This document shows positions 1 through 64,000 of a stretch of 64,000 nucleotides of DNA, one piece after another. Positions within the stretch are counted from its first letter, which is position 1, and every line of letters begins with the position of its first letter. The DNA comes from Aequorivita vladivostokensis (GTDB lineage Bacteria > Bacteroidota > Bacteroidia > Flavobacteriales > Flavobacteriaceae). The position numbers and the translations under genes are program-made. A model generated the notes under the pieces. It searched no databases and had not been told where the DNA came from. It worked only from the letters and a program-made list of their open reading frames with translations. The DNA lies in contig NZ_JSVU01000009.1 in assembly GCF_000952855.1 (NCBI RefSeq), positions 1 through 64,000 of the forward strand. The letters are read 5' to 3'.

Positions 1-292
1 TACAGAGGGGCGATTAAGGAACAGTATGTGTGTGAACGTCTATGAGAATCCCCATGCGGAGCGGATCAATGGCACTATAAAGAACAACTATCTGAAAGGA
101 TATAACCCCATAGGTTTTGAAGGATTAGTAAGAAGTTTAAATAAAGCAGTATATATGTACAACCATGAAAAACCCCATAGTTCAATCAACCATAAAACTC
201 CCGTACAATTTGAAAAGGAAATAAAAATGAAAAAAGAATTAGTAACTTTAAATTAAATAACCAACTTCAAAAAAGGTCAACCTTATTTAGTA
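1..292 (+). mobile_element. IS3-family insertion sequence, right end (truncated by window start)
   Basis: The 3' end of an IS3-type element: the C-terminal part of the transposase reaches its stop at 256. A short non-coding tail follows that contains AAGGT-CA-ACCTT, a small palindrome at about 274-285 that may belong to the terminal inverted repeat. The exact boundary cannot be set because the left end is outside the window; 292 is an estimate. The heptamer repeat block starts directly after it. Confidence 0.65.
2..256 (+). CDS. IS3-family transposase (OrfB), C-terminal fragment
   Basis: The reading frame is open from base 2, so the protein continues upstream of the window; the ATG at 26 is internal. 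The visible part carries the end of the rve integrase core: the NPHAERINGTIKNNYL stretch contains the last acidic residue of the DDE triad (E in AERINGTIK). It is followed by the typical tail LNKAVYMYNHEKPHSSINHKTP, in which YN..RPH-like residues are shared by IS3/IS150 transposases. No frameshift is seen in this part, so the copy may be intact. Its activity cannot be judged from the fragment. Confidence 0.85.
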   Translation, partial: TEGRLRNSMCVNVYENPHAERINGTIKNNYLKGYNPIGFEGLVRSLNKAVYMYNHEKPHSSINHKTPVQFEKEIKMKKELVTLN

Positions 293-296
293 CTCT

Positions 297-820
297 ACAC
301 TCTACAAACCACAAACCTGCAACCTGCAACCATCAACCTGCAACCTACACCCTACAACCCTCAAACCTCAAACCTCAAGCCTCAAACCTAAAACCTGAAA
401 CCTGAAACCTACACCCTACAACCTACACCCTACCACCTGCAACCTGAAACCTGAAACCTGAAACCTGAAACCTACAACTTGCAACCACAAACCACAAATC
501 ACAAACCTGCAACCTGCAACCATCAACCTGCAACCTACACCCTACAACCCTCAAACCTCAAACCTCAAGCCTCAAACCTAAAACCTGAAACCTACACCCT
601 ACAACCTACACCCTACCACCTGCAACCTGAAACCTGAAACCTGAAACCTGAAACCTACAACTTGCAACCACAAACCACAAATCACAAACCTGCAACCTGC
701 AACCTGCAACCTGCAACCTACACCCTACAACCCTCAAACCTCAAACCTCAAACCTCAAACCTAAAACCTAAAACCTGCAACCTACAACCTGCAACCTGCA
801 ACCACAAACAATCAACCCCC
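297..820. repeat. Heptanucleotide repeat array with ~185-bp higher-order units
   Basis: About 520 bp are built almost entirely of 7-bp units of the type AAACCTG, CAACCTG, ACCCTAC and CTCAAAC. On top of this lies a higher-order repeat. The block starting ACAAACCTGC at 311 recurs at 501 (offset 190) and at 684 (offset 183). The 7-bp difference is one AAACCTG unit missing from the second copy. On the minus strand every unit carries a GG step, giving GG runs every 7 nt. No real gene lies in it; plus-strand open frames here are simply translated repeats. The 3' end of the neighbouring minus-strand gene (812) runs into it. Confidence 0.9.
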
Positions 821-1561
821 AACCCCCAAAACCTCCACCCCAAAAGCATTCGCACTCTTAAATAAATAATAAGTATTCTCCACCTCCTGGTAAAACTTCA
901 ACCCCAAAACCGCCAAAGCAAGTCCACCCACCTCAGGTAGGCCAGTATTCATATCAAAGGAAGTTGCACTGTAGTGCTTATCCATATAAAGCGGTGTGCT
1001 ATTTTTTAAACTGAACTCCAAAGTATCAAAATCAAAGTGCAGACGCCCAACAGTAAGTGCCATATGTGTCGCTCCAGCAGGAAAACCAACATTCTTTATA
1101 TCAAAATTTGTAACACTAAGTGTTTGGGTATCAAAATCATAGTTTAAGGAACAAGCCAATACTTCTGTAATAATACAAGAAGGGGTAAAAGCAAAATCCC
1201 TTAGTAACTGCTTACCCTTAGATGTGTCCAATCCACGCCCCACCCTCCTTTCACCTCGCTTATTCACAGCGTCCAAATCCTTCAACTTGGTAAACAATTG
1301 AACCATCCGTCCATGAAGTTCTCCATCCTTGCGAACACATAAAAAAGGAGCAAGTGCATTTTTAAAAACCCGCTTTGTAGTACTACAACGGCCAAACTCC
1401 GTAGCATTTTCCATAGTTCGTACCATACTTTCCTTGTGCATGCCTCCTTTCTGAAACCCACCCCCAGCTGCACGCGCCAAATGTCCTCCATTTTTGGATT
1501 TGTAATAATTGATATCCCCAATAGTTCCCTTTAACTTAATAGTACCTGTTTGCTTTGCCAT
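812..1561 (-). CDS. Conserved Bacteroidota protein of unknown function
   Basis: A 249-residue protein without signal peptide or membrane segment. The N-terminus (MAKQTGTIKLKGTIGDINYY) is followed by a Gly/Lys/Arg-rich segment and a motif NATEFGR at about 50-60. The C-terminal half looks beta-rich. From memory, proteins with this N-terminus occur as an uncharacterised family in flavobacteria; I know of no function. The last residues (GVEVLGVGG) are encoded by the edge of the heptamer array, so the C-terminus has probably been remodelled by repeat spread. It has its own AT-rich upstream region with iterated boxes (1611-1664). Neighbours give no functional hint. Confidence 0.7.
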   Translation of the reverse strand: MAKQTGTIKLKGTIGDINYYKSKNGGHLARAAGGGFQKGGMHKESMVRTMENATEFGRCSTTKRVFKNALAPFLCVRKDGELHGRMVQLFTKLKDLDAVNKRGERRVGRGLDTSKGKQLLRDFAFTPSCIITEVLACSLNYDFDTQTLSVTNFDIKNVGFPAGATHMALTVGRLHFDFDTLEFSLKNSTPLYMDKHYSATSFDMNTGLPEVGGLALAVLGLKFYQEVENTYYLFKSANAFGVEVLGVGG

Positions 1562-1610
1562 AATACCTGAGTGTCAATCACTAAGATAATCAAAATTACT
1601 AAATAAGAAC

Positions 1611-1664
1611 ACTATAAAGTATATTTGTAGTATATATAAAGTATATATATAGTAACTTTATAGT
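1611..1664. promoter_or_regulatory. Iterated AT-rich boxes upstream of the 812-1561 gene
   Basis: TATAAAGTATAT occurs at 1613-1624 and again at 1635-1646 (spacing 22 bp, about two helical turns). A partly matching inverted copy ends the block: ACTATAAAGT at 1611-1620 is perfectly complementary to ACTTTATAGT at 1655-1664. The arrangement resembles a binding array for a DNA-binding protein upstream of the minus-strand gene that starts at 1561. The rest of the gap to 1828 holds only a short hairpin (AATTTCA...TGAAATT, about 1743-1771) and no gene. Confidence 0.5.
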
Positions 1665-1828
1665 ATGTTTAAACCGTACAAAAGTTAAATAAACCAGTAT
1701 ACAATAAGCCAAAGCACCGCATATCATCTCGGTGACCGAATGAATTTCAAAGAGCAAAGCGAAGTGAAATTAGACTGTTGGCTTTGATATAGAGGTTGGG
1801 AGGTTGAGATATTGATTTATTACAAAGG

Positions 1829-4813
1829 CTAAATTACTTTTTGATTTTTGTTACTATCTGAAAACCTGGGATCTGGGATAGGTGGAATTTTTATTAATTG
1901 TGATGTTATAATGGAATAATAACCCAAATCTTCAGCAACGGTGCCTTTAATCCAGTAAATACCTATTCCAGAAATAGGATATTGTTCCTTAATCTTTGGA
2001 AATTGTACCGAATCAAAACATTCCCCGTTTTTATCCAGAAACGTTGAGAACGCCATAAAATCGCCTTTTGAGGTTTGTGTACTTTTTGAAGTAACCAGTT
2101 TTCCAATTATGGTAAATTCCTTGTTTACAAATGATTTTAAATCGGCTGCCACGTATTTAGGATAATTTCCGGGTTTAATAAGCTGGAAATCATCTTGGAG
2201 GGTAAAGCCCAATAGTTCCAGATTATCATAAGCATCAATAAGGTTATTCCCATTTAATGCCGGCAATGTATAATTGGTTCTTTTGGGTTTAAAAAGTTGC
2301 GGATGGGGATTGGGGGTTTTTTGTTTATTTCCGTTTATATGGGCATACCACATTAAGTTGTGTTTATTGGGTTCAAAAGTTCTAAAGACATTGAGGCGAA
2401 TAAGCAGTAAAATCTGTTCCAAACCTAGTTTGCAACGATCTAAAAAGTCATTAAAATTTTTAAACTTTCCATAGAGTTGTCTTTCATTTAAAATTTTCTG
2501 TATGCTGCGGTGCTCTAAATCCTTTATCATTCCAAAACCTAAGTACACGGTTTTGCCTTTTATGCAATTAGCGTGGTCGCTATTGTTTATGCAGGGATTT
2601 ACAACCGTTCCCCCACATCTAAAAATTTCATTGATATAGGTGTCCAGGTTATAAAAGCCACCGCCATTATTTAAAACCGCTGTCATAAACTCCAGGGGGA
2701 AGTATTTTTTGAGATAGAGGCTTTGGTAGCTTTCCACCGCATAGGATGCGGAATGCCCTTTGGCAAAAGCATAGCCTGCGAATGCCTTAATCTGTTCCCA
2801 TACCTCAGCAATTACCTTAGGGGTGTACCCTTTTTTGGTACAATTGGAATGGAATTTTTTTTCGAGGGCATCAAACTGTTCCTTGGAACGGCCTTTACCG
2901 CTCATACCTCTTCTGAGCACATCAGCCTCTGAAAGGGTAAGACCCGCAAAATGATGGGCTACCTTTAAAACATCTTCCTGATATACCATAACCCCATAGG
3001 TTTCAGGCATTATTTCCATAAGTACGGGGTGAGAATCCTTTCGTTTTTCGGAGAAACGATGACGCTCTATGTAAGCGTTTTTCATACCGCCATTGGTAAC
3101 GCCGGGACGAATTATGGAACTTGCAGCCACTAGCCCAAGATAATCCTGCGTCTGTAATCGGGTCATCAATGTTCTCATTGCAGGGGATTCCACATAGAAA
3201 ACACCCATGCAATCCCCTACTTTTAATAAATCGTTTATAGCAGGATCGTTTTTAAAGGGTTCGGTATCATCAATATCCTTTAGATGGGCTTGGGGTTGGT
3301 TTTCCTTAATGAGCTCAATGGCGTCCTTGATTTTTGAAAGTCCGCGTTGGGCAAGGATATCAAACTTAAAGATGCCCACGGATTCGGCAATGTGCATATC
3401 GATTTGGAGGGTTTGAAAACCTTTAGGAGGCATAAAGGTGGCGCAATATGATTGTATTGGATTTTTAAGTATTACAATACCTCCAGAATGCACACTTAGG
3501 TAATTGGGAAACCCGTGAATAAGTTTACCATACTTCATTACCAATTTGAAATAATGGTCGTTTTTTTTGTTTTGCACATTCCCTTTTAAAAAATCATCTA
3601 TCTCGGATTTTGGAAGGCCGAAAACCTTGGCAAGCTCACGGACCACTGCACGATATTTAAAAGTTACATAAGTACCCATTAATGCGGTGTTGGGAAATCT
3701 TTTAAAAATGTAATGCGTAACATCATCCCTATCCTTCCAAGAGAAGTCAATATCAAAATCAGGTGGAGAGGAGCGATAGAGGTTTATAAAACGTTCAAAA
3801 TATAAGTCAAGTTCAATAGGGTCTACATTGGTAATGCCCAGAATATAAGCCACCACGCTATTTGCTCCACTACCCCTACCAATATATGGGTATTCATTTT
3901 TAATTGCATACTGGATAATATCATAATTTATAAGAAAGTAGGAGACAAAATCCATTTGCCGAATTGCCTGTAGTTCTTTTTCAATGCGGGTTTTAATAAT
4001 TTGGTCAACGATTCTATATCTTTTGCTTATTCTTTCATAAACCAACTTTTCCAAATATTTATAATCCTCTTCCTTATTGGAAAAGTAAGTAGCTTGGTTT
4101 TGGTTAATCCGCACATCATCAAACGCAAAAGAAATTTTACAATCATCCAATAGGGATTGGGTGTTTGAAATTATATGCTCAAAACCTTCAAAACGCTCTC
4201 TTATTTCGCTTTGCGAATACATTCTATCCTTTTGGCTTCCCTGTTCCAATTCGGGCAATTTACTGAGTACTATATTGAGGTCTATGCAACGAAGGAGGCG
4301 GTGTATATTTAGGTGTGACTGACTGGAAAAGGTTACTGGTTGCAAGAGCACCAATTTTGAAGTATGGGACTTTAAATGGGAGAACTTTAATTTGTTGAGG
4401 TCTGCTACGGAAATACCGATGTGCCAATCTTCTGCAAAAGATTCCATTTCAAATTCAAGTACCTTTTCAAAGGGAAAAATTGTTATGACATTTGAAAATT
4501 GGGGTGGTATTTCTGGAAAGTCCTTTTGTGGGTGTAGGTGTTGGGTAAGGAATTGATTAATTTCCAGATAGCCCTTATTGTTCTTTGCCAAACATACATA
4601 ACATCTATTGCTGCCATTGCGAATATCTGCGCCCACAATTGGTTTTATATTTTTTTTGGTAGCTTCCCTAATAAATTCAAGACAGGCCGAGGTATTATTA
4701 ATATCGGTAAGTGCAAAAGCTGTGAGGTTATTTTTAAGTGCCAATTCCAATAATTGCGGTACGGAAAGTACCCCATAGCGGAGAGAATAATATGAATGGC
4801 AATTGATATACAT
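1829..4813 (-). CDS. Second DNA polymerase III alpha subunit (DnaE2/ImuC-like)
   Basis: A 994-residue C-family polymerase, much shorter than the replicative DnaE in this window. Order: N-terminal PHP domain (about 1-70 and beyond), palm with the catalytic acidic motif PDFDIDF near residue 350 and the third aspartate in KFDILAQ near 481, then thumb and fingers, helix-hairpin-helix and an OB fold near the C-terminus. The PHP metal site is degraded: the first HxH position reads NCH. No exonuclease domain is fused. Its ATG overlaps the stop of the Y-family polymerase gene by one base (TAATG), so the two are translationally coupled. Families with this pairing act in damage-induced translesion synthesis; the role here is inferred from family and context. 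It cannot be the main replicase because a full DnaE lies at 10590. Confidence 0.9.
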   Translation of the reverse strand: MYINCHSYYSLRYGVLSVPQLLELALKNNLTAFALTDINNTSACLEFIREATKKNIKPIVGADIRNGSNRCYVCLAKNNKGYLEINQFLTQHLHPQKDFPEIPPQFSNVITIFPFEKVLEFEMESFAEDWHIGISVADLNKLKFSHLKSHTSKLVLLQPVTFSSQSHLNIHRLLRCIDLNIVLSKLPELEQGSQKDRMYSQSEIRERFEGFEHIISNTQSLLDDCKISFAFDDVRINQNQATYFSNKEEDYKYLEKLVYERISKRYRIVDQIIKTRIEKELQAIRQMDFVSYFLINYDIIQYAIKNEYPYIGRGSGANSVVAYILGITNVDPIELDLYFERFINLYRSSPPDFDIDFSWKDRDDVTHYIFKRFPNTALMGTYVTFKYRAVVRELAKVFGLPKSEIDDFLKGNVQNKKNDHYFKLVMKYGKLIHGFPNYLSVHSGGIVILKNPIQSYCATFMPPKGFQTLQIDMHIAESVGIFKFDILAQRGLSKIKDAIELIKENQPQAHLKDIDDTEPFKNDPAINDLLKVGDCMGVFYVESPAMRTLMTRLQTQDYLGLVAASSIIRPGVTNGGMKNAYIERHRFSEKRKDSHPVLMEIMPETYGVMVYQEDVLKVAHHFAGLTLSEADVLRRGMSGKGRSKEQFDALEKKFHSNCTKKGYTPKVIAEVWEQIKAFAGYAFAKGHSASYAVESYQSLYLKKYFPLEFMTAVLNNGGGFYNLDTYINEIFRCGGTVVNPCINNSDHANCIKGKTVYLGFGMIKDLEHRSIQKILNERQLYGKFKNFNDFLDRCKLGLEQILLLIRLNVFRTFEPNKHNLMWYAHINGNKQKTPNPHPQLFKPKRTNYTLPALNGNNLIDAYDNLELLGFTLQDDFQLIKPGNYPKYVAADLKSFVNKEFTIIGKLVTSKSTQTSKGDFMAFSTFLDKNGECFDSVQFPKIKEQYPISGIGIYWIKGTVAEDLGYYSIITSQLIKIPPIPDPRFSDSNKNQKVI

Positions 4814-6027
4814 TATTGATTTCTATGTGCGAGTAAAACCGGGGGTTCCCCATCAAATGGATTACGCCCGGAAATAACAGTGCGGACATCAAGCGTTGAG
4901 GCCTTTAAGACACTAGCTGCACCAAAACGATTGCGGATATGGTCCAGCGATTTGTAAAGGTTGAGGGTTTTCTCATTGTCATCAAAGAGGTTTATTTGAT
5001 AATGCCCACCGACCAAATGGGAAAATTTTACCCCAATCAAGCGTACCAATACTCTGCGATCATACAGCTTATTGAAAAGCTCCATTACGGCGGGAACAAG
5101 GATATGGTCTGCGCTTGTATATGGAATACGGACTTGCTTGTTATAAGTCTGAAAATCTGAATACCTAATTTTGACGGAAACACAGCCCGTCATTTTTTTG
5201 CCCAACCTAAGTTGATAACAGAGGGTGTCTGCCATAGCAGTAAGGGTGTCTCGCAATTTTTGGACATCTATGGTATCTAAATGGAATGTGCGCTCATTGG
5301 AAATTGATTTGCGCTCGGAATAGGGAATAACGGGAGTATTGTCGATTCCATTTGCACGGTTCCAGATGGTCTGTCCGTTTTTACCCATTACGGATGTAAG
5401 CATTTCCACTGGCATATCCTGTATTAATTTAACCTTATCTATGCCAAGATGTATTAAAGTTTGGGCTGTTGCCTTTCCAATCATTGGGATTTTGCGGATG
5501 GGAAGGGGTGCCAAAAAGGATTTTTCAAAACCCTGGTCAATTTTCAATTGGTTATTGGGTTTTGCCTCTCCGGTTGCAACCTTACTGACAATCTTATTTT
5601 GGGAAAGCCCAAAAGATATGGGTAGACCTGATTCATTTATAATCCTTTTGCGAAGTTCGGTTGCAAATTTATAATTGCCAAAAAACCTGTCCATACCCGT
5701 AAGGTCCACATAAAACTCATCTACACTGGTTTTTTCAAAAAGGGGAACGGAATCGCGGATGATGTCAGTAATAAGACTTGAATATTTCATATAAGTTCCC
5801 GCATTCCCCCTTATGACTATTGCCTGTGGGCATAATTGCCTTGCCATTTTCATTGAAATGCCAGAGCGGATACCATATCTTCTGGTTTCGTAACTACAAG
5901 CTGCCACTACCCCACGATTGCCCGTGCCACCTACCAAAACAGGTTTTTTAAGCAACTCGCTATTAAGCAAGCGCTCTACGGAAACGAAAAAGGTGTCGAG
6001 ATCGAGATGTAGGATTGATTTGTTCAT
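4813..6027 (-). CDS. dinB: Y-family DNA polymerase (DinB/Pol IV-like)
   Basis: Translesion polymerase of 404 residues. The palm begins with LDLDTFFVSVE (first catalytic aspartate), the Y-family signature CSYETRRYGIRSGI follows, and the second acidic pair lies in EKTSVDEFYVDLTG. Helix-hairpin-helix and little-finger domains come next, and near the C-terminus QINLF matches the sliding-clamp motif QxxLF. I chose ATG 6027 over an upstream TTG at 6030. First gene of a two-gene operon with the DnaE2-like gene, coupled by TAATG. A palindromic operator lies 14-45 bases upstream, which suggests repression. Unlike proteobacterial cassettes, no ImuA or LexA gene is adjacent. Confidence 0.93.
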   Translation of the reverse strand: MNKSILHLDLDTFFVSVERLLNSELLKKPVLVGGTGNRGVVAACSYETRRYGIRSGISMKMARQLCPQAIVIRGNAGTYMKYSSLITDIIRDSVPLFEKTSVDEFYVDLTGMDRFFGNYKFATELRKRIINESGLPISFGLSQNKIVSKVATGEAKPNNQLKIDQGFEKSFLAPLPIRKIPMIGKATAQTLIHLGIDKVKLIQDMPVEMLTSVMGKNGQTIWNRANGIDNTPVIPYSERKSISNERTFHLDTIDVQKLRDTLTAMADTLCYQLRLGKKMTGCVSVKIRYSDFQTYNKQVRIPYTSADHILVPAVMELFNKLYDRRVLVRLIGVKFSHLVGGHYQINLFDDNEKTLNLYKSLDHIRNRFGAASVLKASTLDVRTVISGRNPFDGEPPVLLAHRNQ

Positions 6028-6032
6028 CAATA

Positions 6033-6072
6033 CAAAATTATGGAATATTTCCTATAATATGGAAATATTCCA
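6033..6072 (-). promoter_or_regulatory. Promoter -7 box and palindromic operator of the dinB-dnaE2 operon
   Basis: TGGAATATTTCC at 6041-6052 is the exact inverse of the arm at 6060-6072, with a spacer containing TATAATA. Each arm is itself nearly palindromic (GGAATATTTCC against GGAAATATTCC), so two dimer sites are possible. Directly beside it on the minus strand is TAATTTTG (6033-6040), a match to the Bacteroidota -7 box TAnnTTTG. This would give an almost leaderless mRNA and place the palindrome over the upstream promoter half. This geometry fits a repressor operator. Confidence 0.65.
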
Positions 6073-6285
6073 TTTAATTAATTAATTTTATTTGGAAAGG
6101 GAGAGGTGTGAGGCGTAATAGTAGCAGGTGAGGGTGAGCGCAGTGGGACTCGTTTAACCATAAAAACCAAGTTGTTAGTTAAGGCTCTTCAGCTCCGCTC
6201 AGGCAGGCTACTTAGGATGTATTGTTCAGGGTTACGATTATGCTCCTACTAGGGCCTATTTATTCAGATTTTTTTGATTTTATAA

Positions 6286-6334
6286 AAACCCAAAAACAAA
6301 AAAGCCTCTCCATTCGGAAAAGCTTCTCATCGGT
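6286..6334 (-). terminator. Terminator of the LRR gene; copy 1 of a flanking direct repeat
   Basis: On the minus strand an imperfect hairpin (AAGC...GCTT at 6302-6325 with inner TCC/GGA) is followed by a T-rich tract. The whole segment resembles 7691-7740, including the identical 15 bases AAGCTTCTCATCGGT. The rest of the gap 6073-6285 holds no open frame or recognisable RNA. Confidence 0.6.
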
Positions 6335-6352
6335 TATTGTAAATGCAAAGAA

Positions 6353-7657
6353 TTAATTCTTTATAATCTTTTTTATTACCAATTTTTCTTTTGTCTTGAA
6401 TTTTAAAAAGTAAATACCACTCTTTAACATAGAAATATCTATTGTCTGATAATTGTTATGTTTGGTAATTACTAATTCACCCAATGTGTTGTATATCTGA
6501 AGTGTTTCAACTTTTAATTCGGAATTGTATTCCAAATGTAATATTCCATTTTCAACTGGATTTGGGTAAAAAGAAATCGAATCGTATGTATAATTATTCG
6601 TGCCGAGTATACAATTTTCACTGTAATTTGCCCAAGAATCTATACACCATCCATTATAAAATGGAGGACTAATGTCACAAATTTGTGCATTTGCATATTG
6701 TACATCGTCCACATTCACACAAAATAAATTGGGATTGTTAATTGCAATCATTTCCGTCATAATTTGATTATTACCATTTCTAATATTCAAGTTTGTCAAT
6801 AAATTTTCTGAACAGAATAATGCAGTTAAATTTGAAAGGTTGCTTACATCTAAGTTTATTATTTGATTATCTCTACAATCCAAAAGTCCTAAATTATGAT
6901 TTTGCGAAACATCTAAACTAGTAAGGTTGTTATAAATTAATCTAAGTTCAGTAAGGTTTGGACTTTGAGATATATCTAAACTTGTTAATTGATTATTTAA
7001 GGCAGATAATATTTCTAGATTTGGATTTAATAATTCCAAATTTGTCAATTGGTTTGATTCACAATATAAAAACTCCAAAAGAGGATTTTCAGAAACATCT
7101 AAACTTGTTAATTGATTGGAGACACAGGATAAAACTTTTAGATTAGGATTTTGGGTTAAATCTATACTCGTAATTTGATTGTAAGAAAACCATAAAATTT
7201 CTAAATTAATATTATGGGATATGTCGAGGCTGCTTAATTCATTACTTCCACAATCCAATTCAATAAGATTGGGACTTTGGGGTATTAAAAGACTCGTAAT
7301 ATTATTAAAATAACAATCTAAAATCGTAAGATTGGTGTTTTGTGATAAATCTAGATCAGTAAGTTGGTTGACTTCACAGTTTAAATATTCAAGATTTGAA
7401 AAACTCTGAATTCCCTCCAGGGAATGTATTGCTTTATAAGAAACATTCAACCCGATTACAGCCTCAGCTTCGGCTTGTTGAATCTCTCCATCATTATTGC
7501 TGTCAGCATCAATATCACCATTTCCATCACCGTTAATATCTACGCAATTAGAATTAACCAACGTATTTTTAAAATTTGCATCTGGTATACTTACAATTTG
7601 AGCCTGTGAAAAACAAAAGGTCATGAGTGTAAGAACGATAAAGTATAGATTTTTCAT
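6353..7657 (-). CDS. Secreted leucine-rich-repeat protein with T9SS sorting domain
   Basis: 434 residues. A signal peptide ends near FSQAQ (about 20). Then comes a short acidic Ca-binding-like segment (NGDGNGDIDADSNNDGE, about 43-60), about ten leucine-rich repeats of 20-21 residues with the pattern NLxxLDCxxNxLTSLDISxNP (about 85-320), and a C-terminal type IX secretion sorting domain of about 75 residues (FYPNPVENGILHLEY...LKSGIYFLKF). Such proteins are exported through the outer membrane and bound to the surface or released; the LRR face probably binds a protein or glycan partner. The gene stands alone between near-identical terminator segments, downstream of tRNA-Asp, and is more A+T-rich than its neighbours, so lateral acquisition is possible. 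Confidence 0.9.
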   Translation of the reverse strand: MKNLYFIVLTLMTFCFSQAQIVSIPDANFKNTLVNSNCVDINGDGNGDIDADSNNDGEIQQAEAEAVIGLNVSYKAIHSLEGIQSFSNLEYLNCEVNQLTDLDLSQNTNLTILDCYFNNITSLLIPQSPNLIELDCGSNELSSLDISHNINLEILWFSYNQITSIDLTQNPNLKVLSCVSNQLTSLDVSENPLLEFLYCESNQLTNLELLNPNLEILSALNNQLTSLDISQSPNLTELRLIYNNLTSLDVSQNHNLGLLDCRDNQIINLDVSNLSNLTALFCSENLLTNLNIRNGNNQIMTEMIAINNPNLFCVNVDDVQYANAQICDISPPFYNGWCIDSWANYSENCILGTNNYTYDSISFYPNPVENGILHLEYNSELKVETLQIYNTLGELVITKHNNYQTIDISMLKSGIYFLKFKTKEKLVIKKIIKN

Positions 7658-7690
7658 AAAGAGTCGGATAAATATTAAGATGGATTAAAT

Positions 7691-7740
7691 ATACCCAAAA
7701 ACAAAAAAAGCCCATCCATATGGATAAGCTTCTCATCGGT
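7691..7740 (-). terminator. Terminator downstream of tRNA-Asp; copy 2 of the direct repeat
   Basis: The hairpin AAGC-CC-ATCCAT/ATGGAT-AA-GCTT (7708-7731) is followed on the minus strand by seven T and a further T-rich stretch. It lies about 70 nt after the 3' end of the tRNA and would end its transcript. It repeats the segment at 6286-6334 on the other side of the LRR gene. Confidence 0.7.
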
Positions 7741-7801
7741 CTAATTACTTAAACCACAAAGTATTAAACTAAATTTAATACTTCAACACAACATCTTGTT
7801 G

Positions 7802-7875
7802 CGGTCTGGACGAGACTCGAACTCGCGACCCCCTGCGTGACAGGCAGGTATTCTAACCAACTGAACTACCAGACC
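7802..7875 (-). tRNA. tRNA-Asp (anticodon GTC)
   Basis: The 74-nt cloverleaf reads cleanly on the minus strand: acceptor GGTCTGG paired with CCAGACC and discriminator G; D-loop AGTTGGTTAGA; anticodon stem CCTGC/GCAGG with loop CTGTCAC, giving GTC; T-arm GCGAG-TTCGAGT-CTCGT. CCA is not encoded (GCAA follows). It is transcribed alone from the promoter at 7979-8009. Confidence 0.97.
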
Positions 7876-7978
7876 AAGTTTTCAACCTTTCTTGCGAAAG
7901 ATCCCAACAACAGTTGGGCAAAGTGAAAAATTGTTACCATACTTTTTGGGATTGCTCCCTTGCTGTATTAAGCGGTGG

Positions 7979-8009
7979 CAAATATACCACTCCATTTCAT
8001 TTTCGCAAA
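7979..8009 (-). promoter_or_regulatory. Promoter of tRNA-Asp
   Basis: On the minus strand TTTG (8006-8009), 19 nt and TATATTTG (7979-7986) match the Bacteroidota sigma-A consensus exactly. The start would be near 7972. The roughly 95-nt leader contains a hairpin CCCAAC...GTTGGG at about 7903-7918, presumably removed in 5' processing. Confidence 0.75.
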
Positions 8010-8034
8010 CTATTTTTTTAAAAAATAATAAATT

Positions 8035-8964
8035 TTATCCAAACTTCTGACGTTCCACTAGATATGTAGTCAAAATCTTGTTGAAACTTTCATTTATATC
8101 GGTTAAAACATACTTTATTCTATATTGGGCACATCGCAATTGTAGCTCGTGGAAGTATTCCTGCACAGCTTCTTCATATTGCTCCTTAATATTATCGGCA
8201 TACAGATTTATATGTTCACCTGTTTCAACATCCACAAATCTCTTGGGGCGGTTGCTGAAATCGAAATTTACTTCGCGTTTTTTATCGAAAGTGTGAAAAA
8301 GGATTACCTCGTGCTTGTTGTATTTTAAATGCTGAAGCGCTTCAAAAAGTTTTTCCGCCTCTGTATCGCTTTGGAACATATCTGTAAACAGAAAGACCAA
8401 GGATCGGCGTTTTAGCTTTTCAGCAATTAAATGGAGGTGCTCATAGGTTCTGGTCTGCGATTTTTCTTCGGAAGAAAGCAAGGCCTCATTCAACTTTTGA
8501 AGTAGCATTTGGTGGTGGCGCTCACTGCCTTTTTCCGAAGCGTAAAATTCATATTCGCCACTGTAAACACTAAGCCCAACAGCGTCGCGCTGCCGCTTCA
8601 TCAAATTCATAATTGCGGCGGAAGCCAAGACCGAAAACCCAATTTTGTTCAAAGAATTTATATTGAACTGCTTCAGTTTCGGGTAATGCATCGAGCTACT
8701 ATTATCCACGATCAAGTGGCACCGAAGGTTCGTTTCCTCTTCGTAACGTTTGGTATAAAGTTTATCGGTTTTGGCGAAAAGTTTCCAGTCTATATGTTTT
8801 GTGCTTTCGCCGTTGTTATAGATTTTATGCTCCGCAAATTCCGCTGAAAACCCGTGGAATGGGCTTTTATGAAGTCCAGAAATAAAGCCCTCCACCACTT
8901 GTTTTGCAAGCAGCTCCAGATTTTTAAAACCTGTTATCTCATTTATTTCTTTCTCTATATTCAA
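8035..8964 (-). CDS. DUF58 domain protein
   Basis: 309 residues from a TTG at 8964, which gives the N-terminus (L)NIEKEINEITGFKNLELLAKQVV expected for the family. A longer frame to 9054 would overlap the upstream lipoprotein gene by 79 nt and adds an unrelated sequence. DUF58 proteins have a von Willebrand A-like fold. Here the motif GESTKHIDWKLFAKTD and the metal-site-like DNSSSM are visible. They usually work with MoxR AAA+ ATPases in assembling periplasmic or surface complexes, but no MoxR gene is adjacent. It follows the NlpE-like gene after 11 nt and is probably cotranscribed with it and clpP. Confidence 0.85.
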   Translation of the reverse strand: MNIEKEINEITGFKNLELLAKQVVEGFISGLHKSPFHGFSAEFAEHKIYNNGESTKHIDWKLFAKTDKLYTKRYEEETNLRCHLIVDNSSSMHYPKLKQFNINSLNKIGFSVLASAAIMNLMKRQRDAVGLSVYSGEYEFYASEKGSERHHQMLLQKLNEALLSSEEKSQTRTYEHLHLIAEKLKRRSLVFLFTDMFQSDTEAEKLFEALQHLKYNKHEVILFHTFDKKREVNFDFSNRPKRFVDVETGEHINLYADNIKEQYEEAVQEYFHELQLRCAQYRIKYVLTDINESFNKILTTYLVERQKFG

Positions 8965-8975
8965 CGGCCAACCTA

Positions 8976-9437
8976 TTATTGAAGCGTTTTTTTCAAAATA
9001 TAAAATTCCGCTAAGTCGCCTTCTACCATGTTGCCGGAACTGTCGAGCATCCACAGTTGGTTTTCGCCTACCTTATACTGAAGGGTGTCGCTTTCGGATT
9101 TTAAAAGTACTTTGGAGCCACTTTCGTCCCAAACAAAATTGCCAGTCTGCACAAATTCATTTTCGCCTTCCATCTTCCCTAAATAAGTTTGGGAAAGGGT
9201 GTAGGTTTTGTCGTCTCTCAACTCCAATACAGTTTTAATTCCCTCACAATCGGCGCAGGGCGTTGTTCCTTCATACACGCCCGCCCAATCCAGCGAGTTT
9301 TCGGAATTGTGTGAATCTACAACATTGTTGTCCGTCGTTTCCATTGTTTCATCGGAAACATTCTCCTTGTTTTCAACGTTTTTGCAACCAATAAAGATGG
9401 TTGTTGCAATTCCAAATGCCAAAAATATTTTTTTCAT
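8976..9437 (-). CDS. NlpE-like lipoprotein (copper resistance NlpE N-terminal domain)
   Basis: 153 residues. A lipoprotein signal with lipobox FIGC (Cys about 18) is followed by an acidic linker of about 30 residues and an NlpE N-terminal-like domain: WAGVYEGTTPCADCEGIKTVLEL, with the CxxC that is typical of this family, then a beta-rich part ending in EFYILKK. In enterobacteria NlpE senses surface contact and copper and signals to Cpx; no Cpx-like genes are near here, so only an envelope lipoprotein role is supported. The gene lies 5 nt after clpP. Confidence 0.82.
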   Translation of the reverse strand: MKKIFLAFGIATTIFIGCKNVENKENVSDETMETTDNNVVDSHNSENSLDWAGVYEGTTPCADCEGIKTVLELRDDKTYTLSQTYLGKMEGENEFVQTGNFVWDESGSKVLLKSESDTLQYKVGENQLWMLDSSGNMVEGDLAEFYILKKTLQ

Positions 9438-9442
9438 ACTCC

Positions 9443-9994
9443 CTATTTTAAAATACCATCAACAATTCCATAATCTACAGATTCTTCGGCATTCATCCAA
9501 TGATCGCGATTGAAATCCTTCATCACTTTTTCGAAAGATTGTCCGCAATTTTCGGCCAAAATACGTGCGCTAATTTCCTTGGTTTTTAAAATTTCCTGCG
9601 CCGTAATTTCTATATCGCTCGCTACGCCCCTCGCACCGCCACTGGGCTGGTGGATCATAACACGGGCGTGCGGCTGGATAAACCGTTTTCCTTTTTCGCC
9701 AGCGGAAAGCAAAATACTTCCCATGGAAGCTGCCAGGCCGGTACAGATGGTTGAAACCGGACTTTTAATTTCACGCATGGTATCGTAAATGGAAAAACCC
9801 GAAGTTACATATCCTCCGGGACTGTTTATATATAATTTAATTTCGTCGTGGTTCAAAGCATCGAGGTACATTAGTCTGTCCACAACGTGTCGCGCACTTT
9901 TGTCATCCACCATTCCCCAAAGGAATACTTTGCGTTCCTCCAATAATTTACCATCTATTTTATCCTGTACTTTATTTGTTTTTTCCATAGTCAT
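9443..9994 (-). CDS. clpP: ATP-dependent Clp protease proteolytic subunit
   Basis: Serine peptidase of 183 residues, slightly short for ClpP. The catalytic triad is visible: Ser90 in GLAASMGS, His115 in RVMIHQPSGG and Asp164 in DFNRDHWM. The handle region (EITAQEILKTKE) is present. The N-terminal axial-loop segment departs from the usual housekeeping form, so this may be a second paralogue; the window cannot decide. The first ATG (9994) lies inside a palindromic element (9993-10012), and the ATG at 9988 (MEKTNK) is an equally good start. It heads a probable operon with the NlpE-like and DUF58 genes. Confidence 0.93.
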   Translation of the reverse strand: MTMEKTNKVQDKIDGKLLEERKVFLWGMVDDKSARHVVDRLMYLDALNHDEIKLYINSPGGYVTSGFSIYDTMREIKSPVSTICTGLAASMGSILLSAGEKGKRFIQPHARVMIHQPSGGARGVASDIEITAQEILKTKEISARILAENCGQSFEKVMKDFNRDHWMNAEESVDYGIVDGILK

Positions 9995-10066
9995 GCCCGC
10001 GAAGGCGGGTATCTTTTTAATTCAAGTTCAAAATTTGTTCGAAAAGACCCCGCTATGTAGCGGGGT
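9993..10066. repeat. Two intergenic palindromes upstream of clpP
   Basis: ATGCCCGC-gaag-GCGGGTAT (9993-10012) and ACCCCGCTA-tg-TAGCGGGGT (10047-10066) are perfect or near-perfect G+C-rich hairpins in an A+T-rich gap. They lack T tracts suited to termination of trxA. They resemble other G+C-rich palindromes in the window (18433, 44168, 57051). Confidence 0.6.
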
Positions 10067-10112
10067 TAGTTCAATAAGATAAATCTGCGATTTACTATTT
10101 CACTAAAATAAC

Positions 10113-10141
10113 AAAAGGCCCAGCAATGCGCCAAGCCTTTT
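10113..10141 (-). terminator. Terminator after trxA
   Basis: The stem AAAAGGC...GCCTTTT lies about 30 nt downstream of the trxA stop, followed on the minus strand by TTGTTATTTT. Confidence 0.5.
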
Positions 10142-10170
10142 ATTGTTTAATTTTTCTTTTTTGAAATATT

Positions 10171-10488
10171 TTACAAAAGTGAATCAATCGCTTCCGCATA
10201 AACATTCTTTGGAGCAACGCCTACTTGACGGCCCACTACTTCGCCATTTTGGAACACCAAAACAGTCGGAATGTTTCGCACTCCATATTTTGCGGCAAAC
10301 TCTTGGTTTGCATCCACATCTACTTTTCCTACTACGGCCTTGCCTTCGTATTCTTTGCTTATTTCTTCAATGATGGGCCCTACCATTCGGCAAGGTCCGC
10401 ACCAGGCTGCCCAAAAGTCAACCAGTACCGGCTTGTCACTTTTTAAAACCGTTTCTTCAAATGTTGCGTCTGTTATTTCTAATGCCAT
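10171..10488 (-). CDS. trxA: Thioredoxin
   Basis: 105 residues, the normal length of a single-domain cytoplasmic thioredoxin without signal peptide. The active site is FWAAWCGPC (Cys30 and Cys33). The conserved cis-Pro loop lies in RNIPTVLVF, and the buried Asp in VDVDANQEF. It reduces protein disulfides with electrons from thioredoxin reductase, which is not in the window. The gene lies 101 nt downstream of dnaE and probably has its own transcript, ended by the hairpin at 10113. Confidence 0.97.
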   Translation of the reverse strand: MALEITDATFEETVLKSDKPVLVDFWAAWCGPCRMVGPIIEEISKEYEGKAVVGKVDVDANQEFAAKYGVRNIPTVLVFQNGEVVGRQVGVAPKNVYAEAIDSLL

Positions 10489-10589
10489 AATCTTTGTTTT
10501 TAATGATTGTCAAAAATAGTTAAATTTTATTCGTTTTGCCCTAGCGTTAATATATGTTTAGGAAATGATTGTATTGGTTAATTCTATTA

Positions 10590-13500
10590 TTAATTCAACT
10601 TATAATGCAACTGCTCTCTGTCCAGTTCATCCAGCAATTCCTTTGATATGTTTATTTTATGTTTTCTACTGGGCATAGTGAGATGTATCTTTTCCTCATT
10701 CTCATAAACCACAAAAAACAGCTGCTTTTCACCTTTGTGGGTTTTTACAAGGTTTTTGAGCGAATCAATCTTTCCTTCCCTTAAGTCATTTAAAGGCATG
10801 GTTATGGTTAATTTTTTGCCGTGGGTTTCCATTACATCGTGAAGCAATTGGATGCTGTTGTATTGAAGTCGCGGTTCGCCCTTTTTACCAGTATCACGGT
10901 TCGTCCAACCTTCTTTTACAAAAACGCGCCCATAAATAAAGCTATTCGGAACCAAGAAATGGCGCCACTTTAGATACTCTTCCCCAAAAATTTTGAAATC
11001 GTAACTGTCCTCATAATCCTCCACGGTGAAAATGGCCCAGCCCTTTCCAGCCTTCGATTCCCTGTGCTGCACATCGCTCACCACGCCGCCGAAACACAGT
11101 TCTTTATTGAGGTAATCCTCCAAATGGTTAAAATGCGAAACCTTGCAATTGGTAAAGCTTTCCATCTCTATTCTGAAATCGTCCAGCGGATGGCCCGAAA
11201 TATAAACGCCCACCACTTCCTTTTCCTGCTTCAGTTTTTTCATGGTGCCCCATTCCTCGCAGGGCGGTACTCCAGGTTCGGGAATTTGCACTTCGCTGGC
11301 ATCGCCAAAAAGGCTTACCTGTGAAGAATTCTGCGTTTCCTGATATTTTGCCGCATAGCGAAGTACTTTTTCAATAAACATCACTCCGTCGCCATCGTCA
11401 TGGAGATATTGCGCGCGGTGGGTATCAAAACTGTCGAAACCGCCTGCAAGTGCTAAATTTTCAAAAGCTTTTTTATTTGCGGATCGCAGGTCAATCCGCT
11501 TTGCTAAATCAAAAACCGATTTGTATTTTCCGTCCTTTCTGTTTTCAACAATCGTTGCCACGGCACTGCTGCCCACGCCTTTTACGGCGCCCATCCCAAA
11601 ACGGATGGCGCCTTGGTCGTTTACCGTAAATTTGTGGAAGGATTCGTTGACATCGGGACCCAAAACGGTCAATCCCATCCGCTTGCATTCGTCCATAAAA
11701 AAGGTTACCTGTTTTATGTCGCTCATATTATTTGAAAGCACCGCTGCCATATATTCCGCGGGATAATGCGCTTTTAGATAGGCCGTTTGATAGGCAATCC
11801 AAGCATAGCAGGTAGAGTGCGATTTATTAAAAGCGTAACTAGCAAAGGCTTCCCAATCCTTCCAGATTTTTTCAAGTTTTTCGGGGTCGTGGCCTTTTTC
11901 GGCGGCTTGGGCTACAAACTGCGGCTTCATTTTGTCGAGTACCGCTTTTTGTTTTTTCCCCATCGCCTTTCGCAGAACATCAGCTTCGCCTTTGGTAAAA
12001 CCTGCCAATTTTTGTGACAAAAGCATCACCTGCTCCTGATAGACCGTGATTCCGTAGGTTTCCTTCAAATATTCCTCCATCGCGGGAAGGTCGTATTCAA
12101 TTTCCTCCTCACCGTGTTTCCTGCGAACAAAACTTGGAATGTATTCCATCGGGCCCGGACGGTACAGCGCGTTCATTGCAATCAGATCCGCAAAGACCGT
12201 TGGCTTCAGTTCCTTCATATATTTCTGCATTCCGGCAGATTCATACTGAAAAATCCCAACGGTATCCCCTCGTTGGAAAAGCTCGTAGGTTTTCTCATCA
12301 TCGAGCGGAAAGTTATCCGGATCCAGATCAACGTTGTGTTTGTGTTTTACAAGTTTTACCGTGTCCTTAATAAGCGTCAAGGTTTTCAGACCGAGGAAAT
12401 CCATTTTCAAAAGGCCCGCACTTTCCACCACCGAGTTATCGAATTGCGTTACGTACAGATCGGAATCCTTTGCCGTGGCAACGGGCACAAAATCGGTAAT
12501 ATCACTGGGCGTAATGATTACACCACAGGCGTGGATACCCGTATTGCGGACAGAACCTTCAAGAATTTTTGCCTGGTTTATGGTTTGGGCTTCCAAATCG
12601 CTTCCTTCGGAAAGGTTTAAAAGTTCATTTACCTTCGGCAGCTCATCACTTCGGAAACGGCTTCGCAATTCCGCATCGCTCAAACCGAAAATTTTGTTCA
12701 GTTTGGTCATATTCGGAATCAATTTTGAAATACGATCGGCTTCATTCAACGGCAAATCCAAAACCCTTGCGGTATCGCGAATGGAGGATTTTGCTGCCAT
12801 GGTACCATAAGTGATGATCTGCGCCACTTGGTTGCTACCGTATTTGTTGATTACGTAATCCATAACCTTGCTTCGGCCCTCATCGTCAAAATCGATGTCG
12901 ATATCGGGCATGCTCACACGGTCCGGATTTAGGAAACGCTCAAAAAGCAAATCGTACTTAATCGGGCAAATATTGGTAATTCCCAAACAGTACGCCACGG
13001 CGCTTCCCGCCGCCGAACCACGGCCCGGCCCAACGGAAACGCCCATTTTTCGGGCTTCCGCAATAAAATCCTGCACAATCAAAAAGTAACCGGGATAACC
13101 AGTGTTCGCAATTACTTCCAGCTCAAAATCGAGACGTTGCTTAATCTCCTTTACGCGCTGCGATGCATTTTCGGGAATTTCAAAATCGGTCAAGGCTTCG
13201 TAGGAAACCTCCAATAATTCCGGGTAGCGTTTCTTGGCGCCTTCGTAGGTTAAATGGCGCAGATAGGCATTTTCACCACGCTTGCCGCCATCGATATCCT
13301 CGGGGTTCAAAAATTCCTGCGGTATGCCGAAATTGGGCAGCAAAACATCGCGGTGCAAAGAGAAGGGCTGGATTTTTGAAACCACTTCCTCAATATTCAA
13401 AATGGCTTCGGGAAGGTCCTTGAACAAGGCCTTCATTTCATCCTGCGATTTGAAATAATATTCCTGGTTTGGCAAACCGTAGCGATAGCCACGGCCACGG

Positions 13501-15020
13501 CCAATGGGCGTTGCCTGCTTTTCGCCGTCCTTTACGCACAGCAAAATGTCGTGGGCGTTGGCGTCTTCCTTCTTTATATAATAGGTGTTGTTGCAGGCTA
13601 CGATTTTTACATTGTTACGCCGCGCCATTTCAATAAGCACGTCGTTTACACGCCTTTCATCTTCCTGATTGTGGCGCATAATCTCAACATATAAATCTTC
13701 CCCGAACTGTTCCTTCCACCACAACAAAGCTTCCTCGGCCTGGTTTTCGCCAATGTTCAAAATCTTTCCGGGCACTTCGCCGTAGAGGCTTCCCGTGAGA
13801 ACGATAATGTCCTCTTTGTATTTTTCAACTATATTTTTATCGATTCGCGGCACGTAATAAAAACCCTCGGTGTAAGCGATGGAAGCCATTTTTGCCAAAT
13901 TGTGGTAGCCGTTTTTATTTTTGGCAAGCATCACGATTTGGTAGCCGTTGTCTTTATGATTTTTGTTTAAATGGTCCTCGCAGACAAAAAATTCACAGCC
14001 AACAATTGCTTTTATGGGTTGCGGGGGATTTTCATCCTCTTCATTTTTCGGCAAATCGGCGAGCGATTTGTTGTAATTGGCAACAGCCTGCACAAAGTGG
14101 AATGCGCCCATCATATTGCCTGAATCGGTGAGGGCGACGGCAGGCATGTTGTTTTCAACGGCGGCGTTTACCAAATCCATCGTGCTGGAAGTGGATTGCA
14201 GAATGGAAAACTGCGAGTGGTTATGAAGATGAACAAAAGGTGCATCCTCCAGCGTGGCGATGTTCTCCTTTATTTCTTCGGAAGAGATTTCCTGTGTGTC
14301 AGAATCAGCCTGCATTTGCTTTCGGATGCTGTCCGAAGCCTTTTTCAGATTTATATGCTCCAGCCCAATCAATTCTACGGTCTGCGGATTTGCTTCGGAG
14401 AAATTTTCGAAGTAATCCGGCTGCACATCGAGTTCTTCCTTCGTAAAAATCTGACGGCGCACCAATTCCAAAAAGCAGCGAGTGGTTGCTTCAACGTCGG
14501 CGGTGGCGTTGTGCGCTTCGGCGAAAGGCTCGTTAAACAAAAACTCGTGAAGCTCAGTAAGAGTGGGCAATTTAAACTTCCCGCCGCGCCCGCCGGGAAT
14601 TTGGCAGAGCTGGGCGGTGGTTTCGGTACAGGTGTCCAAAACGGGTAATTTGGGCAGTGGGTTTTCAATTCCCAATCGGAAAAATTCCGCGCCCATAATG
14701 TTTACGTCAAAATCTACATTTTGGCCGACGATGAACTTGGTTTTTGAAAGTGCGTCCTGAAATTTTTCAGCGACTTCTTCCAAGGAAATTCCTTCGGCCG
14801 TGGCCAATTCGGTAGAAATTCCGTGGATTTTTTCGGCATCAAAAGGAATGTTGAAACCATCTGGTTTTACCAAATAATCCTGATGCTCTATCAAATTCCC
14901 CATAGCATCGTGCAACTGCCAGGCAATCTGGATACAGCGTGGCCAATTGTCGCTATCGCTTACGGGCGCGTTGTAGCGTTTGGGAAGGCCTGTGGTTTCT
15001 GTATCGAAGATTAAATACAT
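10590..15020 (-). CDS. dnaE: Replicative DNA polymerase III alpha with fused DnaQ-type exonuclease
   Basis: 1476 residues, long because a DEDDh 3'-5' exonuclease is fused at the N-terminus (FDTETTGLP at 5-13, HGIS about 65, HNATADVEAT about 170). The PHP domain starts at about 260 (FVHLHNHSQFSILQS) with intact HxH ligands. Polymerase aspartates lie in PDIDIDFDDEGR (about 702) and KMDFLGLKTL (about 870). A helix-hairpin-helix, a clamp-binding motif QVSLF (about 1235) and an OB fold follow. This fusion is the usual Bacteroidota replicase form and may supply proofreading in cis. The start at MYLIFDTETTG is firm. Heptad repeats abut the promoter region at 15028-15150. Confidence 0.97.
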   Translation of the reverse strand: MYLIFDTETTGLPKRYNAPVSDSDNWPRCIQIAWQLHDAMGNLIEHQDYLVKPDGFNIPFDAEKIHGISTELATAEGISLEEVAEKFQDALSKTKFIVGQNVDFDVNIMGAEFFRLGIENPLPKLPVLDTCTETTAQLCQIPGGRGGKFKLPTLTELHEFLFNEPFAEAHNATADVEATTRCFLELVRRQIFTKEELDVQPDYFENFSEANPQTVELIGLEHINLKKASDSIRKQMQADSDTQEISSEEIKENIATLEDAPFVHLHNHSQFSILQSTSSTMDLVNAAVENNMPAVALTDSGNMMGAFHFVQAVANYNKSLADLPKNEEDENPPQPIKAIVGCEFFVCEDHLNKNHKDNGYQIVMLAKNKNGYHNLAKMASIAYTEGFYYVPRIDKNIVEKYKEDIIVLTGSLYGEVPGKILNIGENQAEEALLWWKEQFGEDLYVEIMRHNQEDERRVNDVLIEMARRNNVKIVACNNTYYIKKEDANAHDILLCVKDGEKQATPIGRGRGYRYGLPNQEYYFKSQDEMKALFKDLPEAILNIEEVVSKIQPFSLHRDVLLPNFGIPQEFLNPEDIDGGKRGENAYLRHLTYEGAKKRYPELLEVSYEALTDFEIPENASQRVKEIKQRLDFELEVIANTGYPGYFLIVQDFIAEARKMGVSVGPGRGSAAGSAVAYCLGITNICPIKYDLLFERFLNPDRVSMPDIDIDFDDEGRSKVMDYVINKYGSNQVAQIITYGTMAAKSSIRDTARVLDLPLNEADRISKLIPNMTKLNKIFGLSDAELRSRFRSDELPKVNELLNLSEGSDLEAQTINQAKILEGSVRNTGIHACGVIITPSDITDFVPVATAKDSDLYVTQFDNSVVESAGLLKMDFLGLKTLTLIKDTVKLVKHKHNVDLDPDNFPLDDEKTYELFQRGDTVGIFQYESAGMQKYMKELKPTVFADLIAMNALYRPGPMEYIPSFVRRKHGEEEIEYDLPAMEEYLKETYGITVYQEQVMLLSQKLAGFTKGEADVLRKAMGKKQKAVLDKMKPQFVAQAAEKGHDPEKLEKIWKDWEAFASYAFNKSHSTCYAWIAYQTAYLKAHYPAEYMAAVLSNNMSDIKQVTFFMDECKRMGLTVLGPDVNESFHKFTVNDQGAIRFGMGAVKGVGSSAVATIVENRKDGKYKSVFDLAKRIDLRSANKKAFENLALAGGFDSFDTHRAQYLHDDGDGVMFIEKVLRYAAKYQETQNSSQVSLFGDASEVQIPEPGVPPCEEWGTMKKLKQEKEVVGVYISGHPLDDFRIEMESFTNCKVSHFNHLEDYLNKELCFGGVVSDVQHRESKAGKGWAIFTVEDYEDSYDFKIFGEEYLKWRHFLVPNSFIYGRVFVKEGWTNRDTGKKGEPRLQYNSIQLLHDVMETHGKKLTITMPLNDLREGKIDSLKNLVKTHKGEKQLFFVVYENEEKIHLTMPSRKHKINISKELLDELDREQLHYKLN

Positions 15021-15027
15021 TGGGATT

Positions 15028-15150
15028 GACGATTTTAGATTTACGATTTACGATAGACGATTTACGATTTACGACTAACCATTAACGATTGTTGATTTCA
15101 GTATTTTGGGTTAAGAGCCGTGAACACTTAACTCTTAACTCTTAACTCTT
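15028..15150. repeat. Two heptad repeat tracts upstream of dnaE
   Basis: 15028-15097 is ten consecutive 7-bp units with consensus TACGATT (GACGATT, TTAGATT, TACGATT and so on). 15123-15150 is four units AACACTT, AACTCTT, AACTCTT, AACTCTT. Their sequence is unrelated to the array at 297-820 but the 7-bp period is the same. No gene is present in 15021-15276. Confidence 0.8.
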
Positions 15151-15220
15151 CAGCGAGGAAGTAAAAATAGAAAAACCAACAGCTTTTGGGAAGTTAAATT
15201 ATCACGAGTTGTTCACAATA

Positions 15221-15256
15221 AAAAAACCGCTTTCGGAAATTCCGAAAACGGTCTTT
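15221..15256 (-). terminator. Terminator after the PA2169-family gene
   Basis: The strong stem ACCGNTTTCGGAA/TTCCGAAANCGGT is followed on the minus strand by seven T. It sits 21 nt after the stop at 15277 and could also work partly on the plus strand. Confidence 0.8.
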
Positions 15257-15276
15257 TGGTCTTCTTTTTCAAATTA

Positions 15277-15726
15277 TTAGGATACTACGGCTTCAAAATT
15301 TTTGGCACTTTGCCAAGCGTTTTGAATGGTATCACGCTGCTTGGTCAGGATTTGCTGTGTGGTTGGAGGCAATGTAGTATCTTTAATCACTTCATTGTAC
15401 TCTTCAACAGCGGCTTTTTCACCTTTTTGCACTTCTTCTAAAATGGTTTCTTCGTTATTTGAAGAAAACGCGGTCTCAATATCCATCCAAGTTCGGTGCA
15501 GAGCTCCGGTGGTACTTCCGCCTTTGTCTGGCGTTTCACCGTAGTTTTTGATTTCAGTCTTAATTTCGTGACCGAAGTCATATCTTTTTTGGGCCTGTTC
15601 GTTGAAGAATTGCTTCAGTTTAGTGTTATCCACTTTTTCCGCAGCTTTCTTATAACCCTTTTCGGCGTCATAATTCTTCTCTAACAATTCATTTAATTTG
15701 TTCGACATTTTTTCAGTAAACTTCAT
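15277..15726 (-). CDS. PA2169-family four-helix-bundle protein (DUF2383)
   Basis: 149 residues, all-helical by composition and without signal peptide. The N-terminal half (LNELLEKNYDAEKGYKKAAEKV, then LKQFFNEQAQKRYDFGHEIKTEI) matches the ferritin-like DUF2383 fold of PA2169-type proteins. The acidic and His residues could form a metal site, but ferritin ligands are not clearly complete. Members are often induced by envelope or general stress; the function is unknown. It is a single-gene unit with a terminator at 15221 and a 190-nt upstream gap. Confidence 0.85.
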   Translation of the reverse strand: MKFTEKMSNKLNELLEKNYDAEKGYKKAAEKVDNTKLKQFFNEQAQKRYDFGHEIKTEIKNYGETPDKGGSTTGALHRTWMDIETAFSSNNEETILEEVQKGEKAAVEEYNEVIKDTTLPPTTQQILTKQRDTIQNAWQSAKNFEAVVS

Positions 15727-15914
15727 AATCTCTTTCGTTTTAAATTATACAGTTGTTTTTCTTCATCATAATTACTCCTCTAAAGACAACTGTTCAACTT
15801 CATTCGGATATATCCTAATATACCATGAATAAAGGGGTTTCGACGAATTATTAACCTAAGTTTAGTGTAAATTAACAAGGTTTAACCTTTCAACGTGGAG
15901 AAGACCACGAAATG

Positions 15915-16712
15915 TTAATTGTAGGTAACGTCAAACTGACCTTCTGTAACTTCCGTTCGATTCGTTATAAAGGAAAATGTGCCTTTTATGGTTTTTTCAG
16001 CAGTATTATGCTCAATAATCGTGAGGAGACCGTCTGTTGTATCCTCGGGTCCGGAAAGTCCTTGGAACTTAGCGCCGAAACCACCGCGTGGCAAGGTATA
16101 TTCTCCCGGTTCCACATTTGCAGTAACAGAAATTACTATTGTTGAATTTACGGTACTCCCAGAAGTTATAATGGTATTCCCCGTATTTCGGGAAGAAACC
16201 GTCACCGGTATAAACGGATTGCCATCTACCTTTGCACTAAAAAGACCTGCATTGGTGGGATCTACAATTTCTCCTCCCGCATATGAAACGTTATACAACG
16301 TGCCCCGTGAAACATATATGGTATCTATACCTGGCAAAAATGCGTTAAAATTAAATGTGCCCGTTAGTGTTTTATTGGTTTCGTTGAGTTCTGAAATGGT
16401 TACTACACCCTCCCCATTCGGATTGGTGGTGTAAACATTTCCACCCATATCCTCGAAAATTGCTTGGTTAGCGGTGCCTTCGCCAATGGCAAAGTTTCCT
16501 TCGTCCAACCTAGAAAGTCTTAGCGTTATAGATTCCTCATCATTAAATCCCTGTATGGTTACGGTGCCATCCGCATTGATTGCGGCGCGGGCATCGGTTG
16601 ACGTATAGAGCCTGTCATCTATCTTTGCTTGTAAGGCCACTTCATTGGTTTGGGTATCTTCACAGGAAATTAGCGACATGATGGCAAAAAGAACAAATAG
16701 GAATTTTTTCAT
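15915..16712 (-). CDS. Lipoprotein with two DUF6252-like beta domains
   Basis: 265 residues. The signal peptide ends in the lipobox SLISC (Cys about 17). The mature part holds two similar domains in tandem. Each runs from an NxPF/DDRLY-like start through a beta-rich core to a repeated ending: VVTISELNETNKTLTGTFNF and LLTIIEHNTAEKTIKGTFSF. This KT(L/I)(T/K)GTF ending is characteristic of the flavobacterial DUF6252 family. An outer-membrane-anchored role is likely; no function is known. The duplication suggests internal doubling of a single domain. It is a monocistronic gene divergent from rpsP. Confidence 0.75.
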   Translation of the reverse strand: MKKFLFVLFAIMSLISCEDTQTNEVALQAKIDDRLYTSTDARAAINADGTVTIQGFNDEESITLRLSRLDEGNFAIGEGTANQAIFEDMGGNVYTTNPNGEGVVTISELNETNKTLTGTFNFNAFLPGIDTIYVSRGTLYNVSYAGGEIVDPTNAGLFSAKVDGNPFIPVTVSSRNTGNTIITSGSTVNSTIVISVTANVEPGEYTLPRGGFGAKFQGLSGPEDTTDGLLTIIEHNTAEKTIKGTFSFITNRTEVTEGQFDVTYN

Positions 16713-16765
16713 TTGGCAAGGGATATTTAGGGTTTTGACAAATGTAAAATAAAAACTTTAATTGG

Positions 16766-16846
16766 TTGAATTTCAAAAAGAAAATATACTATCTTTGCCG
16801 TCCTTAATTATAACCGGGGTCGGGAACCCCAAAAATTAATTTAAAT
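16766..16846 (+). promoter_or_regulatory. rpsP promoter and leader hairpin
   Basis: TTG (16766-16768), 21 nt and TATCTTTG (16790-16797) form a good Bacteroidota promoter. The roughly 40-nt leader contains GGGGT-cggga-ACCCC (about 16817-16831) followed by an A+T-rich stretch to the ATG at 16847. The hairpin sits where an S16 autoregulatory leader could be. I recall that such leaders have been proposed in flavobacteria but cannot verify a match. Confidence 0.6.
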
Positions 16847-17449
16847 ATGCCTGTAAAAATCAGACTACAAAGACACGGAAAGAAAGGGAAACCTTATTTC
16901 TGGATCATCGCGGCAGACAGCCGTAGCAAAAGAGATGGTAAATTCCTAGAAAAGATAGGATATTACAATCCTACAACCAACCCTGCACAGATTGACCTTG
17001 ATGTGGACAGCGCTGTAAAATGGCTTCAAAATGGAGCACAACCTACAGATACTGCCCGCGCTATTCTTTCTTACAAGGGAGCTTTGATGAAAAACCACCT
17101 TGCTGGAGGCGTTCGTAAAGGCGCTTTGACCGAGGAGCAAGCCGAGGCAAAATTCAACGAGTGGTTGGAAAGCAAAAAAGGATCTATCGATCACAAAAAA
17201 GCAACACTTTCTGAAGCTAAAGAAAAAGAAAAAGCTGAAAAACTTGCTGCTGAAAAAGCCGTAAGCGATAAGCGTGCTGCTGAGGCCGCTGCCGCTGCCG
17301 CTCCTGCTGAGGAGGAAGCTGCAGATCCTAACTATGAAGGCGCTGCCGTAACCGAAGAAGGTGAGCCAGAGGCTAACGTAGAAAAAGAAGTGGATGCCGA
17401 AACTGCTGAAGAAGCTAAGGCAGAAGAGAAAAAAGATTCAGAAGCATAA
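16847..17449 (+). CDS. rpsP: 30S ribosomal protein S16
   Basis: 200 residues, far longer than the roughly 80-90 of most bacteria. The S16 domain is at 1-85 (MPVKIRLQRHGKKGKPYFWIIAADSRSKRDGKFLEKIGYYNP). It is followed by a helical linker and, from about 120, a low-complexity tail rich in Ala, Glu and Lys that becomes strongly acidic. Such tails are common in Bacteroidota S16. Assembly protein of the small subunit body. First gene of rpsP-rimM, with 11 nt between them, under the promoter at 16790. Confidence 0.98.
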   Translation: MPVKIRLQRHGKKGKPYFWIIAADSRSKRDGKFLEKIGYYNPTTNPAQIDLDVDSAVKWLQNGAQPTDTARAILSYKGALMKNHLAGGVRKGALTEEQAEAKFNEWLESKKGSIDHKKATLSEAKEKEKAEKLAAEKAVSDKRAAEAAAAAAPAEEEAADPNYEGAAVTEEGEPEANVEKEVDAETAEEAKAEEKKDSEA

Positions 17450-17460
17450 TATTTATAACG

Positions 17461-17985
17461 ATGCAAAAGGAGAATTGCTTCTACTTGGGCAAAATCGTTA
17501 GAAAATACAGCTTTAAGGGGGAACTGCTCATAAAACTTGATACGGACGAACCCGAACTTTTTACTGAAATGGAATCGGTTTTTGTGGAACAACGCAAAAA
17601 CCTGATTCCATTTTTTATTGAAGAAAGTTCACTTCACAAAAGCGAACTCTTGCGCGTGCGTTTTGAGGAGGTAAAAGCCGAAGCCGAAGCAGATGCCTTG
17701 ATTGGCGCACATCTTTATCTGCCTTTGGAATTTCTTCCAAAACTTACGGGCAATAAATTCTACTATCACGAAATCGTCGGTTTTACTGCCGAAGACGCAA
17801 CTTTTGGAAAAATTGGTGAAATTACGGGCGTTAACGATACCACATCACAAGCACTTTTTGAAATTGATCGCAACGGAAAGGAAATCTTGATACCGATGAT
17901 TGACCATTTCATTAAAAAAGTGGATCGCGAAAAGAAAACCATTCTTTTGGATGTGCCCGAGGGGTTGATTGAAATGTACTTGTAA
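17461..17985 (+). CDS. rimM: Ribosome maturation factor RimM
   Basis: 174 residues with the two usual beta domains: an N-terminal RimM domain opening with YLGKIVRKYSFKGELLIKL and a C-terminal PRC-barrel-like domain (FYYHEIVGFTAEDATFGKIGEI...ILIPMIDHFIKKVD). It acts in 16S maturation at the 30S head together with S19. The gene follows rpsP after 11 nt, the arrangement seen in many bacteria, and is probably translated from the same mRNA. Confidence 0.96.
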   Translation: MQKENCFYLGKIVRKYSFKGELLIKLDTDEPELFTEMESVFVEQRKNLIPFFIEESSLHKSELLRVRFEEVKAEAEADALIGAHLYLPLEFLPKLTGNKFYYHEIVGFTAEDATFGKIGEITGVNDTTSQALFEIDRNGKEILIPMIDHFIKKVDREKKTILLDVPEGLIEMYL

Positions 17986-17989
17986 AGAA

Positions 17990-18067
17990 ATGAGGTATGA
18001 GGTTTGAGGAGATTGGAATTCTATAAAATCAATAAAAACTCAACCCGCCACACACCTCATACCTCAT
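17990..18067. repeat. Inverted heptad repeats between rimM and trmN6
   Basis: ATGAGGTATGAGG (17990-18002) is the exact inverse of CCTCATACCTCAT (18055-18067). Both arms are made of 7-bp units and are separated by 52 bp. The same ATGAGG core occurs inside leuS at 45785-45858. Confidence 0.8.
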
Positions 18068-18074
18068 ACCAAAA

Positions 18075-18821
18075 ATGAACAAGCCTTTTAAATTCAAACA
18101 ATTCACCATTGAGCAAGACCGTTGCGCCATGAAAATTGGCACGGATGGAGTTTTGCTGGGGGCTTGGGTTTCCATAAAAAACAATCCGTTCTCAATTTTG
18201 GATATTGGCGCTGGCACAGGAATTATCGCTTTGCAATTAGCGCAACGCTCCAACGCTGAACTGATTGATGCCCTTGAAATTGACCCAAACGCCTATGAAC
18301 AGTGCGTGGACAATTTTGAAAACTCTCCTTGGGGCGATCGGCTTTTTTGTTACCACGCTTCTTTGGAAGAGTTTGTTGAAGAAATTGAGGACAAATACGA
18401 CCTTATTATTTCCAATCCGCCGTTTTTTCAGTCCCCCTCTCCGCCACGGCGGATCTCCCCCGAGGGAGGAGAGCCCATAAATAATACATCAAGAGAATTG
18501 GCTCGGTTTAACGATGCGCTTCCTTTTGATGAATTGATTGAAAGTGCTTCCCAATTACTTTCCGATGAAGGGATTTTTGCGGTTATCATTCCGCGGATGG
18601 AAGAAGAAAATTTTATAAAAATGGCTTCAGAAGTAAATTTGTTTCCGAATAGAATCTGTAGGGTTCGTGGCAACGAGTTATCTGAGGAAAAACGGAGTAT
18701 GCTTGAGTTTTCCTTTGAAAATACCTCGCCGAAAATAGAAAATCTTACTATTGAAATTTCACGCCATAATTATACCGAAGCGTATAAAAAACTAGTGGCG
18801 GAATTTTACCTGAAAATGTAG
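18075..18821 (+). CDS. trmN6: tRNA1(Val) A37 N6-methyltransferase
   Basis: 248-residue SAM-dependent methyltransferase. Motif I is ILDIGAGTGIIALQLAQR (about 38-55), the acidic ribose-binding residue lies in DALEIDPNAYEQ, and the amino-methyltransferase motif is SNPPFF (about 114-119). It modifies A37 of tRNA-Val in enterobacteria. Just after NPPFFQ an unusual Pro/Arg/Glu-rich stretch (SPSPPRRISPEGGEP) is encoded by a compound G+C-rich palindrome at 18433-18473. From memory the loop is roughly 10 residues longer than in relatives. It may still be active because the catalytic motif is intact. Confidence 0.92.
   Translation: MNKPFKFKQFTIEQDRCAMKIGTDGVLLGAWVSIKNNPFSILDIGAGTGIIALQLAQRSNAELIDALEIDPNAYEQCVDNFENSPWGDRLFCYHASLEEFVEEIEDKYDLIISNPPFFQSPSPPRRISPEGGEPINNTSRELARFNDALPFDELIESASQLLSDEGIFAVIIPRMEEENFIKMASEVNLFPNRICRVRGNELSEEKRSMLEFSFENTSPKIENLTIEISRHNYTEAYKKLVAEFYLKM
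18433..18473. repeat. Compound palindrome inside trmN6
   Basis: Outer arms CTCTCC (18437-18442) and GGAGAG (18468-18473) enclose two perfect hairpins: TCCGCC-ac-GGCGGA (18440-18453) and CTCCC-ccga-GGGAG (18455-18468). It is much more G+C-rich than the gene around it, and is translated in frame. Confidence 0.8.
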
Positions 18822-18841
18822 GTCTTTATGGTTGTGATTTC

Positions 18842-18849
18842 TACATTTG
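18842..18849 (+). promoter_or_regulatory. gcdH promoter -7 box
   Basis: TACATTTG matches TAnnTTTG and lies 22 nt upstream of the ATG at 18872. No clear upstream TTTG box is visible at the proper distance. Confidence 0.5.
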
Positions 18850-18871
18850 TATTCCTTTTAAATACTTATAG

Positions 18872-20050
18872 ATGAAACCAGATTTATTCGAAGCTCCCGA
18901 TTATTACAATCTTGACGAATTACTTTCAGACGAACACAAATTGGTACGCCAAGCCGCCCGTGATTGGGTAAAGCGCGACGTATCGCCCATTATAGAGGAA
19001 TACGCCCAAAAAGCTGAATTTCCGGAACAAATAATCAGCGGCCTTGCTGAAATTGGTGCTTTTGGCCCGTATATTCCCGAGGAATATGGGGGGGCGGGGC
19101 TCGACCAAATTAGCTACGGATTGATTATGCAGGAAATTGAACGTGGCGATAGCGGCGTTCGCAGTACGGCTTCCGTGCAGTCTTCGCTGGTAATGTATCC
19201 TATTTACAAATACGGCACCGAGGAACAACGCAAAAAATACTTGCCAAAACTGGCCTCGGGCGAGTGGATGGGCTGTTTCGGCCTTACCGAGCCGGACCAT
19301 GGAAGCAATCCGGGCGGGATGACCACCAACTTTAAGGACAAGGGCGACCACTATCTTTTAAATGGCGCCAAAATGTGGATCAGCAATGCTCCTTTTGCAC
19401 AGGTTGCCGTAGTGTGGGCGAAAAACGAGGAAGGAAGAATACACGGTTTAATTGTGGAACGTGGGATGGAAGGTTTTTCAACTCCTGAAACACACAACAA
19501 ATGGTCACTCCGTGCATCGGCAACGGGTGAACTTATTTTTGACAACGTAAAAGTGCCGAAGGAAAATTTACTTCCGAATAAATCAGGCTTGGGGGCGCCA
19601 CTTGGGTGCCTTGATTCCGCACGATACGGAATCGCTTGGGGCGCCATTGGTGCAGCAATGGATTGTTATGATACGGCGCTTCGTTATTCCAAAGAGCGAA
19701 TGCAATTTGGCAAGCCAATTGGCCAGTTCCAACTTCAGCAGAAAAAACTGGCCGAAATGATTACCGAGATTACCAAGGCCCAACTTTTAGCTTGGCGTTT
19801 GGGCGTTTTGCGAAATGATGGCAAGGCAACTTCCGCACAAATTTCAATGGCAAAGAGAAATAATGTTGAGATGGCAATTAACATAGCCAGAGAAGCAAGA
19901 CAGATATTGGGTGGAATGGGCATTACTGGCGAGTACAGCATTATGCGCCACTCGATGAACCTGGAAAGCGTGATTACCTATGAGGGAACGCACGATATCC
20001 ATTTATTAATTACTGGGCTTGATATTACTGGTTTAAATGCATTTCAATAA
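18872..20050 (+). CDS. gcdH: Glutaryl-CoA dehydrogenase
   Basis: 392-residue FAD-dependent acyl-CoA dehydrogenase. Segments shared specifically with glutaryl-CoA dehydrogenases are SVQSSLVMYPIYKYGTEEQ, CFGLTEPDHGSNPGGM, KWSLRASATGELIFDNV, ARYGIAWGAIGA and the C-terminal YEGTHDIH, whose Glu (about 371) is the catalytic base. It would convert glutaryl-CoA to crotonyl-CoA in lysine and tryptophan breakdown. The saccharopine dehydrogenase-like gene at 41436 supports a lysine route in this organism. The next gene starts on the base after its stop. Confidence 0.93.
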   Translation: MKPDLFEAPDYYNLDELLSDEHKLVRQAARDWVKRDVSPIIEEYAQKAEFPEQIISGLAEIGAFGPYIPEEYGGAGLDQISYGLIMQEIERGDSGVRSTASVQSSLVMYPIYKYGTEEQRKKYLPKLASGEWMGCFGLTEPDHGSNPGGMTTNFKDKGDHYLLNGAKMWISNAPFAQVAVVWAKNEEGRIHGLIVERGMEGFSTPETHNKWSLRASATGELIFDNVKVPKENLLPNKSGLGAPLGCLDSARYGIAWGAIGAAMDCYDTALRYSKERMQFGKPIGQFQLQQKKLAEMITEITKAQLLAWRLGVLRNDGKATSAQISMAKRNNVEMAINIAREARQILGGMGITGEYSIMRHSMNLESVITYEGTHDIHLLITGLDITGLNAFQ

Positions 20051-20725
20051 ATGAAGAATATCCTAATAGCCCTTTTTGTTCTTTGCGGCATCCCAGGTTT
20101 TTCACAAGAAAAAGACATAAAGGATGTGAGCATTGACGGTATGTTGAATGAGACCCAGTTCAGCAGTGATAATCCGAAAATGATGGAGTTTGTTTGGTGG
20201 TTGCCTCGTGAATTTTGGGAAGCATCGTATGCACAAGACCCTACATCAAGTGAGGCCGATTACGAGGAACTGAATAAAATGTTTCAGGATTTTGAACTTT
20301 TCGGAATCATCCAAGGAGAAATTGGACACTTTGGAGGCATAACTTATTATACCAAAGATACCATCTTAAAAAACTTAAATATTCAATACAAGGGCGAAAA
20401 TTTGATGGTTGTTTCCGAAGAGGAAATATCAGCAGATTTTTTAAATTTCCTTATGATAATGCAACCCATGCTCGGAAATATGTTAGGACAGATGGGCAAT
20501 AATATTCACTTTGTACTTCTGAAAAGCATTCGGGGGAATGAGGTATTGCCTATAAATCCTTTAAAGTCAGATGAACTTACCATAAAGCTTGGCGATTTTG
20601 AAAAAGTTATAGACCTACCATTAAGCAGTCTATTGATGGAGAAAAAATGTCCAGAAGATGAAAAATTATATTCCGGAAAATGGACGTATTGCCCGATTCA
20701 CGGAAAAAAATTGATTTCGAAATAA
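20051..20725 (+). CDS. Secreted protein of unknown function
   Basis: 224 residues. The signal peptide ends at about GFSQ (19), so the protein is periplasmic or exported. The mature part is acidic with an amphipathic middle (ISADFLNFLMIMQPMLGNMLGQMGN) and a C-terminal segment with two cysteines (EKKCPEDEKLYSGKWTYCPIHGKK), possibly a disulfide or metal knuckle. I recognise no family. The ATG directly follows the gcdH stop, so it is cotranscribed and probably coupled; the terminator at 20743 closes the unit. Whether it is functionally tied to acyl-CoA metabolism is unknown. Confidence 0.7.
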   Translation: MKNILIALFVLCGIPGFSQEKDIKDVSIDGMLNETQFSSDNPKMMEFVWWLPREFWEASYAQDPTSSEADYEELNKMFQDFELFGIIQGEIGHFGGITYYTKDTILKNLNIQYKGENLMVVSEEEISADFLNFLMIMQPMLGNMLGQMGNNIHFVLLKSIRGNEVLPINPLKSDELTIKLGDFEKVIDLPLSSLLMEKKCPEDEKLYSGKWTYCPIHGKKLISK

Positions 20726-20742
20726 AAACCCAATCTTCTTAG

Positions 20743-20776
20743 AAAAAGCTTTCCAAATCTTGGAAAGCTTTTTTGT
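20743..20776 (+). terminator. Terminator of the gcdH unit
   Basis: The perfect stem AAAGCTTTCCAA/TTGGAAAGCTTT with a short loop is followed by a T tract, 18 nt after the stop at 20725. Confidence 0.9.
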
Positions 20777-20832
20777 TTCTTCACTTTCCGTAAACTAATT
20801 ACTAATTGTATATTTAAAGAAAGATTTAAGGA

Positions 20833-21729
20833 ATGTCATCAAAATCCCGCATGTACCGCGCCTATAACACCGCCCGCCGGGTTTCTTTCAATGACGCTTC
20901 AAAATTTATAATTTTCAGCGACTGTCACCGTGGCGACAACAGCTTTGCGGATGATTTTGCCAACAACCGAAACATCTATTTCCACGCTTTACAGGATTAC
21001 TATAAAAACGGTTTTACCTATTGCGAAATTGGTGATGGCGATGAGTTGTGGGAAAACCTATTTTTCAAGGATATTTTTGAAGCACATCAGAATGTGTATG
21101 AATTGATGAAACTCTTCTACGCGGAAAACAGACTTTACAGGTTGGTGGGAAACCACGACATGGTCTATATGAACCAAAAATTTGTTGAAAAAACGCTCTA
21201 TACTTATTTTGATAAAATCACAGGAAAAGACGCACCACTTTTCCCCGGTATTAAATTTACCGAAGGCCTTATTTTGGAGCACGAAAAAACGGGACAGGAA
21301 ATTTTTATGATGCACGGCCACCAAGCCGATTGGATGAATTATGTGGGCTGGAAATTCAACCGGTTTATGGTTCGGGCGCTGTGGCGACAACTTCAAATTT
21401 TCGGCATTGGCGATCCCACGAGTCCCGCAAAAAATTACAAGGAGCTCATAAAAGTTGAAAGACGGACCAAGCGCTGGATTGTGGAGAACAAAAATATTTT
21501 TACCATAATTGGCCATACGCACAGACCACGTTTTCCAGAGCCGGGAGATATTGCCTTTTTTAATGATGGCAGTTGCGTCCATCCGCGGAGCATAACCGGC
21601 TTGGAAATTGAAAACGGTGAAATATCACTCATAAAATGGCAGATTGCCACTACGGAAGATGGCATTTTAAAAGTGGTAAAAATGCTTTTGGAAGGTCCCC
21701 AAAAATTAATTGAATATAAAACTGAGTAG
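20833..21729 (+). CDS. Metallophosphoesterase
   Basis: 298 residues of the calcineurin-like phosphoesterase fold. All metal-binding motifs are present in order: SDCHRGD (about 29-35), GDGDELWE, GNHDMVY, HGHQ and GHTHRPRFPE (about 225). It has no signal peptide, so it is cytoplasmic. The GDGDELWEN variant and the length resemble the UDP-2,3-diacylglucosamine hydrolase-like group (LpxH relatives), but the substrate cannot be assigned. Single gene after the 20743 terminator. Confidence 0.88.
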   Translation: MSSKSRMYRAYNTARRVSFNDASKFIIFSDCHRGDNSFADDFANNRNIYFHALQDYYKNGFTYCEIGDGDELWENLFFKDIFEAHQNVYELMKLFYAENRLYRLVGNHDMVYMNQKFVEKTLYTYFDKITGKDAPLFPGIKFTEGLILEHEKTGQEIFMMHGHQADWMNYVGWKFNRFMVRALWRQLQIFGIGDPTSPAKNYKELIKVERRTKRWIVENKNIFTIIGHTHRPRFPEPGDIAFFNDGSCVHPRSITGLEIENGEISLIKWQIATTEDGILKVVKMLLEGPQKLIEYKTE

Positions 21730-21765
21730 CTCTTTTTATCGTATTTTAAATTACACAGCATTGTT

Positions 21766-22458
21766 ATGACACATCTAAAAATGACCATATTTCTACTCGC
21801 GCTTCTTTCCATTTCATGCGGGGTTTCCAAAACACAAAATATTTCCGAAGAAACGCCTTATAAATATCTTGCCCTTGGCGATAGTTACACCATTGGCGAA
21901 AGCGTTTGCGATGACTGTAATTATCCAAAGCAACTCACGGATAGTTTAAATAGAAGTTTAAAAGAAAAAACTTCAGTAAAGATAATTGCCAAGACAGGTT
22001 GGACCACTGCGGATCTGCTTGCCGCAATAGCCCGTGAAAAGCCTACAAAAGATTATGATTTGGTCACGTTGCTCATAGGTGTAAACAACCAATACCAAGG
22101 GAAGCCATTTTCGCTCTACGAAGAAGAATTTCCAAAATTGCTCGATATGGCCATAGCTTTCGCCAAAGGAAAAAAGGAAAATGTAATTGTACTATCCATT
22201 CCAGATTATGCCTTTACGCCATTCGGACAAAAATCTGGCAAGGCCGAAAAAATTACTTCGGAACTGAAAAAATATAATGCTTTCGCGGAAAAGATTGCGA
22301 GACAAAAAAACGTGCGGTTTACAAATATAACCCCTATAACGCAGCAAGGGTTGGAAAATCCAGCACTGGTCGCTTCAGATGGTTTGCACCCTTCCGAGGT
22401 TGCCTATAAAAAGTTTGTAGAAATGCTATTTAACAATGCCTTGAAAATACTCCGCTAA
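21766..22458 (+). CDS. SGNH/GDSL hydrolase lipoprotein
   Basis: 230 residues. The signal ends in the lipobox LLSISC, so the protein is lipid-anchored. Block I is ALGDSYTIGE (nucleophile Ser), block III reads IGVNNQYQ instead of the usual GxND, and block V is DGLHPSEVAYKKF with the Asp-His pair. It is an esterase or lipase-type enzyme of unknown substrate; deacetylation of glycans or lipids in the envelope is plausible. A start at the second ATG (21781) would leave the signal intact. The stop overlaps the convergent ferredoxin gene by 4 nt. Confidence 0.88.
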   Translation: MTHLKMTIFLLALLSISCGVSKTQNISEETPYKYLALGDSYTIGESVCDDCNYPKQLTDSLNRSLKEKTSVKIIAKTGWTTADLLAAIAREKPTKDYDLVTLLIGVNNQYQGKPFSLYEEEFPKLLDMAIAFAKGKKENVIVLSIPDYAFTPFGQKSGKAEKITSELKKYNAFAEKIARQKNVRFTNITPITQQGLENPALVASDGLHPSEVAYKKFVEMLFNNALKILR

Positions 22459-22784
22459 ACTTCGGGCGCTAATTCTACCTCTAATCCGTCGAGTTCTTCC
22501 CTTATAAAAATCTGGCAACCCAAACGGCTGTTATCTCTTACGTTAAAAGCTTCGGAAAGCATCAAATCCTCATCATAGCTCATTTCGGGGAGCTCGTGAT
22601 CGCTCAACACATAACATTGGCACGACGCACACATTGCCATACCTCCACATATACCAATGGTTCCTTCGGGAGCCAATTCGTAGGAACGGACAATCTCCAT
22701 CAAATTCATATTCATATCCGTTGGAGCATCAACATTGTGTTTTACTCCTTCACGGTCAATGATTGTTATTTTGATGTCTTTCAT
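22455..22784 (-). CDS. 2Fe-2S ferredoxin (adrenodoxin type)
   Basis: 109 residues. The cluster cysteines follow Cx5Cx2C...C: ICGGMAMCASCQCYV (about 45-58) and RLGCQI (about 90). An acidic surface (PEMSYDEDLML) as in adrenodoxin-like ferredoxins would face the reductase. It lies next to the FAD reductase gene at 22855 on the same strand, so the two probably form an NAD(P)H-reductase-ferredoxin chain. The neighbouring NifU-like and Mrp genes suggest a link to Fe-S assembly. Confidence 0.92.
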   Translation of the reverse strand: MKDIKITIIDREGVKHNVDAPTDMNMNLMEIVRSYELAPEGTIGICGGMAMCASCQCYVLSDHELPEMSYDEDLMLSEAFNVRDNSRLGCQIFIREELDGLEVELAPEV

Positions 22785-22790
22785 AAAAAA

Positions 22791-22846
22791 GTCGATGAGT
22801 CGATGAGTTTAGTAGACCTAACAGGTTTCTGAAACCTGTTAGGTCT
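22791..22846. repeat. Octamer repeat and 15-bp inverted repeat
   Basis: Two GTCGATGA units (22791-22806) are followed by AGACCTAACAGGTTT (22814-22828), a 3-nt loop and its exact inverse (22832-22846). There is no T tract, so this is a palindromic repeat element rather than a typical terminator. It separates the ferredoxin and reductase genes. Confidence 0.8.
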
Positions 22847-22854
22847 GGAGTGTT

Positions 22855-23907
22855 TTAATCAATAGATTTAATTACGGCTTTTGGCGCTTCCTTTTTACTA
22901 CCGTCAAAACCTTCCACACCTCCAACCGTGGTATATTTCATTACATAACGCTTATCTGGAAAAATTCGCTGGTAGGCGCTTTGGCACATTAAGGTTGCCT
23001 CGTGGAAACCGCAAAGAATAAGTTTCAGCTTTCCCGGGTACGTATTTACGTCGCCGATGGCGTAGATTCCGGGGATGTTTGTTTGATAGTCTAAAGCATT
23101 GTTGACTTTAATCGCATTTTTTTCAATTTCAAAGCCCCAATCGGCTATGGGACCGAGTTTTGGTGACAATCCGAAAAGCGGAATAAAATGGTCGCATTCA
23201 CGATTGAAAACCTCAGCTCCCTGTTTAATAACTACTTCTTCCAAACGATCTTTTCCCACCAAGCCAATTACTTCGGCAGGGGTTATCAATTCAATCTTTC
23301 CGAGGTTCTTTAATTCCTGTACTTTTTCCACACTGTCCAAAGCGCCGCGGAATTCATTCCTGCGATGCACAAGCGTGACGCTTTTAGCAACATCTGTTAA
23401 AAAAATGCTCCAATCCAAGGCCGAATCACCCCCTCCGGAAATAACTACATTTTTATTTCGATATAATTCAGGATCGCGGATGATGTATTCCACTCCTTTA
23501 TCTTCAAAGTCTGAAAGATTGGTAATTGGAGGTTTTCGTGGCTCAAAACTTCCCAATCCACCTGCAATCGCAACAATTGGGGCATGATGTTTTGTACCTT
23601 TATCTGTAGTAACTATGAAAGTGCCATCTTCCATTTTTTCAATTGTATCTGCACGTTCACCGAGGGTAAAACCAGGCTGAAATGGTTCAATCTGCTTCAT
23701 CAGGTTTCGCACCAAATCACCTGCCAAAACTTCTGGAAAACCGGGAATATCGTAAATGGGTTTTTTGGGATATATTTCGGCACACTGCCCGCCTGCTTGC
23801 GGGAGCGCATCGATTAAATGGCATTTCAACTTTAGTAATCCTGCTTCAAAAACGGCGAAAAGACCCGTAGGTCCCGCACCGATTATAAGAATATCTGTTT
23901 TAATCAT
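22855..23907 (-). CDS. Ferredoxin-NAD(P) reductase, TrxR-like type
   Basis: 350 residues with two Rossmann domains: FAD-binding IIGAGPTGLFAVFEAG (8-23), the QAGGQCAEIYPKK motif (about 40), NAD(P)-binding VISGGGDSALDW (about 155) and the C-terminal GIYAIGDVNTYPG. The redox CxxC of thioredoxin reductase is absent, which is typical of the YumC-type ferredoxin/flavodoxin reductases. With the ferredoxin gene downstream it would supply low-potential electrons in the cytoplasm. It is 67 nt from the NifU-like gene, on the same strand. Confidence 0.88.
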   Translation of the reverse strand: MIKTDILIIGAGPTGLFAVFEAGLLKLKCHLIDALPQAGGQCAEIYPKKPIYDIPGFPEVLAGDLVRNLMKQIEPFQPGFTLGERADTIEKMEDGTFIVTTDKGTKHHAPIVAIAGGLGSFEPRKPPITNLSDFEDKGVEYIIRDPELYRNKNVVISGGGDSALDWSIFLTDVAKSVTLVHRRNEFRGALDSVEKVQELKNLGKIELITPAEVIGLVGKDRLEEVVIKQGAEVFNRECDHFIPLFGLSPKLGPIADWGFEIEKNAIKVNNALDYQTNIPGIYAIGDVNTYPGKLKLILCGFHEATLMCQSAYQRIFPDKRYVMKYTTVGGVEGFDGSKKEAPKAVIKSID

Positions 23908-23974
23908 GAAAGACTATTTCTTTATTGAGTTCAAAAATAGTTTTGAAATTGGGGTTATAAAATGACCGTTGTCA

Positions 23975-24217
23975 CTATTGTGAAATGCTAACAACTCTTT
24001 CAATTTGTGGGGCGTATTTCTTAATGGTCATCTCCACGCCGCTCTTAAGGGTCATTTGGTTCACCGAACAGCCCACGCAAGCACCTTGCAACTGAACATT
24101 TACTATTTTATCATCCTCAATTGAAACAAGGGAAATATCGCCACCGTCATTCTGCAAAAACGGACGGATCTCATCCAATGCCTGCTCTACCTTAGTTGTA
24201 AGTTCCTGCGTTGTCAT
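23975..24217 (-). CDS. NifU-like C-terminal domain protein
   Basis: 80 residues, consisting only of the NifU C-terminal domain: alpha-beta fold with FLQNDGGDISLVSI and the cluster-binding GACVGCSVNQMTLK. Such stand-alone Nfu proteins carry an Fe-S cluster and deliver it to apoproteins. One base separates it from the Mrp gene upstream, so the pair is cotranscribed and likely acts together in cluster transfer. Confidence 0.94.
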   Translation of the reverse strand: MTTQELTTKVEQALDEIRPFLQNDGGDISLVSIEDDKIVNVQLQGACVGCSVNQMTLKSGVEMTIKKYAPQIERVVSISQ

Positions 24218-24218
24218 A

Positions 24219-25358
24219 TTATTTTTTTACGGCGCTGCAACCTGCCATTGTTGTAATTTTAATTGCTTCGGTTGGTGGAAGGTTCTCGTTTCTGCGCACG
24301 GTTTCCTCCACCACATTCCTCGTGATTTCCTCAAAGGCTTCCTCAATGGGGGTTGCGGTCTGCAATGCTGCCGGTCTACCCGCATCGCCTGCTTCGCGAA
24401 TGCTTTGCACTAAAGGCACTTCACCTAAAAATGGCACTTCCAAATCTGCGGCCAAATGTTTGGCGCCCTCTTTCCCAAAGATATAGTATTTATTTTCGGG
24501 AAGTTCACCAGGTGTGAAGTAAGACATATTTTCAATGATACCCAAAACGGGAACATCAATATTTTCTTGGCGGAACATCGCCACTCCCTTTCGAGCATCG
24601 GCCAAGGCCACGTTTTGTGGCGTACTAACCACGACCGCACCCGTAATTGGCAACGATTGCATAATGCTCAAGTGAATGTCTCCCGTTCCCGGCGGAAGGT
24701 CTATCAGCATAAAATCGAGCTCGCCCCAAGCGGCGTCAAAAATAAGTTGGTTCAATGCCTTTGCGGCCATCGGGCCACGCCATATAACGGCTTGGTCGGG
24801 TTGGGTAAAAAAGCCTATGGAGAGAATTTTTATTCCATAGTTTTCTACGGGTTTCATCTTGCTCTTGCCGCCCACATTTACCGAAAGTGGCTTTTCCATT
24901 GCCACATCAAACATAATCGGGATGGAAGGTCCGTAAATATCTGCGTCCAAAATACCGACCTTGAAGCCCATTTTTGAAAGCGTTACCGCCAAATTTGCCG
25001 CAACCGTAGATTTGCCCACGCCACCCTTTCCGGATGCTACGGCAATTATATTTTTGATACCCGGAATGGGTTTTCCTTTTATTAAGTTGGGATTTTGCGG
25101 TTTTGCAGGTGCCTCGACCTTTATATTTACCTGTACTTTGGCATTGGCATCCACTTTTTCGTGAATGGTTTTAATAATATCTGCCTCCGCACGTTTTTTA
25201 ATGTGAAGTGCCGGTGTGGAAAGTTTCAAGTCCACGATAATTTCATCTGCAAAGGTTACCACATTTTGCACGGCACCACTCTCTACCATATTTTTTCCTT
25301 CCCCAGAAACTGTAATCGTTTCAAGGGCTTTCAGGATATCTTGTTTTGAAATGCTCAT
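24219..25358 (-). CDS. apbC: Mrp/NBP35-family Fe-S carrier ATPase
   Basis: 379 residues. An N-terminal MIP18/DUF59 domain (about 1-95) precedes a ParA-like P-loop ATPase: deviant Walker A ASGKGGVGKST (about 107-117), switch regions ILDADIYGPS and MLIDLPPGTGD. The family's usual CxxC pair in the ATPase domain is not obvious. One cysteine lies near the C-terminus (TMAGCSAVKK). The family binds and transfers 4Fe-4S clusters. It starts the apbC-nfu pair upstream of the ferredoxin system. Nothing but A+T-rich DNA lies in 25359-25588 upstream. Confidence 0.92.
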   Translation of the reverse strand: MSISKQDILKALETITVSGEGKNMVESGAVQNVVTFADEIIVDLKLSTPALHIKKRAEADIIKTIHEKVDANAKVQVNIKVEAPAKPQNPNLIKGKPIPGIKNIIAVASGKGGVGKSTVAANLAVTLSKMGFKVGILDADIYGPSIPIMFDVAMEKPLSVNVGGKSKMKPVENYGIKILSIGFFTQPDQAVIWRGPMAAKALNQLIFDAAWGELDFMLIDLPPGTGDIHLSIMQSLPITGAVVVSTPQNVALADARKGVAMFRQENIDVPVLGIIENMSYFTPGELPENKYYIFGKEGAKHLAADLEVPFLGEVPLVQSIREAGDAGRPAALQTATPIEEAFEEITRNVVEETVRRNENLPPTEAIKITTMAGCSAVKK

Positions 25359-25588
25359 TTTTTATTACAATATTTAGATTCATTCTAAAGTGCAAATATA
25401 CTAAAATAAGTTGGCAGTATTCAGTAGCGGAACGCAGTAAGTTTTATGGAAAATGATTTCCTATTATTTGTAAATTTTTCAAAAATTAGGAAATATTCAA
25501 AACGTAAAAATTCTGACTATTTAATCCCTTCTTCTCTCAAATTATTAGGCGTGGTTGGAATTTGGAGTTTTAAATTTGAAAATTCTAA

Positions 25589-25912
25589 TCAAAGTTCCTT
25601 CATCGGGTCCCAAAAAAGAGTCTCAAAATTTTGGATTTTATTATCAACAACCTCAATGCCCTCGCTTTCCAAAAGCTGCTGCATCAGGTTTGTTCCCTGA
25701 AAATGGTGCTTGCCGGTTAATAAGCCGTTTCGGTTTACCACCCTGTGGGCGGGAACCTCCTTTTTATTGCTTCCGTTCAGGGCCCAACCTACCATTCTGG
25801 CGCTGCCGGCTGCCCCCAGATAGTTTGCGATTGCACCGTAGGATGTTACTCTTCCGTAAGGGATTAATTTTGCCACTTGATAGACTTTCTCAAAAAAACC
25901 TTCATTCGCCAT
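25589..25912 (-). CDS. Alkyltransferase-like protein (MGMT family without active Cys)
   Basis: 107 residues, the size of a stand-alone methylguanine methyltransferase C-terminal domain. The helix-turn-helix and arginine-finger region IPYGRVTSYGAIANYLG and ARMVGWAL are present, but the active-site PCHRV is PAHRV: Ala55 replaces the alkyl-accepting Cys. Such proteins (ATL) bind O6-alkylguanine and flag it for nucleotide excision repair instead of removing the alkyl group. One base separates its start from the LysE stop, so it is cotranscribed. Confidence 0.92.
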   Translation of the reverse strand: MANEGFFEKVYQVAKLIPYGRVTSYGAIANYLGAAGSARMVGWALNGSNKKEVPAHRVVNRNGLLTGKHHFQGTNLMQQLLESEGIEVVDNKIQNFETLFWDPMKEL

Positions 25913-25913
25913 T

Positions 25914-26540
25914 TTATATTTCCCTTAAAATTTTAATGAAAGTAATTATCGAAATTAGGGCAGTTATTATTCCAATTACATAATTCATATTCAACTTCAA
26001 CTTTGGTGCATGTTCCTTTGGCCTAAAAAATTGGACGTACAATGCGAGGCTCGAGTAGGTGCCAATGCCCGATGCCACTACCGCGAAAAAAAGCTCGGGC
26101 TCGGTAAATGAAAATGCGCCAAAGGCAGCAAAGGTTATGCTCAGGTACATCCAATACGGCAACGGGAGCAGATTGAGCATGGCGATAAACATTCCTAAAA
26201 AGAATCTATTTTTTTTTGAATTTTCGCCGTGATCGCGAATTTCGCGCCGTGTGTCCTTAGCAATGAAGATAAAATATATGGTAAGGCTTATAAAAATGCC
26301 CAAGGCCACTTTTTGTAGCATGCTTACTATTTCGGGGTGCTTCCCAATATAACGCGCAAAGAGCAGTGCGATGTAGGTTTGGAGCATCACGATAATACAC
26401 ACCCCAATGGAAAACAAAAGGCCCCGCTTTCGGCCTTCCCTCATACTTATCTTGGCAGCATACATATTGATTAAACCCGGGGGCAGCACTCCAATAAATG
26501 ACCCAAAAAAACCAACAAGTAAATTGTAAATTATTGCCAT
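25914..26540 (-). CDS. LysE/RhtB-family exporter
   Basis: 208 residues with about six membrane segments. The N-terminus LLVGFFGSFIGVLPPGLINMYAAK has the family's GxxPGP-like turn as GVLPPG. A charged cytoplasmic loop (KDTRREIRDHGENSKKN) follows the third helix. It exports amino acids or related small molecules in the family; the substrate here is unknown. It is transcribed with the ATL gene downstream (1-nt gap), which is probably convenience rather than function. Confidence 0.85.
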   Translation of the reverse strand: MAIIYNLLVGFFGSFIGVLPPGLINMYAAKISMREGRKRGLLFSIGVCIIVMLQTYIALLFARYIGKHPEIVSMLQKVALGIFISLTIYFIFIAKDTRREIRDHGENSKKNRFFLGMFIAMLNLLPLPYWMYLSITFAAFGAFSFTEPELFFAVVASGIGTYSSLALYVQFFRPKEHAPKLKLNMNYVIGIITALISIITFIKILREI

Positions 26541-26579
26541 TTAGGGCCGTTGTTTTTTGTGAATATACTGAATTTTCAA

Positions 26580-27254
26580 CTAACGGAACTTAAACCGAAT
26601 GTAAGTTATCTTTTTTCCCATTTCCAAATATTGCCGTTCATAAAAGGTTTGGATATTCGTTACGGCATCTGGAGCGCCTTGGCTTCCATATACGTCGTGA
26701 TGGGCATATTCTATTTCTTCATCCAAGCCGTGCAATAGCCCCAGCGTGTAGCCATGCATAAACTCGCTGTCGGTTTTTAGATGAACAACGCCATCGGGCT
26801 TCAATATTTTTCTGTATTTCTGAAGAAAATCTTCGTTCGTCAACCTATGCTTGGTGCGTTTGTATTTTATCTGTGGGTCGGGGAAGGTTATCCAGATTTC
26901 ATCTACTTCGTTTTCCTCAAAAATGTTGTCCACGAGTTCAATCTGGGTTCTTAAAAAACCTACGTTCTTCAGGTTTTCTTCCAATGCGATTTTTGCTCCA
27001 CGCCAAAAGCGCGCACCCTTTATGTCTATTCCCAAAAAGTTTACTTCGGGATGTGCCTTGGCAAGATTTACGGAGTATTCGCCCTTGCCGCAGCCCAATT
27101 CCAAAACCAAGGGGTTTTCGTTTTTGAAGAATTCCTTTCGCCAGTTTCCCTTTAATTTCAGCGAATCGTCCAGCACTTCCTCGCGCGAGGGTTGCACTAC
27201 ATTTGCAAAAGTTTCGTTCTCCTTAAAGCGTCTCAGTTTGTTTTTACTTCCCAA
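26580..27254 (-). CDS. trmB: tRNA (guanine46-N7)-methyltransferase
   Basis: 224 residues. The SAM-binding motif is LVLELGCGKGEYSVNLAKAHP (about 50-70), with IDIKGARFWRGAK binding the ribose and the TrmB signature EIWITFPDPQIKYKRTKHRLT (about 118-138). It forms m7G46 in the variable loop of tRNAs. Its start lies 67 nt from the divergent glycosyltransferase start. A longer frame of the latter would run into this gene and is rejected. Confidence 0.96.
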   Translation of the reverse strand: MGSKNKLRRFKENETFANVVQPSREEVLDDSLKLKGNWRKEFFKNENPLVLELGCGKGEYSVNLAKAHPEVNFLGIDIKGARFWRGAKIALEENLKNVGFLRTQIELVDNIFEENEVDEIWITFPDPQIKYKRTKHRLTNEDFLQKYRKILKPDGVVHLKTDSEFMHGYTLGLLHGLDEEIEYAHHDVYGSQGAPDAVTNIQTFYERQYLEMGKKITYIRFKFR

Positions 27255-27320
27255 AGTTTAAAATTTTCGGTAAAATTAAGGAAATATAACACCGCTGCAA
27301 TTATTGCTACCTTTGTTTTT

Positions 27321-28388
27321 ATGCCAAAAAAGAAGACCATACTGGTTGCGCCGCTCAATTGGGGCTTGGGCCATGCCACCCGTTGCATCCCTATAATCCG
27401 CGCCCTTTTGGACTATAATTTCAAGGTACTGATAGCTTCCGATGGAGCGGCGCTGCTATTGCTCCAAAAGGAATTTCCCGAACTGGAAACCGTAGAATTG
27501 CCTTCATACAATATTACGTATCCAAAAAAGGGAAGCCATTTTAAATGGAAGCTTCTTTTAAAACTGCCTCAGCTAAGAAAAACGATGAATTCTGAAAAGA
27601 AAATCATTCGCCAAATGGTTGCTACCGGAAAAATTCACGGCATAATCAGCGATAACCGTTTGGGGGTAAGGAATAAAGCCGTTCCTTCGGTTTACATTAC
27701 GCACCAACTTAATGTTTTAACGGGCAGCACTAGCTTTTTCAGCAGCGCGATGCATCAAAAAATTATTAAAAAATTTGACGTGTGCTGGGTGCCCGATGTG
27801 GATGATGTGGTTATGAACCTCAGCGGAAAACTGGGCCACTTAAAAAAAACGCCGTTTCCTATTAAATATATAGGTATTCTGGGCCGAATGGAAAAAAAGG
27901 AGCTTCCCAAAACCATAGATATCCTGCTCCTGCTTTCAGGCCCTGAACCTCAACGTACGCTTTTTGAGGAAAAACTGAAATATGCCTTTAAAAAAAGTAA
28001 TAAGAAAATTTTATTGGTTCGTGGTCTGGTTGAAAAGGAACAGCACTGGGACAATTCTAAAAACATAAAAACGGTGAATTTTCTGCAGCGCGCCGAATTG
28101 GAAGAGGTTATCAATAAAAGTGAAATGGTGATTTGCCGTTCGGGCTACACTTCAATAATGGATTTAACCCTATTAGAAAAAAACGTATTCTTCGTTCCCA
28201 CCCCCGGCCAATACGAACAGGAATATTTGGCAAAACGACTCAAAAATTTAGGAATCGTCCCATACTGCAAACAAGAAAAGTTTAAACCGAAAAAGTTAAA
28301 CAAAGTCGCGGTTTACAAAGGGCTAAAAAGCTTAGCGCAGGAACCCGTGGATTTTTCGGAATTATTTTCCCTTTTCGAGCGTGAATGA
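27321..28388 (+). CDS. MurG-like (GT1/GT28-type) glycosyltransferase
   Basis: 355 residues of GT-B fold. The N-terminal domain begins ILVAPLNWGLGHATRCIPIIRALL with the Gly-rich loop typical of MurG-type enzymes. The C-terminal donor site is VICRSGYTSIMDLTLLEKNVFFVPTPGQYEQEYLA (about 268-300). It has no signal or membrane helix. The sugar donor and acceptor are not evident. I chose ATG 27321: a -7 box TACCTTTG lies at 27308-27315, and the upstream extension would overlap trmB. The 3' end overlaps the convergent histidine kinase by 27 nt. Confidence 0.82.
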   Translation: MPKKKTILVAPLNWGLGHATRCIPIIRALLDYNFKVLIASDGAALLLLQKEFPELETVELPSYNITYPKKGSHFKWKLLLKLPQLRKTMNSEKKIIRQMVATGKIHGIISDNRLGVRNKAVPSVYITHQLNVLTGSTSFFSSAMHQKIIKKFDVCWVPDVDDVVMNLSGKLGHLKKTPFPIKYIGILGRMEKKELPKTIDILLLLSGPEPQRTLFEEKLKYAFKKSNKKILLVRGLVEKEQHWDNSKNIKTVNFLQRAELEEVINKSEMVICRSGYTSIMDLTLLEKNVFFVPTPGQYEQEYLAKRLKNLGIVPYCKQEKFKPKKLNKVAVYKGLKSLAQEPVDFSELFSLFERE

Positions 28389-29399
28389 AAACTCGGAGCC
28401 AATGCCCAGCTGGCTTTCTACATATATTTTTTCGTTGTGGGCCTCTACGATGTGTTTCACAATAGAAAGCCCCAAACCGCTGCCGCCCTCTTTACGCGAG
28501 CCGCTTTTGTCCACACGGTAAAAACGCTCAAAAATTCGCGGCAGATTCTCTTTTGAAATGCCCTCGCCATTATCTGTTACGCGTATCAGGACCTTATTCT
28601 TCGCAAGACTTTCAACACCCACTTCGGTGGTTCCGTCCTGCTTGCCGTATTTTAGGGAATTCACGATAAGGTTTGTAAGCACCTGCTCTATCCGTTCCTT
28701 ATCGGCATTCACCAGTATCTCGCCTACATATTCCTTATCAAAGACGAGCGAAATATTCTTCTTTGCCGCTTTCATTTCAAGCAAGTCGAAAATATTTTGG
28801 ATCAATAGCAAAATGTTGAAATTTTCCTTGTTCAGGATTAAGCCGCCCACCTCCAATTTAGCAATCATATCCAATTCCTTCACGATATAAATTAGGCGTT
28901 CCACACCTTTATTGGCCCGGCGCAGGTATTCTTTCCGCACTTTTTTATCTTTCATGGCGCCGTCCAGTAGCGTGAGGATATAGCTCTGTACAGTGAACAA
29001 CGGCGTTTTGAGCTCGTGCGAAATATTTCCCATAAATTCCTTTCGGTAGTTTTCGCGGATGTTTAGGGTTTCTATCTCCAGTTTCTTGTTCTGCGCAAAG
29101 CGTTCCACCTCTCGGGTCAATTCCTCCATATTTGTAGTTACGGACGGTTTTGGGATTATCTTTTCGTCCAGTATCCGCACGTCTTCGTATATTTTTTTTA
29201 TGCGGGAATAGATGAATTTTTCAATTCGATATTGAATCAGTAAAAAACAAATCGCGAAAAGAAAGAGAAAGAATATGAATAGCCAAAGAATAACAATATC
29301 AGCAACCGAATACATAAAAATGCCCACGGCCACGGTCGTGGATGCGGCAATGAGCAAGGCGGTGGACGCTGCGAAACTGTATTTCTTTGAAAATTTCAT
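28362..29399 (-). CDS. Sensor histidine kinase (PhoR-like)
   Basis: 345 residues. Two membrane segments near the N-terminus (about 10-28 and 33-55) with almost no periplasmic loop are followed by a linker, then HisKA with GNISHELKTPLFTVQSY (His about 129), and HATPase_c with N box NLIVNSLKYG, DNGEGISKENLPRIFERFYR and GGSGLGLSIVKHI. The tiny extracytoplasmic part means it probably senses the membrane or a partner protein. The gene follows the response regulator after 6 nt. The order resembles phoB-phoR, but no phosphate genes are near. Confidence 0.92.
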   Translation of the reverse strand: MKFSKKYSFAASTALLIAASTTVAVGIFMYSVADIVILWLFIFFLFLFAICFLLIQYRIEKFIYSRIKKIYEDVRILDEKIIPKPSVTTNMEELTREVERFAQNKKLEIETLNIRENYRKEFMGNISHELKTPLFTVQSYILTLLDGAMKDKKVRKEYLRRANKGVERLIYIVKELDMIAKLEVGGLILNKENFNILLLIQNIFDLLEMKAAKKNISLVFDKEYVGEILVNADKERIEQVLTNLIVNSLKYGKQDGTTEVGVESLAKNKVLIRVTDNGEGISKENLPRIFERFYRVDKSGSRKEGGSGLGLSIVKHIVEAHNEKIYVESQLGIGSEFSFTLEKGK

Positions 29400-29405
29400 C
29401 GTGAT

Positions 29406-30086
29406 TTAAACTACAAATTTATAACCCACTCCCTTTACGGTCTTAAATCGATCGTCGCCTATTTTTTCGCGCAGCTTTCTAATATGTACGTCGATGGTGC
29501 GGCCGCCAACTATTACTTCATTTCCCCAAATGGAATCCAAAATATCCTCGCGTTTAAAGACCTTTCCCGGTTTTGAAGCAAGCAATGCCAAGAGTTCAAA
29601 TTCCTTTCTCGGTAGGACCATTTCCTTTTTGCCCAGCATAATTTTATATTCCTCGCGGTTTATCGTTAGGTCGCCAAGCTTTATTTTTTCATCTCCCGCT
29701 TCTTCCTTAAACCTGCGCAACAAAGCTTTCACTTTGCTCACCAACACCTTTGGCTTGATGGGTTTTGTAATATAGTCGTCAGCGCCAGCTTCAAAACCGG
29801 CCATTTGGGAGTAGTCCTCGCCGCGAGCCGTTAAAAAGGTAATTACGGTTTCGGAAAGTTCGGGGATCTTCCTGATTTTTTCGCAAGCCTCTATGCCGTC
29901 CATTTTAGGCATCATCACATCCATGATGATTAATTGGGGCTTTACATTTTTGGCTTGTTCTATTGCTTCCAGTCCGTTTTCGGCGGTTTCAACTTTATAG
30001 CCTTCAGAATTTAGGTTGTAACGTATTATCTCAAGGATATCCGGCTCATCATCGACCAATAAAATTGTAATGTCCTTTTTTTTCAT
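29406..30086 (-). CDS. OmpR/PhoB-family response regulator
   Basis: 226 residues: receiver domain with phospho-acceptor Asp in LIIMDVMMPKMDG (about 54), acidic pair VDDEP and switch Lys in ITKPIKP. A winged-helix DNA-binding domain follows, with KEFELLALLASKPGKVFKREDILDSIWG and GRTIDVHIRKLREKIGDD (recognition helix). It is partner of the kinase downstream. A perfect -7 box at 30180-30187 probably drives the pair. Confidence 0.95.
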   Translation of the reverse strand: MKKKDITILLVDDEPDILEIIRYNLNSEGYKVETAENGLEAIEQAKNVKPQLIIMDVMMPKMDGIEACEKIRKIPELSETVITFLTARGEDYSQMAGFEAGADDYITKPIKPKVLVSKVKALLRRFKEEAGDEKIKLGDLTINREEYKIMLGKKEMVLPRKEFELLALLASKPGKVFKREDILDSIWGNEVIVGGRTIDVHIRKLREKIGDDRFKTVKGVGYKFVV

Positions 30087-30179
30087 CTGGTTTTTATGTT
30101 TAAAAAAGTAAAAATTTCTGATTGCCCATCTTTGCGCTGTCTTACTATTTAAGGACGCTCACATATTTTTTAACGTTTT

Positions 30180-30187
30180 CAAAGATA
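30180..30187 (-). promoter_or_regulatory. Promoter -7 box of the response regulator-kinase pair
   Basis: On the minus strand TATCTTTG, a full match to TAnnTTTG, 93 nt upstream of the regulator ATG. The expected upstream TTTG is not seen. The remaining gap to 30377 is A+T-rich and holds no gene. Confidence 0.5.
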
Positions 30188-30344
30188 CTATTATTTACCG
30201 TGGCTATAGTTTAGCACGCTTATTGTTAACCATTGCATAACGTTTTGATAATATATCTCTTTAGGAAATTTTAATGCGAGGTTATCATTTCGTTAAATTA
30301 AGAATTTGATTTAAAATCAATTCTTTAAACCTAAAACATTTATT

Positions 30345-30352
30345 TATCTTTG
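30345..30352 (+). promoter_or_regulatory. Promoter -7 box of the T9SS protein gene
   Basis: TATCTTTG lies 25 nt upstream of the ATG at 30378. An imperfect palindrome AGAATTTGATTT.AAATCAATTCT spans about 30301-30324 just upstream and could bind a regulator. Confidence 0.55.
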
Positions 30353-30377
30353 TACAATAATTATTAAAATAACTGAA

Positions 30378-31352
30378 ATGAAAAAAATTACTTTATTGGC
30401 GGCTCTTTTTGTGGGCGCCGTTTCTTTTGCGCAAATTGCGGGAACCAGTTTTGAGGAGCCAGAGGCGTTCCCCGGAAAGTATACCGATACCGGTGACCCG
30501 AACGTAGCGCACGATTTAATAAACAACAGTGGAGAGCCCTTGGTGAATTTTACCACTACAGGTGGCGAAATGGGCTTTAATGCTTCATACGTGCCTTACG
30601 ATACCCCGGATGTAGGTCTTACAGATGGTGATTTTGTGGGCGTTACCGATTTCACGCCTTCTCCAACAGTAGTTTTTACTGACGGCGATAAGGGTTACCA
30701 AATGAACGACATTGACGGCAATATGATTGTTGAATTTGATCAAGTAAATTTAACCGCGGTTCCGAACCCAACTATTTCTTTGGATTTTCTTTTGTCTATT
30801 AATAGTACTCCTGCAAACGGAAACTACGAAGGCGATGGTACTTCTAACGAATCGGGATCTGACAGATTGCGTATTTATGTAAGAGACATTACCAACAGTA
30901 CGGAGATTGATCTATTCAATTCAACGGGGTCTGATCTTGATGATTTTGTACCTTTTGATTCTGGAAGTGGGGAGTACCAATTGCAATGGCAAACCGCTAC
31001 GGAAAATCTTCCAAGTAGCCTTGTACAGCTTGTTATTGAAGGAAGAACCAATGCTAGTGCCGAGTCCTTTTGGTTTGACAATATAGTTATTGATGGTACC
31101 ATTGGGGTAAACGATCGCACAGCCGATCAATTCTCCATATACCCCAACCCAACAAGCAAAGGTTTCGTAAACATTACTTCTAAAGTAGCCGGTGCCAAGA
31201 GCGTTGCTATCTTTGATGTACTTGGTAAGCAAGTTGTAAATACTACGCTTATGGGCGACAGATTGGACATTTCAAAATTGAACAGCGGTGTTTATATCGT
31301 GAAAATTGAGCAAGGAAAGACTTCAACTACCAAAAAATTGGTTGTTAAGTAA
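30378..31352 (+). CDS. Secreted T9SS cargo protein of unknown function
   Basis: 324 residues. The signal peptide ends at SFAQ (about 19). A beta-rich acidic domain of about 210 residues follows, with features of a jelly-roll carbohydrate-binding or adhesive module (SAESFWFDNIVIDG near its end). The last 75 residues are a type A T9SS sorting domain: FSIYPNPTSKGFVNITSK...VAIFDVLGKQV...LDISKLNSGVYIVKIEQG. Exported and probably attached to the cell surface. It has its own promoter (30345) and terminator (31375). Confidence 0.87.
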   Translation: MKKITLLAALFVGAVSFAQIAGTSFEEPEAFPGKYTDTGDPNVAHDLINNSGEPLVNFTTTGGEMGFNASYVPYDTPDVGLTDGDFVGVTDFTPSPTVVFTDGDKGYQMNDIDGNMIVEFDQVNLTAVPNPTISLDFLLSINSTPANGNYEGDGTSNESGSDRLRIYVRDITNSTEIDLFNSTGSDLDDFVPFDSGSGEYQLQWQTATENLPSSLVQLVIEGRTNASAESFWFDNIVIDGTIGVNDRTADQFSIYPNPTSKGFVNITSKVAGAKSVAIFDVLGKQVVNTTLMGDRLDISKLNSGVYIVKIEQGKTSTTKKLVVK

Positions 31353-31374
31353 TCCTGCCTTTTAAATATTTTTA

Positions 31375-31403
31375 GAGCTCCTGTTTCGGCAGGAGCTTTT
31401 TTA
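31375..31403 (+). terminator. Terminator of the T9SS protein gene
   Basis: The stem AGCTCCTG-tttcgg-CAGGAGCT is followed by six T, 23 nt after the stop. Confidence 0.9.
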
Positions 31404-31441
31404 TTTACCTACTTTTGAAAAGATTTTTTTGATTGGTAATT

Positions 31442-32416
31442 ATGCTCGAAAAGGAAATTTTTAACATCAAATCCGAAGCGGAATTGCAGCGACTTGCTAT
31501 TGAAGTGTTCCGTTTCCAGTATGGAAATGTTCGCGTTTATCGCAATTTCTGCGACCTGTTGAATACGAAAATTTCCGAGGTAAAAACAATTGCGGACATA
31601 CCCTTTTTACCCATTCAATTTTTTAAAAGCCATAAGATACTTGCCGAAAATAGTTTAGAGGAAACGGTCTTTACCAGTAGTGGCACAACCGGCAGTATAA
31701 ACAGCAGGCACTACGTTTCCGACATAGGATTATACGAAACCAGTTTTTTGAAAGCTTTTGAAAGCAACTACGGCAAAACCGAAAATTTTGCAATCCTCGC
31801 ATTGCTCCCTTCCTATTTGGAGCGCGAAGGGTCGTCACTTATTTATATGGTTGAAAAGCTGATTGAAAAAAGCAACAACCCCCACAGTGGCTTTTATTTA
31901 TATGAAATGGACGCGCTCATTGAAAAGCTGGACGTTTTGGAAAAAAGCGGGCAAAAAACCTTACTTATAGGAGTGTCTTATGCCCTGCTCGATTTAATTG
32001 AAAAAAGAAAATTTCAGCTGAAAAACACCATTGTGATGGAAACCGGCGGCATGAAAGGCCGAAGAAGGGAGATGATAAAGGAGGAACTGCACGGAATTTT
32101 AAAAGAAGGTTTTGGTGTAGCCAAAATACACAGCGAATATGGAATGACCGAACTCCTTTCGCAAGCCTATTCCAATGGGGATGGAATCTTTAATTGCCCG
32201 CCTTGGATGAAAATCATGACCCGCGATACGGAAGACGCGCTCGCCTATACCATGGGCAGGACGGGGGGCATAAACGTTATCGATTTGGCCAACCTTTATT
32301 CCTGCACCTTCGTTGCGACGCAGGATTTGGGAAAAACATTTCCCGATGGCTCCTTTGAGGTTTTGGGGCGGTTTGACAGCAGCGACATCAGAGGGTGCAA
32401 TCTCATGGTTTTTTAA
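31442..32416 (+). CDS. LuxE/PaaK-type acyl-protein synthetase (ANL family)
   Basis: 324 residues from ATG 31442; a TTG three codons earlier is less likely. The adenylate-forming motif is VFTSSGTTGSINSRHYV (about 80-96). The region VAKIHSEYGMTELLSQAY (about 230) corresponds to the ANL A5 motif, and the C-terminal FEVLGRFDSSDIRGCNLMVF to the A8-like hinge. Such proteins activate a carboxylic acid and pass it to a thiol; short bacterial members are annotated as acyl transferases. The substrate is unknown. A -7 box TACTTTTG lies at 31410-31417, directly behind the preceding terminator. Confidence 0.82.
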   Translation: MLEKEIFNIKSEAELQRLAIEVFRFQYGNVRVYRNFCDLLNTKISEVKTIADIPFLPIQFFKSHKILAENSLEETVFTSSGTTGSINSRHYVSDIGLYETSFLKAFESNYGKTENFAILALLPSYLEREGSSLIYMVEKLIEKSNNPHSGFYLYEMDALIEKLDVLEKSGQKTLLIGVSYALLDLIEKRKFQLKNTIVMETGGMKGRRREMIKEELHGILKEGFGVAKIHSEYGMTELLSQAYSNGDGIFNCPPWMKIMTRDTEDALAYTMGRTGGINVIDLANLYSCTFVATQDLGKTFPDGSFEVLGRFDSSDIRGCNLMVF

Positions 32417-32530
32417 ACAAATATTTAACACAGTTGGCTGAAATTCAGCGTAAGTATTTGTGTAATCCCACGACCAAACCATTGTGAAAAACTGATGATT
32501 TTTCATAATTTGGTTGGTTAGTTAATTGAG

Positions 32531-32566
32531 AAATCCCCGTGCAAGCTTTGCCGGGGATTTTTTTTA
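32531..32566 (+). terminator. Bidirectional terminator between the LuxE-like gene and tyrS
   Basis: The stem AATCCCCG/CGGGGATT with a 12-nt loop is followed by eight T on the plus strand. It lies between two convergent genes. Confidence 0.85.
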
Positions 32567-32582
32567 TTCAAAAGATTTTCAA

Positions 32583-33881
32583 CTAAACGGCCTTTATAAT
32601 AAAGTAATTCTTCTTTCCGCGCTGCAACAATACGAACTGTCCGTTAATCAAATCACTTTCAGAAACCGTGAAGTTCTCTTGTACTTTTTCCTTATTTACC
32701 GAAATTGAATTTTCCTTCAAAGCACGACGGGCCTCACTGTTTGATTTTAAAAATCCAGTCTTTTCAGATAAAGCGTCAATAATATCAATTCCACTTTTAA
32801 GTTCCTCTTTTGAAATTTCGGCCTGCGGCACGCCTTCAAAAACATCGAGAAAGGTTTTTTCGTCCAGCGTTTTTAAATCTTCGGAAGTAGAATTTCCAAA
32901 TAATATCTCGGATGCTTTTACGGCTTTCTCAAATTCTTCGGCACTGTGTACCGTGGTGGTTACTTCCTGCGCCAAGCGTTTTTGAAGCAGGCGCATGTGC
33001 GGCGCCTCTCTATGCGCAATAATTAAATCGTCGATGGTTTCTTTATCCAAAAACGTAAAAATCTTGATGTATTTTTCGGCATCCTCGTCAGTTGAGTTCA
33101 GCCAGTATTGGTAAAATTTATAGGGTGAAGTTTTACTCGCATCCAGCCATACGTTTCCGCCCTCACTTTTCCCAAACTTGCTGCCGTCACTTTTTGTAAT
33201 CAGCGGGCACGTTAAGGCATAGCCTTTTGTGCCGTCCATTCTTCGTAGAAGTTCCGTGCCGGTGGTAATATTTCCCCATTGATCGCTACCGCCCATTTGA
33301 AGGGTGCAGTTTAGGTTTCTGTTTAAGTGGACAAAGTCGTAGCCTTGAATCAATTGGTACGTAAATTCCGTGAATGAGAGCCCGTCGGCACTCTCGCCGC
33401 TCAACCTTGTTTTTACCGAATCCTTGGCCATCATATAATTTACGGTTATGTGCTTCCCTACATTTCGAATAAAATCCAGAAACGAAAATTCCTTGATCCA
33501 ATCATAATTATTTACCAGCACGGCCTGGTTTTCGGCACCGGAGGAAAAATCCAAAAATTGGGAAAGTTGGTTTTTTACACATTCCTGATTATGGCGCAGG
33601 GTGGCTTCGTCCAGTAGATTTCTTTCACTATTTTTCATGGACGGATCGCCGATCATTCCCGTGGCCCCGCCAACCAATGCCACCGGCTTGTGGCCGGAGC
33701 GCTGATAGAACGACAAAAGCATTATAGGCACCAAATTGCCGATGTGAAGCGAATCTGCCGTAGGGTCAAACCCCACATAGGCCGACCGCATGGTTTCCAT
33801 AAGGTGTGCTTCGGTATCGGGCATCACATCGTGTATCATGCCGCGCCATTGTAGTTCTTCAACGAAATTTTTCAGCTTCAT
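32583..33881 (-). CDS. tyrS: Tyrosyl-tRNA synthetase
   Basis: 432 residues of the bacterial class I TyrRS. The HIGH-type motif is [20 protein letters not shown] (about 37-56), tyrosine-binding residues lie in [12 protein letters not shown] and [11 protein letters not shown], and the KMSKS-type loop is KFGKSEGG (about 235). An S4 RNA-binding domain closes the protein ([26 protein letters not shown]). Essential charging enzyme; single gene. Confidence 0.98.
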
Positions 33882-33928
33882 TTTTATAAAATTTCTGCAA
33901 AGATAGGGTTCTCATTTCAGATTGAGGA

Positions 33929-34068
33929 ATTCAAAATTCAAAATTCAAGGTTTAGGATTGAGGCTTCTTTAGGTGTTTATCGAGTATTCAAAATTATTTA
34001 TCGGGTCTCTACCCGTTTTCAGTCTCGATTTCGTTACGATAGCTATCGGAATCGATTTCAAAAAGATT
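33929..34068. repeat. Heptad tract and palindrome between tyrS and the SDR gene
   Basis: 33929-33949 is three units ATTCAAA, ATTCAAA, ATTCAAG. Further on, about 34025-34060, GATAGCTATC forms the centre of an imperfect palindrome flanked by CGATTTCG and GAATCGAT. No gene lies in 33882-34079. Confidence 0.6.
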
Positions 34069-34079
34069 ATTTTCGCTGT

Positions 34080-35084
34080 ATGATATTAGTAACCGGCGGC
34101 ACAGGCATGGTAGGTTCGCACCTATTGTATTTTCTGTTGAAGGAAAACGGGAATGTGCGCGCTATTCACAGAAAGGATAGCGACGTAGCTGCCGTAAAGA
34201 AAGTTTTTGCGCTTTACACTGCGGAAGTGGATCCACTCTATAACAAGATAGAATGGGTAGAAGCAAATATTACCGATATTCCCGCCCTTACGGAAGCTTT
34301 TAAGGGAATTACGGAAGTTTACCACTGTGCGGCATTTATAAATTTTGACCCTTCAAAATACAAAATACTCAAAAAGGCCAATGTGGAAGGCACGGCGAAT
34401 GTGGTGAACCTCTGCTTGGCGAATTCCATAAAAAAAATCTGTTATGTGAGTTCTGTTGCCACTTTGGGCAGCAATTTGAAGAGCGAATTAATTTCCGAAG
34501 AAACGCCGTGGAATGCAGACGAAAAAAATAATGTTTACGCCATTACTAAGTACGGCGCCGAAATGGAGGTTTGGCGCGGCACCCAGGAAGGACTGGATGC
34601 CGTAATCGTAAATCCGGGTATCATTCTCGGCACATCCCCGGATGGAGGCGGCAGTGGAGTAATTATTTCACTGGGCAAAAGCGGTATTCCTTTTTATCCC
34701 TCGGGAGCTATGGGCATTGTGGACGTGGTGGATGTAGCAAAAGCTATGGTGCAGTTGATGCGTTCTAATATAAAAAACGAACAATTTGTTTTAGTGGGAG
34801 AAAATTTGAGCTATAAGGAATTGCTTTCCAAATTGGCGCCCTTATTCGGAAAGAAGCCCCCAACCAAAAAACTGCCAAAGCAACTGATGTATTTTTTAAG
34901 CGGTATGGATTGGCTCTCCAATAAACTTTTCGGCACAAAAAGAAGACTTGTAAGGGCCACGGTACGCTCTATGTTTACGAAATCCAGATACGATTCCCAA
35001 AAAATAAAAAATGCAATTGGTTTTCAATTTACACCTACGGAACAAACCCTTAAACGCATTGCGAAAGAAAACAAAACACCTTAG
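34080..35084 (+). CDS. NAD-dependent epimerase/dehydratase (extended SDR)
   Basis: 334 residues. The nucleotide-binding motif ILVTGGTGMVGSHLLYFLL is at the N-terminus, CYVSSVATLG carries the catalytic Ser/Thr, and YAITKYGAEME (about 155) the YxxxK pair. Extended SDRs of this length act on nucleotide sugars, sterol-like or flavonoid-like substrates; the C-terminal region gives no clear choice. Its end overlaps the convergent DUF4296 gene by 4 nt. Confidence 0.88.
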   Translation: MILVTGGTGMVGSHLLYFLLKENGNVRAIHRKDSDVAAVKKVFALYTAEVDPLYNKIEWVEANITDIPALTEAFKGITEVYHCAAFINFDPSKYKILKKANVEGTANVVNLCLANSIKKICYVSSVATLGSNLKSELISEETPWNADEKNNVYAITKYGAEMEVWRGTQEGLDAVIVNPGIILGTSPDGGGSGVIISLGKSGIPFYPSGAMGIVDVVDVAKAMVQLMRSNIKNEQFVLVGENLSYKELLSKLAPLFGKKPPTKKLPKQLMYFLSGMDWLSNKLFGTKRRLVRATVRSMFTKSRYDSQKIKNAIGFQFTPTEQTLKRIAKENKTP

Positions 35085-35512
35085 ATTAAACTATCCCTTT
35101 TAGGTTCAGCAATTGTCCTTTCTTTATTCTGCTGTGATTCTACACTATCGTTACGCTTTCTGTCCAGATCGCGTATGCTATCCAATTTTTTCTCCATTGC
35201 AACCAGTCTGGCCTCGACTTTTTGAAAAATATCCAGATACATATTTATATCTGCAGCATAATAATCATTGCTTTTTGCGAATTGGACGCTGTCCACTTCA
35301 AATTTTTTGAAAATCAACGAATCTACCTGGATTCCCTTGTCAATAATAGCCTGATTGTTTACGCTGCGGGCGGCGTTTGCCAGATAGGCCTCGGTAAGCA
35401 CATCTACCATCTTTTCTTTGGAAATAAGATTTTTTGGCTTCTCCGGCCGCTCTACATTTTGGCAGCCTAAAATGCTTAGAATCAATACAAAGATGGGAAC
35501 CCAATGTTTCAT
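35081..35512 (-). CDS. DUF4296 lipoprotein
   Basis: 143 residues. The lipobox is LSILGC (Cys about 17). The DUF4296 domain follows (KNLISKEKMVDVLTEAYLANAARSV, then VDSLIFKKFEVDSVQFAKSNDYYAADINMY), and a charged helical C-terminus ends in a short disordered tail. The function is unknown. The gene overlaps pyrC by one base (start ATG at 35512, pyrC stop at 35512-35514), so it is cotranscribed. This pyrC-DUF4296 arrangement is, from memory, frequent in Flavobacteriaceae. Confidence 0.85.
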   Translation of the reverse strand: MKHWVPIFVLILSILGCQNVERPEKPKNLISKEKMVDVLTEAYLANAARSVNNQAIIDKGIQVDSLIFKKFEVDSVQFAKSNDYYAADINMYLDIFQKVEARLVAMEKKLDSIRDLDRKRNDSVESQQNKERTIAEPKRDSLI

Positions 35513-36852
35513 TATCTGTTAAAGGTAAGGCGTTCGGGATTGCTTTTATTCGGAAATTTTGAATTTTCATAAACCACTACTCCGTTCACCAAGGTATGCG
35601 TAACCCGCGATTTGAAGATGGTTCCCTCAAATGGCGACCAACCGCATTTGTAAAGCAGGTTTTCCTTTTTAACGGTCCAGGGAGAATTGAGGTCGACCAA
35701 AACCAAGTCTGCCTTGTACCCTTTGCGGATATATCCACGTTCCTTTATCTGAAAGAGGATTGCAGGGTTGTGTGCAAATTTTTCAACTATTTTTTCCAAA
35801 GAAATTTTTCCCTTGTGGTGCATTTCCAAAAGAGCTACCAGTGCATGCTGCACCAACGGTCCACCCGAGGGGGCATTTAGATATTTATTGTTCTTCTCTT
35901 CCAGGGTATGCGGCGCGTGGTCGGTAGCTATCACGTCTATTCGGTCGTCCAGCAACGCTTTTAGCAACCCGTCCCTGTCTTTTTCGGTTTTTACCGCGGG
36001 GTTCCATTTTATTTTGGTGCCCTTTGTTTTGTAATCTTCTTCGGTGAACCACAAATGGTGAATACACACTTCGGCAGTAATTTTCTTTTCCGCCAGCGGT
36101 TTTTTATTGCTGAAAAGATGCGTTTCCTTTTCCGTGGAAAGATGAAAAACGTGGAGTCGTGCCCCTGTTTTTTGGGCCAGTTTTATAGCATTTGACGATG
36201 AAATATAACATGCCTCCTCGCTCCGAATTTTTGGGTGGAGTTCTATTGGAATGTCCTCGCCATATTCCGATTTATATTTTTCAAGATTGTTTTTTATAGT
36301 TGTTTCATCCTCGCAGTGTGCGGAAATGAGCAATTTGGTTTTGCTGAAAATTTCTTCCAAAATTTTTGGATTGTCCACCAACATATTTCCTGTGGAAGAG
36401 CCCAAAAACAGTTTTAATCCCGCTACTTTTTGGGGATCTACTTTTAAAATTTCATCCAAATTATCATTGGTCCCGCCAAACATAAAGGAATAATTGGCCC
36501 ACGAAGTTTTGGCGGCAATATCAAATTTTTCTTCCAGCAATTCAATGGTCGTGGCCTGCGGCACGGTGTTCGGCATCTCGATAAAAGAAGTAATCCCCCC
36601 CGCCACGGCAGCTTTCGATTCGGTTTCAATAGTGGCTTTGTGGGTCAGTCCCGGCTCGCGAAAATGAACTTGGTCGTCAATCATTCCCGGCAGCAGATAG
36701 CTTCCATCGGCATCAATCACCTTGGTATCGGCAGATTTTGCACTAATGGTTTCGGAAATTTCGGCAATACGACCATCCTGCACCAGCACATCGCCCTTTA
36801 TGATTTTACCTTCGTTTACAATATTTGCGTTTTTAATTAAAACTGCTTTCAT
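35512..36852 (-). CDS. pyrC: Dihydroorotase
   Basis: 446 residues from ATG 36852 ([16 protein letters not shown]); a longer frame to 36882 adds only ten unrelated residues. Amidohydrolase fold: metal motif [18 protein letters not shown] (about 58-75; the first position of the usual DxHxH is QVH), AHCEDE, the HVFHLST region and [12 protein letters not shown] (about 300). It closes carbamoyl-aspartate to dihydroorotate in pyrimidine synthesis. It lies in a minus-strand unit behind the DPM1-like gene and is coupled to DUF4296. Confidence 0.92.
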
Positions 36853-36922
36853 TTGGTTTTTATATGCTTCTTTTAAAGACAATTCAGAACATTTTAATCA
36901 ATGTTCCCCGCTTTATAAAAAA

Positions 36923-37672
36923 TTAGTGAAAAGATGTTTTATTAAATCTTTTCTTATTAAATACACTTTTAAATTTCATTGCAATTACTCCAAAAATAGC
37001 TTCGGAAATAATGCCCGAACTCATTTTTGACTCGCCTTTGGTACGGTCGGTAAAAATTACCGGCACTTCCTTTATCTTGAATTTGCTCAAGTAGGCCTTA
37101 AATTTCATTTCAATCTGAAATGCGTAGCCCACAAAACGAATGTTGTCCAAGTTTATTTTCTCCAGCACGCGTCTTCGGTAACAAATAAATCCGGCGGTGG
37201 TATCGTAAATATCGATTCCCATTACAAACTGCACATATTTTGAAGCCAACCACGACATCAGCACGCGGCTCATAGGCCAGTTTACCACATTTACGCCCTT
37301 CACGTAACGCGAGCCTATGGCTACATCGTTCCCTTCTTTGTGGCAGGCGTTGAAAAGCCTTATCAGGTCGTTGGGGTTGTGTGAAAAATCGGCGTCCATT
37401 TCAAAAATGTAGTCGTAGCCGTGCTGCAATGCCCACTTAAATCCTGCTATATAGGCCGTTCCCAGACCGGTTTTTTCGGCTCTTTTCAGCAAAAAAAGTT
37501 TTTCGGGATAGGTTTTGAAATTTTCCTCAACCACAGTCGCCGTGCCGTCCGGCGAATTGTCGTCCACCACCAAAACGTGAAATTCACGCTGTAATGAAAA
37601 AACCGTACGCAGCAGCCGCTCTATATTTTCAATTTCATTGTAGGTTGGCACCACCACTACCGCCTTGGACAT
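36923..37672 (-). CDS. Polyprenol monophosphomannose synthase-like glycosyltransferase (GT2)
   Basis: 249 residues. GT-A fold with VVVPTYNEIENIERLL at the start, LVVDDNSPDGTATVV and FEMDADFSHNP (DxD metal site), and the DPM1-like QIEMKFKAYLSKFKIKEVPVIFTDRTKGESKMS. No membrane domain, like the soluble DPM1 class. It would transfer mannose or a related sugar from GDP to a polyprenyl phosphate at the inner membrane. The start MSKAVVVVPTYNE is clear. It precedes pyrC by 70 nt and is divergent from the DUF4271 gene. Confidence 0.88.
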   Translation of the reverse strand: MSKAVVVVPTYNEIENIERLLRTVFSLQREFHVLVVDDNSPDGTATVVEENFKTYPEKLFLLKRAEKTGLGTAYIAGFKWALQHGYDYIFEMDADFSHNPNDLIRLFNACHKEGNDVAIGSRYVKGVNVVNWPMSRVLMSWLASKYVQFVMGIDIYDTTAGFICYRRRVLEKINLDNIRFVGYAFQIEMKFKAYLSKFKIKEVPVIFTDRTKGESKMSSGIISEAIFGVIAMKFKSVFNKKRFNKTSFH

Positions 37673-37781
37673 ACTGCAATTTTAGCGCAAATGTACCGTT
37701 TTTTGAAGAAATAAATGTGAAGTAAATTCTAATTGAGTCCTAAAAAAGGAAAATTATTTTACAGTACCTTTACCGGAAAAA

Positions 37782-38441
37782 TTGAAGGTGGATTTCAGCG
37801 AAAGACTTATTGCGCCTACTGACTTTGCAACCTATTTGTTGGCGGCATGCTTCATTCTCTATGCCCTGGCCAAATATTTTTACCCCAAACGCTTCCACGA
37901 ATTTTCCATGTTGCCCATTACCAATCAGTACTTTTTTGTTCACGGCAAAAATGACGAATTGAACCATCCTTTTAACATCATGCTGTTCGCGGCACAGATA
38001 CTATGCGTTTCCATTTTTGTCTTTTTGCTTTTTAAGGTTTTTAACCCTTCGGAAATAGAAAGCAATGAATGGTTGTTTCTTCAAATTTGTACGGCCTACA
38101 GTGTTTTTGTACTGATAAAATTTTCTTTGGAAAAAATTGTCGCAAATATTTTTTCGATGGATGCCCTTATCAACAATTATCTGTACCAAAAATTGAGTTA
38201 TCGCAACTTTTTGGGAATTTTGTTCTTTGCGGGCAATCTTTTTTTCCTGTACGTATATCCGCCCACCGCAACAGGCTTGCTCATTTTTGGCGGATGTTTG
38301 TTGGCCCTAAACGCTATTGCGCTGCTTTACAGCTACAAGAAAAACGGAAAATTGATATTAGGCAATTTCTTCTATTTTATTTTGTATCTTTGCGCACTTG
38401 AAATTTCCCCTTATATTATTCTTTATAAAAGCTTTGTATAA
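37782..38441 (+). CDS. DUF4271 membrane protein
   Basis: 219 residues with about six membrane helices (about 17-33, 70-90, 105-125, 140-160, 165-185 and 195-215). A DUF4271 protein by length, topology and its position before hemD, an order I recall from many flavobacteria. No ATG is available; TTG 37782 is the best start (frame closed at 37734). The function is unknown. hemD follows after 32 nt, and a -7-like TATCTTTG (38385-38392) inside its 3' end may give hemD a second promoter. Confidence 0.83.
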   Translation: MKVDFSERLIAPTDFATYLLAACFILYALAKYFYPKRFHEFSMLPITNQYFFVHGKNDELNHPFNIMLFAAQILCVSIFVFLLFKVFNPSEIESNEWLFLQICTAYSVFVLIKFSLEKIVANIFSMDALINNYLYQKLSYRNFLGILFFAGNLFFLYVYPPTATGLLIFGGCLLALNAIALLYSYKKNGKLILGNFFYFILYLCALEISPYIILYKSFV

Positions 38442-38473
38442 GGTATATTATTCTAAAAAAATCAGGACTATCT

Positions 38474-39223
38474 ATGAAAGTGAAAACTATTTTGGTTTCC
38501 CAGCCCGAGCCTAAAATTGAAAACTCTCCTTATTTCGATTTGATCGAAAAACAAAAGGTAAAAATAGATTTTCGGCCTTTCATACACGTAGAAGGCGTAT
38601 CTGGTAAAGATGTCCGGGCCCAAAAGGTTGATCTCAATAAATATACTGCTATAATTCTTACAAGCCGAAACTCTGTGGACCATTATTTCAGAATCGCAGA
38701 AGAGCTGCGTTTTAAGGTGCCGGACACTATGAAGTATTTCTGCTTGAGCGAGGCTGTAGCCTACTACCTTCAAAAATATGTGGTTTACAGAAAGCGCAAG
38801 ATTTATGTGGGGAAAAGGACTTTTTCTGAACTTGCGCCACTTATAAAAAAATATAAAAACGAGAAATTCCTACTTCCCTCTTCTGATAAATTGAAGCCTG
38901 AAGTTCCCGAAGTACTCAACGAACTGAAGGTGGATTGGAAAGAAGCTACTTTTTACAAAACCGTAATCAGCGATCTTTCAGATCTGCGCGATGTGTATTA
39001 TGATATTTTGGTGTTTTTCAGCCCCAGTGGAATACAGTCGCTTTTGGAAAACTTTCCAGATTTCAAACAGAACGAAACGCGCATCGCGGTTTTTGGAAAT
39101 ACTACCGTAAAAGCCGCCACCGAGGTAGGCCTGCGTGTAGATATACAAGCCCCAACCCCCGAGACACCGTCTATGACGATGGCTTTGGAAAAGTACATTA
39201 AAGAGGTTAACAACAAAAAATAA
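38474..39223 (+). CDS. hemD: Uroporphyrinogen-III synthase
   Basis: 249 residues with the two alpha-beta domains of HemD, low in sequence conservation as usual. Visible landmarks are TAIILTSRNSVDHYF (about 55-70), PSSDKLKPEVPEVL, DILVFFSPSGIQSLL (about 175) and IAVFGNTTVKAATEVGLRVDI (about 203). It closes hydroxymethylbilane to uroporphyrinogen III in haem synthesis. Last gene of the DUF4271-hemD unit, ended by the terminator at 39244. Confidence 0.9.
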   Translation: MKVKTILVSQPEPKIENSPYFDLIEKQKVKIDFRPFIHVEGVSGKDVRAQKVDLNKYTAIILTSRNSVDHYFRIAEELRFKVPDTMKYFCLSEAVAYYLQKYVVYRKRKIYVGKRTFSELAPLIKKYKNEKFLLPSSDKLKPEVPEVLNELKVDWKEATFYKTVISDLSDLRDVYYDILVFFSPSGIQSLLENFPDFKQNETRIAVFGNTTVKAATEVGLRVDIQAPTPETPSMTMALEKYIKEVNNKK

Positions 39224-39243
39224 GCTCGATTTAATTGCAATAA

Positions 39244-39276
39244 AAAAAGGCTTGCCGCACTGGCAAGCCTTTTTGT
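39244..39276. terminator. Bidirectional terminator between hemD and pckA
   Basis: The perfect stem AAAGGCTTGCC/GGCAAGCCTTT with a 5-nt loop has A and T tracts on both sides, between convergent genes. Confidence 0.92.
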
Positions 39277-39293
39277 TTTAAGCTATTTTGATT

Positions 39294-40895
39294 TTAAGCC
39301 GAAGCGGGAGCCCCTGAAAGGATTTCTTCATTGGCATAGGACTCAAACTTGGTGAAATTCTCTTTAAACGAATTCGCCAATTCCTTGGCTTGAATGTCGT
39401 AGGCCTTTTTGTTTTTCCACGTTTCCTTTGGGTTTAATATTTCCGAAGGAACGTTGGGGCAAGATTTAGGCATCATCAAATTGAAAATAGGGTGCTTTTC
39501 AAATTCCACATCCTTCAACTTTCCTTCCAACGCAGCAGCAATCATTGCTCTTGTGTATTTCAGTTTCATTCTGCTACCTACGCCGTATGGCCCTCCGGTC
39601 CAACCGGTATTGATCAACCAAACATTCACGCCGGAATCTTTCATCTTTTTGCTCAACATTTCAGCATATTCCGTAGGGTGAAGCGGCATAAACGGCGCTC
39701 CAAAACACGCGGAAAAGTTTGGGGTCGGCTCGTTGATTCCTTCTTCCGTACCCGCAACTTTAGCCGTATAACCACTTATGAAATGGTAAGCAGCCTGCCC
39801 CGGAGTAAGTTTTGAAATGGGAGGCAAAACGCCAAAGGCATCTGCCGTCAAAAAGAAAATATTCTTCGGATTGTAGCCAATGGAAGGCACTTGGATGTTC
39901 TTTATGTGATAGATAGGATAACTTACCCTTGTATTTTGCGTGATGGAAGTATCGGCAAAGTCAACTTCGCCATTTTCGTCCATCACTACATTTTCCAACA
40001 ATGCTCCAGGTTTTATTGCATTGTAAATGTCTGGTTCCTGTTCTTCGGTCAAGTTTATAACCTTTGCGTAGCAACCGCCTTCAAAGTTGAAGATTTTATT
40101 ATCCTCAGTCCAGCCGTGTTCGTCATCGCCAATCAATTTACGGTCTGGATCTGCGGATAGCGTTGTCTTTCCCGTTCCGGAAAGACCGAAGAAAATAGCG
40201 GTCTCGCCATCGTCGCCAACGTTTGCCGAGCAGTGCATTGGCATCGTATTTTTATCAACCGGAAGTATGAAATTAAGCGCAGAAAATATACCTTTTTTAA
40301 TTTCGCCAGTATAACCGGTACCGCCAATTAAGGCAATTTTTCGGGTAAAGTTCAGGATAGCGAAGTTATGCTGGCGCGTTCCGTCAACTTCAGGATCGGC
40401 TGTAAATCCCGGGGCATTTACAATAAGCCATTCTGGGTCAAAAGACGCCAATTCCTCTGCCGTAGGGCGAAGGAACATGTTGTGGGCAAACATATTGGAC
40501 CACGGCGTTTCATTGATAACACGTATGTTCAATTTGTATTCCTCGTCGGCGCAGGCATAACTGTCGCGCACGTAAATTTCCTTTTCGGAAAGATAATCAA
40601 CAACCTTATCATAAAGTCTATCAAACATATCGGGAGGAAATGGAATGTTGATATTTCCCCACCACACCTTTTCGCGTGTAACATCGTCCTTAACAATAAA
40701 TCTGTCCTTGGGGGATCTTCCTGTAAATTCTCCAGTATTTACAGCCAAGGCGCCGCTCGCAGCTTCTTTTCCTTGACCTTTTTGCAATGTTTCGTTGTGA
40801 AGTTCTTCAGAAGAAAGTTGATATTTAACTTTTGCATTCTTGATTCCGTATTTTTCAACTGAAATCGTTTTTGTAGCTTGGTTTTTATCGACCAT
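39294..40895 (-). CDS. pckA: Phosphoenolpyruvate carboxykinase (ATP)
   Basis: 533 residues from ATG 40895. The longer frame to 40931 is excluded because the promoter box at 40920-40927 lies inside it. ATP-type PEPCK motifs are GEFTGRSPKDRFIV (about 50), HCSANVGDDGETAIFFGLSGTGKTTLSADP (kinase-1 P-loop, about 225-255) and IGDDEHGW (kinase-2). It makes phosphoenolpyruvate from oxaloacetate, the first step of gluconeogenesis, as expected for growth on peptides and amino acids. Monocistronic. Confidence 0.97.
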   Translation of the reverse strand: MVDKNQATKTISVEKYGIKNAKVKYQLSSEELHNETLQKGQGKEAASGALAVNTGEFTGRSPKDRFIVKDDVTREKVWWGNINIPFPPDMFDRLYDKVVDYLSEKEIYVRDSYACADEEYKLNIRVINETPWSNMFAHNMFLRPTAEELASFDPEWLIVNAPGFTADPEVDGTRQHNFAILNFTRKIALIGGTGYTGEIKKGIFSALNFILPVDKNTMPMHCSANVGDDGETAIFFGLSGTGKTTLSADPDRKLIGDDEHGWTEDNKIFNFEGGCYAKVINLTEEQEPDIYNAIKPGALLENVVMDENGEVDFADTSITQNTRVSYPIYHIKNIQVPSIGYNPKNIFFLTADAFGVLPPISKLTPGQAAYHFISGYTAKVAGTEEGINEPTPNFSACFGAPFMPLHPTEYAEMLSKKMKDSGVNVWLINTGWTGGPYGVGSRMKLKYTRAMIAAALEGKLKDVEFEKHPIFNLMMPKSCPNVPSEILNPKETWKNKKAYDIQAKELANSFKENFTKFESYANEEILSGAPASA

Positions 40896-40919
40896 ACCTT
40901 TTTTAAATTTTGTAGAGTA

Positions 40920-40927
40920 CAAAAGTA
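40920..40927 (-). promoter_or_regulatory. pckA promoter -7 box
   Basis: TACTTTTG on the minus strand, 24 nt upstream of ATG 40895. It settles the start choice for pckA. Confidence 0.6.
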
Positions 40928-40965
40928 GCAAATCTAAAAGAGATTGAAGAAAATATGAAACAGAT

Positions 40966-41364
40966 TTATTGCTTCTTTAACGTAAGCATTCTATAAGCAA
41001 ACAAAAACCACCCGAGAATAAACATAAGCCCGCCGATTGGGGTTACAAATCCTATTTTAGCTGCATTAAAAGGCAAAATAGCATTCAGCGCAAGCAGATA
41101 GATAGAACCCGAAAAAAGCAGTATGCCAAGGATAAAAAACCAAAATACGGTTTTTTTTATTTTTTCCGGAATGGAAGGCGCCAAGCCCACGGCCAAAATA
41201 GCGAGGCAATGGTACATTTGGTACCGTATTCCGGTTTCAAAGGTAGTGAGTGCGGCAGCGTCAACCATATTCTTTAATCCGTGGGCGCCGAAAGCTCCCA
41301 TTGCTATTGTAGCGGCGGCAAGAAATGAAGCCGTGACCACCATATTTTTATCGAAAACCGTCAT
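40966..41364 (-). CDS. DUF423 membrane protein
   Basis: 132 residues with four membrane helices. The family signature FLAAATIAMGAFGAHGLK is near the N-terminus, then FETGIRYQMYHCLAILAVGL, and a C-terminal PIGGLMFILGWFLFAY. Related proteins (YgdD/YwdK) are inner-membrane proteins without firm function. Its start is 72 nt from the divergent saccharopine dehydrogenase-like gene. Confidence 0.92.
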   Translation of the reverse strand: MTVFDKNMVVTASFLAAATIAMGAFGAHGLKNMVDAAALTTFETGIRYQMYHCLAILAVGLAPSIPEKIKKTVFWFFILGILLFSGSIYLLALNAILPFNAAKIGFVTPIGGLMFILGWFLFAYRMLTLKKQ

Positions 41365-41435
41365 TTTTAAAATTTGGAATTAGTAATTTCGTCCTTTACA
41401 AAATCTATCTCCAAAGTTAACAAAAAACTCCCCCA

Positions 41436-42803
41436 ATGAGAAACATATTAATTATCGGCGCAGGAAGATCTGCCACAAGTTTAATCCGTTATTTGCTGGA
41501 CAAAAGCGAAAAAGAAGACCTTTTTATAACCATTGGGGACATATCCATTCAATCTGCGCAGAAGTTCACCTCAAACCACCCAAACGCCCGCGGGATTATG
41601 CTCGACGTTTTTAACGATGTGCAAAGAAAGGAAGCGGTAGAAAACAGCGATTTGGTAATCTCCATGCTTCCCGCACGCTACCATATTGAAGTCGCCCGCG
41701 ACTGTATTGAATTTGGAAAACATATGGTTACGGCCTCTTACGTGAGCAAAGAAATGCAAGCGCTGAACCACAAAGCCGAATCAAAAGGACTGGTTTTTAT
41801 GAATGAAATCGGTCTCGACCCCGGAGTGGACCATATGAGTGCGATGCAGGTAATAGACAGAATACGCGCCAAAGGCGGAAAAATGCTGTTGTTTGAATCG
41901 TTTTGTGGCGGGTTGATTGCGCCGGAAAGCGACGACAACCTTTGGAATTACAAATTCACTTGGAATCCGCGAAACGTAGTTTTGGCAGGACAGGGCGGCG
42001 CTGCGGAATTTATTCAGGAAGGAAAATACAAGTATATTCCATATCACAGACTTTTCCGAAGAACAGAATTTATCAATATTGAAGGGTATGGCAAATTTGA
42101 AGTGTATGCCAACCGAAATTCCTTACAATACCAATCAATTTATGGGCTGGATAATATTTTAACGCTTTACCGCGGAACCATTCGCCGTGTTGGTTTCAGC
42201 CGCGCGTGGAATATGTTTGTTCAATTGGGAATGACCGACGACAGCTACACCATTCCCGATTCGGAAAACATGAGCTATCGCGACTTTGTAAACCTATTTC
42301 TTCCCTATTCGCCTTCAGATACGGTGGAATTGAAACTTCGCCACGCCCTGAAAATAGACCAGGACGATTTAATGTGGGAAAAACTGGAAGAGCTTGATCT
42401 TTTCACCAAGGAAAAAAAGTTGGGAATTAAAGATGCTACACCCGCCATGGGGCTTCAAAAAATATTGGAGGACAAATGGACACTGGCACCGCACGATAAG
42501 GATATGATCGTGATGTACCACAAATTTGGATACCAACTGAATGGAAAAAAATATCAAATAGACAGCCACATGACTCTTATTGGCGAAGACCAGACCCATA
42601 CGGCAATGGCAAAAACCGTGGGGCTTCCGGTAGCAATTGCCGCCCTGAAAATTTTAAATGAGGAAATAACCACGCCCGGCGTACAGCTTCCAATCGCGAA
42701 AGAAGTTTACGAACCAATACTAAAGGAACTGGAAGAAAACGGAATTATCTTTCACGAGAAAGAAGTGGATTATTTGGGATACAATCCAGACAACCTTCAT
42801 TAA
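41436..42803 (+). CDS. Saccharopine dehydrogenase family protein (LYS9-like)
   Basis: 455 residues: N-terminal Rossmann fold ILIIGAGRSATSLIRYLL, the central substrate domain with GLDPGVDHMSAMQVID (about 126-141), and a C-terminal part returning to the Rossmann domain (TMAKTVGLPVAIAALKILN). The length and these motifs fit the glutamate-forming saccharopine reductase/dehydrogenase group. With glutaryl-CoA dehydrogenase in the same window it suggests lysine catabolism by the saccharopine and aminoadipate route, though the direction cannot be read from sequence. Single gene with terminator 42824. Confidence 0.88.
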   Translation: MRNILIIGAGRSATSLIRYLLDKSEKEDLFITIGDISIQSAQKFTSNHPNARGIMLDVFNDVQRKEAVENSDLVISMLPARYHIEVARDCIEFGKHMVTASYVSKEMQALNHKAESKGLVFMNEIGLDPGVDHMSAMQVIDRIRAKGGKMLLFESFCGGLIAPESDDNLWNYKFTWNPRNVVLAGQGGAAEFIQEGKYKYIPYHRLFRRTEFINIEGYGKFEVYANRNSLQYQSIYGLDNILTLYRGTIRRVGFSRAWNMFVQLGMTDDSYTIPDSENMSYRDFVNLFLPYSPSDTVELKLRHALKIDQDDLMWEKLEELDLFTKEKKLGIKDATPAMGLQKILEDKWTLAPHDKDMIVMYHKFGYQLNGKKYQIDSHMTLIGEDQTHTAMAKTVGLPVAIAALKILNEEITTPGVQLPIAKEVYEPILKELEENGIIFHEKEVDYLGYNPDNLH

Positions 42804-42823
42804 AAGCATCTTCTTTAAACACC

Positions 42824-42857
42824 AAACCCGCCCATAAAAATAGGCGGGTTTGTTTTT
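42824..42857. terminator. Terminator between the saccharopine dehydrogenase-like and Zn-peptidase genes
   Basis: The stem AAACCCGCC/GGCGGGTTT with a 10-nt loop is followed by TGTTTTT, between convergent genes. Confidence 0.88.
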
Positions 42858-42873
42858 GCATTAAATTTTTCTT

Positions 42874-43566
42874 CTAATCGCGACTTCCCAAGAAGATAGA
42901 AATAAAATATAGTAGTGTTGCCAAGGAACCAATTGCCGCCACCACATAGGTTCTAGCTGCCCATTTCAACGCATCCTTTGCGCCTTCGTGTTCCTGTGGC
43001 GTAACCATATTATTGGTTTCCAACCAGACTAGCGCACGCTTACTGGCGTCAAATTCCACCGGCAGGGTGATGAAGGCAAAAGCCGTGGTTACCGCAAAAA
43101 GTAAAATACCGATCCCGAAAACCCAGCTGCCAATTGCCGAACCTGTGGCAAACAAAATAAGGCCAGCCATGATTACAAAGTTGGAAAGTTTGCTCGAAAC
43201 GCTTACCGCGGGAACGATGGTGGAGCGCAATTTCAGCCAACTGTAAGCAGTAGCGTGTTGCACGGCGTGGCCGCACTCGTGGGCCGCAACCGCTGCCGCC
43301 GCAGCATTTCGCTGCATATAAACTGGCTCGCTCAAATTCACCGTTTTCTTTGATGGATCGTAATGGTCGGTCAATTGACCGGGGACCGAAATAACTTGCA
43401 CATCGGTAATGCCGTTGTCGGCGAGCATTTTTTCGGCAATTTCCTTTCCGCTCATTCCATTTTGAAGGTGGATTTTGCTGTATTCCTTAAACTTGCTTTT
43501 CAATTTGTGGCTTACGTACCAACTCACCAAAAAGATTAATCCTGCAATTATATAGTATCCAAACAT
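42874..43566 (-). CDS. Membrane zinc metallopeptidase (YugP/DUF2224 family)
   Basis: 230 residues. An N-terminal membrane helix (about 3-20) precedes a domain with the zinc motif AAVAAHECGHAVQHA (HExxH as HECGH, about 91-95). Two or three further helices follow (about 115-160 and 205-225). The family is widespread and membrane bound; substrates are unknown. Monocistronic; the gap upstream holds heptad and inverted repeats (43577-43668). Confidence 0.9.
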   Translation of the reverse strand: MFGYYIIAGLIFLVSWYVSHKLKSKFKEYSKIHLQNGMSGKEIAEKMLADNGITDVQVISVPGQLTDHYDPSKKTVNLSEPVYMQRNAAAAAVAAHECGHAVQHATAYSWLKLRSTIVPAVSVSSKLSNFVIMAGLILFATGSAIGSWVFGIGILLFAVTTAFAFITLPVEFDASKRALVWLETNNMVTPQEHEGAKDALKWAARTYVVAAIGSLATLLYFISIFLGSRD

Positions 43567-43576
43567 AGGTTTTATT

Positions 43577-43668
43577 GTTTAAAGTTTGTTGTTTATAGTT
43601 TTTCTCTGTGTTCTTTGTCTTTGTGGTAAAAATTTTAATAACCACAGAGACACAGAGGCCACAGAGAT
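43577..43668. repeat. Heptad tract plus long inverted repeat between Zn-peptidase and leuS
   Basis: 43577-43604 is four 7-bp units GTTTAAA, GTTTGTT, GTTTATA, GTTTTTC. It is followed by an imperfect inverted repeat whose arms (TTTCTCTGTG...TTTGTGGT at 43601-43627 and ACCACAGAG...CACAGAGAT at 43641-43668) are themselves CACAGAG-type direct repeats. Eight T follow on the plus strand, but no plus-strand gene ends here. Confidence 0.75.
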
Positions 43669-43702
43669 TTTTTTTACAATATAGCAAATAGTGTGCAAAT
43701 TT

Positions 43703-46700
43703 TTAACCCACGATATTTACGATTTTTCCGGGCACGATAATTACCTTTTTCGGCGTGCGCCCCTCTAAATACTGGGCTGTTTTTTCATGTGCCATTACGG
43801 CAGATTCTATTTCCTCCTTGCTTAAATCGAGTGGCAGTTCCAACGTAAAACGCATTTTTCCGTTAAAGGAGATTGGATATTCCTTGCTGCTTTCTACCAA
43901 ATATTTCTCCTCAAATTTTGGAAAAGGTGCTGTGGAAATACTTTCCGAATGGCCCAATTTCTCCCAAAGCTCTTCTGCAATGTGTGGCGCGTAAGGCGAA
44001 ATTAATATTGCCAACGGCTCCAAAACCTCACGTGAATTGCATTTTTCTGCCGAAAGCTCGTTCACCGCAATCATAAAAGAGGAAACCGAAGTATTAAAAC
44101 TAAAGTTCTCAATATCTTCCTGTACTTTTTTAATGGTTTTGTGAAGTGTTTTCAAGGCCTCCCCCTGCCCCTCCGAAGGAGGGGTGTCCGTTACGTAAAA
44201 GCTTTCATCCGGCCCGGAATGGTACAATTTCCAAAGTTTTTTTAGGAAACCATGTACGCCCGTAATCCCGGCGGTGTTCCACGGTTTTGCCTGTTCCAGC
44301 GGACCAAGGAACATCTCGTACATTCTTAAAGTATCTGCGCCATATTGGTTGCAAATATCATCGGGGTTTACCACGTTATATTTGCTTTTGGACATTTTTT
44401 CTACTTCTCTCGAAACTTTGAAAGTGCCGTCTTCTTCGGTTATAAATTCTGCGTTTTTATATTCTTCTCGCCAATTTTTAAAGGTTTCAAAATTTAATTC
44501 ATTATGAATATTAACAAATGAAACATCAGAATGAATTTGATTTATATCAAAAGTTATATTCCCAATTTCAATTTTATTGAGATAATTATTATTTAGAAGA
44601 AAATCTTTTATAAAATTTTGGTTATGCACTTTAGATGAACTGATAAATAATGTTGGTATTTTATCAGTCTTTTTTAAAATATCAAATATAATCTCGTTAG
44701 CATTTTCTCCCCAAGCAGAAACATTGAAACTTACTCTATTCACAAACGCACTCTCCCCCAAAATCATCCCTTGGTTTATCAGCTTTTTAAAAGGTTCGTC
44801 CACGGGCACCAAGCCGCGGTCGTGCATAAATTTTACCCAAAAACGGCTGTACAACAAATGGCCCGTGGCGTGCTCGCTTCCTCCAATATACAGATCCACG
44901 TTTTTCCAATAGTTTAATGCTTCCTTTGAGGCGAAAACCTCATCGCGTTTTTCGGCTTCCATATATCGGAAAAAGTACCAACTGCTTCCCGCCCAACCTG
45001 GCATCGTATTCAATTCCAAAGGAAAAACGGTTTTATGGTCAATCAAATCGTTGCTGACCACTTCCTTGGTTTCGGTATTCCACGCCCAAACATCGGCACG
45101 GCCCAACGGCGGTTCGCCTTCTTCGGTTGGTAGGTATTTTTCAACCTCGGGGAGGCGCAACGGCAAACATTCCGTAGGGATAATTTGCGGCATTCCATCT
45201 TTGTAATAAATCGGGAACGGCTCGCCCCAATAGCGCTGACGACTAAAAACAGCATCGCGCAAACGGTAATTTATCTTTCCTTTTCCAACACCTTTTTCTT
45301 CCAAAGCCGCGATTATTTTTTCCGTGGCTTCGGAATAGTTTAAATCATTTAGAAAATCACTATTTGTGATAATTGTATTTTCCTTATCGGAATAGGCTTC
45401 CTCAGAAATATCCGCATCCTTAAAAATATTCGGAATTGGCAGATTGAAATGTTTCGCAAAATCGTAATCGCGCTGGTCGCCACAGGGAACGCTCATTACC
45501 GCGCCTGTGCCGTAGCCCGCCAAAACGTAATCGCCAATCCAAATTGGGATGGGTTCCTTTGTAAATGGATGCTCGGCATACGCGCCCGTGAAAACACCTG
45601 TAATGTGCTTTACATCGGCCATTCGTTCGCGCTCGCTGCGTTTTGCGGTGGCTTCCACATACTTTTCAACTGCATCTTTCTGTTCGGCAGTGGTGATTTT
45701 TGAAACCAAATCGTGCTCCGGCGCCAAAACCATAAAACTTACTCCGAAGATGGTATCGGGGCGGGTTGTGAAAACTTCAATTTCGAGGGATGAGGGATGA
45801 GGTATGTGGGATGAGGTTTCGCCAACTCCTAACTCATAACTCATAACTCTAAACTTTACGCTCGCTCCTTTGCTTCTACCAATCCAATTGGTTTGCGAAT
45901 CCTTCAAAGGTTGCGGCCAGTCTATTTTATCAAGTCCGTCAAGTAAACGCTGGGCGTAGGCTGTGATGCGCATACTCCACTGTTTCATCTTTTTTCGCAC
46001 AACCGGATAGCCACCGCGTTCAGAAACGCCGTTTACTATTTCATCATTCGCCAAAACGGTTCCCAGATGCGGGCACCAGTTTACTTCGGTTTCGGCTAAA
46101 TATGTCAATCTATATTTTAGAAGAATTTCCTGCTTTTTCGTTTCAGAAAAATCCAGCCATTCCGAAGCGGTGAAATGCGCAATTCCCTCATCGCAGACTG
46201 CATTTACGTGTACATTTCCTTCCGAAGAAAAAATGGCACGCAGTTCTTCAATGGAACGGGCTTTGTCTGCATCTTTATCATACCAACTTTCAAAAAGCTG
46301 TATGAAAATCCACTGTGTCCATTTGTAATATTCAGGATTTGAGGTACGCACCTCGCGGCTCCAATCGAAGGAAAACCCTATTTTGTCAAGCTGTTCGCGG
46401 TAACGGGCAATATTTTCTTCAGTAGTTTTTGCAGGATGTTGCCCCGTTTGGATGGCATATTGCTCTGCCGGAAGTCCGAAAGAATCATAGCCTTGCGGAT
46501 GCAGCACATTATATCCTTGGTGGCGTTTGTAGCGCGCATAAATATCACTGGCAATGTACCCCAGCGGATGCCCAACGTGCAAGCCCGCGCCGGACGGATA
46601 GGGAAACATATCCAAAACATAATATTTCGGTTTGTCGCTTTTGTTCTCGGCCTTAAAAGTTTGATTTTCGGCCCAATGTTTTTGCCACTTTGCTTCTATC

Positions 46701-46723
46701 TCGTTGAAGTGATATTTGCCCAT
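43703..46723 (-). CDS. leuS: Leucyl-tRNA synthetase with repeat-derived insertions
   Basis: 1006 residues from ATG 46723 (MGKYHFNEIEAKWQKHW). A longer frame to 46960 is rejected because it runs into the UbiA gene and because a -7 box TAAATTTG lies at 46771-46778. The HIGH motif is PYPSGAGLHVGHPLGY (about 45), the editing domain has TTRPDTIFG (about 320), and KMSKSKYN lies near 775. It is longer than the roughly 930-950 residues I recall for relatives. One cause is a heptad-repeat insert (residues about 289-313, just before TTRPDT), another an A+T-rich stretch at about 660-740. A palindrome-coded TPPSEGQGE lies at about 846-853. Core motifs are intact, so it should be active. Confidence 0.95.
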   Translation of the reverse strand: MGKYHFNEIEAKWQKHWAENQTFKAENKSDKPKYYVLDMFPYPSGAGLHVGHPLGYIASDIYARYKRHQGYNVLHPQGYDSFGLPAEQYAIQTGQHPAKTTEENIARYREQLDKIGFSFDWSREVRTSNPEYYKWTQWIFIQLFESWYDKDADKARSIEELRAIFSSEGNVHVNAVCDEGIAHFTASEWLDFSETKKQEILLKYRLTYLAETEVNWCPHLGTVLANDEIVNGVSERGGYPVVRKKMKQWSMRITAYAQRLLDGLDKIDWPQPLKDSQTNWIGRSKGASVKFRVMSYELGVGETSSHIPHPSSLEIEVFTTRPDTIFGVSFMVLAPEHDLVSKITTAEQKDAVEKYVEATAKRSERERMADVKHITGVFTGAYAEHPFTKEPIPIWIGDYVLAGYGTGAVMSVPCGDQRDYDFAKHFNLPIPNIFKDADISEEAYSDKENTIITNSDFLNDLNYSEATEKIIAALEEKGVGKGKINYRLRDAVFSRQRYWGEPFPIYYKDGMPQIIPTECLPLRLPEVEKYLPTEEGEPPLGRADVWAWNTETKEVVSNDLIDHKTVFPLELNTMPGWAGSSWYFFRYMEAEKRDEVFASKEALNYWKNVDLYIGGSEHATGHLLYSRFWVKFMHDRGLVPVDEPFKKLINQGMILGESAFVNRVSFNVSAWGENANEIIFDILKKTDKIPTLFISSSKVHNQNFIKDFLLNNNYLNKIEIGNITFDINQIHSDVSFVNIHNELNFETFKNWREEYKNAEFITEEDGTFKVSREVEKMSKSKYNVVNPDDICNQYGADTLRMYEMFLGPLEQAKPWNTAGITGVHGFLKKLWKLYHSGPDESFYVTDTPPSEGQGEALKTLHKTIKKVQEDIENFSFNTSVSSFMIAVNELSAEKCNSREVLEPLAILISPYAPHIAEELWEKLGHSESISTAPFPKFEEKYLVESSKEYPISFNGKMRFTLELPLDLSKEEIESAVMAHEKTAQYLEGRTPKKVIIVPGKIVNIVG
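44168..44184. repeat. Palindrome inside leuS
   Basis: CCCCTCC-gaa-GGAGGGG is a perfect 7-bp-arm palindrome in an A+T-rich gene, translated as the Pro/Gly/Glu-rich loop TDTPPSEGQGEA before LKTLHKT. It resembles the palindrome in trmN6. Confidence 0.75.
45785..45858. repeat. Heptad repeat array inside leuS, translated in frame
   Basis: Five units (GAGGGAT, GAGGGAT, GAGGTAT, GTGGGAT, GAGGTTT; 45785-45819), four bases, then five units (AACTCCT, AACTCAT, AACTCAT, AACTCTA, AACTTTA; 45824-45858). The two halves are roughly inverse to each other. On the leuS strand it encodes RVMSYELGVGETSSHIPHPS between VKF and IEVFTTRPDT. Confidence 0.88.
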
Positions 46724-46809
46724 CTTCTTGTATTTCTTTTGAAAGTTATTTCCATTGGTGGAAAGAGCCGCAAATTTAAGGTTTATTGGAAGAAGTAAAA
46801 CCCTATATT

Positions 46810-47670
46810 TTAAAAATTTGGATGCAGCAGATTTCCGGAATAAAGCACCCAAATCATCGAAAGAATTGCGGAAACGTTGATGGCAATTCCAAAGATTTTC
46901 ATTTGCGTTACCGAATAGGGTCTGTCTTTGAAGAAAACGAAAATATCCAAAATAAGCCAAAGCGAAAAAACCGCCAAAAAGCCCGACAGCACCCAGTCAT
47001 CAAACCAGAATTTCAGGATATACGCTTCAAATAATAGTAGAAAAAGCATTAAAAACTTCGCATTTTTTCTTCCTATTAAAACTGCAGTGGTTTTCTTTCC
47101 GACCAACTTATCGGGTTCAATATCCATAATTTCCCCAGCAATATGGGCTTGAAAAGCAAAGAGTGTGAGGTAAAGCATTGTTTGCCATGGAAGCATTTCC
47201 AAATTGTTCAGCTGAATACTGAAAAGTGCCGTGAAAACATATCCAACTTGTATTAAAATCTCAAACGGCGGGCGTTCTTTTAGTCGAAACGGTTTGTAGT
47301 TGTAAATGATATTAATAACAATCATAAACAATAAAAGAATGAAAAGTTCGACGCCGCCAACGTAAGCGAAATATGCCAAAAAGGGCACCATTACACAGCA
47401 GATGTGCCACGGTACGTTGGTTAGTTCTTCTTTGCTCAATTTGGCGCCAAAAAGATAGTTTCCCTTTCGCGGGTTTAAGGAATCTGCTTTGCCATCAGTA
47501 AAATCATTCAATCCGTAAACCAAGAAATTCAAAGGAAAAGTAACAAAGAAGAGTCCAACCCAAAAAAGTGGTTTTTCCCAAAAGTTTGAAGCTAGTTGGA
47601 ATGGAACCAAATAAATCCAAATTGTTGGAAACCAAAGTCCCGGTCGGGAAATTTTTAGGGATTTTAGCAA
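46810..47670 (-). CDS. UbiA-family prenyltransferase
   Basis: 286 residues with about eight or nine membrane helices. The first Asp-rich motif is YGLNDFTDGKADSLNPRKG (about 55-73), the second EIMDIEPDKLVGKKTTA (about 172). The LNDxxDxxxDxLNPxK form resembles lycopene elongase-type UbiA enzymes more than menaquinone enzymes, so carotenoid modification is possible; this is a weak inference. It lies upstream of leuS on the same strand with 86 nt between, and is divergent from ftsX. Confidence 0.85.
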   Translation of the reverse strand: MLKSLKISRPGLWFPTIWIYLVPFQLASNFWEKPLFWVGLFFVTFPLNFLVYGLNDFTDGKADSLNPRKGNYLFGAKLSKEELTNVPWHICCVMVPFLAYFAYVGGVELFILLLFMIVINIIYNYKPFRLKERPPFEILIQVGYVFTALFSIQLNNLEMLPWQTMLYLTLFAFQAHIAGEIMDIEPDKLVGKKTTAVLIGRKNAKFLMLFLLLFEAYILKFWFDDWVLSGFLAVFSLWLILDIFVFFKDRPYSVTQMKIFGIAINVSAILSMIWVLYSGNLLHPNF

Positions 47671-47802
47671 ATTTTTTATGATAATACCGAAATTTAGGGC
47701 ACCCCAAAAATAATCTTATTATAACAAATTGGAAACTTTCGGCGTTGTTTAACACAAGATGCAAAATTACTTGTATTTTTACGGCAAAATTCAGCAAACC
47801 CT

Positions 47803-48681
47803 ATGAGTTCTTCTTTTGAAAAATATCAAAAACGCAGATTGATTTCTTCCTATTTTTCAGTGGTCATCAGTATTTCGCTGGTGCTTTTTCTACTGGGATT
47901 GTTGGGCTTGTTGGTTTTGAATTCAAAAAAAGTTGCCGATTATTTTAAGGAACAAATTGCGATCACCGTTTTTTTGAAAGACACGGCGAAGGAAGTTGAA
48001 ATCACCCAATTGAAGCAAAGTTTGGCGCTGGCTGAATATACAAAGTCTGCCACTTTCGTTTCAAAGGAAGATGCCGCAAAGGAGCACCAAGAAACTTTGG
48101 GCGAAAATTTCATTGAATATCTGGGCGAAAATCCACTTCAAAATAGCATTGACGTTTACATTTTGGCAGACTACGTTACGCCCGCAAAAATGGAGGAAAT
48201 AACAAACGAGCTGAAAAGCAAGGATTTTGTGGACGATGTTATTTACGACAAGCCTTTGATTGCGCAGCTTACTGAAAACGTGAAACGCATTAGTTTTTGG
48301 GTTTTGGTCATCAGTGGAATTTTTACGTTTATCGCGGTATTGCTTATAAACAGTAGCATTCGATTGAGTATTTACGCAAAACGGTTTACCATAAAAACCA
48401 TGCAGATGGTGGGCGCGACCAAGAAATTTATCCGCAAACCCTTTGTCTGGAAAAGTGTTCGATTAGGAATTGTGGGGGCCATTGTGGCAATGATCGGGAT
48501 GGGCGTAGTGCTTTACTACCTCAATGAAAGTTTTCCACAGTTGCAATTATTGGGCGATCCGCTGCTCTTGGCGGTTTTGTTTATATTTATATTTTTAATG
48601 GGCGTTTTGATAACCTGGATAAGTACATTTATAGCTACGCAACGCTTTTTGAACCTGCGAACGGATGATTTGTATTATTGA
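47803..48681 (+). CDS. ftsX: Cell division protein FtsX
   Basis: 292 residues with the four-helix FtsX topology: TM1 (about 20-45), a periplasmic domain (about 46-165, IAITVFLKDTAKEVEITQLKQSL), then TM2-4 (about 168-190, 225-245 and 255-280) with the cytoplasmic loop MQMVGATKKFIRKPFVWKSVRLG that contacts FtsE. FtsEX activates peptidoglycan hydrolases at the septum. FtsE is not in the window. It begins the conserved block ftsX-DUF3098-uppP-truB. Confidence 0.93.
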   Translation: MSSSFEKYQKRRLISSYFSVVISISLVLFLLGLLGLLVLNSKKVADYFKEQIAITVFLKDTAKEVEITQLKQSLALAEYTKSATFVSKEDAAKEHQETLGENFIEYLGENPLQNSIDVYILADYVTPAKMEEITNELKSKDFVDDVIYDKPLIAQLTENVKRISFWVLVISGIFTFIAVLLINSSIRLSIYAKRFTIKTMQMVGATKKFIRKPFVWKSVRLGIVGAIVAMIGMGVVLYYLNESFPQLQLLGDPLLLAVLFIFIFLMGVLITWISTFIATQRFLNLRTDDLYY

Positions 48682-48701
48682 TAGTTTCTTTACAAATCAG
48701 T

Positions 48702-48736
48702 GAAACCTGTAACTTTGAACTTGAAACCTGAAACTT
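48702..48736. repeat. Heptad repeat tract upstream of the DUF3098 gene
   Basis: Five 7-bp units GAAACCT, GTAACTT, TGAACTT, GAAACCT, GAAACTT, ending 8 nt before the DUF3098 start. The unit GAAACCT is the same as in the array at 297-820. Confidence 0.8.
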
Positions 48737-48744
48737 TTTAAACA

Positions 48745-49008
48745 ATGGGAGAGAAAAAACGAAAAGAAGACTATAAGCCCGAATTTGTTTTTGAGCGAAA
48801 AAACTACAAATTCATGCTCATTGGCGTGGCGTTTATCGCCTTGGGTTTTATACTAATGACGGGTGGCGGCAGCGACGACCCGAACGTTTTCAATCCTGAA
48901 ATTTACAATTGGAGAAGAATACGCTTGGCTCCCGCAATGGTGCTTTTGGGCTTTGCGATTGAAGTATATACCATTTTGTTGAAACCCGATAGCAAAGAAG
49001 AAAATTAG
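48745..49008 (+). CDS. DUF3098 membrane protein
   Basis: 87 residues. A charged N-terminus with FVFERKNYKFMLIGVAFIALGFILM (first helix), a short loop with GGGSDDPNVFNPEIYNWRRIRLAPAMVLLGFAIEVYTIL (second helix). The function is unknown; the family sits between ftsX and uppP in flavobacteria. Its TAG stop overlaps the GTG start of uppP by one base, indicating coupled translation and a link to the envelope genes. Confidence 0.92.
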   Translation: MGEKKRKEDYKPEFVFERKNYKFMLIGVAFIALGFILMTGGGSDDPNVFNPEIYNWRRIRLAPAMVLLGFAIEVYTILLKPDSKEEN

Positions 49009-49802
49009 TGGATTATATAGACGCCATTATTCTTGGTATTATACAAGGTTTTACGGAATTTTTACCCGTTTCCTCCAGCGGCCATCTCGAAATAGGAAAA
49101 GCAATTTTGGGAGATACTTCGGTGCCCGAGGAAAGTTTGCTTTTTACGGTAATTCTCCACTTTGCTACGGCGGTCAGTACGCTCGTGGTTTTTAGAAAAG
49201 ATATTATTCAGATTTTTGGGGGCATTCTGAAATTTCAATGGAATGAAGAGACGCAATTTGCTTTTAAAATCGTTCTTTCCATGCTGCCGGCCGTTATAAT
49301 CGGTTTGCTTTTTGAAGAGGAGTTGGAATCATTTTTCGGCGGAAGCATTGCTTTCGTAGGAGCTATGCTCATAATTACCGCTGTCCTTTTGTGGTTGGCA
49401 GATCGTTCCAAAAACACTGGAAAGCCAGTAACCATTAAGGATTCCATTATTATAGGAGTAGCGCAAGCCGTGGCTATGTTACCCGGAATTTCCCGAAGTG
49501 GCGCCACAATTTCTACCTCCGTACTTTTGGGCAATGACAAAACCAAAGCCGCCCGGTTTTCATTCTTAATGGTCGTTCCCTTAATCTTTGGGAAAATAGC
49601 AAAGGATCTTTTGAGTGGTGAAATATCAACCCACAACACAAATTTGGGCGTTATGGGCGTAGGTTTTTTGGCCGCATTTATCTGCGGACTTATAGCCTGC
49701 ACTTGGATGATTTCACTCGTTAAAAAAAGCAAGCTGCGCTACTTTTCAATCTATTGTGTACTCATTGGCCTTATTGCCATCATTTCAAGTTTTTACGTGT
49801 AA
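49008..49802 (+). CDS. uppP: Undecaprenyl-diphosphatase
   Basis: 264 residues of the BacA/UppP integral membrane family. The first catalytic region is IIQGFTEFLPVSSSGHLEIGK (about 11-31), the second MLPGISRSGATISTSVLLG (about 147-165). It recycles undecaprenyl pyrophosphate to the monophosphate carrier for peptidoglycan and surface glycans. It starts with GTG in TAGTG, overlapping the DUF3098 stop, and ends in TAATG with truB, so three genes are chained by one-base overlaps. Confidence 0.97.
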   Translation: MDYIDAIILGIIQGFTEFLPVSSSGHLEIGKAILGDTSVPEESLLFTVILHFATAVSTLVVFRKDIIQIFGGILKFQWNEETQFAFKIVLSMLPAVIIGLLFEEELESFFGGSIAFVGAMLIITAVLLWLADRSKNTGKPVTIKDSIIIGVAQAVAMLPGISRSGATISTSVLLGNDKTKAARFSFLMVVPLIFGKIAKDLLSGEISTHNTNLGVMGVGFLAAFICGLIACTWMISLVKKSKLRYFSIYCVLIGLIAIISSFYV

Positions 49803-50491
49803 TGACTGCAGAGGATTACAAAGAAGGCCAAGTAATTTTGATAGATAAACCCTTGGAATGGACATCTTTCCAAGCGGTAAACAAAGTGCGTTGGTTAATT
49901 CGGAAATCCTTCGGAATAAAAAAAATAAAAGTGGGCCACGCTGGCACGCTCGATCCTTTGGCCACGGGGCTTTTAATTATTTGTACTGGAAAATTCACAA
50001 AAAAAATAGACGCGTTCCAAGCGCAGGAGAAGGAATACACGGGTACTTTTACACTTGGCTGCACTACGCCGAGTTACGATTTGGAAACGGAGATTGATCA
50101 AACTTTTGATATTTCAGAAATAACTTCAGAAAAAATACACGAAGCCACAAAACAATTCATTGGTGAAATTCAACAGCAACCGCCCGTTTTTTCGGCCTTG
50201 AAAAAAGAAGGAAAACGTTTGTATGAATTTGCCCGAAGTGGCGAAGAAGTTGAAATTCCTTTTCGAACCATTACTATTTCAGAATTTGAAATAACAAAGA
50301 TTGCGCTTCCAAAAGTAGATTTCAGAGTGGTTTGCAGCAAAGGCACGTATATCCGCTCCTTGGCAAATGATTTTGGCAAGGCATTAAATAACGGCGCACA
50401 TCTTTCTGCCCTGCGCAGAACCCGAATAGGTGAATTTTCTGTGGAAAAAGCCGTCGGTATTGAAGCTTTCGAGGCCTCGCTTCCAAGTTAA
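49802..50491 (+). CDS. truB: tRNA pseudouridine-55 synthase
   Basis: 229 residues from ATG 49802, which overlaps the uppP stop. The longer frame from 49754 lies inside uppP. The catalytic motif is VGHAGTLDPLATGLLIICTG with the nucleophilic Asp at about 50. KEYTGTFTLGCTTPSYDLETE and CSKGTYIRSLANDFG are the usual TruB elements. It lacks a long C-terminal PUA domain, as in short Bacteroidota forms. It forms psi55 in the T-loop of tRNAs. Confidence 0.97.
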   Translation: MTAEDYKEGQVILIDKPLEWTSFQAVNKVRWLIRKSFGIKKIKVGHAGTLDPLATGLLIICTGKFTKKIDAFQAQEKEYTGTFTLGCTTPSYDLETEIDQTFDISEITSEKIHEATKQFIGEIQQQPPVFSALKKEGKRLYEFARSGEEVEIPFRTITISEFEITKIALPKVDFRVVCSKGTYIRSLANDFGKALNNGAHLSALRRTRIGEFSVEKAVGIEAFEASLPS

Positions 50492-50562
50492 AATATCTTT
50501 AATACCATCTTAATTTTCAGCAGTTTTGTGGAATTTTGCACAAAATTTCGGTACTTGCAATA

Positions 50563-51285
50563 ATGAATTTCAATTATTCATACAGAGCGTTCCTTATCAC
50601 TTCCCTGCTTACGGGCAGTTTGGTGCTATTCCTATTCAGCGTGAAACTTTCAAAAGAACAGGAGGAAAACACTGAAGAAACCTATGATGTAGTGATGGCT
50701 CCCGAGGAATTGCTTCCCGAAGATCTCGCCATTGCCGAACTCACCCCTGAAAAAGTAAAGATTGAAACCAATCGCGCTTATAACGAAGCCGAAAAATTTA
50801 TTTCCTCGGTTGAAAATGAAGACGAAGAAATAACCGAAACCACCGAAGGTAAACTTCAAGAAATGAACGAGGCTTTGGAAAATTCAAAAAGCGACAACGG
50901 GAACGGAGCTACAGTAACAACAAAGCCAGAAAAAGAAAAAAAGAAAAAATTCTCCAATAGCGAAACCGGAAAAGAGGGCGAGGCAGTTGTAAAAAGCGGT
51001 AATCGCAACACCACCATTAGCTACCAGTTGGTAAACCGCAAGGATATTGACCTGCCAAATCCCGTCTATACCTGTTATGGCTCGGGAAAAGTGGTGATAA
51101 ACGTGGAGGTGAACAATCTGGGAAAGGTTGTGAAAAATTCATATAACAAAACCGCTTCCACAACATCCAACGAGTGTTTGATTGATGCTGCGCTGGAATA
51201 TTCCGAGCAGGCGCGTTTCAGTACGGATGCCTCCAAGGCGAAACAGTTGGGTACGATTACCTTTAATTTTCCCGGGCAACAATGA
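50563..51285 (+). CDS. Membrane-anchored TonB-like C-terminal domain protein
   Basis: 240 residues from ATG 50563 (MNFNYSYRAFLITSLLTG); an upstream ATG at 50536 would add nine residues. One N-terminal membrane helix (about 9-28) is followed by a long acidic, charged and low-complexity periplasmic stretch (about 30-150, with KPEKEKKKKFSN). The C-terminal domain (about 160-240) has the TonB-like pattern NPVYTCYGSGKVVINVEVNNLGKVV...CLIDAALEYSEQARF. It may be an energy transducer or scaffold for envelope proteins; no ExbB/D genes are near. Confidence in the fold is moderate. Confidence 0.7.
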   Translation: MNFNYSYRAFLITSLLTGSLVLFLFSVKLSKEQEENTEETYDVVMAPEELLPEDLAIAELTPEKVKIETNRAYNEAEKFISSVENEDEEITETTEGKLQEMNEALENSKSDNGNGATVTTKPEKEKKKKFSNSETGKEGEAVVKSGNRNTTISYQLVNRKDIDLPNPVYTCYGSGKVVINVEVNNLGKVVKNSYNKTASTTSNECLIDAALEYSEQARFSTDASKAKQLGTITFNFPGQQ

Positions 51286-51295
51286 AAAAAGTTTT

Positions 51296-51380
51296 CAGTT
51301 GGCAGTTGCAGTTGACAGTTTAACCCCCAACCCTTAAAGGGGTGCAGGAGTTGGCTTCCACCGGGGCGGACTGGGGTAGG
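51296..51380. repeat. Heptad tract and G+C-rich palindromic element upstream of tag
   Basis: CAGTTGG, CAGTTG, CAGTTGA, CAGTTTA (51296-51322, one unit a base short) run into a C-then-G-rich segment (AACCCCCAACCC...GGGGTG, then CCGGGGCGGACTGGGG) of the palindromic type seen elsewhere in this window. Confidence 0.65.
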
Positions 51381-51401
51381 AATATTTGTAAAATATGAAA
51401 T

Positions 51402-51971
51402 ATGAATTCAGAAAAAGTGCGCTGCGGATGGTGCGGCACCGATCCGCTCTACGTAACATACCACGATGAGGAATGGGGCGTGCCCGTGAAGGATGACAAA
51501 AAAATGTTTGAATTTCTGCTTTTGGAAACCTTTCAGGCAGGACTGAGTTGGATTACCATTCTTCGGAAACGTGAAAATTTTAGAAAAGCCTTTGACAATT
51601 TCGACTATAAAAAAATAGCCAAATACGACCAATCCAAAATTGACGCACTGCTGCAGGACGAAGGGATTATTCGCAATAAACTGAAAGTACATTCCGCAGT
51701 TACAAACGCGCGAGCTTTTATGGAAATCCAAAAGGAATTTGGAAGTTTTAACCAATATATCTGGGGTTTCGTAAACCACAAACCCATTAAGAATATCTGG
51801 AAGACCCACAAAGATGCGCCAGCAACGAGCCCCGAAAGTGATGCCTTGAGCAAGGACCTAAAAAAACGGGGATTTAAGTTTGTGGGCAGCACCGTGGTTT
51901 ACGCCCATATGCAGGCCACCGGAATGGTGAACGACCATATCGAGAGTTGCTTCCGCTTTCACGAAGTATGA
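51402..51971 (+). CDS. tag: DNA-3-methyladenine glycosylase I
   Basis: 189 residues, the usual Tag length. RCGWCGTDPLYVTYHDEEWGVPVKDDKKMFEFLLLE at the N-terminus holds the first zinc Cys and the conserved Glu, FQAGLSWITILRKRENF the base pocket, and the C-terminal HMQATGMVNDHIESCFRFHE the remaining His and Cys zinc ligands. It removes 3-methyladenine from DNA. It complements the other repair genes of the window (ATL and the translesion operon). Monocistronic. Confidence 0.96.
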   Translation: MNSEKVRCGWCGTDPLYVTYHDEEWGVPVKDDKKMFEFLLLETFQAGLSWITILRKRENFRKAFDNFDYKKIAKYDQSKIDALLQDEGIIRNKLKVHSAVTNARAFMEIQKEFGSFNQYIWGFVNHKPIKNIWKTHKDAPATSPESDALSKDLKKRGFKFVGSTVVYAHMQATGMVNDHIESCFRFHEV

Positions 51972-51977
51972 TTTTTT

Positions 51978-52319
51978 TCAGAAAATATCTTTCAGCGAAT
52001 TTTTAGAACTGGTAGCCGCAACAGCTTTTAGAGCTTGATTATATTGTGTAGCAAGCTCTGGGTCGGTATTTTTTTCCTCAGAGAATAATTTTTGGAACCA
52101 AGTGACTGCCTTATCATATTCGCTCTTGTAGTAATAGGCGGTAGCCAATTTCTTATAAATAAAGGGCGTACCATAGCCTTCTTTAACCACCTGTTCATAA
52201 ACGCGAACCACATCAATATCTTTGTTTACGTCTGTTTTGTGTGTGGCCGATTGCGCGATGGAAAGAGAGGAAATTCCGGCAAATAAAATCAAAGTAAGCA
52301 AAAAACGCTTTGTAATCAT
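51978..52319 (-). CDS. Small exported TPR-like protein
   Basis: 113 residues. The signal peptide ends at SIAQ (about 23). The mature part contains one clear TPR-like unit (GTPFIYKKLATAYYYKSEYDKAVTWFQKLFSEE, about 50-82) and a second half-unit. It resembles the N-terminal TPR part of flavobacterial OmpA-family proteins but stops before any OmpA domain, so it may be a truncated relative or an independent small periplasmic protein. Monocistronic; convergent with tag with 6 nt between. Confidence 0.7.
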   Translation of the reverse strand: MITKRFLLTLILFAGISSLSIAQSATHKTDVNKDIDVVRVYEQVVKEGYGTPFIYKKLATAYYYKSEYDKAVTWFQKLFSEEKNTDPELATQYNQALKAVAATSSKNSLKDIF

Positions 52320-52451
52320 TGGGGATATCAGGTTTTTACAAACGTATGCAGTTAATTTGGGATTGCACGTGTTTGTGAGGTTTGTTGTTCAAAGAAACTA
52401 TAAAAATTAAATATTATTGCAGTTTGGACTAAAAATGAAAAAATTTAACTT

Positions 52452-53120
52452 TTAATCGGCCGAACTTTCGGGAGCCGTTTCTTGGTTCAAAATCGCCAAA
52501 AATGTATCTCTCTCTATTTCCTCCGCGCCTAAACTCTCCAAATGTGCATTATAAATCTGACAATCTATAAATTTATAGTTTTTCAATTTTACATATTCTG
52601 AAAGGTAAAAAAAAGCTACTTTGGAAGCATCGCTCACCAAGCTGAACATACTCTCGCCACAAAATACTTTTTTCTGTGAAAGATCAACCCCGTAAAGTCC
52701 GCCAACCAGTTTATCGTTTTTCCAAACCTCGACGGAGATAGCGTGTCCGGCTTTGTGCAAGGCAATGTAGGTATTTTGCATTTCTGCGGTAATCCACGTT
52801 CCGGCCTGTCCCTTTCGTAGAACTGTTGCACAGTTTTTTATAACTTCCTCAAAATTTTGATTAAAAGTAATTTTGAATTTTTCACTGTTTAAAGTTTTCC
52901 GAAGACTTTTTGAAACCTTAAAATTTTCTGGAAACAAAACCATTCGCGGATCCGGGCTCCACCAAAGAATGGGCTGATCATCTTCAAACCAAGGAAATAT
53001 ACCGGAATGGTAAGCAAACAGAAGGCGCTCCACAGAAAGATCGCCGCCAATGGCGAGCAAGCCATCTTCAGTCGCTTCTTTGGGATTTGGGAACCAAAGT
53101 TTGTCGGTTACAAAGTGCAT
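52452..53120 (-). CDS. aat: Leucyl/phenylalanyl-tRNA-protein transferase
   Basis: 222 residues. Family motifs are LWFPNPKEATEDGLLAIGGDLSVERLLFAYHSGIFPWF (about 8-45), ILWWSPDPRMVLFPENF, LVGGLYGVDLSQKKVFCGESMFS (about 143-165) and FIDCQIYNAHLESLGAEEIER near the end. It adds Leu or Phe to proteins with N-terminal Lys or Arg, feeding the N-end rule to Clp proteases. A clpP is present at 9443 in this window. Confidence 0.95.
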   Translation of the reverse strand: MHFVTDKLWFPNPKEATEDGLLAIGGDLSVERLLFAYHSGIFPWFEDDQPILWWSPDPRMVLFPENFKVSKSLRKTLNSEKFKITFNQNFEEVIKNCATVLRKGQAGTWITAEMQNTYIALHKAGHAISVEVWKNDKLVGGLYGVDLSQKKVFCGESMFSLVSDASKVAFFYLSEYVKLKNYKFIDCQIYNAHLESLGAEEIERDTFLAILNQETAPESSAD

Positions 53121-53149
53121 ATCTCAAAATTGCTGAAAATTTTCGCATA

Positions 53150-53184
53150 AAAAAACCCCGAAGGAAATTTAATTCCTTCGAGGC
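53150..53184 (-). terminator. Terminator after the DUF3127 gene
   Basis: The stem CCTCGAAGGAA/TTTCCTTCGGGG (minus strand) is followed by seven T, 35 nt after the stop at 53219. Confidence 0.88.
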
Positions 53185-53218
53185 CAATTTTAGTTATGGG
53201 TAAAATTCCTGCCCTTGT

Positions 53219-53596
53219 TTAAAAGGGAAGATCGTCGTGTTCTTCTTCGTTAAAATCGTTTGCAGGTTCAAAAGCTTCCGCCGGAGGCATTGGAGGCATA
53301 TCGCCACTACCCGTGGTTTGAGATACATTTTCAATACGCCAGCCTTGAATGCTGTTGAAATATTTGGTCTCGCCCTGCGGATTCACCCATTCGCGGCCGC
53401 GGACGTTGATGCTCACCTTTACGTCTTGCCCTACTTTATAACTGTTCAGTAAATCTGTTTTGTCCTGCACAAACTCAATCATTATATGTTGTGGATATTG
53501 CTCTTCGGTAGTAATTACCATCTCACGTTTCCGAAACCCGTTATTGCCGTAGGTTTTGGTTTCATCTATCATTTTTATTTTTCCTTGTAGTTCCAT
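53219..53596 (-). CDS. DUF3127 protein
   Basis: 125 residues. A beta-rich OB-like domain (MELQGKIKMIDETKTYGNNGFRKREMVITTEEQYPQHIMIEFVQDKTDLL... about 1-85) matches the Bacteroidota DUF3127 family, followed by a Pro-rich and acidic tail ending DDLPF. The acidic aromatic C-terminal tip is like that of single-stranded DNA-binding proteins. A nucleic-acid role is therefore possible, but this is only an inference. It lies 31 nt downstream of the flavin reductase-like gene. Confidence 0.87.
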   Translation of the reverse strand: MELQGKIKMIDETKTYGNNGFRKREMVITTEEQYPQHIMIEFVQDKTDLLNSYKVGQDVKVSINVRGREWVNPQGETKYFNSIQGWRIENVSQTTGSGDMPPMPPAEAFEPANDFNEEEHDDLPF

Positions 53597-53627
53597 TTTT
53601 TTTACTTAAATATTTATTGTTTTTCTT

Positions 53628-54503
53628 TTATTTTCTGCTTAAAAGCACTTTCCAAGCTTCCTCAATTTTTCCTTCGCAAAGAAAGTCTTGGGCTTTTTTA
53701 TGAATTTCTAAAACATTACCCTCATCCCGCAACCATTTCAATTCGTCGGATTCATTTATAAAGGTATTAATTTCTTCGGAATTTGGGAAATTTTCTACGT
53801 TGCCCAGCATTCCCAAATCATTGCCCGTCAAAACTTTGCTACGGCGGATTTCTTCGGGAAGACTATCCACGCCCATTCCCAAAGTTGTCAATGGTTTGGG
53901 AACTTCAAAAAGACCCTCTTTTGCACGGCTGTACCAATTGCCACCGAGCCGTGAAACGGTGTCAATCTTAAAAGGATCGATGCTGCCATCTTCACTTAAA
54001 ATTTCCTCTTTTATATGAATTTTTACAACTTCGCAAATTACTAAATTTCCTGCGCCGCCTTCGGTGCCAAGTTTAATTACGTCGTTCACTTTACATTCCA
54101 GCTGTACGGGCGCTTCGGCAACGCGGGGTGGTTTTACCAGTTCTGAAGGAATTTCAGTAAAGCCTGCCTTTGTGAATTCATTTACGCCCTTGGCATATTC
54201 CGTGGAAGAAAGCGACACTTGCTGCACCATTTCAAAGCTCACAATGTTTATAACCACTTCGGGCACTTCCAAAACATTTTCATAGGTATGTTTCGTGGTG
54301 TTGTCGCGGCCGCGGCGCGCTGGCGAAAACACCAGGATTGGCGGCCGTGCGCTAAAAACATTAAAAAAGCTAAAAGGCGAAAGGTTTACGTTTCCTTCTT
54401 TATCAACAGTACTTGCAAAGCAAATAGGTCTAGGCGCCACCGCGCCCAAAAGATAGCCGTGCAGTTTTCCGGTGGATAATTCGTGTGGTTCAATAGAGAT
54501 CAT
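53628..54503 (-). CDS. Flavin reductase-like (FMN-binding split-barrel) protein
   Basis: 291 residues from ATG 54503 (MISIEPHELSTGKLHGYLLG); a start six codons upstream adds nothing family-like. The split-barrel domain (about 1-190) has AVAPRPICFASTVDKEGNVNLSPFSFFNVFSARPPILVFSP with the usual Ser and Asn FMN contacts. A C-terminal helical part of about 100 residues is an extension common in Bacteroidota members. It may be a flavin reductase or flavoprotein of unknown substrate. Confidence 0.87.
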   Translation of the reverse strand: MISIEPHELSTGKLHGYLLGAVAPRPICFASTVDKEGNVNLSPFSFFNVFSARPPILVFSPARRGRDNTTKHTYENVLEVPEVVINIVSFEMVQQVSLSSTEYAKGVNEFTKAGFTEIPSELVKPPRVAEAPVQLECKVNDVIKLGTEGGAGNLVICEVVKIHIKEEILSEDGSIDPFKIDTVSRLGGNWYSRAKEGLFEVPKPLTTLGMGVDSLPEEIRRSKVLTGNDLGMLGNVENFPNSEEINTFINESDELKWLRDEGNVLEIHKKAQDFLCEGKIEEAWKVLLSRK

Positions 54504-54622
54504 TGCTGCAAATGTACCCAAAGATTATAGCTTGTAAAAACTTGATTATACAATAATATCAACATATTTGCTTTATATTTAAACCTGCTTTTGGAAAGCA
54601 TCGCTGCAATTAATATTTATGT

Positions 54623-55777
54623 ATGTTTCGCAATAAATCACTCTCCCGCTGGGGTTTTATTTTGGCTTCGCTTATCGTTATCAGCCTTATTTTGTGGAAT
54701 ACTTATGCGTTCTTTACCCAATTAAAAGCAAACGAGCGGGCCAAAATGGAGATTTGGGCGGCTGCCCAAGGCGAATTGGCTCAGAGTCTTGCTGGAGAAG
54801 GGAATACGGTTAGTGAAACCGCCCTTGCTATAATCCAAAGCAACAGTACGACTCCAATGATTCTTCACACTTTAAAAGAGGATTTCTATGACGGAAGAAA
54901 TATTGACCCGGAAATTTTAAAGAACGAAGTCGCTAGACAAAAACTCATTGATCGTTTTACGTCAGAGTATAAACCGTTGGAGGTAAAGTATAATGATCAA
55001 GTTCTTTCTGTGATTTATTTTGGCAATTCACCATTGATAAACAAATTAAAATACTATCCCGCAGCCTTAATCCTAATTATCTTTCTTTTCATATTAGCCG
55101 TTTATCTTTTTTACAAAACCTCAAAATCTGCCGAACAGAACAGGCTCTGGGCCGGGATGGCAAAGGAAACGGCACACCAAATTGGCACGCCCCTTTCCTC
55201 CTTGGTGGGCTGGACAGAAATTTTGAAAAGTGAAAATGTAAATTCCGAATATATTGCCGAAATGGAAAAGGACATCTCGCGCTTGGAAAAAATTACAGAC
55301 CGGTTTTCAAAAATAGGTTCGGTACCAAAATTGGAACGCTGTGATCTGGTTGCTGAAACCAAAGCCACTTTTCATTATTTGCAGAAACGGACTTCGAAAC
55401 TCATCGATTTTCAACTCGATATTCCTGAAAAGCCTGTGTACGTTCAGATGAATCCCCAACTTTTCAGCTGGACCATTGAAAATTTGGTGAAAAACGGAAT
55501 TGACGCGATGAAAGGAAAAGGAAAGATTACCATTTCAATAGAACAAAACTCAAAGTATGCGCTAGTGCATATAGCCGATACGGGAAAAGGCCTTACAAAA
55601 AGTGTGTTCAGAAGAATTTTTACACCTGGCTATACCACCAAAAAACGCGGCTGGGGCCTTGGACTTTCCCTCGCAAAAAGAATTATCGAGGAATATCATA
55701 ATGGTAAAATACGTGTACTTAAAAGCGCACCAAACCAAGGCACAACAATGGAAATAGCCTTAAAGACAGAAAGTTAA
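54623..55777 (+). CDS. Sensor histidine kinase
   Basis: 384 residues. Two membrane helices (about 10-29 and 140-162) enclose a periplasmic domain of about 110 residues. A short linker leads to the dimerisation region with WAGMAKETAHQIGTPLSSLVGWTEIL (His about 184; HQIGTPLSS replaces the classical HELRTPL), then HATPase_c with ENLVKNGIDAMKGKG, DTGKGL and KRGWGLGLSLAKRIIEEYH. No response regulator gene is adjacent. The small zinc-ribbon membrane protein gene starts 2 nt after its stop and is cotranscribed. Confidence 0.93.
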   Translation: MFRNKSLSRWGFILASLIVISLILWNTYAFFTQLKANERAKMEIWAAAQGELAQSLAGEGNTVSETALAIIQSNSTTPMILHTLKEDFYDGRNIDPEILKNEVARQKLIDRFTSEYKPLEVKYNDQVLSVIYFGNSPLINKLKYYPAALILIIFLFILAVYLFYKTSKSAEQNRLWAGMAKETAHQIGTPLSSLVGWTEILKSENVNSEYIAEMEKDISRLEKITDRFSKIGSVPKLERCDLVAETKATFHYLQKRTSKLIDFQLDIPEKPVYVQMNPQLFSWTIENLVKNGIDAMKGKGKITISIEQNSKYALVHIADTGKGLTKSVFRRIFTPGYTTKKRGWGLGLSLAKRIIEEYHNGKIRVLKSAPNQGTTMEIALKTES

Positions 55778-55779
55778 TT

Positions 55780-56127
55780 ATGGAGACCAAAACACATATT
55801 TTACACACGGGGCGCTTAAAAAACAATTGCCCCACTTGTTTTGGGACCGATGGCCTGGAATTTACATTTACCCAAGTAGAAAAAGAAAACTCTTTTTTTA
55901 AAAAACCAGCTTCCGAAATAGAAAGCAATTTATACTGCCATACCTGCAAAAACGATATTTACCCCGTAAACTGGACGGAAGACATTGAGCGCGTTTTTGA
56001 TTACAACAAAAAAATAGCGGAAACCAATAAACAATATTTAAAGGTAAAACCGCTATTTTATATTTTAGTAATCGCAGCAATTGTTTTGATTGCAGCGGTA
56101 GTGTATCTACTAATTCCTACGATTTAA
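55780..56127 (+). CDS. Zinc-ribbon-like membrane-anchored protein of unknown function
   Basis: 115 residues. Two CxxC knuckles (NCPTC about 17-20 and YCHTC about 53-56) could form one zinc ribbon around a short beta insert. A helical linker (RVFDYNKKIAETNKQYLKV) leads to a C-terminal membrane helix (about 92-112). Tail-anchored topology is likely, with the zinc domain in the cytoplasm. I recognise no named family. It starts 2 nt after the sensor kinase, which makes an accessory role in that kinase's signalling an attractive guess. It overlaps the convergent HIT gene by 11 nt. Confidence 0.72.
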   Translation: METKTHILHTGRLKNNCPTCFGTDGLEFTFTQVEKENSFFKKPASEIESNLYCHTCKNDIYPVNWTEDIERVFDYNKKIAETNKQYLKVKPLFYILVIAAIVLIAAVVYLLIPTI

Positions 56128-56512
56128 GTTTTTCGGCAATGGCTTCGGCCAACATTTCAAATTCTTCCGAAGTCATTTTTACCTTTTTGGTAAATCGCAT
56201 ATCGTCCATTTCATTCAAAGGAATAAGATGGACGTGCACGTGCGGCACTTCCAAGCCCACGACGGCCATTCCCACACGTTTGCAGGGAACCGTTTTTTCA
56301 AGCGCGCGTGCAACTTTTCGTGAAAACTGCATCAATTGAAGGTACATATGCTCGCCCATGTCAAAAATCTTGTCGATTTCCTCTTTCGGCACACAAAGCG
56401 TATGGCCTTTTGCGTTTGGATTTATGTCCAAGAACGCAATGAAATTGTCGTCTTCTGTCACTTTATAAGAAGGAATTTCACCTTCAATAATCTGAGTGAA
56501 AATTGATGCCAT
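56117..56512 (-). CDS. HIT family hydrolase
   Basis: 131 residues. HIT fold: IFTQIIEGEIPSYKV with the N-terminal region usual for HINT-type proteins, FLDINPNAKGHTLCVPK, and the triad motif HVHVHLIPLNE (about 98-108). HINT-type enzymes hydrolyse nucleoside phosphoramidates and AMP-lysine. The gene follows greA after 2 nt on the same strand, an order I recall from other flavobacteria. Confidence 0.95.
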   Translation of the reverse strand: MASIFTQIIEGEIPSYKVTEDDNFIAFLDINPNAKGHTLCVPKEEIDKIFDMGEHMYLQLMQFSRKVARALEKTVPCKRVGMAVVGLEVPHVHVHLIPLNEMDDMRFTKKVKMTSEEFEMLAEAIAEKLKS

Positions 56513-56514
56513 AG

Positions 56515-56991
56515 TTAATCTCTTGAAATTTCCAGTATTTCGAATTTAAGCACGCCATTGGGGACCTGTATTTCGGCTATCTCGCCTTTTTGCTTGCCCA
56601 GCAATCCCTTTCCGATGGGGGAATCTACAGAAATTTTTCCCGTTTTTAGGTCAGCTTCACTTTGGGCCACGAGCTTATAGCTCATTTCCATGCCATTGTT
56701 TTGGTTTTTTATTTTCACTTTGGAATGTACCAAAACCTTGCTCAAATCCAGTTGCGATTCATCTATCAAACGGGCGTTTGCAAGTACTTCTTCCAGCTTT
56801 GCAATACGCATTTCCAGCATTCCTTGGGCCTCCTTGGCTGCGTCATATTCCGCGTTTTCGCTGAGGTCGCCTTTATCGCGAGCCTCGGCAATGGCATTAG
56901 AGGCTTTTGGGCGCTCCACATCGCGTAGATAATCTACTTCATCCCTTAACTTTTTCAATCCCTCGGCGGTGTAATAAGATACTTTACTCAT
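56515..56991 (-). CDS. greA: Transcription elongation factor GreA
   Basis: 158 residues. N-terminal coiled coil (about 1-75) with the acidic tip DKGDLSENAEYDAAKEAQ, which reaches into the RNA polymerase secondary channel, and a C-terminal FKBP-like domain with SPIGKGLLGKQKGEIAEIQVPNG. It rescues backtracked polymerase by stimulating RNA cleavage. First gene of greA-HIT. Two palindromes lie upstream at 57051-57097. Confidence 0.97.
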   Translation of the reverse strand: MSKVSYYTAEGLKKLRDEVDYLRDVERPKASNAIAEARDKGDLSENAEYDAAKEAQGMLEMRIAKLEEVLANARLIDESQLDLSKVLVHSKVKIKNQNNGMEMSYKLVAQSEADLKTGKISVDSPIGKGLLGKQKGEIAEIQVPNGVLKFEILEISRD

Positions 56992-57050
56992 AACTTCATC
57001 GTTTGCGTATTACAAACCCTTTTTTTAATTCTTAAATTCCATATAATAAG

Positions 57051-57097
57051 ATTCCCGCCAGCGCGGGAATAGAAAAATCCCATACGGCGACGGGATT
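57051..57097. repeat. Two palindromes upstream of greA
   Basis: ATTCCCGC-cagc-GCGGGAAT (57051-57070) is perfect. AATCCC...GGGATT (57076-57097) follows after five bases. It resembles the pair upstream of clpP (9993-10066). Confidence 0.7.
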
Positions 57098-57173
57098 ATG
57101 TTTAACAAATATACTAAAAATTTAGTTGTAGTATAATTTGTTGTAATTTCGGCCTTAAAATTTAGTAGTTTCC

Positions 57174-57611
57174 ATGAAGAATATAATTATTTTCCTTTCA
57201 ATAATTTTCACACTGGTATCCTGTTCAAAAAATGATGACCAAAAAGAACGAAATCCCTATTTAACCGATCCTGTTGTAAATCTGAACTTAAACTTAAATT
57301 TGCCTGAGTACAACGGTCTTCGATTTCCCGGAAATTATGTTATTACTTCCCAGGGAATTAAGGGAATTGTGGTTTATTGTGTGAGTGAAACTCAATATTT
57401 TGCGTATGACCTCACCGACCCAAACCACGTGCCGAGCAATTGTTCGCGAATGGAGGTGGATGGCCCAATTGCGACCTGTCCTTGCCCGGATGACGACAAT
57501 AAGTATAATATCGTAAATTTTGGAAGGCACACCACCGAGCCCGACACCCAATACCCAATGCAATCCTATCGGGCGGTGCGAAACGGCAATACCATTAACG
57601 TGAGCAACTAA
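57174..57611 (+). CDS. Small lipoprotein, possibly Rieske-fold-like
   Basis: 145 residues. The lipobox is TLVSC (Cys about 17). The beta-rich mature domain (VNLNLNLNLPEYNGLRFPGNYVI...GIKGIVVY) ends with NCSRMEVDGPIATCPCPDDDNKYNIVNFGR. The position and spacing recall Rieske-type domains, but the two histidine ligands are missing, so it cannot bind a Rieske cluster; Cys residues may form disulfides. I recall similar lipoproteins in flavobacteria without known function. Monocistronic. Confidence 0.7.
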   Translation: MKNIIIFLSIIFTLVSCSKNDDQKERNPYLTDPVVNLNLNLNLPEYNGLRFPGNYVITSQGIKGIVVYCVSETQYFAYDLTDPNHVPSNCSRMEVDGPIATCPCPDDDNKYNIVNFGRHTTEPDTQYPMQSYRAVRNGNTINVSN

Positions 57612-57659
57612 TACCTAAATATCCATTAGACTTAATTTTTGCTACCCTCATTCCTTCCA

Positions 57660-57696
57660 CTCCATCTGTCCCGCGCGCCTCGGCAGACAGACGGAG
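57660..57696. repeat. Inverted repeat downstream of the TonB-dependent receptor
   Basis: CTCCATCTGTC (57660-57670) and GACAGACGGAG (57686-57696) form an 11-bp stem with one wobble, around a G+C-rich loop. It may end minus-strand transcription of the receptor or be another palindromic element. Confidence 0.6.
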
Positions 57697-57711
57697 CCGA
57701 AAAAACAGCAG

Positions 57712-59892
57712 TTAAAACTTCACTGTAGCTCCCACTAAAAAGTTAATCGTCGCCTGCGGATAATATCCCGCGCCTTCAACGGTAGTAACGGTTCCGGGAT
57801 TGCTGAAATCATCATCATAAGTATAAAAGTAGCCGTTGGAAATATATTCCACGTTAAAAATATTGTTCACCAAGGCTGAAAAAACTACTTCCTTTACCCA
57901 CGGAAGCGAGTCCAAAGTGTAAACAATGTTAAAGTCATTCACGAAATAACTGTCCAATTTTGAAGCTTCGCTGTCAATATTGCCCATATATTGTTCGCCC
58001 ACAAATTTTGAAAGAAAGCCCAATTGCAAGTTCTGGATTGGCGAATATTCCAGCATATTTCCTGCGACTACCGAAGGCGAAAAGGAAATATTTGTATTGC
58101 CAAGATTTACCAAATCCCCATCGCGGGATGTGACGAAATCCACATTTTTATTGGTGCTCAACGCGATATTTGGCAGGGTTCTCAAATTTTTAAGAAGCTG
58201 TATTTCAGCATCCACTTCCAGTCCCAAACGGTAGCTTTTTCCGCTGCTGGTTCGTAAGGGCGCGCCCACATCGTTCAGTTCGCCGGAGAGTACCAATTGG
58301 TCTTTGTAATTCATATAATAAATATTGGTGTTGACCTTTGCCTTTTCGGTGGCGAATCGCCATCCAAGTTCAAAATCGTCCAACTTTTCGGGCGTAACAA
58401 TTCCCTGTTCGTAATCATTTCGTGAAGGCTCGCGGTGCGCCTTTCCATAGGAGAAATAGAACTGGTTTGAAGGATTTAATTTATAGGTCAATCCCGCTTT
58501 TGGGTTGAAAAAGGAATAGTCTTCATCTACGGTCAAAGCTTCCAAATCTGAAGTAATCCCCGAAATATTATAGTTCAAAAACCGTCCCTGCAAATCGCCG
58601 AACACGCTCCACTTTTCATTGATTCGATACGTTGCTTTTGAAAAAACGGTGAATTCACTTTTTTCGCCATTCCCTTCGTAATAACGGTCCCGTATTTCAG
58701 AATCGCTGGCGTAGCGCGCCCAAATTACTTCGCCAAAATGGTCGCCGGTGTAATAGCTGTAAAACGCCCCGCCCGTAAAATCAATTTTGTTGTTTTTGTA
58801 ATTCACGTTCGCATTCGCCGCGTAAAAATCGTTATCGAGCCAGCGGCGGCGGATTAAATCGGTTGTATTTATGGTATCACCGCCAATTTCTATGGGTTCA
58901 AAACCGTAGGTTTCAAAATCTTCATTCTCTTTGTATTGTTCAAAATACCCTTCACCTTTTGTATAATTTAAAGAAACATTGGTGCTCCAATTATTGCTGA
59001 AACGCTGGTTCCAAAGCAATTGATAATGGTCTTGGGCATAATTATCTACTTCGTTGTCATAAAACTGAATATTTCCATCTTCATCGGTGTACATTCCGGC
59101 AGAATTAAAGGTGCGGTCGTTTTCAAGCTTTTCGGGGTCTTCCAAACCGTTCCACGATTGGTAAGTTTCTTCCCTGCCGCCGAAAACCAAGGCTTTTATC
59201 AAAGTATTTCTATTTACAAAAGCACCTTGCAGAAAGTATGATTTCAAGTCGGAACTGGCCCGGTCAATATATCCGTCGGATTGAATGGTTGACAACCTTC
59301 CCGCTAATTCAAAATGCTCGGAAAGCAAGCCAGTACTGAACTTTATATTGTGCTTGTGTGTATTATAACTTCCGAAGGAGTTGGCAATTTCGCCATAGGC
59401 TTCCTCCGAAACGGCATCGCTCAACAAATTCAAGCTCGCGCCAAAAGCGCCCGAACCGTTGGTGGAAGTTCCCACGCCGCGTTGCAACTGCAGGCTTTGC
59501 ACCGAGGAAGTAAAATCGGGTAGATTGACCCAAAACGTGCCTTGGCTTTCGGAATCGTTATACGGAATTCCATTCAGCGTAACATTTACGCGCGAAGCAT
59601 CGCTCCCACGAACACGAATGTAGGTATAGCCAACGCCAGCGCCGGCATCGCTCGTGGTAACCACCGACGGAAGATAGTTGAGCATATACGGAATATCCTG
59701 CCCGAGGTTTCGTTTTTCGAGCTCCTCTTTATCGAGGTTTGAGTGGGTAATTGGCGAATCGGCATCTACGCGGACGGCCTGTACCAAAACTTCGTCCAAG
59801 GCTTCAATTTTTGTGGAATCCTGTGTTTTTTCCTGCGCGGAAACGGTAATAAAAAGAGAAGTAAAAACTGTGGTAATCAATAACTTTTTCAT
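57712..59892 (-). CDS. TonB-dependent receptor, probable thiamine (precursor) transporter
   Basis: 726 residues. The signal peptide ends at TVSAQ (about 20). A TonB-box-like region (IEALDEVLVQAVR) precedes the plug (about 50-165, SVVTTSDAGAGVGYTYIRVRGSDASRVNVTLNGIPYNDSESQG). A 22-strand outer-membrane barrel ends in an aromatic residue (VGATVKF). It lacks the N-terminal carboxypeptidase-like domain and any SusD partner, so it is not a polysaccharide-locus receptor. A TPP aptamer and terminator sit in its 5' leader (59957-60150), which points to uptake of thiamine or a precursor. No pnuT-type or thiamine kinase gene lies downstream in the window. Confidence 0.9.
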   Translation of the reverse strand: MKKLLITTVFTSLFITVSAQEKTQDSTKIEALDEVLVQAVRVDADSPITHSNLDKEELEKRNLGQDIPYMLNYLPSVVTTSDAGAGVGYTYIRVRGSDASRVNVTLNGIPYNDSESQGTFWVNLPDFTSSVQSLQLQRGVGTSTNGSGAFGASLNLLSDAVSEEAYGEIANSFGSYNTHKHNIKFSTGLLSEHFELAGRLSTIQSDGYIDRASSDLKSYFLQGAFVNRNTLIKALVFGGREETYQSWNGLEDPEKLENDRTFNSAGMYTDEDGNIQFYDNEVDNYAQDHYQLLWNQRFSNNWSTNVSLNYTKGEGYFEQYKENEDFETYGFEPIEIGGDTINTTDLIRRRWLDNDFYAANANVNYKNNKIDFTGGAFYSYYTGDHFGEVIWARYASDSEIRDRYYEGNGEKSEFTVFSKATYRINEKWSVFGDLQGRFLNYNISGITSDLEALTVDEDYSFFNPKAGLTYKLNPSNQFYFSYGKAHREPSRNDYEQGIVTPEKLDDFELGWRFATEKAKVNTNIYYMNYKDQLVLSGELNDVGAPLRTSSGKSYRLGLEVDAEIQLLKNLRTLPNIALSTNKNVDFVTSRDGDLVNLGNTNISFSPSVVAGNMLEYSPIQNLQLGFLSKFVGEQYMGNIDSEASKLDSYFVNDFNIVYTLDSLPWVKEVVFSALVNNIFNVEYISNGYFYTYDDDFSNPGTVTTVEGAGYYPQATINFLVGATVKF

Positions 59893-59956
59893 TCGTAAAA
59901 AATAATTTTATACGAATAAAAGGGGCGTTATTCTTGGTTTGTTAAATGGTTTATAT

Positions 59957-59998
59957 AAAAAAACCCTGAAAACATTGCGTCGTGCAATATTACAGGGG
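59957..59998 (-). terminator. Intrinsic terminator of the TPP riboswitch (expression platform)
   Basis: On the minus strand the outer stem CCCTG/CAGGG with inner ATTGC/GCAAT is followed directly by seven T. It lies 13 nt after the aptamer and 65 nt before the receptor start. The arrangement is that of a transcription-terminating riboswitch. Confidence 0.85.
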
Positions 59999-60010
59999 GT
60001 TCCTATTTGT

Positions 60011-60150
60011 ATCCCTTGGCGGCATTACCCGCCCAGGTTCTTTGGGTATAATCTCAGCCTTTTGAAGTTGGAATTTTGAGCGACGAGCAACGAAATAGTT
60101 TCGTAACTCGTATCTTCAATTTCGTACTTCCAAAAGCACCCCTTTGAGAT
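60011..60150 (-). promoter_or_regulatory. TPP (thiamine pyrophosphate) riboswitch aptamer
   Basis: Minus strand, in order: P1 5' arm ATCTC, GGGGTGC, an enlarged P3 region of about 70 nt whose base is GCTTTTG/CAAAAGGC, the invariant GGCTGAGA, then ACCCAAAGAACCTG (the CCNNNGAACCTG type), GGGTAATGCC and GCCAAGGGAT, whose GGGAT closes P1. These are the conserved THI-box segments. The long P3 arm is unusual but such variation is known for this helix. Confidence 0.93.
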
Positions 60151-60156
60151 GTTCGG

Positions 60157-60189
60157 CAAAAGTACATTTCTTTTTTCAATTTCTCCAAA
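60157..60189 (-). promoter_or_regulatory. Promoter of the TPP riboswitch-receptor transcript
   Basis: On the minus strand TTTG (60186-60189), 21 nt and TACTTTTG (60157-60164). The start would be near 60150, right at the 5' end of the aptamer. Upstream, about 60206-60235, a TCGATT-type hexamer tract lies between this promoter and the divergent kinase gene. Confidence 0.7.
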
Positions 60190-60283
60190 TACTTCCGCAT
60201 CGTTTTCGATTTCGGTTTCGATTTCGATTTTTTTTACTATATTCTTAATACTTCCCCGTTTCATTACTATTTACATTTGAACG

Positions 60284-62764
60284 ATGGCCACTTCAAAAAA
60301 CAAATTCACCTTTAAAATCATCCTCAGCTACCTTGTTTTGGGGGCTTTGGCTGTGTTGGTAGGCTTTTTTTTATATTCTGAATTCAAAAATTTCACTGCT
60401 GAATCAAGCGAAACCACAGGTGAAAAAAAGTTTATTGAAACCGGAACACTCATCAATTTGGTTTACGAGACCGACGGATTTTCGAGGCTCGCGCTTTTAA
60501 CCGAAAGCGATGAAGATTTTGAAAAATATATGGCGAAAACCGATTCGCTTTTCAGAAAAATAGACGAGATAAAATCGCTTACCACCAACGATTTTCAGCT
60601 AAAACAATTGGACAGTGTAAAAACGTTGCTCAAGGAAAAGAACCGAAACATTGAACAGTTGCGAATTCTTCGTTTGACGAACCAAAAAGATACTTCGCTG
60701 GACGATATTATGCGCGAGGTGCGTAAACTGGAAGCTTCCGTAGGCTTGAATTCGGTGGAGTCGTTAATCAGAAATCCGTCAAAATTGAAACCGCGCGAAC
60801 GCAGGATTTGGCAGAAATATGCCGATTATCTCAACAGTGATGCCGCACGCGACACATCCACTGTCAAGTCGAAAACCGTAGATTCCATGCTTGTCGCCGC
60901 ACGGTATATTGTTGCCGAGGCGAAAAAGGAAAATTCTCGAATTCGCGAATCGTTGATACAAAAAGAGAACGAATTGATTCGCAACGATCTCAATATTTCG
61001 GAACGTTTGCGCGAGATTATCGCCAGTTTTGACCGTGAAATTACAAAAAACAACAATCTGGAAAAGCAGCAGCGGGCAAAATCCATGGAACGCACCAAGA
61101 AAATCCTGAAGTTTGCCGGAATTTTGGGCGGTATCGTGGTTTTGCTGTTTTCGTATTTTATTCTTTCAGATTTTTTTAGGGCGGAACGGTTTAAAAAGAA
61201 TTTGGAAGAATCCAAAAATTATGCGGAATCGCTTTTGAAAAGCCGCGAACAGCTCATTTCCACCGTAAGCCATGATTTAAAAACGCCTTTAAATACCATC
61301 AGCGGCTATTCCGAATTGTTTGAAAATTCAAACCTTTCCGAAAAGCAGAAATACTATTTAGGGCAAATCACTTCCAGCTCGCATTTCATTTCACATTTGG
61401 TGGATGATTTGCTGGATTTCTCCAAATTGGAAGCGGGAAAATTGCCCATTGAAAGCGTTCCCTTTTCTTTGGAAAATATTATCGTTGAAGCCGGAAATGC
61501 CGTAAAACAGCAGTTTCCGCAGAAAGCTGTCGATTTGAAGTTTTCCATTTCGCAGGAAATTAAAAGCAAAATTTTTGAAAGCGACCCGCTGCGGATTCGG
61601 CAGATCATAAATAATCTCGTCGGCAATGCTTTTAAATTTACCGAAAACGGAAGCGTTGAAATTAAGGTTGAAGAACTTGACACTTCGACTGCGCTCAGTG
61701 TTCCAAAAATTTCCAAAATAAAAATCTCCGTAATCGATACTGGAATTGGCATTTCCGAAGAAAAACAGCAGCTTATTTTCAATGAATTTACGCAGGCCGA
61801 AACCGAGATTGCCCACAAATTTGGCGGCAGCGGTTTGGGGCTTGCCATTTCAAAAAAACTCACCGAGCTTTTGGGAGGAAGCCTAAAGGTGGAAAGTGTT
61901 TTGGGGGAAGGAAGCAACTTTATTTTAACCCTTCCGCTGAAAAATTCAGATAGGATTTTGACGAAAACCATTCCGAAGGAAAACATTTCTTTTGAAGGTC
62001 TGAAAGCCGTAATTATTGACGATGACCAGTCGATTCGCGCACTTTTACAGGAAATTTTTGAGCAGTTGGGCATTGCTTCGGAAGCATTTGAAAGTTACGA
62101 ACAACTAAAAACCTCAAATTTTGGTTCCCGAGCTGAATCACGTCCCGACTTCATTTTAACCGACATCCAAATGCCAAAAACCGACGGTTTTACAGTTTTG
62201 GAAAAACTGAAAAATGGCGAAATAAATTCCTATAAAAATCAGCCCGTAATAGCAATGACAGGAAGTAGGGAGCACAGCCGCGATTTCTACCTCAAAAAAG
62301 GGTTTTCTGAAATGCTGCCGAAACCCTTTTCAAAACAGGAACTCGTTGCAGTTTTGGAGCGCATTTTCCCAAACCGCAGGAATTTTTCGGAAGAAAATAT
62401 TGTGGATGAAATTTTCAAATCAAATTCCGCAGACAATGAAAAATTCGACCTTTCCCTTTTAAAATCCTTTTTAAATACGCCCGAAGCCTTGGAAGAAGTG
62501 CTAAAAGTTTTCAACGCTCAAACCGAAAAAGATCTGCAGCAAATCAAAAATTCAATTGTTGAAAATGACACAAAAACTATTTCTGAAATTGCCCACAGAA
62601 TGCTCACGATGTTCCGCCAAATAAGGGCAAAGGAAGTAATTCCCATTCTCGAAAAAATGGAGGATTACACTGCCGAAACAGTTGAACCTGTGGAAATGAA
62701 GATGGATTTTGAAAAGCTTATTTTGAACATTCGGGATTTACAAAATGCGCTTTCTAATAGCTGA
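60284..62764 (+). CDS. Hybrid sensor histidine kinase with receiver and Hpt-like domains
   Basis: 826 residues. TM1 (about 12-29), a periplasmic helical domain of about 240 residues with coiled-coil character, TM2 (about 272-292), HisKA with STVSHDLKTPLNTISGYSELF (His about 329), HATPase_c (NLVGNAFKFTENG, DTGIGISEEKQQLIF, GGSGLGLAISKKLTELLGG), a receiver with Asp in ILTDIQMPKTDGF (about 626), and a C-terminal Hpt-like helix bundle with EIAHRMLTMFRQIRA (His about 771; the usual HxxKG is HRML). A full phosphorelay in one protein. The convergent NtrC-type regulator 2 nt away is the likely output partner. TACATTTG at 60272-60279 is too close to the ATG to be a convincing promoter. Confidence 0.94.
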   Translation: MATSKNKFTFKIILSYLVLGALAVLVGFFLYSEFKNFTAESSETTGEKKFIETGTLINLVYETDGFSRLALLTESDEDFEKYMAKTDSLFRKIDEIKSLTTNDFQLKQLDSVKTLLKEKNRNIEQLRILRLTNQKDTSLDDIMREVRKLEASVGLNSVESLIRNPSKLKPRERRIWQKYADYLNSDAARDTSTVKSKTVDSMLVAARYIVAEAKKENSRIRESLIQKENELIRNDLNISERLREIIASFDREITKNNNLEKQQRAKSMERTKKILKFAGILGGIVVLLFSYFILSDFFRAERFKKNLEESKNYAESLLKSREQLISTVSHDLKTPLNTISGYSELFENSNLSEKQKYYLGQITSSSHFISHLVDDLLDFSKLEAGKLPIESVPFSLENIIVEAGNAVKQQFPQKAVDLKFSISQEIKSKIFESDPLRIRQIINNLVGNAFKFTENGSVEIKVEELDTSTALSVPKISKIKISVIDTGIGISEEKQQLIFNEFTQAETEIAHKFGGSGLGLAISKKLTELLGGSLKVESVLGEGSNFILTLPLKNSDRILTKTIPKENISFEGLKAVIIDDDQSIRALLQEIFEQLGIASEAFESYEQLKTSNFGSRAESRPDFILTDIQMPKTDGFTVLEKLKNGEINSYKNQPVIAMTGSREHSRDFYLKKGFSEMLPKPFSKQELVAVLERIFPNRRNFSEENIVDEIFKSNSADNEKFDLSLLKSFLNTPEALEEVLKVFNAQTEKDLQQIKNSIVENDTKTISEIAHRMLTMFRQIRAKEVIPILEKMEDYTAETVEPVEMKMDFEKLILNIRDLQNALSNS

Positions 62765-62766
62765 TT

Positions 62767-64000
62767 TTACAAATCTATTTGATAATGCTCCAGTTTGTTA
62801 TAAAGCGTTTTGCGGGTAATGTTCAGCAGTTTTGCGGCTTTGGTTTTATTGAAATCGGCTTCCTTTAAAGCGTTCAAAATAAGTTGTTTTTCATTGCTTT
62901 CCTTTGAAAAATCTACGGTTTCCTTTTTCGTATTTTCAGCAAACAAAACTTCCCGCGGAATCACTTCCAACGGAATCAATCGGGAATTGGTCAACAAAAC
63001 GGAACGCTTGATTACGTTTTTCAATTCACGCAAATTGCCCGGCCAAGCGTAGTTTTTAAAGGCTTCTTTCACTTCTTTCGAAAGTCCGATTACTTCCTTT
63101 CCCAAAGATTTATTTGCTTCATTTAAAAAGTATTCAATAAACAGAAAAAGATCCTCTTTCCGTTCGTGCAGCGATGGAATGTGGATTGAAAATTCATTCA
63201 AACGATGGTACAAATCTTCCCTAAATTTCCCCTCGGAAACGGCTTTCAGCAAATCTTCGTTGGTTGCGGAAAGGATGCGCACATCCACTTCAATTTCGGT
63301 ATTGCTGCCCACGGGTTTTATGCGGCGTTCCTGCAAAGCGCGAAGTAATTGAATTTGATTTTCGTATGAAAGATTACCGACTTCATCCAAAAATAATGTG
63401 CCGCCGTCTGCCGCTTCAAAATGTCCTTTTTTGTCATTTACCGCGCCGGTAAAACTTCCCTTTACGTGGCCGAAAAATTCGCTGGCAGCAATCTCTTTCG
63501 GAATGGCACCGCAGTCCACGGCCACAAAATTTTTATCTTTTCGGGAACTATAATTGTGGATTGCCTTTGCGGCAACTTCCTTTCCAGTTCCGCTTTCACC
63601 TTGAATAAGAACGCACATATCCGTTGGCCCGACCAGCTTTAAATATTCGTTGAATTTTTTGGATGCTTCGCTGATGCCGATGACAAATTTGGGCTTTTCA
63701 GAAGTTGGTTGGGAAGCAGGTTGTTTCGGCTCAACAGTTTCTGAAACGGGCTCTTCCGAAGATTCCGTATTTTGAGAATCCGCTTCAATAATCATCAGCA
63801 ATTCCTCGGGCCGGAACGGTTTCGAAATATAGTCCAAAGCCCCTTTTTTTATGGCTTTTACCGCGGTATCCACTTCGGCATAGCCCGTCATTAAAATCAC
63901 TTTGGTGTTTGGGGAATTTTTTTGGGAAAATTCAAGCAAGTCAAGACCCGAATCGTCCGGCAGCTTTAAATCGGTTATCAGCAAATCGAACTTGTTTTCA
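62767..64000 (-). CDS. Sigma-54-dependent response regulator (NtrC family), 5' end outside window
   Basis: At least 410 residues; the frame is open to the window edge. The receiver's phospho-acceptor lies in LLITDLKLPDDSG, with the conserved Lys in ISKPFRPEEL. The AAA+ domain has Walker A GESGTGKEVAAKAIH, the sigma-54 contact loop as GSFTGAVNDKKG (GAFTGA variant), DGGTLFLDEVGNL, and the arginine-finger region ENLYHRL-like REDLYHRLNEFSIHIPSL. A Fis-type helix-turn-helix ends the protein (NKTKAAKLLNITRKTLYNKLEHYQIDL). It activates sigma-54 promoters. It converges on the hybrid kinase, so the two may form one system. Confidence 0.96.
   Translation of the reverse strand, partial: ENKFDLLITDLKLPDDSGLDLLEFSQKNSPNTKVILMTGYAEVDTAVKAIKKGALDYISKPFRPEELLMIIEADSQNTESSEEPVSETVEPKQPASQPTSEKPKFVIGISEASKKFNEYLKLVGPTDMCVLIQGESGTGKEVAAKAIHNYSSRKDKNFVAVDCGAIPKEIAASEFFGHVKGSFTGAVNDKKGHFEAADGGTLFLDEVGNLSYENQIQLLRALQERRIKPVGSNTEIEVDVRILSATNEDLLKAVSEGKFREDLYHRLNEFSIHIPSLHERKEDLFLFIEYFLNEANKSLGKEVIGLSKEVKEAFKNYAWPGNLRELKNVIKRSVLLTNSRLIPLEVIPREVLFAENTKKETVDFSKESNEKQLILNALKEADFNKTKAAKLLNITRKTLYNKLEHYQIDL

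Follow-up and report, generated by a model that had tools for sequence, protein, structure and literature searches.

A leucyl-tRNA synthetase loop in Aequorivita vladivostokensis holds a decayed heptad array and is a likely landing pad for interchangeable repeats

The leucyl-tRNA synthetase gene (leuS) of Aequorivita vladivostokensis contains, in frame, a decayed array of 7-nt repeats, and relatives of this bacterium hold different elements at the same site. We consider it likely that the array has lodged in a permissive loop of the enzyme (LeuRS) that acts as a recurrent landing pad for interchangeable repeats. The original prediction, made from the letters of a 64,000-nt stretch of this genome (the window), was right in kind in reporting a heptad insert here, and its meaning is wider, as the permissive loop is reused by interchangeable repeats. 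Its interpretation of one repeat spreading into coding DNA was too narrow, because unrelated elements of several kinds enter this site, and recG and metH have comparable sites. The best reading treats the heptads as one among several repeats that can replace each other and that pass a filter of reading frame and surface exposure. The features of the leuS site are:

43703..46723, minus strand: leuS, leucyl-tRNA synthetase, 1,006 aa from the ATG at 46723 (the list of open reading frames uses an upstream TTG start).
45824..45858, minus strand: first half of the array, 5' in the mRNA, with heptads AGTTTAG AGTTATG AGTTATG AGTTAGG AGTT.
45785..45816, minus strand: second half of the array, with CCTCATC-type heptads, the reverse complement of ATGAGG units.
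45782..45850, minus strand: codons of the loop, LeuRS residues 292-314 in the AlphaFold model.

The whole array occupies positions 45785-45858 in frame on the minus strand, and its place, frame and inverse arrangement, as first described, were borne out by the open reading frame and by TRF. The latter finds 4.6 copies of GAGGGAT at 45785-45816 (84% matches) and 3.7 copies of AACTCAT at 45824-45849 (94%), that is, about eight imperfect units rather than the ten perfect ones initially counted. At lag 7, leuS reaches 24 of 28 at best; 300 dinucleotide shuffles peaked at 19, and the real gene's best scores at lags 4-6 and 8-12 are 14-16. The array is translated as RVMSYELGVGETSSHIPHPSSLE, 23 residues flanked by VKF and IEVFTTRPDT, close to the 24 or so expected. 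A tandem of AGTTATG has TGA in frame and, as read from the sequence, the fourth unit of the array deviates exactly there. The window copy barely folds back (z -0.98; two other leuS stretches used as controls gave 0.48 and -0.76) and has the form of an inverted (fold-back) heptad array that has decayed. At the gathering threshold, Rfam gave zero matches across five loci (L026, L022, L032, L120 and L151).

In the AlphaFold model of LeuRS (mean pLDDT 70.2, pTM 0.65), strands at residues 283-294 and 314-319 bracket the loop, and residues 296-308 have pLDDT below 50. The array residues are thereby predicted to form a poorly ordered, exposed loop, in line with the surface position first proposed. 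The loop falls within the PF13603 editing-domain match (residues 279-474; PF00133 and PF08264 also match), at the entry of the LeuRS editing domain, and the aligned stretch of Thermus LeuRS is 15 residues shorter.

Heptad arrays are abundant elsewhere in this genome, and three further arrays of the window illustrate them:

17990..18067, no strand assigned: intergenic array of heptads that folds back and matches the leuS copy in kind (TRF and folding).
15024..15157, no strand assigned: heptad array with GATTTAC and AACTCTT words, directly upstream of the start codon of a dnaE-like open reading frame.
291..816, no strand assigned: long array of degenerate heptads in which a 183-bp higher-order repeat is present (TRF).

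The first of these had been named as a second copy of the leuS repeat; it is indeed such an array and has kept its fold-back (z -4.98). By eye, the array at 291-816 consists of AACCTGC-type heptads and lies 3' of the end of an apparent transposase open reading frame. A 464-kb sample of the genome, made up of the window and 20 stretches (5 of the 20 picked for earlier hits), contains 42 lag-7 arrays versus 0-6 at lags 4-6 and 8-13, with 24 at the harmonic lag 14 and 5 at lag 15. Ten of the 42 lie mostly inside open reading frames of at least 100 aa and 32 do not, in a sample with a coding fraction of 0.89. These are tandem 7-nt units beyond chance, dispersed and mostly intergenic, as heptanucleotide repeats are, and their words vary between arrays. 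In the suggested genome-wide search for the heptad, the excess of the window's own word, ACTCATAACTCAT (up to one mismatch), was only modest (19 genome matches versus 8 for the reversed control, several of the 19 within one array). Two other insert types are likewise dispersed repeats by pattern count: AATTCAG heptads occur in 27 of the 28 genus genomes (334 matches, overlaps counted, versus 19 for the reversed control) and TTCGAGCGCAGTCGAGAA (up to one mismatch) in 26 of 28, with a reversed control of 0 in all. Genome G024 has 23 copies of TTCGAGCGCAGTCGAGAA, one of which is its leuS insert.

The relatives were compared through 45 loci of a relatives search (59 genomes searched, distant relatives lacking a locus being left out), 80 named loci (the best 80 of 586 matches) and four further loci, L299, L302, L309 and L311, added for holding a DUF559 nuclease domain. 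L058 gave no protein; 128 were obtained, and 119 after dropping 9 duplicates. Five LeuRS proteins of genus mates match proteins of named records completely or are contained in them, and four of these records are from Aequorivita (A. soesokkakensis, A. aurantiaca, A. sp. LH_M31 and A. vitellina). Because of the best-80 choice and the four loci added for DUF559, family-wide proportions do not equal prevalence; the count over the 28 Aequorivita genomes is free of this selection bias. With site classes sorted by hand, these 28 comprise 7 long heptad forms (remnants in L038 and L039), 8 length-neutral forms with ATTCAGA-type heptads, 8 with a whole in-frame DUF559 nuclease domain, 2 of TCGAG type, 2 empty sites (the ancestral short hairpin) and 1 unassigned. 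Among the 119 genes, 43 sites are empty, 18 hold length-neutral and 11 long heptad forms, 13 TCGA-type palindromes, 13 DUF559, 12 other long inserts, 4 the GTCATT type, 3 a G-rich palindrome and 2 the SELVSES type; the two heptad classes include 7 genes below the 70% lag-7 threshold (L030, L038, L039, L047, L055, L144 and L169).

Site content changes frequently. At least 59 changes among nine states are needed across the 119 genes (shuffled mean 70.1), as counted on a FastTree built without the site, a number that leuS recombination could inflate, and the segment from NWIG to TTRPDT ranges from 31 to 209 residues. Lag-7 arrays (70% over 28 nt) occur at the loop site in 22 of the 119 genes, which, together with the 42 arrays of the genome sample, upholds the proposal of a dispersed repeat lodged in coding DNA and tolerated in frame. 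Such arrays occur elsewhere in the leuS open reading frames (360,870 nt in total) in five genes, and lags 4-6 and 8-11 gave zero arrays anywhere in these frames. In L024, L034, L051, L055 and L135, CAGTTGT or ATTCAGA heptads lie within roughly residues 537-774 of the open frame; the loop is therefore not the sole tolerant place. A second variable LeuRS region lies at residues ~664-730, where up to 80 of the 128 proteins have at least five extra residues at one place.

The window's hairpin is also present in G000, G018 and G005, and a related one in G014 and G006. An insert specific to the genus or strain had been named as support for recent insertion; heptads do occur in the genus, but the hairpin is not strain-specific and the site is not heptad-specific. 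Nor do most relatives carry a heptad-free insert of the same length, the outcome that would have spoken against a heptad insertion; they have heptads, other repeats, the nuclease or the ancestral form. The long heptad forms of L020, L021, L023, L026 and L034 seem to be a single hairpin. It is near-perfect in the genus mate L026, with an open frame (z -6.79), and there pairs 26 of 33 positions in one ungapped register, compared with 20 of 33 in the window copy. A BLAST search of site segments against other loci was dropped as evidence, as 24 of 106 site segments and 165 of 1,190 same-gene controls matched, probably because leuS pieces had been left unmasked.

A dispersed repeat was probably copied into this site to give the array. 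The opposite view, that it arose locally by replication slippage in 7-nt steps and template switching from native hairpin codons, with no insertion at all, seems unlikely. It would explain why ATTCAGA-type heptads fill the hairpin without a change of length in 18 of the 119 genes, and this exact ancestral length is not predicted by simple insertion and counts against the landing-pad reading. The right-half units, ACTCATA-like in L026, have also switched word together between L026 and L020, and slippage has been proposed for heptanucleotide repeats, as cited in the available part of MacGregor 2015 (PMC4679880). Slippage cannot, however, make the DUF559, TCGA-type and SELVSES elements found at the same site, and the array at 17990-18067 has the fold-back form as well. 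Against the landing-pad reading, neither a target duplication nor an excision product was observed.

The most interesting passenger of the loop is the DUF559 nuclease unit. Its Pfam family, PF04480, is matched in 26 of the 28 genus genomes, many matches being weak and partial (the window genome has a weak partial match only), in 89 of 199 Flavobacteriaceae genomes from 198 genera, weak matches included, and in 222 of 395 genomes of a phylum sample. Full-length domains without an internal stop lie inside leuS in 8, recG in 6 and metH in 2 genus genomes. Where long frames of the family sample were read, motifs identified the hosts as leuS (16), hemD (6, at the start), recG (5), metH (4), hisD (1, at the end), an ilvA-like gene (1) and an intein-like protein (1); Pfam confirmed one host each for LeuRS, MetH, RecG, HisD and HemD. 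In G161, the leuS gene with DUF559 is split across two frames. Among 12 phylum-sample loci that were read, 4 are metH and several others are restriction-gene-like by eye. Seven loci of other families (L332, L333, L334, L336, L339, L341 and L346) have DUF559 with PSPxGRGxGEG-type stretches in long frames, and several of the L332-L346 loci resemble restriction genes. L310 (G174) encodes a phage-like protein with, by eye, an apparent intein containing a DUF559/Vsr-like nuclease.

In a tree of 69 DUF559 domains (114 columns; most forks weak, 11 of 66 inner branches starred), host labels need 8 changes, compared with a shuffled mean of 39.2; the recG (11) and hemD (6) domains each form one group, the metH domains (7) need 2 changes and the leuS domains (23) need 4. 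The ratio dN/dS is 0.04-0.14 in the 9 of 13 pairs of leuS inserts that were computable and 0.04-0.11 in 14 of 15 pairs of recG inserts, with 0.45 in the least diverged pair. From these comparisons, the inserts appear to group by host gene across genera and to be under purifying selection. Both the E-x-D and D-F patterns are retained in 45 of 49 in-frame copies. A flanking hairpin exceeds the 95th percentile of the control on the left of 31 and on the right of 13 of these 49. In the model of LeuRS from G012, ten-residue blocks across 321-430 have pLDDT 73-90, except 381-390 (55), and linkers 297-315 and 433-445 are below 50; with a pTM of 0.44, the model does not set the placement of DUF559 in LeuRS. 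Intein splicing takes motifs at both ends, including a His-Asn end. By eye, no splicing motifs and no His-Asn end were found at the DUF559 insert ends, which read, for example, PPLGARG or PSGEVGGA ahead of host residues.

The recG inserts of G005 and G012 have a dS of 0.05, versus 0.46 and 0.65 in the 250-codon flanks, and three pairs with G016 have 0.33-0.35 in the insert versus 0.65-1.11 in the flanks. The other 10-11 within-genus pairs have no lower insert dS, and between-genus pairs are mostly saturated. With a divergence about one tenth of that of its flanks, the G005/G012 insert looks like a case of non-splicing homing. In leuS, G012 is the neighbour of the window gene in the LeuRS tree (support 99) and has DUF559 in place of the heptads. 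Identity of the two genes in 45-nt bins is 89-98% in 11 of 12 upstream bins, with 78% beside the insert, and 91-100% in the first 8 downstream bins; of the later ones, one was not computed and the next are 49, 76 and 82%, so leuS is variable further downstream too. A co-conversion tract at the leuS DUF559 insert, hinted at by 240-nt windows, was dismissed by these bins; co-conversion of the flanks was not found, and at most the adjacent 45 nt upstream are altered in G012 leuS.

At sites where relatives have DUF559, recG of the window genome has a solo palindrome and metH a pair of them, in both cases without the nuclease. In members of the genus, a second metH site, from FGIFxAN to FRTLRQQ (L205-L226), carries AATTCAG heptads, CCAAATC heptads, TCGAG palindromes and G-rich palindromes, singly or nested. 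The leuS pattern is repeated in recG and metH. Tentatively, DUF559 units and GC-rich palindromes may together be non-splicing homing elements, translated as domains within LeuRS, RecG and MetH, at the end of HisD and at the start of HemD, with one host-gene site per lineage, and the sites that they reopen may admit heptads or palindromes.

A related scheme, compatible with the landing-pad reading, makes the DUF559 unit the mobile agent, with heptads filling or following sites that it opened or vacated. The replacement in the closely similar G012 gene would suit it, as would the solo palindrome and palindrome pair just described. It nevertheless appears quite improbable: the heptad hairpin is common to three near relatives of the window gene, so that G012 more likely gained the nuclease, and no DUF559-type palindrome was seen at the window leuS site. 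That the inserts are adaptive, tuning editing or translation through, for instance, an mRNA hairpin such as the strong one of L026, is highly improbable given that the hairpin is nearly lost in the window copy and that content differs in sister species over that wide range of segment lengths; a regulatory hairpin in the window copy was rejected, its stability not being beyond shuffles.

Under the landing-pad reading, one of the genome's many degenerate heptad arrays would have lodged in frame in the exposed LeuRS hairpin; the loop would tolerate foreign residues and would therefore serve as a landing pad. Heptads, small palindromes and DUF559 units, the last often bordered by GC-rich palindromes, would enter the loop, displace each other and decay, the survivors being insertions that keep the frame and lack stops. 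Survivorship, not DNA targeting, would then select the site for heptads. One essential-enzyme loop logs repeated swaps among unrelated repeats, many between close species, which makes the movement of bacterial heptad and palindromic repeats directly testable and points to nucleases that ride in frame within vital proteins and persist there unspliced.

Homing endonucleases and inteins are known as patchy nuclease inserts with empty alleles and grouping by target gene. The DUF559 inserts are likewise patchy, with target-specific groups and empty alleles at leuS, recG and metH; unlike inteins, they have no splicing motif and appear to stay in the host protein, so a homing reading, drawn from sequence comparison, would be of a non-splicing kind. 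REP/RAYT palindromes are small, GC-rich, dispersed hairpins, as are the small hairpins here, and PF01797 is found in 19 of the 28 genus genomes. In the open-licence literature, no paper was found on DUF559 together with leucyl-tRNA synthetase, and no DUF559 paper concerned in-frame inserts by its title or the start of its abstract; the available part of PMC4596501 lists a P. gingivalis element beside leuS. TAACTGA repeats, as described in the available part of MacGregor 2015 (PMC4679880), occur in Beggiatoaceae, Cyanobacteria and five Bacteroidetes including Aequorivita sublithincola; they are tandem, mostly intergenic and often mixed with other heptamers, with some in open reading frames, mainly toward protein ends. 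The present arrays are alike in being tandem 7-nt units, mostly intergenic with some in open reading frames, but they use many words (ATGAGG/AACTCAT in the window) in inverted halves, and within an essential enzyme they sit in an internal loop also used by other elements. Rickettsia palindromic elements, according to the sections of PMC10969869 consulted, form ~150-bp families fused in frame into unrelated metabolic genes. The leuS insert resembles them in being palindromic and in frame in a housekeeping gene (as in the L026 hairpin, the window copy being decayed), and differs from such families in that the site takes short arrays whose words differ, and also elements unrelated to one another, one kind of which carries a nuclease.
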